A stretch of 27,556 nt of DNA from a virus, in IMG/VR virus record IMGVR_UViG_3300008954_000227, positions 1-27,556 of that record; one strand, given 5' to 3'. Below are positions 1 through 27,556 of the stretch, piece after piece; the stretch's first letter is position 1; every line of letters begins with the position of its first letter. The position numbers and the translations under genes are program-made. Below the pieces are notes generated by a model that was given only the letters and a program-made list of their open reading frames with translations, had not been told where the DNA came from and made no database searches.

Positions 1-1
1 A

Positions 2-58
2 TGGGCTACAATGATTGTAGAGTTTTATTTCGGAGCGCAATTAGCTAAAGGCAAATGA
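2..58 (+). CDS. C-terminal end of a probable membrane protein (partial)
   Basis: The reading frame is open from the left edge and stops with TGA at 56-58, giving about 18 residues that end in MIVEFYFGAQLAKGK. A hydrophobic stretch closing in FYFG plus a short basic tail resembles the end of small phage membrane proteins, including some holin-like families, but so little is present that this is only a resemblance. The next ORF starts at ATG 55 and overlaps this stop in an ATGA arrangement, which supports the frame being real and translationally coupled. Confidence 0.45.
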   Translation, partial: WATMIVEFYFGAQLAKGK

Positions 59-135
59 TTAAGATTAACTTTGGAACTAAGGACAACCCAGTATGGCGTG
101 AAGTCCAACATAGGATGAAGAAAGATGGTAAGTAA
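55..135 (+). CDS. 26-residue basic mini-ORF
   Basis: This short ORF encodes MIKINFGTKDNPVWREVQHR followed by six further residues rich in Lys. Its ATG overlaps the stop of the preceding partial gene (ATGA) and an AAAGG lies just upstream, so coupled translation is plausible. It overlaps the following 54-residue ORF by 11 bases. I do not recognise the product; it is basic, without a membrane segment or cysteines. At this length it could be a chance frame, and the support is only its start context and its fit in an otherwise gap-free tiling of ORFs. Confidence 0.4.
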   Translation: MIKINFGTKDNPVWREVQHRMKKDGK

Positions 136-289
136 ATGTGTAATCGTATTCCTTGGTGGTGTGACTATTAGTTTAGCTTCTTACGCCTTCTTTAACCAAA
201 TGATGCAAATGCCTCAACAGATGATGGGTAGTATGATGCTGATGAGTCAACAGAAGGCGTGTGATTGTAGGTGCCCACAGCCTAAATAA
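125..289 (+). CDS. 54-residue Met-rich membrane miniprotein
   Basis: The product has one predicted N-terminal membrane segment at about residues 5-23 (CVIVFLGGVTISLASYAFF), then a segment crowded with Met and Gln (about residues 25-44), and a Cys-containing tail, ACDCRCPQPK. Start ATG 125 has AGGA about nine bases upstream. A single-pass anchor with a short polar tail would fit a small lysis accessory (spanin- or holin-like) or an inner-membrane virion-assembly factor, but there is no lipobox and no family I can name. It lies just upstream of a candidate promoter and the tail genes. The biased composition and clean membrane segment argue that it is a real gene. Confidence 0.55.
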   Translation: MVSKCVIVFLGGVTISLASYAFFNQMMQMPQQMMGSMMLMSQQKACDCRCPQPK

Positions 290-293
290 AAAT

Positions 294-302
294 TGTTATA
301 AT
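294..302 (+). promoter_or_regulatory. Candidate extended -10 promoter
   Basis: TGTTATAAT matches the bacterial extended -10 pattern (TG, one base, perfect TATAAT at 297-302). No convincing -35 box sits 17 bases upstream, which extended -10 promoters do not need. It lies in the 76-base gap before the 51-residue ORF and the tail operon, so transcription would begin near 309 and run into the tail genes. Confidence 0.45.
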
Positions 303-310
303 ACGGACAG

Positions 311-353
311 CCTGCTAGTTACTACTCTCCTCGCCCTTGTACAACCTAGCGGG
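311..353 (+). other. Imperfect inverted repeat in leader
   Basis: CCTGCTAGTT (311-320) can pair with AACCTAGCGGG (343-353) with one bulged base and a wobble or mismatch, enclosing a pyrimidine-rich loop of about 22 bases. It lies between the candidate promoter and the next start codon. There is no T tract after it, so it is not a standard terminator; it could be an RNA stability or processing stem. Confidence 0.3.
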
Positions 354-365
354 CACCAAATTATA

Positions 366-521
366 ATGAGTGAAGAATTAGAAGCAATACTACGTGATGT
401 AATACTAGTATTATATGAACAAGCCAGAGACGAAGATGCGTCTTATTGGGATATAGCCGATGAACTAAGTGCTATAATAAACGAAAGCAGAGGTGACGAT
501 GGCGGTGATAACAGTAAATAA
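366..521 (+). CDS. 51-residue acidic helical protein, unknown
   Basis: Start ATG 366 gives MSEELEAILRDVILVLYEQA and onward, a strongly acidic, probably alpha-helical protein with a DDGGDNSK tail. An in-frame GTG at 261 would add 35 residues but would overlap the upstream miniprotein and read through the promoter-like gap, so 366 is preferred, although no good Shine-Dalgarno is visible. Its end overlaps the following tail gene by 23 bases, which is typical of coupled phage genes. I do not recognise the family. Its place right before tail genes suggests a small assembly or chaperone role, but that is inference from context only. Confidence 0.55.
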   Translation: MSEELEAILRDVILVLYEQARDEDASYWDIADELSAIINESRGDDGGDNSK

Positions 522-2136
522 ATTCTCAGGGGTATCTCCTATGACACCCCCGAGATACTTAGGGGATAACGCGGCGCAGACAGCGCTCAACTGTCCTGTA
601 TGGTTAGGCTCCCTACAATCTATTAGAGGCGCCTCTGAAATAACGCCTGCCCAACTTACCAAAACAGGGTCGATGAAATCTATCTATCGCTTTGGTAAAA
701 ACGAAACAGATGAAAAGAATTACTGGTTCCACTGGACTACTGACGTAGATGTAGTACAGGGTTTCATAGCCGGGGACACTACAGAACGTACGTACTACAC
801 TGGCGATGGCGTTCCAAAGGTGACTGATAGCTCTTTAGCTCTTGCAGGAGCGGGTACAAATTACCCTGAAACATCATACACCTTAGGAGTGCCTAAACCA
901 ACAGGGGCAGGATTCTCTACGGCTAAGACGGGAACCCCTAGCCCTAATACAGTTTCTGAAACTCGAGTGTACACATTTACATATGTTAACTCCTGGGATG
1001 AGGAGTCAGCTCCATACTCAGCTACTAGTATGTCGGCTTCTACTGAGGATGTTTACCCAGGAGAAAGCGTAGTGGTTACTATGCCAACTGCTCCAACGGG
1101 TAACTACAACGTAACTAAAAAACGAATTTATCGTTCTGCTTCTGGCTCTGCTAATACATCGTTCTTCTTCGTGGCTGAGGTACCTGTAGCGACAACGACG
1201 TACACTGACTCTATTTCAGGGGACTCTCTGAACGAAGAGATTCCTTCTTTAACTTGGGAACATCCGGTATCAACTCTACAAGGACTTGTAGGTTTACCTA
1301 ACGGTGTTATGGCGGCTTTCTCAGGTAACGATATTTATTTCTCAGAACCGTACCGACCGTTCGCGTGGCCTACGCAGTACATGCAGACCGTTGGTTATCC
1401 TGTAGTTGGGCTAGCAGTGGTGGATACTACCGTCGTAGTTCTAACGAAAGGTAGACCGTACTTCATCCAAGGCTCACACCCAGACAGTTCAGTTATGGTG
1501 GAAGCCGATGTTAACCAGGCGTGTATTTCCAAACGAAGTATCGTAAGTATTAACAACTACGTGCTCTACGCAGCCCCTGACGGTCTAGTAGGGTTGTCCC
1601 CTGGAGGGTCGTCGGTAGTGACGCAGAGTATGTTCGACAAGTACTCTTGGCAGTCTATGAACCCTAGCGGCCTAGTAGGCGCTAGATATGAGAACCAGTA
1701 CGTAGGGTTCCTAAACACTACAACAGGTAACGGCGGGTTCGTATATGACATGAACGCTAAAACGTGGAACTTCCACAACATTTATGCGACGGGCGGTTAT
1801 AACGACCTGAAGAATGACTCGCTGTACATCATTAAAGGCGATGAGCTGTGGAAGTGGGACACCGGTTCGGCACTTGCTTACACTTGGAAATCAAAGAAAT
1901 TTACGTACCCGGAGCCGAAGTCTTTTTCGTGCTACCGCGTACAAGCAGAAGCGTACCCTATCACTATGAAGATATGGAGAGACGGCACTAAGATAGTTGA
2001 CCTATCGCTTACCAACGACAGTTTACAACGAATACCTTCAGGGTTAGGTAATGACTGGGAGTTCCAAATAGATGGGAGTACTGAAGTTTACAATGTGCAG
2101 ATTGCACAGTCACCTATGGAACTTAACCAAGGATGA
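499..2136 (+). CDS. Tail nozzle/stabilisation-like virion protein
   Basis: This 545-residue protein begins MAVITVNKFSGVSP at ATG 499, with GAGG a few bases upstream; a GTG two codons earlier is less likely. After an N-terminal region comes a beta-rich FN3-like stretch (about residues 153-240, including YTFTYVNSWDEESAP). The C-terminal half looks like a beta-propeller: short strands with repeated patterns such as FSGNDIYFSEPYRPFAWP, VVVLTKGRPYFIQG and YVLYAAPDGLVGLSPGG. This layout is what I know from podovirus tail-tube or nozzle proteins (the P22 gp10/T7 gp12 role), which close the bottom of the short tail and hold fibres. It leads a run of tail genes and its stop overlaps the next start (ATGA at 2133). 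The exact family is uncertain; a virion structural role is well supported by context. Confidence 0.7.
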   Translation: MAVITVNKFSGVSPMTPPRYLGDNAAQTALNCPVWLGSLQSIRGASEITPAQLTKTGSMKSIYRFGKNETDEKNYWFHWTTDVDVVQGFIAGDTTERTYYTGDGVPKVTDSSLALAGAGTNYPETSYTLGVPKPTGAGFSTAKTGTPSPNTVSETRVYTFTYVNSWDEESAPYSATSMSASTEDVYPGESVVVTMPTAPTGNYNVTKKRIYRSASGSANTSFFFVAEVPVATTTYTDSISGDSLNEEIPSLTWEHPVSTLQGLVGLPNGVMAAFSGNDIYFSEPYRPFAWPTQYMQTVGYPVVGLAVVDTTVVVLTKGRPYFIQGSHPDSSVMVEADVNQACISKRSIVSINNYVLYAAPDGLVGLSPGGSSVVTQSMFDKYSWQSMNPSGLVGARYENQYVGFLNTTTGNGGFVYDMNAKTWNFHNIYATGGYNDLKNDSLYIIKGDELWKWDTGSALAYTWKSKKFTYPEPKSFSCYRVQAEAYPITMKIWRDGTKIVDLSLTNDSLQRIPSGLGNDWEFQIDGSTEVYNVQIAQSPMELNQG

Positions 2137-3203
2137 AGAGTAAACTACCCGCTCTAGTATCGTCGATAGCACCGGACCTACGACGCTTCCTCGACCGAAT
2201 TAGAGAAACCTTTGAGTCTCCTGATGGTATGGTTACCAAAACAGACCTTATCAAAACGGGGGTGTTCGAGAAGAACACAGCTGGCGACTTATCGTTTTTA
2301 GAGAACGGTAACACCGATAGTTGTACATCCCCGCCTGCCCCTGTCAACCTAGATGCCTCTGGCTCCATGGCGTCTATCATTCTGTCTTGGGACGGCGGTG
2401 AGTATAGCGCTTGTTATTCATACACTGAGATATGGAGAGCTGTAGCTAACGACTTAGGTACAGCGGTACTAATAGGTACTACTACTTCAGAACTATTTGC
2501 AGATGCAGTTGGTTCCGATGCTTCCTACTACTACTGGGTTAGATTCGTTAGTGTCTTAGATGACAAAGGTCCGTATAACCAAACTGCAGGTACGCTAGGA
2601 GAAACTGCTCCCGATTTGGAGTACGTGTTTTCACAGCTAACTTCGGCGTACAGTACTACTTCTGATGCTCCGTTTTTCCAATTAGACACTGCGACAACTA
2701 TCGGAGGTGTGAGTATCCCAGCTGGTACATACATGAAGCAGGCGATGATTTATAACGGTGTTATTACTAACGCTAAGATAGGAGCCGCAGCAGTAGATAG
2801 CGCAAAGATTGCTAACGCAGCTATTACTACAGCTAAGATTGCAGACGCTAATATTACTACAGCCAAAGTAGCCAACGCTGCTATTGACACAGCCCAAATT
2901 GCGAACGCCGCGATTACTAACATAAAGATTAAAGACGCAGATATTACTACCGCTAAGATAGCAGACGCTGCAATTACTAACGCCAAGATAGGTGATGTCA
3001 TTCAGTCTAGTACTTACACTGCGGGTTCTGCTGGTTGGAAGATAGACAAGACTGGTGCGATGGAGATGAACAATGCTACGTTCAGAGGAACTATAGATGT
3101 TAAGTCTGCTACGACTGGAGCTCGCTTAGAAATTACAAACTCAGCGATAAAGGTGTATGACTCAAGCGGTACTGTTCGAGTTAAGTTAGGAAACCTATCA
3201 TGA
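2133..3203 (+). CDS. Tail fibre/host-specificity protein with FN3-like domain
   Basis: The 356-residue product has an N-terminal region (about 1-60), a FN3-like domain (about 67-150, with LSWDGG and the YYYWVRFVS strand), a linker, and eight near-perfect 10-residue repeats of the ITTAKIADA type (residues 211-290). The C-terminal part contains GWKIDKTGAMEMNNATFRGTI and a VYDSSGTVRVKLG ending. FN3 plus repeats plus the GWKIDKTG.../VRVKLG end resembles the C-terminal, receptor-facing portion of gpJ-like and podovirus central-fibre proteins. It is coupled to the nozzle gene upstream and to the small MSYG protein downstream through ATGA overlaps. The receptor is unknown. Confidence is good for a tail-tip or fibre role and lower for a precise family. 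Confidence 0.7.
   Translation: MKSKLPALVSSIAPDLRRFLDRIRETFESPDGMVTKTDLIKTGVFEKNTAGDLSFLENGNTDSCTSPPAPVNLDASGSMASIILSWDGGEYSACYSYTEIWRAVANDLGTAVLIGTTTSELFADAVGSDASYYYWVRFVSVLDDKGPYNQTAGTLGETAPDLEYVFSQLTSAYSTTSDAPFFQLDTATTIGGVSIPAGTYMKQAMIYNGVITNAKIGAAAVDSAKIANAAITTAKIADANITTAKVANAAIDTAQIANAAITNIKIKDADITTAKIADAAITNAKIGDVIQSSTYTAGSAGWKIDKTGAMEMNNATFRGTIDVKSATTGARLEITNSAIKVYDSSGTVRVKLGNLS
2763..3002 (+). repeat. Eight tandem 30-base units encoding 10-residue repeats
   Basis: Eight in-frame units encode variants of I-T-[TN]-A-K-I-[AG]-[DN]-A-[AND] (ITNAKIGAAA, VDSAKIANAA, ITTAKIADAN, ITTAKVANAA, IDTAQIANAA, ITNIKIKDAD, ITTAKIADAA, ITNAKIGDVI). The hydrophobic residues recur every 4-6 positions, as in a repetitive fibre shaft. 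Base-level divergence between units indicates old duplication with selection on the protein. Confidence 0.85.
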
Positions 3204-3496
3204 GTTATGGGCTTAATTTATACAACAGTGATGGTTCTTTAGGTTTTTCAACAGCCGATGTAACCTGGATGCAGATTGACCAGTTTACTGTAGCGGCTAA
3301 CGCGTCGGTGTCCAACTCTTACCCAGAGGTTGCTGGTATGACAGTTATCACACAAGTTCAGATGGTTAATGACCCTCCAGAATCGCAAGAAGCTTACGCG
3401 CCTAACGTTACGATAGGAGCTACATCTGTATCTGTAGCGCCGTACTCAGGTAAAACTTCAGAAGAAACAGTCATCATGGTACTAGCTCAGGATTAA
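3200..3496 (+). CDS. Small tail-associated protein, MSYG type
   Basis: The 98-residue product starts MSYGLNLYNSDGSLGFSTAD. This N-terminal pattern (a short beta-strand, a DG turn and a second strand) is a module I recognise from small phage tail-tip and fibre-associated proteins. The rest is beta-rich with no Cys and no catalytic motif. Its ATG overlaps the stop of the fibre gene (ATGA), and the next gene begins with a related MSYG block, so the two probably arose by duplication and may occupy neighbouring sites on the tail. Function beyond virion structure cannot be assigned. Confidence 0.6.
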   Translation: MSYGLNLYNSDGSLGFSTADVTWMQIDQFTVAANASVSNSYPEVAGMTVITQVQMVNDPPESQEAYAPNVTIGATSVSVAPYSGKTSEETVIMVLAQD

Positions 3497-3499
3497 ATT

Positions 3500-4450
3500 A
3501 TGTCTTATGGTTTTTCTGCTATTAATGATAGCGGTCAAGTTATTATTTCTTCAGAGATGGAGAACCTGCATTACGTGGGGAAAGCCACGCTTACAGGCAA
3601 CGATGGCGGAAACTACGGAGACTTTCCATCATACAGCGGTTCTAACGACACCCTAGACGGCAGAGTAATTTTCACTTATACTTTTTCATCGTCTGCTACC
3701 CCTCTAGTATTCATTAAGCCCTCAGACTATAGTCGATGGCATGGTATGTTGACACAAAGTAAGAGCGGTAGCACTTGGACGTATGACGTTATTGTCAGCG
3801 GTACTTCCACTAGTAGCGCTCCAGTTTTGTACTGTTTCGTTAACGCTGCTAATGTACCTGCTTCTTCGGATACACATGGAGCTGTTATATACAAAGCCGA
3901 CGGCACAACTAAAACCTTTGACTCAAGACTTAACCCTTTAGCGGTTAGTGGTGGCGGGTCTATTTCACCCCCTACAGATCCTACAGATGGTAGTGGTTTA
4001 CCTACTACTACATCGGGGCATCCTTGGAATTACAATTCTAATGACCACGATTTTAGAAGCACCACTAGGTACAACTCTTCAGCGATATCAGGTACTTATA
4101 GTAATTTAATGTTTTCAGCACCCTCTTTAGCTCAAGCAGTTTATAAGAGACAAGCAGAAGGGTATAAATGTTCTGATAAACCTTGGCCTGAGTCTGGATG
4201 TCAAGAGCACTGGTCAACAGCTATGTGGTGGGTAATGTACCGCAACACTTTCAGAATAAGAAGTGGGTACTTTGATGCTGGCTGGACTAGTTATGTTGCT
4301 GGATACGCATTTAGTTCTACTTATGAATCAGGTGGTTGGTTTGGAGGAGGCGGCGGCGGTTACTCTACTGGGAGTATGCCGTATACTGCTAAAACTATTA
4401 ATCTAACAAGTAACGCATTTATGATTACGGATGCTACGAGGTACGGATAA
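3500..4450 (+). CDS. Tail fibre-like protein with glycine-rich C-terminal domain
   Basis: The 316-residue protein begins MSYGFSAINDSGQVIISSEM, a relative of the preceding small protein's N-terminus. AGGA at 3489-3492 lies seven bases before the start. The first half is beta-rich (about residues 1-150), followed by a Ser/Gly/Pro/Thr-rich linker (SGGGSISPPTDPTDGSG). A distinct C-terminal domain (about 175-316) is rich in Trp, Tyr and Gly, including CSDKPWPESGCQEHW and GGWFGGGGGGY. A conserved attachment module joined by a linker to an exposed C-terminal domain is the usual plan of a receptor-binding or decoration protein. Two Cys flank the Pro/Trp segment and could form a disulphide. The stop overlaps the next start by one base. 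The base composition becomes AT-rich towards its end. Confidence 0.6.
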   Translation: MSYGFSAINDSGQVIISSEMENLHYVGKATLTGNDGGNYGDFPSYSGSNDTLDGRVIFTYTFSSSATPLVFIKPSDYSRWHGMLTQSKSGSTWTYDVIVSGTSTSSAPVLYCFVNAANVPASSDTHGAVIYKADGTTKTFDSRLNPLAVSGGGSISPPTDPTDGSGLPTTTSGHPWNYNSNDHDFRSTTRYNSSAISGTYSNLMFSAPSLAQAVYKRQAEGYKCSDKPWPESGCQEHWSTAMWWVMYRNTFRIRSGYFDAGWTSYVAGYAFSSTYESGGWFGGGGGGYSTGSMPYTAKTINLTSNAFMITDATRYG

Positions 4451-5565
4451 TGGCTGGAGAAATTGCATATATTAATAATGGAGAGGTATATAAGCAACAT
4501 ACCTTTTTCTCTGGCCCTCTAGTCGGAGATGATTTCAACTACATTTCTAATAGAACAGACGACCCTATTGCTCCATTTGCTCATATTAAGGGCGATAAGG
4601 AAAAGAGATATACATCTACTAGAGAATTTAGAGAATGGCTTTTAAATGAAAGCACAGGGACTTCTTTAGAAGGATATGACCTTTGCCCTGACGTAAATAT
4701 GTGGTTAGGTGTTGGTAAGTTCACAGATGATACTCCTGAAATTGATTTATATTTCAAAGTAGATGATTCTACAATGTTGCAACAAGTTTCAGATTACTAC
4801 GGTTTACCTTACCCTCTTGATGATGCTATCACTGATATGCTGGATAACAATTTAAGAACTCTCTCAATGTATCAGAATGGTTCTGAGTACCTAGCTTTAG
4901 GTGTTGTTAAGATAATAGATGGGGCTCCTTCTTTACTTAAGTTTCATTGTTATTATAAAGAGATAGGTGACTGGTTGGCTTTTGAAAAAGGTAGGGTTTT
5001 ATGTAACAAAGAAGTAGTAGAGGAAGGGGGTAGATACGCCCTAATGTCTACTAAACCTATACATCATATGAGTATGTCAGGTGATAATATAGTAACTGAG
5101 TTTGTTGAGAATAAGACAGACCCTATTACTCAATGGGAAGCACGTAGAACTAACTTAGCCACTAATGAAACTAAAATAGAATATTACGAATCTTCTAACG
5201 CTTTGAGACTTGGTGTTGGTAATTTAGACACTGGTAGTAACTATGAGGAGTACGACAGGGCTCCAAACGTTAATATGTGGTTAGGCCGTAGTTGGATTGA
5301 GAATGAACAAGAAGAACTATACTTCTTAGTTGAAAGTAGAGAGATGCTAGATGAAGTAGCAACCTACTATGGGCTACCTGTACCCTATGATGATGAATTA
5401 AAAGCAGTACTGGATAATGATTTACAATCTATTCGTTTCAAGTCTTATGATTTGAATAACGAAGGTGAAGGTAATTTTGTTGCAGTAGTTGTAGCTGGGA
5501 TTGTCTTTGAAGATGATACTGCTACTATGCTTAAGCTGTATGAAACTACAAGGTGGAATGAGTAA
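4450..5565 (+). CDS. Internally duplicated protein of unknown function
   Basis: This 371-residue acidic protein contains two copies of one module. Copy A spans about residues 34-174 and copy B about 221-370. Both include N[RK]TD, then [DN]VNMWLG, then LYF.V, then ML..V..YYGLP.P.DD.....LDN.L, then a closing strand pair. About 45 divergent residues link the copies. I do not recognise the module; the regular strand/helix pattern and YYGLP-PxDD signature suggest a compact alpha/beta fold. There is no membrane segment or signal peptide. It sits between fibre genes and internal virion protein genes, and its DNA is visibly more AT-rich than its neighbours (19 G/C in 5041-5100 against 38 in 1561-1620), so it may be an acquired accessory (moron-like) gene. 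Roles as a decoration protein, fibre chaperone or host-interaction factor are all possible. Confidence 0.65.
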   Translation: MAGEIAYINNGEVYKQHTFFSGPLVGDDFNYISNRTDDPIAPFAHIKGDKEKRYTSTREFREWLLNESTGTSLEGYDLCPDVNMWLGVGKFTDDTPEIDLYFKVDDSTMLQQVSDYYGLPYPLDDAITDMLDNNLRTLSMYQNGSEYLALGVVKIIDGAPSLLKFHCYYKEIGDWLAFEKGRVLCNKEVVEEGGRYALMSTKPIHHMSMSGDNIVTEFVENKTDPITQWEARRTNLATNETKIEYYESSNALRLGVGNLDTGSNYEEYDRAPNVNMWLGRSWIENEQEELYFLVESREMLDEVATYYGLPVPYDDELKAVLDNDLQSIRFKSYDLNNEGEGNFVAVVVAGIVFEDDTATMLKLYETTRWNE

Positions 5566-5632
5566 TTACTTGCACACATATAATAACTATGATATATAAT
5601 AAAGGCGTGCTAATAAGTAAACATAGGTACAC
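5566..5632 (+). promoter_or_regulatory. AT-rich gap with two TATAAT boxes
   Basis: This 67-base gap follows the AT-rich duplicated gene. It contains TATAAT at 5579-5584 and again at 5595-5600, the latter within a longer run, GATATATAATAAAGG. A weak TTGCAC at 5570-5575 is 19 bases before the second box. This is a plausible place for transcription to restart ahead of the internal virion genes. No terminator hairpin is visible. Confidence 0.35.
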
Positions 5633-6061
5633 ATGACTGAGTCTCGTTTAGTATTTGATGATAAGGAACGGATTGGGGAGTGGGTAGCTAAAGAGGTAGA
5701 ACAGCGCTCCACGTGGGGATCTTTCTACGCTATGGGCGCTGAAGTAGACGGTCAAATTACGAGCGGTGTTGTGTTCAACAACTTTAATGAATGTAATGCT
5801 ACTTGTCATATCGCTGTCAGCAAACCCAATAAACTGTTTTTAGAACTGCTAGACCACGCTGCGTTGTACGCGTTTAAGTCTTGTGGGTTAAAACGGCTTA
5901 CGGGGTTAGTCGAAGCTGACAACTCCAAAGCATTGAAATTAGATAAACATATCGGCTTCGAAGAAGAAGGCGTTATGAAAAAAGCAGGCTCCGAAGGACA
6001 AGACATGATTGTCCTGGTATTATGGCCTGAAAACTACCGCAGAGGAAGAAAGAATGGGTAA
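5633..6061 (+). CDS. GNAT-like internal virion protein (T7 gp13-like position)
   Basis: The 142-residue product shows the GNAT acyltransferase layout. An N-terminal helix (ERIGEWVAKEVEQ) is followed by a strand pair (GSFYAMGAEVDGQITSGVVF), a strand-helix core (CHIAVSKPNKLFLELLDHAALYAFKSCG) and the C-terminal signature KRLTGLVEADNSKALKLDKH with IGFEEEGVMKK. Phages of the T7 supergroup carry GNAT-related proteins at this place, just before the internal virion proteins, where they act in core assembly rather than as clear enzymes. The usual acetyl-CoA pyrophosphate loop (Q/RxxGxG/A) is not evident, so catalysis is doubtful. The start has only a weak AGG upstream. The end overlaps the next gene by eight bases. 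Confidence 0.75.
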   Translation: MTESRLVFDDKERIGEWVAKEVEQRSTWGSFYAMGAEVDGQITSGVVFNNFNECNATCHIAVSKPNKLFLELLDHAALYAFKSCGLKRLTGLVEADNSKALKLDKHIGFEEEGVMKKAGSEGQDMIVLVLWPENYRRGRKNG

Positions 6062-6860
6062 AAAAAGTTCACCGGCTCCGGATTATACGCCGCTAGCAAA
6101 CGCTAGTAAGGAAGCAGCAGAGATTATGAGAGGTCTTGGGGAGAAGCAACTTGCTTTCTCTGAGAAAATGTACAACGAGAATTCACCATTGTTGAAAGAC
6201 ATCGCTACCAAACAGGGTGCTATGATGGACCAACAGATGGCACAAGGTAAAGACTACTACGATTACCTTAAGGATACATACCGACCTGTGGAAAAAGGTA
6301 TCGTTGCCGACGCTTTAAGTTTTGATACCGATGCGTACCGTAACTCATTAGCTACTAAAGCCGCCGCTGATTCAGGCGTCGCATTCAACAGAACACGACA
6401 AGCCAATGAGAGAGCTATGGCCTCTATGGGGGTTAATCCAAACTCGGCTAGGTTCCAAGGAATTGGTTCTCAGGCTGCACTGATGCAGTCCGCTAACAGA
6501 GCAGGTGCTATGACAGGTGCAAGAGAACGCGCACAACAAACAGGCTACGCTAGAAAACTCGATGCTGCTGGGTTAGGTAGAAACCTTTCTGGTGCGTCAA
6601 CTGCTGCATACGGAAGTGCTGCTAACGCTGGTAACTCAGCAGGAGCCAACTACCAATCTGCGGGGCTTAACCATCTAACTGGTATGGGGCAAGGTGCTAG
6701 TACTATAGGCCAAGGGCAGAGCATGAACATAACAGGGCTTAGCAATGTATTAAACAATCAAACCAAGTACGCTATTGAAGGCGGTGGAAATGCTGCTGGA
6801 GACTTCGGTGCTATAGCAGGTGGCTTAACTAAAATGTACACCGGCGGATTGTTCGGTTAA
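6054..6860 (+). CDS. Internal virion protein, T7 gp14-like
   Basis: Start ATG 6054 (MGKKSSPAPDYTPLANASKE) is chosen because AGAGGAAGAA lies just upstream and because it tiles against the GNAT gene; a start 15 codons earlier would overlap more. The 268-residue protein is Ala/Gly/Gln/Asn-rich, with a helical N-terminal half (KEAAEIMRGLGEKQLAFSEK) and a low-complexity C-terminal half rich in GA/GN steps. Such composition plus the position directly before two larger internal proteins matches the smallest podovirus ejection protein (gp14 in T7), which forms the outer-membrane pore portion of the ejection channel. Sequence-level homology to T7 itself is not claimed; the family is diverse. Confidence 0.7.
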   Translation: MGKKSSPAPDYTPLANASKEAAEIMRGLGEKQLAFSEKMYNENSPLLKDIATKQGAMMDQQMAQGKDYYDYLKDTYRPVEKGIVADALSFDTDAYRNSLATKAAADSGVAFNRTRQANERAMASMGVNPNSARFQGIGSQAALMQSANRAGAMTGARERAQQTGYARKLDAAGLGRNLSGASTAAYGSAANAGNSAGANYQSAGLNHLTGMGQGASTIGQGQSMNITGLSNVLNNQTKYAIEGGGNAAGDFGAIAGGLTKMYTGGLFG

Positions 6861-6871
6861 GGAGTTATATT

Positions 6872-7993
6872 ATGGCAAGAAAAGGCGGACTAGCTAGGTT
6901 TATGGAAGGGTTCTCTACAGGTTACGATACTGTAGGGTCTATCGGTGAAGACATCGCAATGGCTAAAGTTAGAGATTGGGAAGAGGAAGAAACTACTAAC
7001 GATAAAGGGGAAACAGTTTGGAACTACGGTGGTAAAGAGTACGCTAATAAACTAACGGACGAGCAAAAGTTTAGTGCCCAAGCTGAAGGTATCGGCGCTG
7101 CCAAAACTAGATGGGGTGACCCTGAAGACGCCTTGGACTTTAAGAAAAAGCAGGCTGACTACAACCACTCTAGGCTAATAGCTAAGAAAGCTCAACAGGC
7201 CTATGAGATGGATAAACCTTACAACGATGCTATAACAGCTTACAACCAAAAAGCAGGTAAAGAATATGGTGGCGAAGGAGCGTTTAAAGACGCCGGTGAA
7301 GCTGCTGATACGTTTATTAACATAAACAAACGCTTTGGTAGGGGGGAGGGTTTTACCTTCCAAGAAAACATGACCAAAGATGAGATGGCGGGCTTCACTA
7401 GAGACGCTAGCGTGTACGCTGCGGAACTTACAGGGATGTTATCCAACCCTAGTACTGGTATGGATGAACTTGTGAAGTGGTCTGATAAAGTAAACGGTGA
7501 AAACAAAGGGGTTACATACCAAACGGACGAGAAAACTGGGATGATATCGATGTACAATACCGTCGATGGCAAGGTATCGGGCCCTGCGTTTATCACCGGT
7601 ACTGACATGAATGACCTTAAAGCTAACTTAACTACTTTTGCTACACCTGGCGGTATGACTACGCTAGTGGCTAATAAGAAACAAGACGAGAAAGACGCGC
7701 TAGACGCAGAGTACAAAACGTCCCAAATAGCAAAAAACTTTGCAACTGCGACTAAGCCGATACAGGACAAAGCCCGTGAAGCGTGGATGAGTACCCTTGG
7801 TAAGTTAATAACGAGTAGTGATTACATAACCCTTCACAAACAAGCGTCGGCACAAAACTCCCCTGAACTTTGGAAGCAGCTTGAAATCTTGCGAGATGAT
7901 GCGTACAAGTCATTTGAGGCCATGATGGGGCAGTATGATAAAGGGCTAGGAAAAAAATCTTACACAGGTTTTTCAGGCAAAGAAGTAAAATAA
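6872..7993 (+). CDS. Internal virion (ejection) protein, gp15-like position
   Basis: The 373-residue protein starts MARKGGLARFMEGFSTGYDT after a strong AAGGAG. It is hydrophilic and mostly helical, with repeated acidic/basic stretches, no Cys, and no membrane segment. A short N-terminal amphipathic, Gly-rich region (about 1-30) precedes the helical body. In the fixed order of podovirus ejection genes it takes the place of the middle internal protein (T7 gp15), between the gp14-like protein and the giant protein. The phrase ANKLTDEQKFSAQAEGIGAA and the rest resemble structural proteins of marine podoviruses that I have seen, without an enzymatic domain. The assignment leans mainly on order, size and composition. 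Confidence 0.6.
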   Translation: MARKGGLARFMEGFSTGYDTVGSIGEDIAMAKVRDWEEEETTNDKGETVWNYGGKEYANKLTDEQKFSAQAEGIGAAKTRWGDPEDALDFKKKQADYNHSRLIAKKAQQAYEMDKPYNDAITAYNQKAGKEYGGEGAFKDAGEAADTFININKRFGRGEGFTFQENMTKDEMAGFTRDASVYAAELTGMLSNPSTGMDELVKWSDKVNGENKGVTYQTDEKTGMISMYNTVDGKVSGPAFITGTDMNDLKANLTTFATPGGMTTLVANKKQDEKDALDAEYKTSQIAKNFATATKPIQDKAREAWMSTLGKLITSSDYITLHKQASAQNSPELWKQLEILRDDAYKSFEAMMGQYDKGLGKKSYTGFSGKEVK

Positions 7994-8006
7994 TAAGGAG
8001 CCTTAT

Positions 8007-11000
8007 ATGGCGTTGTATAGAGTTGAGGCACCTAACGGTAAAACTTATGAGGTTACTGCTCCTAGCGGAACCAAAATGGAAGACATATATGACTATGTCC
8101 AAGTTGAGTTTCTAGATAAAGAACAGAACACTACTACCGAGGCCGGGGGGCTAAGTTCAGAAGACCCTTATTCTTTAGACTACTACATGAAGAACAACGT
8201 TCCTATGGGGGAACGTGGGCGTCCGGCTGACTATGAGGGTGCTGATACTACTTACGCACCTACATCAGGTTTAACGGACACTAGCACTACGCCTACATCA
8301 GGTTTAACGGACACTAGCACTACACCTACATCAGGTTTGTCTTCCACAGTCGAATCAGCTGTAAAAGACCAGACTTCTATCATACCCGAAACAGATTATT
8401 CTTTTGATGATGGCACCCCTATGTTCCTGACTGATGGAGGTATGTCTACAACTTCGTGGGCAGAAGAAGTTAATAAAATCCAGAAACAAATAGATGCCGG
8501 TGAGACGGAAGACTATTTGGAGCGTCCACTAACAGACCGTTTGGAGTTTGCAAAGAGTCAGGTACCCGGAGAAGCAGACTTCTCTAAAGAGCCGCCAATG
8601 CTATCTAAAGCAGAAGCCATAGCTAAGAACTTTGCTAGTGGGTACGTCACTAACCAGTCGATGTTGGTTAAAGGCCAAGAGATTAATTTATTTGAACGTG
8701 ACTACAACAAACTGCAGAGATTGTACGCTGCTCGCGCCAAGAGAGGGGAAAATAAAGGTTTAGGTAAACCGTTTACCGTAACCATCGGCGACAATGGGTT
8801 GGAAGATTTAGTGCGCGTTGAAGACATAGATAATAAGATTGCAGAACTAGAATCCAAAACTAGTAACCTAAACAGCTACTTTGACCTATCTAATAGGATT
8901 AAAGGGTGGGGGCCTGATACAACCCAGCTAGACCCTAGAACAGATACTTTTTGGCAAAAAGATGTACCTTCAGGGTTAGGCCAAGCTACTGGGTTTATAA
9001 CCAACCAAGCAGCTATGGCTGCAGCAACACGAGGAAGAGGTGGTAAACCTGCTAACTTTGCAGGCATAGCTGCGCAGGGTTCTATGGTTAACAGGACAGC
9101 TAGTTTTGAAGACGCTCTAAATAGTGACGCTAGCCTAGAGGACGCGTTTGTCGCTGGTGACATAGGTGCACTCATAGGTACAACAGAGGCTATGCCTCTA
9201 GCTAGCATGTTGAACAGGATAGACAAGGGTACGGGAGGTAGCATTAGAGTTACCTTACGTAAAATGCTATCTGAGGGTACCGAAGAGGCCCTGCAGGAAA
9301 CGTTCCAAACTATCATGAACAACTTGACAGCGTCTGACTTCGTTAAATATGACCCTGAGCGAAATATGTTCGTTGGCGTAGAAGAAGGAGCAGAAGTAGG
9401 GTTCACAGTTGGCTCCATACTGTCTGTAGTAACTTCTCTGTTCTCGGGCCGTAAGATGCGTAACTTATCTAATCAGATAAACGAAGATGTAGACAACAAA
9501 GACGTAACCGGAGAAATAGAAAAGGGCGTTGTTAACACGCTAGACCCTAACGTTGATGCTAGTACTGTAGACCCTAGTCAGCCTGCTATTGATACTAGCG
9601 CTGACGCGCACCTTAACCCAGTAGTAGTTGGTTCAGAAACTGAGGAGCAATCTGCTGCTTCTACGGACGAGAAGCGGTTTGAGCTTCGTAACAAACACGC
9701 TAAGACGTTCCCTAATGAAAAGGAATGGATTAAAGCCAACCGAGAAGTTGTGCATAACCAGCAGAAAAGCGACGCTAGTGACCCTACCACAGAAATTGGA
9801 AAGATGTTCCTTGCGTGGAAAAACGACCCTGATGTAGCTGTAACAGGCATGCACGACACCGACGAGAACGGAAACCCAACTGATGAAGCGTTTAAAGCAT
9901 TCTTAAAAGATAATATAGTACCTCCTAAACAAGCAGAAGAGCACGCAGCTTATGTTGCAGCCCTAGACGCCCACGCTATTGAGCAAGAGGCTAACCCAAC
10001 GCCAATAGTAGAAGTAACCACCGAAGAAACTGACGACCCTTATGGGTACAAATTCAGAGCACAACAAGAAGGAGTTACTGAGGCCGAGTGGATTGCTGCT
10101 AACCTGGAACGTATGAGTAAAGAGTCTGCTGAGACCCAAGAGAAGTACAAAGATGACATAGCTAAAAAGCAGCAAAGGCTTGCTGAACTCCAAGGTGAAA
10201 CTGAAACTGAAACTGCAACTGAAACTGATGAAAACGTAGAAGCGTTTCCTAGTAACCCTTTTATAGGAACCAAGAAGAAAGTACGAAAGGCCTCTTGGGA
10301 TAAAGCTGCTGAGGCTTTAGGGGAAGACTTCGAAGCAAACCACGATGGGCTAAGCCAACTTATACATAACGACAAACGTTATTCTTCTAAAGGTTTCGAT
10401 AAAGCTCTAGCTGCTGTAGTTAAGGCTCAAGAAGAAGCTACCGCAGAAACAAAGGTAGAACCGTCAACTACGGAAGAAACAAACGAATTAACACCGACCA
10501 CTGTGGAAACAGGGTTATCTACTACTGAGGAAACTGGGGTACCTACTACGGGTGAGGAGTCAAACGACTTAGTACAGCGAGCATTAAATACTGGCGCTAT
10601 CAACTGGAACCCAACCGGTAGAAGTACTAATAGACCTAAGCTTGTAAAATGGTTTAGTAGCGTTCTACAAGACGGTACTTTAGATAACTTCGTAGATAAA
10701 AAGGGAGACTTCATGAATAGTGAAGTCGTTAAAGCGGCAGGACTAAAGAAATCGGACGACGTAACATACAACAAAAAGACTATCGCGAAAATACTAGCGG
10801 AAGCGTTCGGGTATAAAGACGCCGATAGCTTCGCTAAAGACTTCAGAGCGTACCTGTCTAAAAAGTACCCTTCCTCAGATAATAGTCTATCAGACCCAAC
10901 TACTTCTGCAAGTAACATTGTTTCGTTAGAGGATGACGCGGACAGCGGGGTACTCAACCCACGTAAGTTGATTGAAGGTGAGGTAGACCAGTCAAAAACA

Positions 11001-14000
11001 GTAACCGCTGGGGGCTCTAAAGGGGAAATCTTTGCCCTTAGTAAAAATGAAGAGCAGTGGGTAGATGAAAAAGCTACAGCAGAAGAAACCGCTTCTGCTA
11101 AAAAACTAGAAGCGTACCGTAAAAGAGGCGACAAGTTAAAGCAAAACAATGCCTCTGCGGAAGAGTGGGCTTCGTTTAACCAAGAATTAAATGGTTTAGT
11201 GGTTCAGCACCCTGAACTTAAGCAAGTTGTTGTTAGCGAACTGAAACTATCTGCGAGGAGAGACGCTGTAATTAACAACAAAGCGGAGAAAAAAATAGCT
11301 AGTACTCTTTGGGGTGAACACCAAAACGAAGGGGGCGTTACATACGACAGTTTGTCAGACGGCGCTAAGTACGACTGGCACCTCTCTATAGACGAGTACG
11401 CGCAAACGAAGAACGAAACGCAGCTACAAAAAGATTTACAGGAAATAGCGAACACTACATACCCAACACTACTAGGAGAACCTAATGCTCAAACTAAACA
11501 GAAGCTTCCAACTAAAAGCGAAAAAGAGACTAAGAGACTCGGCAAAAGTTCTACAGGAAGCCAAGGAAGCAGGAGTACCGCTGTCGTCAATAATGGAAAG
11601 GACGCTCCAAAACCACGGGGCAAAAAGTACACTAAGAAGCAGAAAGCCGCAGTAGCTTATGCTGAGGAGCATATTGGTCGCAACTGGGAAACCGATAGAA
11701 AGCGACTTGTACCTCTTCTCAAGAAACGAGACCTTAAAGAATTCTACGACTTTGTGGATAAAGTAGCAGGGGTTGACGCTAAAAGTAACCCTGCTAAGTT
11801 GAAAGAGAAATTCGAAGCTAAAGAAGCAGCTGAGAAAGCAGCTCCGGTAAAGACATCTAAGAAAGCCAAACTAAACAAAACTGAAGCCCGTAAGTACGCT
11901 AGAAATGTACTAGGTAAGTATTGGAAGCGAGACAACCCGGACTTAGTTGAAATGGTTACGTCTAAGAAATTTGACCCGTTGGCATTCCAAAGAAGAATTA
12001 ACGAAGTTCTGGACTCTAAGACCGGTGAGGGTAAACCTCAGTTTGCGTTCAGTGATGGATTACACCGTTCGAAGGATTCCCCACACAAGGTAACGCACAG
12101 GGACATTGAAGATTTCGTAGCGGAGTTAATGGGTAGGGATAAGGTGACCGCTAGAGACATGCGACGTATCCATATATTCCAATCCCACCAAGAGTTAAGT
12201 GACGCTATTGTAAACGACAATATACTTGGAGATACTGTAGCTAAAGAAGAGATTGAGTCGGTAACTAAGACTGGTTCTCCTATACATGGTAAGGGTGTAG
12301 CGTTCGTTAGGGGCGTTAGTGGTATAAAACACGCGTTCTTTATCCTAGATGAGATGGACATGATATCCGACAAAATGGGCGTAGCCGGTATATTCGCGCA
12401 TGAAGTTGGTGTTCACATGGGTATGCAGAGTCTTATGGGGGGTAAAGCGACATCTAAAGTAGCGAACACTATTAGGAGTTGGGCATCCCGAAACGACGGT
12501 TCTGTCGAGCAAAAAGTCGCGCTAGAGGTGGAAGACCGAATAGCTTTCGTTCAAGAGATGCACGAAGCTCGAGGGGAAGCCCCTATGACCCAAGAGGAAA
12601 TAGACAGCGAAACCGTTGCTTACGCCGTACAGTTCGGAATAGAAAACCACGGTATTAACCCTATTACAGCGAAGCCTGTGCCTAAAAACTCGTTGCGTGC
12701 GTTGATTAAAACGGCGTACGATACGCTGAAGAACTTCATGAATTCTATCGCTGGGGGTAATGCTAAGTCTCTTACTGTTGAAAACCTAATTGATGCTGCG
12801 TATGGTGCTGCTCGTTTAGAGATTAACAAAACGTACCATGTATCAACTACTGAAAAGATAGGAGATGTAGACCTTACTTACGCTGGGTCTGGGTTAGATG
12901 GAGCAGTAAATGGTTTCGGGTTTAACATAACAGACCGCTTCGGTTCAGCTGGGGTGTACGCAAAAGAGATTAGTAAAAGGAAGACCAAACCCGTTAAGCT
13001 AAGCAGTTTGCTTGACCTATCTAAAAAAACAGGAATTAAATCGGTAGCGCCTGATTTGAATACAAAGCTTAGTAAATTAATTAAGGAAGGTGCGTACCTG
13101 CTAGAAGGTAAGAAGTGGAAGCCTCTGAATTGGGGTGGGTTTGCATTTACTTACACCAAAGGTGGGCTAGATGGGAACACCGTTACTATAACTAATATTA
13201 AGTCAGGAGACTCAACGGATGTAACGTTAGAACTTCGAGATGAGAATGGCGCACGCATGTTTTCACCGGAAGAGATTGCTACGTTGGGAACTATGGTAGA
13301 CCATCTCAGTGGTGCGCCTCAGGTTTACACCCACATGGTTGATGTTTTAGTAACTGACGAAGAGCTTATGTCTTTGGACGACCGTATAAGCGAACAGAAA
13401 ATAGTTGTGGACTTTGTTAACTCCATGAGTAAAGAGCTACAAGCGCTAATAGCGTCTGAAAATGACGAAGGTGCTAGCCTGGAGGAAATGTCGGGTAGAG
13501 CCTTATACGAAACCTTGTTCCTTATCGAAGCAGGGCACACTAAAAAAGGCAATAAAGGGTACCAACTTATTAATGAGTTGGCGGACACCCATAAAGTAAC
13601 CCACGACGACTTAAAGGTAGCTAACCAAATAGAAGGGGAGATGCGCCACTCGGCTAAAATCGCTGCGATAATGGATAAAGCCGGCATTAAAGGTACTAAG
13701 ACTGTAGACCTGACTGAACCTGGTGGTTTTCCTAGTGAACTAGACGCGCTATCGGATAAGTCTTTGGGGGCGCTATTTAATAAGAAGGATAGAATTGCTA
13801 GGGGCGTAATTGCTGACGAAGAAGGAAGCTCTAGGGACTCTAAACTTCTTGAGGGTACTTATAACAAAGTAATATTCAACGAAGATAATATTATAACTTC
13901 GGGCATTATTAAGATGACGGACTCGGGCGGTAAGCTGCTTGACATCCCTCTATCTAAGAAGAAAGACTACGTTCGTTTCTCAGTTAAGAACGAGCGCAAC

Positions 14001-16775
14001 CATAATGATAGACGTAACATACGCAAAATAATAAAATTCTCCCTTGGTAAAAATGCTGCATACCAATGGGACACCATGGCTTCACTCGCTAAGAAGTCCG
14101 CAGAGTCCGTAGATTTCTTAAGCAGTTTGATATATAAGCATCGGTCTGAACTACCTACAGCGGTAGACGTAGAAAAGGTACTCAGAGATAAAGACGTAAT
14201 GCGTAACAAACTAGTTCGCTCTGTTGAGAGTATAGCAGTGCAAGCACGAGAAATGACGTTTGAGCGCCGTCAATTAGTTAACTCGTTCATCCAAAAGGCT
14301 ACTGTGGAACAGATATGGCCGGACAACCCTAACATCAAGGGGCGTACCATTACCGTAGATAAGGACTTCCATAAAGAGTTTACTGAAGTTCTGTCTGAAG
14401 CTGAGCAAAAAGTAGTTATGGACGTGTTTAGGCACGGGCATGAGATGGCGACTATGCTTAAAGATTTGTCTATAGAACTAGGAATAGATAGTGAGTTCCT
14501 AGGGTTCACACAGATGGAAGGCCCGTACGCTCCGCTAATGCGTTTTGGTAAATATGTTGTGGAGTTTAAGTCGCAAGAAGTGCTAGATACTGAAGGGCAA
14601 CTGAAAAAAGGTGGCTTACCGCCGTATAGGGAGAAGCTACTCAGCCAAAAACTGGAGAAACTAAAGACCAACGACAAGTACTATGAGTTAAGTTTCCATC
14701 AGACAGAAGGTGAAGCTACTAAGTACAAAGATGATAATGAGGGTAATTATGCGACGAGTACAGTAACTCCTAAAGCAGAAAGCGTAAGTGAAGGGCGAGT
14801 GCCGGACGTTAAAGTTTTAGAAAAAGTTTACGGTGCTATGAAGACGCTAGACCTAGACCCGGGGGCGAAAAAAGCTTTCGAGTCCATGTTGGAGGATATG
14901 TACCACTCTTCTTTAGAGGAGGCTAACGCGCGTCACTCGCAAACTAGGAGAAAAGGTTACGCTGGGTACAACGATAACATGCTGTTTAACTTCATAGAGC
15001 ACGCTAAAGCGGAAGCTAACCTAGCCGCAACTCTAAAGTATGGTAAAGACATAAATGTAACGTTAGCGGAGATGACAGCCCAAGCTAAAGAAAGTAGCAA
15101 CCCTAATGTGATGAAATTGCATAACGCTGTAGTGAAACACTACACTATAAGTTTATCCAAAGGAGAGACTAAGATTGCAGACGCAATACTTTCGTATAAC
15201 GCGTTTAGTTTACTTACCTCATCCTTTGGTTACCACGTGCAGAACGCGACCCAAACGTTTGCAGTAGCGCACCCTATACTAGCCGGTGTCTTTGGCAACT
15301 GGAATAAAGTGCGTAGTAAGATAATGAACGGGTACCATATAGCAAGTGACATTGTAAGTTACGACGGAAAGGTGCCTTTTGTAGGAAGTAAAAAAGTAAC
15401 ATGGCAGACTAACATCGACATAGACGCAGCACCTTCTAGGTATAGACACGTGCTCGCTAGGATTCAAGATATGGGGCAGTTAGACGTTGGTGTAGAGGAA
15501 GACCTTTCTAGCCTTAAAGAGACAAGCACAGGCTTCAAGGCGTTTGACGCCACGTCGAGAGGAGCTTCTAAGGTAAGCCATAGAGCGTATCAAGTACCAA
15601 GGTTGGTAGAGTCGTACAACCGTGTGTCTACTGCTATTGCAGCTTTTGATTTAGCTACGGAGAACCCGGAAGCCATCAAACACATGGGGATGACCCCAGA
15701 AGAATTTGCGGTTAAAGTGGTTCAAGACGCCCAAGGTGACTTCTCTGCAACGGGAGCCCCTTACTTCTTCAAGTTGTTAGGTAAAAACCCTGTGGGTAAA
15801 GTAGCACTTCAGTTCCGTAAGTTCTCAGTAATGATGATGTGGGCGTACGCTAGAGCAACATTCCAGGCGTTTAAAGGAGCCACTAAACAAGAGAAAATCA
15901 TAGGTGCTAGAACTGTAGCGTTCCTCCTAATGCACACTTCTGTATTTTCGGGTATTAGAGGACTACCAGCAATTGCTAAGTTTACTGCTATATACTTGCT
16001 ACTAGCAAGTATGTTTGGCGAGGACGATGAAGAGCCTAAGAACACCAAAGGTTACATTGAGCGTATGGTGGATGAAAACGTTAACAATAAAACTGTAGCC
16101 ACTATGATAAACCGAGGAGTTCTTAGTGCCCTTGGTATAGATGCCTCTATAAAGTTAAGCCACGCTGGAATATTTGATTTGGTTCCTTTCGGAGACTTCG
16201 ACCTTTCGCTTGATGGTTTGATGGAGTACATCTATGGAGCCTTCGGGCCGACAGGGGGGCAAGCCGCTAACGTTGTTAGAGGTTTTGAGTTCGCGAAAGA
16301 AGATAACTACTATAGAGCTTTGGAGAGTGTTTCTCCTAAAGGGGTAAAATCAGTCATGGAGTCATACCGACTTGGCACTGAAGGTTACACTGATAAGGCG
16401 GGAACCGTCGTGTCTAAACCTAAGAACTTCGATGTACTACCTCTTATAGCAAACGCTTTAGGTATTCCGGTAAGTCAAGTTTCTAACTTGAAGTGGACTA
16501 GAGGGGAGCAGTATGAAATTAAGGAGTACTTTACTAGACGTCAGCAGGAAATAACAAGTGAACATAAGCGCGCAAGCAAAGCAAAAGACCAAGAAGCAAG
16601 ACGTAACGCCGAGCGTGCTTGGTATAGGTTACAAGACGCCAAGGATAACACGCGCCCATTCTTCAACAACACGCCTAGTTCTCTAAAGCGTACCCCTATA
16701 ACAGTTCTACTTAAAGCAGGAGACAGAGATTGGAAGAAGCAACAGAAGCTCGAAAGTGAATTAGGCACTAGGTAA
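8007..16775 (+). CDS. Giant polyvalent internal virion protein (PLxRFG type)
   Basis: This single uninterrupted 2922-residue ORF starts after AAGGAG. Blocks in order: an N-terminal beta module (MALYRVEAPNGKTYEVTAPS, about 1-36); a Thr/Ser-Pro repeat linker (about 85-115); a helical region with Gly/Ala-rich segments (about 310-480); acidic Glu/Thr linkers (around 730 and 815-850); a repeated helical module (about 1212-1255 and 1294-1336); an HEVGVH block (1465-1470) with a possible third ligand Glu1535; an ADP-ribosyltransferase-like block (about 1609-1797: H1611, GSG 1627-1629, GFGFN 1636-1640, SEQ 1795-1797); the PLMRFG motif (2176-2181); and a C-terminal region with hydrophobic helices (about 2630-2672). 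PLxRFG, ART and metallopeptidase modules together are typical of large polyvalent proteins of phages, which carry effectors into the host. As the last and largest internal-protein gene it also fits the T7 gp16 or N4 ejected-protein position. No lysozyme or transglycosylase motif was recognised. Confidence 0.8.
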   Translation: MALYRVEAPNGKTYEVTAPSGTKMEDIYDYVQVEFLDKEQNTTTEAGGLSSEDPYSLDYYMKNNVPMGERGRPADYEGADTTYAPTSGLTDTSTTPTSGLTDTSTTPTSGLSSTVESAVKDQTSIIPETDYSFDDGTPMFLTDGGMSTTSWAEEVNKIQKQIDAGETEDYLERPLTDRLEFAKSQVPGEADFSKEPPMLSKAEAIAKNFASGYVTNQSMLVKGQEINLFERDYNKLQRLYAARAKRGENKGLGKPFTVTIGDNGLEDLVRVEDIDNKIAELESKTSNLNSYFDLSNRIKGWGPDTTQLDPRTDTFWQKDVPSGLGQATGFITNQAAMAAATRGRGGKPANFAGIAAQGSMVNRTASFEDALNSDASLEDAFVAGDIGALIGTTEAMPLASMLNRIDKGTGGSIRVTLRKMLSEGTEEALQETFQTIMNNLTASDFVKYDPERNMFVGVEEGAEVGFTVGSILSVVTSLFSGRKMRNLSNQINEDVDNKDVTGEIEKGVVNTLDPNVDASTVDPSQPAIDTSADAHLNPVVVGSETEEQSAASTDEKRFELRNKHAKTFPNEKEWIKANREVVHNQQKSDASDPTTEIGKMFLAWKNDPDVAVTGMHDTDENGNPTDEAFKAFLKDNIVPPKQAEEHAAYVAALDAHAIEQEANPTPIVEVTTEETDDPYGYKFRAQQEGVTEAEWIAANLERMSKESAETQEKYKDDIAKKQQRLAELQGETETETATETDENVEAFPSNPFIGTKKKVRKASWDKAAEALGEDFEANHDGLSQLIHNDKRYSSKGFDKALAAVVKAQEEATAETKVEPSTTEETNELTPTTVETGLSTTEETGVPTTGEESNDLVQRALNTGAINWNPTGRSTNRPKLVKWFSSVLQDGTLDNFVDKKGDFMNSEVVKAAGLKKSDDVTYNKKTIAKILAEAFGYKDADSFAKDFRAYLSKKYPSSDNSLSDPTTSASNIVSLEDDADSGVLNPRKLIEGEVDQSKTVTAGGSKGEIFALSKNEEQWVDEKATAEETASAKKLEAYRKRGDKLKQNNASAEEWASFNQELNGLVVQHPELKQVVVSELKLSARRDAVINNKAEKKIASTLWGEHQNEGGVTYDSLSDGAKYDWHLSIDEYAQTKNETQLQKDLQEIANTTYPTLLGEPNAQTKQKLPTKSEKETKRLGKSSTGSQGSRSTAVVNNGKDAPKPRGKKYTKKQKAAVAYAEEHIGRNWETDRKRLVPLLKKRDLKEFYDFVDKVAGVDAKSNPAKLKEKFEAKEAAEKAAPVKTSKKAKLNKTEARKYARNVLGKYWKRDNPDLVEMVTSKKFDPLAFQRRINEVLDSKTGEGKPQFAFSDGLHRSKDSPHKVTHRDIEDFVAELMGRDKVTARDMRRIHIFQSHQELSDAIVNDNILGDTVAKEEIESVTKTGSPIHGKGVAFVRGVSGIKHAFFILDEMDMISDKMGVAGIFAHEVGVHMGMQSLMGGKATSKVANTIRSWASRNDGSVEQKVALEVEDRIAFVQEMHEARGEAPMTQEEIDSETVAYAVQFGIENHGINPITAKPVPKNSLRALIKTAYDTLKNFMNSIAGGNAKSLTVENLIDAAYGAARLEINKTYHVSTTEKIGDVDLTYAGSGLDGAVNGFGFNITDRFGSAGVYAKEISKRKTKPVKLSSLLDLSKKTGIKSVAPDLNTKLSKLIKEGAYLLEGKKWKPLNWGGFAFTYTKGGLDGNTVTITNIKSGDSTDVTLELRDENGARMFSPEEIATLGTMVDHLSGAPQVYTHMVDVLVTDEELMSLDDRISEQKIVVDFVNSMSKELQALIASENDEGASLEEMSGRALYETLFLIEAGHTKKGNKGYQLINELADTHKVTHDDLKVANQIEGEMRHSAKIAAIMDKAGIKGTKTVDLTEPGGFPSELDALSDKSLGALFNKKDRIARGVIADEEGSSRDSKLLEGTYNKVIFNEDNIITSGIIKMTDSGGKLLDIPLSKKKDYVRFSVKNERNHNDRRNIRKIIKFSLGKNAAYQWDTMASLAKKSAESVDFLSSLIYKHRSELPTAVDVEKVLRDKDVMRNKLVRSVESIAVQAREMTFERRQLVNSFIQKATVEQIWPDNPNIKGRTITVDKDFHKEFTEVLSEAEQKVVMDVFRHGHEMATMLKDLSIELGIDSEFLGFTQMEGPYAPLMRFGKYVVEFKSQEVLDTEGQLKKGGLPPYREKLLSQKLEKLKTNDKYYELSFHQTEGEATKYKDDNEGNYATSTVTPKAESVSEGRVPDVKVLEKVYGAMKTLDLDPGAKKAFESMLEDMYHSSLEEANARHSQTRRKGYAGYNDNMLFNFIEHAKAEANLAATLKYGKDINVTLAEMTAQAKESSNPNVMKLHNAVVKHYTISLSKGETKIADAILSYNAFSLLTSSFGYHVQNATQTFAVAHPILAGVFGNWNKVRSKIMNGYHIASDIVSYDGKVPFVGSKKVTWQTNIDIDAAPSRYRHVLARIQDMGQLDVGVEEDLSSLKETSTGFKAFDATSRGASKVSHRAYQVPRLVESYNRVSTAIAAFDLATENPEAIKHMGMTPEEFAVKVVQDAQGDFSATGAPYFFKLLGKNPVGKVALQFRKFSVMMMWAYARATFQAFKGATKQEKIIGARTVAFLLMHTSVFSGIRGLPAIAKFTAIYLLLASMFGEDDEEPKNTKGYIERMVDENVNNKTVATMINRGVLSALGIDASIKLSHAGIFDLVPFGDFDLSLDGLMEYIYGAFGPTGGQAANVVRGFEFAKEDNYYRALESVSPKGVKSVMESYRLGTEGYTDKAGTVVSKPKNFDVLPLIANALGIPVSQVSNLKWTRGEQYEIKEYFTRRQQEITSEHKRASKAKDQEARRNAERAWYRLQDAKDNTRPFFNNTPSSLKRTPITVLLKAGDRDWKKQQKLESELGTR
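8259..8338 (+). repeat. 33-base tandem repeat in the giant gene
   Basis: Two full copies (8259-8291 and 8292-8324), identical except at the last base, and a third partial copy encode PTSGLTDTST linker units, giving a flexible Thr/Ser/Pro/Gly linker after the N-terminal module. Near-identity at base level means the duplication is recent, or the array is length-variable by slippage. Confidence 0.85.
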
Positions 16776-16792
16776 AAGTCCACAGTGGACTT
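16776..16792. repeat. Perfect inverted repeat AAGTCCAC-A-GTGGACTT
   Basis: Eight-base arms around a single central base begin right after the stop codon of the giant gene. The hairpin loop would be too tight in RNA unless inner pairs open, so a DNA-binding site or a processing stem is as likely as a terminator. A close relative (15 of 17 positions identical) lies at 20007-20023, on the other side of the primase-helicase gene. Confidence 0.7.
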
Positions 16793-16830
16793 ATTCATCG
16801 CTCGCCTTGGTAAGGCTTTAAATTACCACT

Positions 16831-16869
16831 AAAGGCTCGGTTTCTCTCTTTTTCCGAGCCTTTTCTTTT
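16831..16869 (+). terminator. Rho-independent terminator of the virion operon
   Basis: AAAGGCTCGG (16831-16840) pairs perfectly with CCGAGCCTTT (16854-16863) around a pyrimidine loop, and the run continues TTTTCTTTT. It lies 55 bases after the giant gene stop, ending + strand transcription. In the opposite direction the stem is followed only by TTTAGTGG, so termination of leftward transcripts here would be weaker. Confidence 0.88.
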
Positions 16870-17044
16870 GTGGAGAATAAGGAGCCCGTATCGTGGGCGA
16901 GTCGGTTGGGTCATAGCTCATGGAAACGTCCCATGAATAAAAGGACTAGGTAGTACTACCTCAACTGCAGGTGTTTTTGTACGGCACACCGCCTGCTGGC
17001 ACCTTTGCGGGGAAAACATAACGTATAAAAACCCCGCATGGGAA
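16870..17044. other. Structured non-coding region between convergent operons
   Basis: No supportable ORF is present. Stems visible are GCCC/GGGC (16884-16898), TCATGG/CCATGA with a 7-base loop (16918-16936), a perfect 14-base palindrome AGGTAGTACTACCT (16948-16961), a bulged GCAGG.../...CCTGC stem (about 16967-16996), and TGCGGGG/CCCCGCA (17006-17012 and 17032-17038). An AAGGAGCC resembling the ribosome site of the giant gene occurs at 16879-16886, but the following GTG frame closes after seven codons. The region could be a terminator cluster for leftward transcripts or a small structured RNA; neither can be settled from sequence alone. Confidence 0.5.
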
Positions 17045-19987
17045 TTACTCTACATCTAACAGTGTTTCAGTAGCAACACCTTCGTCGGTTTCAACCAAGT
17101 TAAGTGGGGCGTTATCACCGAACAACTTACCATAGTTAAACTCATAACATCTTGTCTGTCCACTTGGAACCGTAGTCCCCGAACCGATGTAACACTTAGC
17201 GGCAGGCTTACCATCAGCATGATATATTAAGTAACCGCCTCGGTCTAGTTCTTCTTTCATTGCTGCCGGTGCTACTCCATGCTCTTTACACCAATCGCCA
17301 ACTGCCTTAGACATTATGTACACCTTCTTATCCTCGGTACAAACTCTACCAACAGCAGGTGCTCTCAAGTGTTCCAAAGGCATTTCTTTCTTCTTAGCTC
17401 TAGCGTCACCGAAGCGAAGCGTAATGATGAGTCGTCCCGGCAGAGTCGAGATGAACGACGCTACGTGTTCACTGATGTCCGTGTTACTTTCCTTACGGCT
17501 CTCACGCATCTGAACGATTTGGTCAAGCGCCCACTTCTTCATACCCGCCATGTCGAAGGCTACTAAGCCTAACTTCTGAGCAATCTTACCTGCTACTACT
17601 GCAGTTACAATAGTGTCACGGTAGAAACGTTCTTTGTTGTCTTCGTTGGATTGTGGGTTAAACTTACTACGCGCGGCTGTTATTTGCCTACGCACCCAAT
17701 CGTGGTTCTTGATAATGAACCTAATGAACGGTCGACACGCTTCACCATACACATTGTCCATGTGGTCTTCGACGAACGACTGCGTGATGTCGGGGAACAC
17801 AGTGCTTCTAAAATCCTCCGGCAGTTGCACTTCGAAGAAGCGTAGTTGGGTCGCCTCAACTCTATAACCCGCTGGTAACTTACTTATGTTCTCGTGCAGC
17901 GAGTCGTTCGACGTTATGAAACTATTCTTGAACCACTGACCGCCGACGGTATTAAACTTACCGTTGGAACCAAGTCGCTCTTTGTCTCGCCCGTTAGCTA
18001 GAGCGTAACCCGTTCTAGTCAGCTCGTCGGGTGCTCTACCCGAGAACTCATCTAGTAGCATAGGGACTGAGCCCATAATAGCGATACGCTTAATAACGGC
18101 GTTTAGTGTGGAACCTTGTTCGCCCGTTTGGCGCTCCATGTGAGATGGGTTTCCATAAAATCCACAAGCAATCTTAGCCGCAGTAGATTTACCCGTACCA
18201 CCATAGCCAGTGAATGCGAGCGGTAGACCGTGCCAGTTCGAGGAACCCATAAGTTCAACAAGTACAGAACCCATTGAATGGCATAAAGCGAACTGAAACG
18301 GTTCCGCTCCAGGTCTATTGTATAAAGTGTCGATGTTGGCAGTCCACTGCTCTAAGGTTCCCGAAGTTCCGAAGTTAACAACTACGTCTCCTGGCATATC
18401 CTCGTCACACAGTACTTCTTCCTCACCGTCTAACTTAATCATGTTGGTTCCTATTACGAACCCTTTACGGTCTTCCGTCCAACCAAACTGCTTGTATGTT
18501 TTAGTTTCCATACGCCACGCTTGGAGTGTTTCGATGAGACCTTCTGCAAATTCAGCCATGTCGTTCCTCGATTTGTTTGTCCTCATTAAGAATACTTCGT
18601 GCGATGCTAGGGTCTTCGCCATCATGTCAGTCGATGCTAACTCTGATGTAGGCATAAAGAACTCACGCCACTTGCCGTTCTTTTCTTTTGCTCGCCAATG
18701 AATTACCCAAGTGCCCTCGGAGTCTTGTATTCGGTTGATAGGATATATGAAAGACCTACAGAACGGTCTCCAGTGGACAACACCGTCGTCATCTTTGATC
18801 GACCTAGACAACGCCTTACCGTTCCAACGGTAGCCACTCATCGGCCAATACGGAATTTTCTGCCCTTCTATTACCGGTATTGTCGCAGGCTGTTCGTCGT
18901 CCGTTTCCGTTTCGTCCTTAGAGGACTCAGCGGTTTCTGAGTTGCCAAGTTGGATTGAGAACTTACACTTCTCAGACATGGCGCATTCTTTCATACACTC
19001 AATGTGCTTATCCATCTCAACACACGATGTCGGCCCGAACTCCCACTCATCGATTTTCGCTTGAGTTTCTTCAAAGGTATAACCCTTGTACCCTTTACTC
19101 CAATCATGAATTATCTCAGCACCGTTTTCGCAGTGTTTAACTACACCGATGGCTCTGTGCCAATGAGGCTCGGGTATGTCACCGCCCTTATCTCTGAACT
19201 CGCGGATAGCACTACAGTGTTCTGCAATTATGTTTGCGTCTGCTGTCGGGTAATCTCCTAACGCCGCTGCGAACGGGTTAGCCCCTTTGCACTTACTGTA
19301 GTTGTTAGTAGGCGCAGGCTGTACGTCATGTTCTTTTATGTACGCTTGGAGTCTATCTCGCACTGTTTCAGTCGGGTATTGCTTACCTAATTTAACTAGC
19401 CTAACCTCAACGGGTGGGTTAGTCTTGCGGTTGTGAGTACCTACCGGTCGTAGTATACGAGCACTATCCATGTCCACAGCACGGTCTGCCTTCAACCCCA
19501 TATGGGTCGTGACATCACGTTTAAGTGCTGACAGTTCGTTCCAAGTATCTTGGTCGACGTCCTCATCTAAAGAGAAGTAGCAGTGGTAACCACCACCCGA
19601 CGAAGTAATCGTTGGAGTTAGCTTCAGTACTGTTGCTAATCTTATGATGTCCGCTAGGGCATCTTCTTTCGTTGCGTACTTCTTTTTGTCGTTCCCGCCG
19701 ACGTCGAAGTCATCATACAACGAGCGGCACGCTACTACGTTCTCTTGAGTTCGTATGCGCCTTTTCTTTTTCCGCTCATCTTCGTACCAATCACCAAATG
19801 AGTTAACCGCGAAGTAAACTGTTTCCCCGTTGTCGTCGAAGAACTCAGCTGCTGCCGCTGCGTCTTTGGCGCTGTCGTACTTTTTGTACTTGAACCAAAT
19901 ATTGCCTCTACCCGTTGGGGTTGCTAGGGCTATTATCTTTGCCCCCTTGTCCGGCACTACTAGTTCTAAAAATTGTTGAATCCCCAT
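17045..19987 (-). CDS. AEP primase-DUF927-type helicase fusion
   Basis: The 980-residue protein joins two replication activities. Residues about 1-215 form an archaeo-eukaryotic primase (PrimPol/RepB-like) domain with DFD (D93, D95) as metal ligands, SSGGGYH (H135) as the nucleotide-binding motif, and D172/D174 in RAVDMDSARILRP. Residues about 237-345 carry a PriCT-like helical and Cys-rich segment (C322, C331, C335, C341). Residues about 380-730 match the DUF927/SF3-like helicase pattern: Walker A GYGGTGKST (594-602), Walker B LLDEF (644-648), and an Arg near RVEATQLRF. The C-terminus looks like a winged-helix region. It synthesises primers and unwinds DNA for the phage polymerase. ATG 19987 has a modest AGGT upstream. 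A terminator and a hairpin separate it from the SSB gene, so it may have its own expression control. It ends beside the structured convergent region. Confidence 0.85.
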   Translation of the reverse strand: MGIQQFLELVVPDKGAKIIALATPTGRGNIWFKYKKYDSAKDAAAAAEFFDDNGETVYFAVNSFGDWYEDERKKKRRIRTQENVVACRSLYDDFDVGGNDKKKYATKEDALADIIRLATVLKLTPTITSSGGGYHCYFSLDEDVDQDTWNELSALKRDVTTHMGLKADRAVDMDSARILRPVGTHNRKTNPPVEVRLVKLGKQYPTETVRDRLQAYIKEHDVQPAPTNNYSKCKGANPFAAALGDYPTADANIIAEHCSAIREFRDKGGDIPEPHWHRAIGVVKHCENGAEIIHDWSKGYKGYTFEETQAKIDEWEFGPTSCVEMDKHIECMKECAMSEKCKFSIQLGNSETAESSKDETETDDEQPATIPVIEGQKIPYWPMSGYRWNGKALSRSIKDDDGVVHWRPFCRSFIYPINRIQDSEGTWVIHWRAKEKNGKWREFFMPTSELASTDMMAKTLASHEVFLMRTNKSRNDMAEFAEGLIETLQAWRMETKTYKQFGWTEDRKGFVIGTNMIKLDGEEEVLCDEDMPGDVVVNFGTSGTLEQWTANIDTLYNRPGAEPFQFALCHSMGSVLVELMGSSNWHGLPLAFTGYGGTGKSTAAKIACGFYGNPSHMERQTGEQGSTLNAVIKRIAIMGSVPMLLDEFSGRAPDELTRTGYALANGRDKERLGSNGKFNTVGGQWFKNSFITSNDSLHENISKLPAGYRVEATQLRFFEVQLPEDFRSTVFPDITQSFVEDHMDNVYGEACRPFIRFIIKNHDWVRRQITAARSKFNPQSNEDNKERFYRDTIVTAVVAGKIAQKLGLVAFDMAGMKKWALDQIVQMRESRKESNTDISEHVASFISTLPGRLIITLRFGDARAKKKEMPLEHLRAPAVGRVCTEDKKVYIMSKAVGDWCKEHGVAPAAMKEELDRGGYLIYHADGKPAAKCYIGSGTTVPSGQTRCYEFNYGKLFGDNAPLNLVETDEGVATETLLDVE

Positions 19988-20004
19988 GTTCTACCTATTT
20001 TTGT

Positions 20005-20025
20005 AAAAGTCCATAGCGGACTTTT
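20005..20025. repeat. Inverted repeat AAAAGTCC-ATAGC-GGACTTTT
   Basis: Perfect 8-base arms enclose a 5-base loop, about 18 bases before the primase-helicase start codon as read on the - strand. It is closely similar to the repeat at 16776-16792. In RNA it would form a stable stem in the 5' leader of the primase-helicase message, so it may act as a second terminator stem, a processing site or an operator. Confidence 0.75.
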
Positions 20026-20034
20026 CGTAAAGCA

Positions 20035-20058
20035 TAAAAAACCGGGGCGAACCCCGGC
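20035..20058 (-). terminator. Rho-independent terminator with UUCG loop
   Basis: On the - strand CCGGGG, loop TTCG, CCCCGG is followed directly by six T. The UUCG tetraloop closed by G-C pairs is exceptionally stable. It lies 17 bases after the SSB stop codon and would end, or strongly reduce, transcription before the primase-helicase gene. Confidence 0.93.
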
Positions 20059-20074
20059 TCCTATATTGACGAGA

Positions 20075-20653
20075 TTAGTCGTCGAAGTCTAGTCCGTCTA
20101 GCGCTTCTGCTACGTCGTCCGTTTCAACCGGAACCTTAACGTCTTTGATTGCAACCTTCTCTTGTTTCTTGAACTCAAAAGTTGGTTCGAAGTCGTCGCC
20201 GCCTTCGCCTTCAACGTACTCAACTAAGTCTACAACTTGTACCGCTTGTAGTTCTAGTGAAGTGTTCTGTTTGCCATCGCGACTCCATGTGTGAGCTGAA
20301 CACTGAATGTTACACACAGAACCATTACCGATAAGGTCAGTGAACTTGTTGCCATACTCATCTACAACCACTACTGGGTTCTTAGGCTTACCGCCTACAC
20401 CGAACGTTGATGACTTCTTAAGTTTCACTTGGCGTAGACCGTCTTCCAACACTAGGTCGTGTTCTTGGTTACGCTTGAACTTAGGGAACAAACCCGTCTC
20501 CTTGTACTTATCTGCTTGTGCGTCATCTAGTACAGCTTGGATAGTCCAGTTACTAACACCTTCACCTTGGTATGGCGGCTCCGGGTTATCTTGTTGTAGT
20601 TTAGCCCACATTACTTTTACGTTATTAAACGCATATTTAGCTACTTCAGCCAT
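20075..20653 (-). CDS. Single-stranded DNA-binding protein, T7 gp2.5-like
   Basis: The 192-residue protein starts MAEVAKYAFNNVKVMWAKLQ after GGAGAAG. It has an OB-fold-like strand pattern (about 10-145) including VSNWTIQAVLDD, TTF-type aromatic strands and SVCNIQCSAHTW. It ends in a very acidic tail, EALDGLDFDD, as phage gp2.5 and bacterial SSB do; that tail recruits polymerase and helicase and modulates DNA binding. The protein coats single-stranded DNA during replication and recombination. It directly follows a Zn-ribbon protein with a nearly identical acidic tail and is followed by a strong terminator, making it the last gene of that transcript. The DUF2815/gp2.5-type assignment is from pattern and context. 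Confidence 0.8.
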   Translation of the reverse strand: MAEVAKYAFNNVKVMWAKLQQDNPEPPYQGEGVSNWTIQAVLDDAQADKYKETGLFPKFKRNQEHDLVLEDGLRQVKLKKSSTFGVGGKPKNPVVVVDEYGNKFTDLIGNGSVCNIQCSAHTWSRDGKQNTSLELQAVQVVDLVEYVEGEGGDDFEPTFEFKKQEKVAIKDVKVPVETDDVAEALDGLDFDD

Positions 20654-20676
20654 TTTACTTCTCCTTTATTTTAATA

Positions 20677-21561
20677 TTAATCGTCAAAATCTAAGTTGTC
20701 TAACGCGTCTTCTATGTCATCATAGTCTTCCACACTAGCCGCTTTAGGTTCCGGCGCTTTCGCTTTAACTTCCGGTTTCGGTTCAACCTTTTTAGGTTCA
20801 GCTTTCACCGGCGCTTTTTCAGCCTTTACTTCTTTCTTGGGGGTTATCGCAAAACCCCCAACGTTATCAATCGGAGCGTCCACCGTGCCGGTAATTCGGT
20901 CGATAGTTGAACGCTCTGTCTTAATTAGTTCGTCAATACCTTTCAGTTCTTCTTCCTCGATGAAACGTACTGCTTTAAACGTCAATGACGGGAAATCCCC
21001 TTGGGAGTTAAACCCTAATTGAGTTACCACGTACTTCGGGTCTACCCCTCTCTTGGCTAACTGCGCACCATACTGCCCTAGGGTCTTGAGTGCGTACGAC
21101 GTTACCTTAAGTAACATGATGTCGTCGACGCTGTCGATGTTAGCAACACACAACCTCATTGAGTCCGAACACGCCTTACCCTTACCACCCTTGTCGGTGA
21201 TACGAGAGCCCCACTGGTTATTAGGACATATAGAACACTTCTTAGATTGAGGTGAGTCTGCATGTTCCGCAGGTGTTGTACCGTTGTTCGAATAGCAAGT
21301 TGGTTTAACAAACCCACCGTCCTCAAAACCGTCAGCATAGTAGACCTTAGATTTATTCGGGTTAGCTTCCAAGATGACAACATCTAATGTATCCACTCCG
21401 ATTTCCTCTCGCATGCCTCCGTGTTCCATATAGAACGAGTGCAGTTTAGTTGTAAGTCGTTTGAACCCTTCAGCACTACCTGCCGCTGCGAACGGGTTAG
21501 TACCACTGAAGGTGTCTTTTAGGTGTGCAGGCAATTCTGCGTCTAAGTTAATCATGTCCAT
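20677..21561 (-). CDS. Zn-ribbon ssDNA-associated protein with SSB-like acidic tail
   Basis: The 294-residue protein has a Cys cluster (C89, C109, C112, C131, C138) in KKCSICPNNQWGS and GKACSDSMRLC, which probably binds zinc. N-terminally it carries NPFAAA (22-27), also present in the primase-helicase. A Lys/Pro/Ala-rich linker (about 240-280) leads to an acidic end, EDALDNLDFDD, matching the SSB tail. The CxxCPxNxWGS plus distal KAC pattern is one I have seen in conserved phage proteins encoded beside SSB genes, whose function is usually not assigned. Shared tail and gene adjacency suggest a second ssDNA-binding or SSB-loading factor of the replisome. ATG 21561 follows GAAGGAAG; the gap to the upstream gene is one base. 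Confidence 0.6.
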   Translation of the reverse strand: MDMINLDAELPAHLKDTFSGTNPFAAAGSAEGFKRLTTKLHSFYMEHGGMREEIGVDTLDVVILEANPNKSKVYYADGFEDGGFVKPTCYSNNGTTPAEHADSPQSKKCSICPNNQWGSRITDKGGKGKACSDSMRLCVANIDSVDDIMLLKVTSYALKTLGQYGAQLAKRGVDPKYVVTQLGFNSQGDFPSLTFKAVRFIEEEELKGIDELIKTERSTIDRITGTVDAPIDNVGGFAITPKKEVKAEKAPVKAEPKKVEPKPEVKAKAPEPKAASVEDYDDIEDALDNLDFDD

Positions 21562-21562
21562 A

Positions 21563-21964
21563 CTACTTCCTTCTAAAGTTAACCACTTGGGTTTCGTTCC
21601 AATTCACACCAGGGGGTAAGTCTTCGTTTTCTTCTTTGTACTGAAGAACCGCTGTCTTATTAACTCTGCGCTCTAACATTTCCCACGCTTCATCCGCCTT
21701 GATGTGCTCAAGTAAAGAGTCCCAATCAGCAACTGTTGCCGATACTCTTGTGGAACGATACGCCGTACCAAACTCTTTGGAAGATACGTTATCAATACCA
21801 CGTTCGTTGAAACGCTTTAGGAACTCCACCTCAATATTGTTCTGCTTCTCTTTGTCTCCTGCGTCGTCCGCATTGTAGTCCGCTTTTCTACGGGCTCTAC
21901 GGTCACGCAGTGCGATGAATAGTTTCAATAAAGAACCATCATCCATATCACTCGCTTTCGCCAT
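21563..21964 (-). CDS. Conserved phage protein of unknown function
   Basis: Start ATG 21964 (MAKASDMDDGSLLKLFIALRD) is preferred over GTG 21970 because GGAGAG lies six bases before it. The 133-residue protein has a charged N-terminal helix (RDRRARRKADYNADDAGDKEKQN), a middle segment EVEFLKRFNERGIDNVSSKE, and a C-terminal part, EAWEMLERRVNKTAVLQYKE followed by LPPGVNWNETQVVNFRRK. I recognise this overall pattern (a helical start, a GTxYR-like strand here GTAYRST, and an LPPGVN ending) from many phage replication regions, where it is annotated as hypothetical. No catalytic residues stand out. It overlaps the AlpA-like gene upstream and abuts the Zn protein gene, so it is co-transcribed with replication genes. 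Confidence 0.6.
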   Translation of the reverse strand: MAKASDMDDGSLLKLFIALRDRRARRKADYNADDAGDKEKQNNIEVEFLKRFNERGIDNVSSKEFGTAYRSTRVSATVADWDSLLEHIKADEAWEMLERRVNKTAVLQYKEENEDLPPGVNWNETQVVNFRRK

Positions 21965-22142
21965 CACCACTCTCCTTTTTGTTTACTAACCAATTGTTAA
22001 TGTCAGCCTCGTCCCAACGAAGAACCTTTTGAGAGACTCTTATAGGTTGAGGGAAACTAACTTCTCGCCTACGAAGTGCTGGTAAAGCACCCTTCGTAAT
22101 TCCTAATTTTTCCGAAACTTCTTCCGGTCTAAGTAAGTTCAT
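21948..22142 (-). CDS. AlpA-like helix-turn-helix regulator
   Basis: The 64-residue protein reads MNLLRPEEVSEKLGITKGAL and continues with FPQPIRVSQKVLRWDEADINNWL. This is the standard AlpA/excisionase-type winged HTH: a recognition segment in PEEVSEKLGITKGALPALRR (about 6-25), the [FP]PxPIRxS strand, and the closing RWDEADINNWL helix. Such proteins act as small DNA-binding transcription activators or excisionases in phages and islands. It lies first behind a strong sigma70-like promoter, and repeats lie between that promoter and its start codon, so autoregulation is plausible. Its Shine-Dalgarno (AAGGA) is unusually far, about twelve bases, from ATG 22142. No integrase is in the window, so a regulator role is favoured over excision. 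Confidence 0.78.
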   Translation of the reverse strand: MNLLRPEEVSEKLGITKGALPALRRREVSFPQPIRVSQKVLRWDEADINNWLVNKKESGDGESE

Positions 22143-22210
22143 ATAAGTTCAAATCCTTCCGTATGTGTTCAAGAGAGTACAAGAATACCCTAAACATTTT
22201 GCCGTGTCAA
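22143..22210 (-). promoter_or_regulatory. Sigma70 promoter and possible operator of the AlpA-like operon
   Basis: On the - strand a perfect TTGACA (22210-22205) is followed after exactly 17 bases by TATTCT (22187-22182, four of six matches to TATAAT). Transcription would start near 22175, about 33 bases before the AlpA-like ATG. The -35 box overlaps the last codons of the helicase gene. Between the -10 box and the start codon lie TTGAAC at two places and related TGAAC at a third, which could be binding sites for the encoded HTH protein. Confidence 0.75.
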
Positions 22211-23778
22211 GCAATATGTTCGTCTCTATGTGCTTTTATTTCTTCAAGCAGTGCGCCCTGCATCTTCTGCTTGTTCTTAAGTCTTTTGTACATACGTTGT
22301 TCGACTTTTGTACCCTCGAGCATGATGATAAAGTTGTTCATTTTCTGCCCCGGTCTGTTAATACGACCGTTCGCTTGTTCGAATACTTCATTAGATGTAA
22401 CACATGAGTACCAAACTATCGTACTCGCCGCTGTTAGGGTCAGTCCGTGAGACATCGCCGCGGGTTGTGCCACGATTACTTTTAAGTCTTTCCCTTTTTG
22501 GAACTCACCGAATATACGGTCACGCTCGTTCTTGTTAACTCCACCGTGAATTGTTTCTACTGTGAAGTGCTTGGCTAACTCCTCTGACACCATCTTAACC
22601 GACGATACGTAAGGTACGAACACAATCACTTTACCTTCCGCCGCGCTGATAATGTCCTTGGTCTCTTTTATGCGAGGGTTCGACGGTATCGTTACTTCAC
22701 TACCATCGTCAGCATAGACGACACCACATGCAATTTGGATTAACTTCGCCATCTTCACAGCCTCGTTAACTGCGGTGATGTCACCACTGTCCGCTTGAGT
22801 CCTTAGCTTGTTAAGCATCTCACTGTACGCCTTAGTCTGCTCTTTAGTTAACGCTACCTGTCGTGTTTCATACATTAAAGGGGGTAAGTCTACACACTCA
22901 TCTCTAGTAAACCTAACGGACGGTTGCATAACGTCTTTTACTATGTCCAATGCGTCCTTCTTAGGTTGCCATATAAACTGAGTTATCTGACGCATCACTT
23001 GCATCTTAAACCTATTGAAGTAAGGTGGAACCTTCTCGGGAACCAACAATCTACACTGCGCCCAAGCATCTGTAGGAGCGTTAGGAGTAGGCGTTCCGGT
23101 CATACCCCAACACCACCTCTTGTTCTTGTGCTTGTTTACTACTGTATTTATTACCTTCCACTTATCAGTACCGGCGTTACGAGCGCACTGTGCAATCTCG
23201 TCGACGATGACCAGATCGATATCTTGTCTGGCGCGTAACGCTTCTTCTACGATAGCAACACCATCATGGTTGATGATATACACGTCCACGTCCTGCGCTA
23301 ATAGCTTCATTCGTTTCGCTCTAGTACCATGTACTACTGCACATGTTAGGTGTGTGAAGTGGTTGAATATCTCGTCTGCCCAAGTTCTTTCCAACGTGGA
23401 TAGTGGGGCAATAACTAAAACCTTGTTCAGCTTACCTACACTTCTAAGGTAGTCGTACGCCCATAGCGACGCTAGTGACTTACCCGTACCCAACTCACTT
23501 AAGTTGAACGCTCTCTTATACATTGACAAGAAAGCCGCGGCTTCTAGTTGAGCCTTAAAAGGCTTGAACCTTCCCGGCCACTCGTAGTGGTGTCTTATCG
23601 GTGCAGGGGCATCAAACCCCAAGTTCCTTAGTACCTTGGTTTCCTCAACCTTATGGGGTACTGCCACTAGGGTTTCCCCTTTTACTTTTATCGCCTTAGC
23701 TGACGATATGACGTTTAGTATTCTGTCGGGTTCTCTAGTCCGTAGTACTAACGCCTTCTTCTTTTTCCAAACTAGCAT
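22207..23778 (-). CDS. SNF2-like (SF2) helicase/DNA translocase
   Basis: The 523-residue protein has complete SF2 motifs: Q-type FKPFKAQ (near 77), motif I SELGTGKS (94-101, K100), motif II DEIA (193-196), motif III TGTP (227-230), motif V GLTLTAAST (about 445-453), and motif VI QANGRINRPGQ (about 468-478). The QxxGRxxRPGQ end is typical of SNF2-family translocases, which remodel protein-DNA complexes or drive branch migration rather than unwinding processively. Start ATG 23778 follows GAGGGG at seven bases; an alternative TTG lies two codons earlier. The gene overlaps the DUF3310 gene and sits downstream of VRR-NUC and HNH genes; VRR-NUC/SNF2 pairing is common in phages. A recombination, repair or restriction-like role is inferred. 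Confidence 0.85.
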   Translation of the reverse strand: MLVWKKKKALVLRTREPDRILNVISSAKAIKVKGETLVAVPHKVEETKVLRNLGFDAPAPIRHHYEWPGRFKPFKAQLEAAAFLSMYKRAFNLSELGTGKSLASLWAYDYLRSVGKLNKVLVIAPLSTLERTWADEIFNHFTHLTCAVVHGTRAKRMKLLAQDVDVYIINHDGVAIVEEALRARQDIDLVIVDEIAQCARNAGTDKWKVINTVVNKHKNKRWCWGMTGTPTPNAPTDAWAQCRLLVPEKVPPYFNRFKMQVMRQITQFIWQPKKDALDIVKDVMQPSVRFTRDECVDLPPLMYETRQVALTKEQTKAYSEMLNKLRTQADSGDITAVNEAVKMAKLIQIACGVVYADDGSEVTIPSNPRIKETKDIISAAEGKVIVFVPYVSSVKMVSEELAKHFTVETIHGGVNKNERDRIFGEFQKGKDLKVIVAQPAAMSHGLTLTAASTIVWYSCVTSNEVFEQANGRINRPGQKMNNFIIMLEGTKVEQRMYKRLKNKQKMQGALLEEIKAHRDEHIA

Positions 23779-23977
23779 TCTCAATCCCCTCGATTAACTT
23801 ATCTAAATAGTGTTGCGCCTTATGTAGGTCTACAATACCGTTCTTTTCTTTGTAGCGACACACGTACTTAATAACGTTGCCCTCTAAGTAACCAAGGTTG
23901 TTTGCGACTATGAAGTCCCAAGGCTGAATGTCAGTCTGGTAGTGTTTACCGCTGATTTGCCTATCGTTTGCTGCCAT
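23735..23977 (-). CDS. DUF3310 protein
   Basis: The 80-residue protein contains the DUF3310 signature in order: KHYQTDIQPWDFI, then LGYLEGNVIKYVCRYKEKNG, then DLHKAQHYLDKLIE (about residues 11-64). This helical domain is widespread in phage genomes, sometimes called a nucleotide kinase-like or SaV-like protein, and its biochemical role is not settled. It starts immediately after the HNH stop (TAAATG, with GGGAG in front) and its C-terminal tail overlaps the helicase start, so it is translated within the nuclease/helicase operon. The last 15 residues are variable and acidic. Confidence 0.85.
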   Translation of the reverse strand: MAANDRQISGKHYQTDIQPWDFIVANNLGYLEGNVIKYVCRYKEKNGIVDLHKAQHYLDKLIEGIENASLEKEEGVSTTD

Positions 23978-24250
23978 TTACTTTCTCCCTTTTTTATACA
24001 TCTCCGGGTTCTTCTTTCTCCACCCTCTATTTGTTTTCTGACTAACCACTCGTGTGTTTGAGTCTTTACCACTACCGCCTTTCGCTAGAGGCTTTTTGTG
24101 GTCAACGTCTTTGCCGTCTCCCTTTTTAACTGTACCTTTTGCTAGTGCGTGTCGTCTCGCTTTGTTCTGCAGTACACGTTTCTTCTGCACCGACGGTTTC
24201 TTGTTGTACGCCGCTTTGGTTTTAAGCGACTTAGCTGATGTCTTTGGCAT
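23978..24250 (-). CDS. Small basic HNH-type endonuclease
   Basis: The 90-residue protein is very Lys-rich. Its core, DGKDVDHKKPLAKGGSGKDS followed by NTRVVSQKTNRG, matches the compact HNH fold of small phage HNH proteins: D50-H51 with K/P turn, N65 before RVV, and N74 in the final helix. No Cys zinc knuckle is present. A strong AAGGAGG precedes ATG 24250, and the start overlaps the VRR-NUC end by 20 bases. Such small HNH proteins nick or cut DNA; whether this one works alone or with the adjacent nucleases is unknown. A homing endonuclease is less likely because it is neatly embedded in an overlapping gene cluster. Confidence 0.72.
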   Translation of the reverse strand: MPKTSAKSLKTKAAYNKKPSVQKKRVLQNKARRHALAKGTVKKGDGKDVDHKKPLAKGGSGKDSNTRVVSQKTNRGWRKKNPEMYKKGRK

Positions 24251-24530
24251 TGATGGCCTCCTTAACTTGTTCTACGTCGTCAACTACAATAGCCATACCG
24301 CCTGCCTTGTTGATACCGGCAATCTCTCGGTCTTGGTTTGGAGTTGTGTTCTTTAACTTACCCGGTGCTTTAGTTTCAAAAGCCATGAAACGACCTTTGT
24401 AACATATTAGTATGTCCGGACAACCCGAACGTCCCATACCGTTTGAAACCGGCATATAGTACCAAGCGCCTATAGATACTAAATACTCTTTTACTTTCTT
24501 TTTGACTTTACCTTCCGGTGTCATACCCAT
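24231..24530 (-). CDS. VRR-NUC nuclease
   Basis: The 99-residue protein has the VRR-NUC (PD-(D/E)XK superfamily) pattern: E6 in the first helix (TPEGKVKKKVKEYL), SGCPDI with D39, and MAFETKAPG with E52 and K54, then a final helix region QDREIAGINKAGGMAIVVDD. These residues bind metal and cut DNA, often at branched structures. It is stand-alone, as often seen in phages, and occurs three genes upstream of an SNF2 helicase, a frequent partnership. The gap to the Cas4-like gene is three bases and the next gene overlaps it, implying one transcript. Catalytic residues are intact. Confidence 0.88.
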   Translation of the reverse strand: MGMTPEGKVKKKVKEYLVSIGAWYYMPVSNGMGRSGCPDILICYKGRFMAFETKAPGKLKNTTPNQDREIAGINKAGGMAIVVDDVEQVKEAINAKDIS

Positions 24531-24533
24531 AGC

Positions 24534-25205
24534 TTATACCCCACAAAATTCACAAAGTTTATTTCCTACCGGACACCAGTTGCGACATAACCCCGAAGGT
24601 TTAGCTTGCCACTTATCTGTAGCAAACGCCGTACCTAGTCGCTCTGTCCTTGGTAAAAACTCTGCCCATATGTCTGTGATGTCGTCACGAGTGTAGGTCT
24701 CCTTGTCAAACTTACCGACCTTAAGCCAAATGAAACCACACACTATCTTGTCTACCCAAGGGTAATGTATGAACGCTAGTGCGGCGAATAGTTTTAACTG
24801 GTCTGAGTCCGGCTTGTGTTTGCCCGTTTTCCAATCTAATAGGTACGCTGTCTCTGAACCAACGACACCGATGTCGACGATACCTCTACACCATACGTCC
24901 TTCGCCATCCACTTAGTAGGACGGAAGTTACTATTAATAGCCATCTGCTTCTCAACGATGCGCTTGCCTTCATATGTAAATATCTTATCTACGTACTTGG
25001 CGTACTTCTTTAGGTCGTCGGGTAGTTGCGCCTTTTTATTGGCGTAGTCCTCAAGGTGCTTGTGCACTTTGTTACCCCAAATAGAGGCTTCGTGTTGTTT
25101 CTCAGTAGCCTCTCGCGTTACTCTTGTCAGTTGGTATCTGCGCGGGCAAGTCTCAAACGCTGTTAACGCTGAGTAACTCCACGGTTTAGTTAAAGTCGAT
25201 TTCAT
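24534..25205 (-). CDS. Cas4/RecB-like PD-(D/E)XK exonuclease with probable Fe-S cluster
   Basis: The 223-residue protein begins with SYSALTAFETCPRRYQL (C20), followed by GNKVHKHLE (H48), GIVDIG (D111), LLDWKTGK (D124, K126) and QLKLFA (Q136). This is the RecB/Cas4/AddB-type nuclease order. The C-terminus carries C207, C211, C218 and C221 in LCRNWCPVGNKLCEFCGV; N-terminal C20 with C-terminal Cys can hold a 4Fe-4S cluster as in Cas4. No CRISPR array or other cas gene is in the window, so this is a stand-alone phage exonuclease for end resection, recombination or host DNA breakdown. Its ATG overlaps the small upstream ORF by 20 bases. Confidence 0.85.
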   Translation of the reverse strand: MKSTLTKPWSYSALTAFETCPRRYQLTRVTREATEKQHEASIWGNKVHKHLEDYANKKAQLPDDLKKYAKYVDKIFTYEGKRIVEKQMAINSNFRPTKWMAKDVWCRGIVDIGVVGSETAYLLDWKTGKHKPDSDQLKLFAALAFIHYPWVDKIVCGFIWLKVGKFDKETYTRDDITDIWAEFLPRTERLGTAFATDKWQAKPSGLCRNWCPVGNKLCEFCGV

Positions 25206-25347
25206 CTAGTTCCTCACCCTTGTTTTTGTACACTTCGATACGCTTACGTAAATAGTACTCGTAAGCATCATCGTAGTTCGCTCCGCCTAGTGCGGCTCTT
25301 TCAGCATATTCTGCGGCTTGTTCTTCGCATATCTCTAAGTAGTCCAT
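25186..25347 (-). CDS. 53-residue acidic protein, unknown
   Basis: This ORF encodes MDYLEICEEQAAEYAERAAL, then GGANYDDAYEYYLRKR and an acidic/basic tail ending in IDFN. ATG 25347 has GAGGAA immediately upstream, and its stop lies inside the next gene (20-base overlap), as usual for coupled phage genes. The product is helical and charged with regularly spaced Tyr and Ala, with one Cys. I do not recognise a family. Placement between polymerase and exonuclease suggests a small nuclease or replication accessory, but that is context only. Confidence 0.65.
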   Translation of the reverse strand: MDYLEICEEQAAEYAERAALGGANYDDAYEYYLRKRIEVYKNKGEELDEIDFN

Positions 25348-25433
25348 AGTTCCTCAAAAGTTTAGTTGGTTACTCCCCCAAGTCTCTAAAAGAGTGTACC
25401 CTAACATTATGATTGTAGGGTACTAATTTACAT
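25348..25433 (-). promoter_or_regulatory. Gap with perfect hairpin GTACCCTA/TAGGGTAC
   Basis: In the 86 bases between the polymerase stop and the 53-residue ORF, GTACCCTA (25396-25403) and TAGGGTAC (25416-25423) form a perfect 8-base stem with a 12-base loop. No T tract follows it on the - strand; a small CTCT/AGAG stem does. The half-site AATGTTAGGGTA recurs as AATGTTTAGGGTA in the AlpA-like promoter, so this may be a regulatory site rather than a terminator. A weak -10-like TACACT sits right after the half-site but lacks a -35 box. Confidence 0.5.
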
Positions 25434-27395
25434 TTATTTAGCGTCGCCGTATGTGTCAGCGATGTCGCCTTCGCTCCACGTAAGGAGTTCCGGCCACCAT
25501 GTTGGAGGTGTTCGCATTATGCGCTGTACGGTGTCTAGTGTCTCTTGTGCCTTGTCTTCCGGTACGACGTAAACCAACTCATCGTGTACTGTTAGCGCAG
25601 GTATTAACCCCGTCTCTCGTTGCATATCTAATGCGTTGTCGGCGATTACATGTCGGGCTAGATGTTGCACGATGTTCTCCACAATCTTACCTGCATAAAT
25701 CCTTGCCTTGTTACGACCGTCACCGTAGATGAACTCACTTCTACCCGTCTCCTCGTTTACTTCTGTTCGAAGGTTAGGATATCTGATTACACCTTTAGGG
25801 GTTTGAAGTCCTTCCGGTGTTGGGTACACCATGCCCCAAGGGTCTACTGCTCCGCCCTCTGCTCCTCGCATAATAGTAGGTAGTACATTATGACACCTAC
25901 GCCACGCTCTAGTGATGTCTGAGTAACTCATTCTCCACGTATCTACAATCTCTTTAGACTCCTCTAAGTTGATATCTACACCACCCATAGTCTTCGCTAC
26001 TGTTTGGAACGTAATATGCCCTGCTCCAAAACCTAGTCCGAGGTGGGCGACCTTACCTACTTGACGTTGTTCTTTCGTCACTTCGTCGGGGTTGACCTCG
26101 TACAACTTACTAGCGAAGTCCTTGTACAAGTCTGCGTTCTCAACGTCTTCTTGGAACAGCTCCATGCTTGATGGAACTTGCCATAGGAAGTGGTTAACCC
26201 TCAACTCAATACCCGATAAGTCAGCAACAACTACCTTGTAGCCTGGTGGAGCTCTAAGCGATTTACGTAGTGCATCTGATAATTTAGGTTTGTATGGGTT
26301 GATACGTGGAAGGTTCTGCGGGTTGTAACCCCAGCCACTCCAACGCCCAGTTGTGTCCGCTCCGTAGTACTTCAAAGGGATAGGAACCTTGTGCTGTGGG
26401 TGCGCCTCTGCGGCGGTTAGAAACGCTTGTATTCGCGTCTGAAGTATCGTACTCTTAGCGTCAAGCCTCGCGTTGGCAGCGACGGCTACTAACGGGTTCT
26501 CATGCTCTTGCATTGCGATGAACGCTTCATCTGTTTTCGCTAGGGCAGGTATCTCTTTTTCAGTCCTTGGAGATATCTTCGTAGGTACTTCTACCCCTAA
26601 CGACTCTAGGAACTTACCGAACTTCGGCGCCGACGAAAGTAGTTTTAGTACTTGCTCGACGGCTTCATCTTCCTCTGCTTCTAATGCGGACTCGTCAAAC
26701 GTACCATGGGGTAATCGGAACCCAGCGGTGTACACGCCCATCTGTTTCGATGCTTCTAGTAGTGCGGTACGTTTTCTCTCAACTTCTTCTACCAAGGTGT
26801 TATTCAGTAAATCGTCGTCGCAATCAAACTGAGGCTCAATGAGCATACGTATCGTCATGTCTATCAGTAGTATCTCGGGCTTCTTAGTCTGCGGTATGAG
26901 TTGTCGCAACAGTCCGTAGCATTGGTCAACGTCCTCTTTGTTGTACACGCCCATGTCTTTAATCTCTTGCTCAGTAAAGTCACATAGGTGTCTACCCTTG
27001 GTCTGCAACAATGCGAAGTTGTCTTTCTTGCCTAAGCGGTAGTGCTGAACCAACTTGGCTAACGACAGTCCTACATCTTTAGCGTGGATAGGTCGAGCCA
27101 TCGCCAAGGTACAACCCCATAGTTTTGGGTTAATGTCTAAACGCCACGATAAAATCATAGAGTCGAACCCCGATAGGTTGTGCCCTACTACCCAATACTG
27201 TGACCAATCTACTTTCGCGCAGTATTCCTTTACGTTTTCCTCACCGAAAATTACTTCGGTTTCCTCATCGTTGAACTTAAACGCACAACTAATGATTTCG
27301 GTGTCGGGGTGCATACAGTATGCGATAGGTGACATCTTGGTTAGGGAGTGGCCAACGTCCCAAAAGGTCTCTAGGTCTACTGTACAAATATTCAT
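25434..27395 (-). CDS. polA: Family A DNA polymerase with 3'-5' exonuclease
   Basis: The 653-residue protein has an N-terminal DnaQ-type proofreading domain: ExoI VDLET (D7, E9), ExoII GHNLSGFD (N73, D78), ExoIII YNKEDVD (Y151, D155). The polymerase domain follows: DTTGRWSG (about 347-354), motif A ADLSGIELRV (D392), motif B RQVGKVAHLGLGFG (R444, K448) and motif C VHDELV (H604, D605). There is no 5'-3' exonuclease domain, the normal form for phages. In motif B the residue equivalent to E. coli Phe762 is Leu452 and the Tyr766 equivalent is Phe456. It replicates the phage genome with the primase-helicase and SSB. AAGGAG precedes ATG 27395, whose ATGA overlaps the upstream stop. Confidence 0.95.
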   Translation of the reverse strand: MNICTVDLETFWDVGHSLTKMSPIAYCMHPDTEIISCAFKFNDEETEVIFGEENVKEYCAKVDWSQYWVVGHNLSGFDSMILSWRLDINPKLWGCTLAMARPIHAKDVGLSLAKLVQHYRLGKKDNFALLQTKGRHLCDFTEQEIKDMGVYNKEDVDQCYGLLRQLIPQTKKPEILLIDMTIRMLIEPQFDCDDDLLNNTLVEEVERKRTALLEASKQMGVYTAGFRLPHGTFDESALEAEEDEAVEQVLKLLSSAPKFGKFLESLGVEVPTKISPRTEKEIPALAKTDEAFIAMQEHENPLVAVAANARLDAKSTILQTRIQAFLTAAEAHPQHKVPIPLKYYGADTTGRWSGWGYNPQNLPRINPYKPKLSDALRKSLRAPPGYKVVVADLSGIELRVNHFLWQVPSSMELFQEDVENADLYKDFASKLYEVNPDEVTKEQRQVGKVAHLGLGFGAGHITFQTVAKTMGGVDINLEESKEIVDTWRMSYSDITRAWRRCHNVLPTIMRGAEGGAVDPWGMVYPTPEGLQTPKGVIRYPNLRTEVNEETGRSEFIYGDGRNKARIYAGKIVENIVQHLARHVIADNALDMQRETGLIPALTVHDELVYVVPEDKAQETLDTVQRIMRTPPTWWPELLTWSEGDIADTYGDAK

Positions 27396-27556
27396 TCGTT
27401 CTCCTTGTACGGTTTAATCCTATACTCCTCGTCTTCGAACCACAAAGGTGTTGAGTCGCAGTCTACCCACTTGGCGTACTTCTTATCACAGCACAGTTTG
27501 TGTTTCTTCTGTACAGTGTAACCTTCAGCCCAAGCGTGAATTACTTCTGCGTGTTT
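27392..27556 (-). CDS. Conserved phage protein, C-terminal part (cut by window end)
   Basis: The frame is open to the right edge and gives 54 residues starting KHAEVIHAWAEGYTVQKKHK and ending TPLWFEDEEYRIKPYKENE. The HAEVIHAWAEG start and W-x..-EYRIKP end match a small phage protein family I have seen often and that is normally unannotated. Two adjacent Cys (LCCDKK) are present. Its stop overlaps the polymerase start by ATGA, so it precedes polA in the same transcript. Only a few N-terminal residues are probably missing. Confidence 0.7.
   Translation of the reverse strand, partial: KHAEVIHAWAEGYTVQKKHKLCCDKKYAKWVDCDSTPLWFEDEEYRIKPYKENE

Follow-up and report, generated by a model that had tools for sequence, protein, structure and literature searches.

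The P371 locus and its duplicated module

The DNA analysed here, referred to as the window, is a 27,556-base IMG/VR virus contig, the late genes of which resemble those of Bcep22-like phages, and Bcep22-like phages such as JC1 are described as short-tailed (PMC9144972). The product of 493-2136 matches PHROG 511 (E 8.2e-150) and, at less than 60% identity in every case, 164 phage records; it is followed by these features:

2133..3203, + strand: tail fibre gene (Phage_Tail_Tip PF09327, E 1.6e-15; PHROG 31 'central tail fiber J', E 1.3e-16)
2997..5620 (approximate edges), + strand: block replaced relative to the sister phage L002 (blastn/tblastx of the window against L002)
3200..3496, + strand: p98, the small first gene of a trio (PHROG 557, E 6.2e-05)
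3500..4450, + strand: f316, proposed tip protein (PHROGs 4062, 3370 and 6061, in which function is not assigned)
4450..5565, + strand: P371, a single 371-aa ORF of two modules and the proposed f316 partner
4450..5004, + strand: P371 N-terminal module (aa 1-185)
5005..5562, + strand: P371 C-terminal module (aa 186-371)
5633..6061, + strand: GNAT acetyltransferase gene, outside the putative cassette (PHROG 4470, E 1.3e-28; 35 GNAT loci)

The tail fibre has similarity to the C-terminus of lambda J; its N-terminal part is common with L002, and its C-terminal end lies inside the swapped block. The f316 stop and P371 start share one base (TAATG), and GAGG lies immediately ahead of the start. On the other side, the GNAT gene marks the conserved right edge of a variable slot and has relatives in 33 phage records, including gp63 of Burkholderia phage JC1. 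The gene after it is a relative of the virion structural protein PHROG 8003 and matches JC1 gp64, a protein detected in JC1 virions (PMC9144972), and beyond it, with one gene in between, a 2922-aa protein with a PLxRFG (tail-700) domain is encoded. A sigma-70-like promoter match (10/12) lies between P371 and GNAT at 5571-5600, in a scanned region where 13 such matches compare with a shuffle mean of 16.1, and so are not in excess.

Using BLASTP with composition correction and the low-complexity filter off, we aligned the two halves of P371 (residues 1-185 and 186-371) over 164 columns with 33% identity (E 3e-21). Likewise, the internal repeat gave a Smith-Waterman score of 185, compared with a mean of 31.9 (sd 5.2, maximum 64) over 2000 shuffles of the C-terminal half, which bears out the original prediction that this gene carries a duplicated module. 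The repeated motifs are DVNMWLG at residues 81-87 and NVNMWLG at 273-279, YYGLPYPLDD at 116-125 and YYGLPVPYDD at 306-315, with LYFKV/LYFLV and LDNNL/LDNDL also seen.

The gene had further been described as richer in AT than the tail genes ahead of it, and a composition scan agrees with its AT-richness: among 1116-base stretches of the window, the GC minimum (0.357, starting at 4527) overlaps P371. No 1116-base stretch outside the gene falls below 0.424 (window mean 0.450), and P371 has the lowest GC (0.363) and GC3 (0.272) of the 19 ORFs tabulated. Codon usage in P371 is unremarkable (z 0.3); the strongest codon-usage outlier of 17 genes tested is the GNAT gene (z -3.6). GC3 steps down from 0.396 in the fibre gene to 0.378 in p98, 0.345 in f316 and 0.272 in P371, and returns to 0.444 in GNAT, a stepwise drop that is in line with a cassette derived from an AT-richer source.

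Relatives of P371 and their linkage to f316

Searches with P371 using tblastn found no relative in named phages (E up to 1) or in plasmids, and searches of viral contigs and genome contigs with P371 or a profile of its module were also empty. Motif scans returned none, and then three stretches in viral contigs and five in genome contigs; the best profile match among these eight (E 0.0097) lay over the selecting motif itself and was judged to be chance. A profile search with f316 identified 20 loci, one of which, L059, encodes a 371-aa P371 relative (E 1.3e-103), and an alignment of the window and L059 pair then led to three loci, comprising L080, which is the L059 contig, and the new loci L079 and L081. 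As the relatives appeared only via f316 and then the pair alignment, the early empty searches reflect the limits of pattern scanning. On sequence grounds P371 is not an ORFan, with relatives in three uncultivated viruses (L059, L079 and L081) at 36-50% identity to the window protein; in the pair-alignment search L081 stood at 34% and L079 at 50%, the latter ending at the contig end, and all four proteins retain both modules. No P371 relative turned up among 398 genomes from the same phylum as a Pseudomonas genome, a set which had no positive control.

P371, its halves and its cores matched no Pfam families, DUF4376 included, and neither did the L079 and L081 relatives, while PF16778 and chaperone family profiles gave no match to P371. 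The family had no significant match in PHROGs or among PDB sequences, and nor did the window protein, searched alone, in NCBIfam and PADLOC. Several weak matches were judged to be chance: PHROG matches at E 0.017 and at E 0.041 (the second being the PHROG 87 metallo-protease, in which no stretch passed alone), PDB lactate dehydrogenases against the two-module profile (E 0.43 and 0.73), yeast chain 7p3x (E 0.081) and primase-polymerase chains (E 0.61) against the four-member profile, and two unrelated Pfam families against the L059 relative (E 0.034, Mad3/BUB1, and 0.074). The absence of a significant match for P371, its halves or its cores upholds the view that the module belongs to no described family. 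Relative to the profile libraries searched, P371 and its relatives are a new protein family by sequence, in a known kind of locus.

Twelve positions are invariant in all eight modules of the four proteins (D38, Y54, D77, P80, W85, L100, F102, L110, Y116, Y117, L119 and P122, with C-copy counterparts D224 to P312). The motifs named in the original prediction are thereby accepted in part as a signature: all are present and YY.L..P and L.F are conserved across modules, but neither the DD of PxDD nor NMWLG in full is constant, and a catalytic role for the DD motif was rejected because it is not conserved. P371 may conceivably be an enzyme, such as an enzymatic tailspike or depolymerase, given K52 and R61, which are kept in seven of the eight modules, and the PHROG metallo-protease match at E 0.041. 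The modules are nonetheless likely to be non-catalytic, judging from the 12 invariant residues, which comprise two Asp and otherwise Tyr, Trp, Phe, Leu or Pro, with no His, Cys, Lys, Arg or Glu.

In a tree of the eight modules, cut at aa 190, the N- and C-terminal modules separate, each at 100/100, which indicates that duplication predates the spread of the cassette. By this phylogeny both modules are ancient, and they are retained together in all four proteins. P371 and its relatives are acidic (pI 4.4-5.0), and a 19-residue hydropathy scan gave maxima of 1.07-1.57 across the four proteins, all near residues 340-353; a clear membrane segment is absent from P371, where the top value of 1.57 is at residue 343 and not N-terminal. 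Structure prediction for P371 reached a pLDDT of 36.0 from the single sequence and 42.6 from the two modules. Foldseek with these models found no match at E <= 0.001, and its lists were left unused because the pLDDT was too low. A prenyltransferase-like alpha-beta repeat fold, considered from the strand and helix order of these poor models, was dropped with no profile or PDB match to it.

The gene order p98-f316-P371 is found in all four loci, and in each the P371 start overlaps the f316 stop, by TAATG in three and by a 4-base ATGA-type overlap in L081; GAGG stands shortly before the P371 start in the window, L059 and L079. Since L079 and L081 were located through P371, their f316 genes are not a product of the search choice. 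The trio follows a J or J-C-terminal-like fibre gene in the window, L059 and L081, and a portal gene precedes it in L079. L059 carries lambda-type I and J homologues upstream (PHROG 31, E 1.7e-227) as well as a fibre gene, L079 has terminase and portal genes directly ahead of the trio, and L081 has a fibre gene (PHROG 496, E 1e-62), with only the fibre end and the trio, in 13 kb, matching any of nine window genes tested. Comparison of the window with L002, L059, L079 and L081 shows that the trio has been swapped between phages of different backbone, and from this pattern p98-f316-P371 looks like a mobile tail-tip cassette. In L079 (4534-9075) the trio adjoins the portal gene with no fibre gene between, which is an odd place for tail-tip genes.

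Identity to the window in L059, L079 and L081 was 0.62, 0.56 and 0.29 for p98, 0.63, 0.59 and 0.46 for f316, and 0.47, 0.50 and 0.36 for P371, so that in each of these comparisons P371 has changed more rapidly than f316. The P371 gene is AT-richer than its own locus in three of the four loci, with GC of 0.317 against 0.378 in L059 and 0.296 against 0.361 in L079, and shows no clear difference in L081 (0.471 against 0.479). P371 and f316 have equal GC3 in L059 (0.202 and 0.206) and L079 (0.191 and 0.190), and the AT excess in these two loci therefore reflects amino-acid content (low GC2). AT-richness alone would be weak evidence, being nearly absent in L081.

A variable slot and alternative putative partners of f316

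Window and L002 DNA share 73% identity over 500-2960 and 69% over 5647-6763, with ~2.6 kb of the window (2997-5620) corresponding to ~1 kb of unrelated DNA in L002. Different genes occupy the place ahead of GNAT in other Bcep22-like loci. Among Bcep22-like loci with other fibres, eight slot proteins, picked by eye for their look-alike appearance, were tested for Phage_tail_APC (PF16778) and all eight matched above the cut-off; these are 121-149 aa in length with one PF16778 stretch each, and a ninth slot protein matches tail-fibre-assembly PHROGs. There was no P371 match among the ORFs of the 35 GNAT loci, several of which end before or within the slot, and no P371 relative in six sister records. 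In the sister phage L006 the slot (2955-6518) holds five main ORFs, none matching p98, f316 or P371, showing that the site is highly variable. The original prediction had placed an accessory gene at a site of acquisition; the site is indeed swapped, but P371 is not a lone gene and instead forms the third member of a co-inherited trio.

In L027, L030, L031 and L041 we also observed genes of 459-586 aa that are f316-like by eye, of which only that of L030 matched f316 (tblastn). These precede a distinct family of 115-121-aa ORFs, two of which were tested and had no significant PHROGs match.

The 20 loci collected with the f316 profile, among which some contigs are identical (L068/L070 and L075/L076), differ in what follows f316. 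Sixteen have a pair of genes termed S+B, one has P371 (L059), one has a 299-aa ORF (L078, the same contig as L034) and two are cut off (L065 and L077), and none shows both P371 and S+B. The pair consists of an S of ~65-75 aa, often starting MIKPF, then a B of 204-225 aa, with S read from ORF lists and B identified by a profile built from 13 sequences, which match by construction. S+B is more widespread than P371 among these loci, occurring in L060 (1065-1882), L039, L042, L061-L064 and L066-L076. Five B and two S proteins had no significant Pfam or PHROGs match, and one B protein had no match in named phages. A single match among 369 genomes, L085, has p98-f316 and then 76-aa and 168-aa ORFs of other kinds, indicating that a P371-like partner is not always present behind f316. 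In L075 (5001-6016, identical in L076) the f316 relative is divided between overlapping ORFs, one of 191 aa and one of 147 aa, reflecting a split gene or a frameshift.

In a tree of 19 f316 proteins, built without duplicate or cut rows and without the split L075/L076 gene, the four P371-partnered proteins group in one clade (98/96) and the 13 S+B-partnered proteins in another (100/100). In this phylogeny the type of partner, P371 or S+B, follows the f316 lineage, although lineage-matched partners could also reflect shared descent alone. The overlap of the genes, their linkage, the swapping of the trio and its lineage-matched partners together suggest that P371 is a physical partner of f316 in the putative tail-tip cassette.

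Proposed role of P371 at the tail tip

Phage host range is largely set by small swappable tail-tip loci. Exchangeable loci immediately behind gpJ have been tied to receptor specificity in small siphophages, as described for the BASEL phages, with RTP gp44/gp45 as an example (PMC8594841). These are swappable blocks directly behind a J-type protein, as is the present locus except in L079; their arrangement varies by allele, and they are common to distantly related phages (PMC8594841). However, RTP gp44 belongs to PHROG 1265, lies on the opposite strand and is accompanied by a 76-aa lipoprotein, p98 matches PHROG 1265 only at E 0.017, and no P371 counterpart was recognised at gp44/gp45. We infer f316 to be a receptor-binding tip, attached to the J-like fibre, from its context and from a resemblance to RTP gp44 that is not significant (f316 profile E 0.033, with gp44 first among the RTP ORFs tested).

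A further parallel is seen in Alteromonas phages of different families, which share a fibre-plus-chaperone module (PMC10579305). In A5 and V22 (gp8/gp9 and gp26/gp27) a fibre and a directly downstream partner recur across families, and the chaperone of this module may cap the tip (PMC10579305, PMC7289586). V22 gp27 differs in being 21.8 kDa with relatives that contain DUF4376 (PMC7289586), while P371 has 371 aa, two modules and no Pfam match. Likewise, the Phage_tail_APC chaperones of the sister loci occupy the same slot directly behind fibre genes, but the eight tested have 121-149 aa, and P371 is without a PF16778 match. Like tail assembly chaperones, the P371 gene also stands directly behind a tip gene, as f316 is taken to be, in all four loci. 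On this evidence we judge the chances to be about even that P371, as the last gene of a mobile three-gene tail-tip cassette for host recognition, is a dedicated partner of f316, most likely as an assembly chaperone or cap. P371 would be made beside f316 by coupled translation, would bind it through its two modules and might stay on the tip.

The second-ranked reading, which we consider possible but distinctly less probable, is that P371 is itself a virion tip adhesin at the fibre end, with its modules binding the receptor and f316 acting as an adaptor. The faster divergence of P371 than f316 in every comparison with the window would also suit a host-facing adhesin, as would its tandem domain, and accessory proteins are described as staying fibre-bound in Mu Tfa, S16 and other T2-like tips (PMC7289586); the site is moreover typical for host-interaction genes, an argument made in the original prediction. 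Set against this, the gene behind f316 varies while f316 stays, partly by construction since the loci were collected with f316, which makes f316 the better adhesin candidate, and the sister loci hold assembly chaperones in the slot of P371.

It is improbable that P371 is instead a cytoplasmic moron for host takeover or counter-defence, placed, as the neighbouring GNAT gene is, where the tail operon ends. The gene is AT-rich, and the GNAT type found in JC1 has been termed a moron, with gp63 absent from the detected virion proteins listed (PMC9144972). A free-floating moron would, however, not be expected to show linkage and overlap with f316 in four of four loci with different neighbours, or a partner type that tracks f316 lineage; P371 also has no PADLOC match, which shows no more than that it is not one of the known defence proteins. 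Least probable is a role in superinfection exclusion as the companion of the tip adhesin, as for the lipoproteins of siphophage receptor loci, since although exclusion genes are known to neighbour receptor-binding genes in the loci behind gpJ (PMC8594841) and RTP gp45 is annotated as a lipoprotein, P371 has no clear membrane segment by hydropathy scan and is about five times longer than gp45.

The three-gene version occurs with different neighbouring genes, and probably with different tail types. We propose, tentatively and as a doubtful further reading, that p98, f316 and P371 form a self-contained recognition head for both short (Bcep22-like) and long J-type tails, in which P371 and S+B would be interchangeable specificity or folding subunits, maybe with a distant common ancestor, and P371 would found a new family of tandem-module tail-tip proteins. 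If borne out, the three-gene locus would offer a marker by which receptor loci can be recognised in uncultivated viruses, and would allow the idea that a single recognition head serves different tails to be tested.

We found no significant homology of P371 to the B, S and T profiles or to the 299-aa ORF of L034. S+B occupies the place of P371, and one short segment of B, of which YFKGDPASVENHFNL is an example, is similar to LYFKVDDSTMLQQVSDYYGLP, a similarity that is not significant by hhalign (P 0.028, probability 1.8%). A distant relationship between P371 and B is at most suggested: in a shuffle control the P371-B comparison beat 150 of 150 column shuffles with the module profile and 145 of 150 with the full-length profile.
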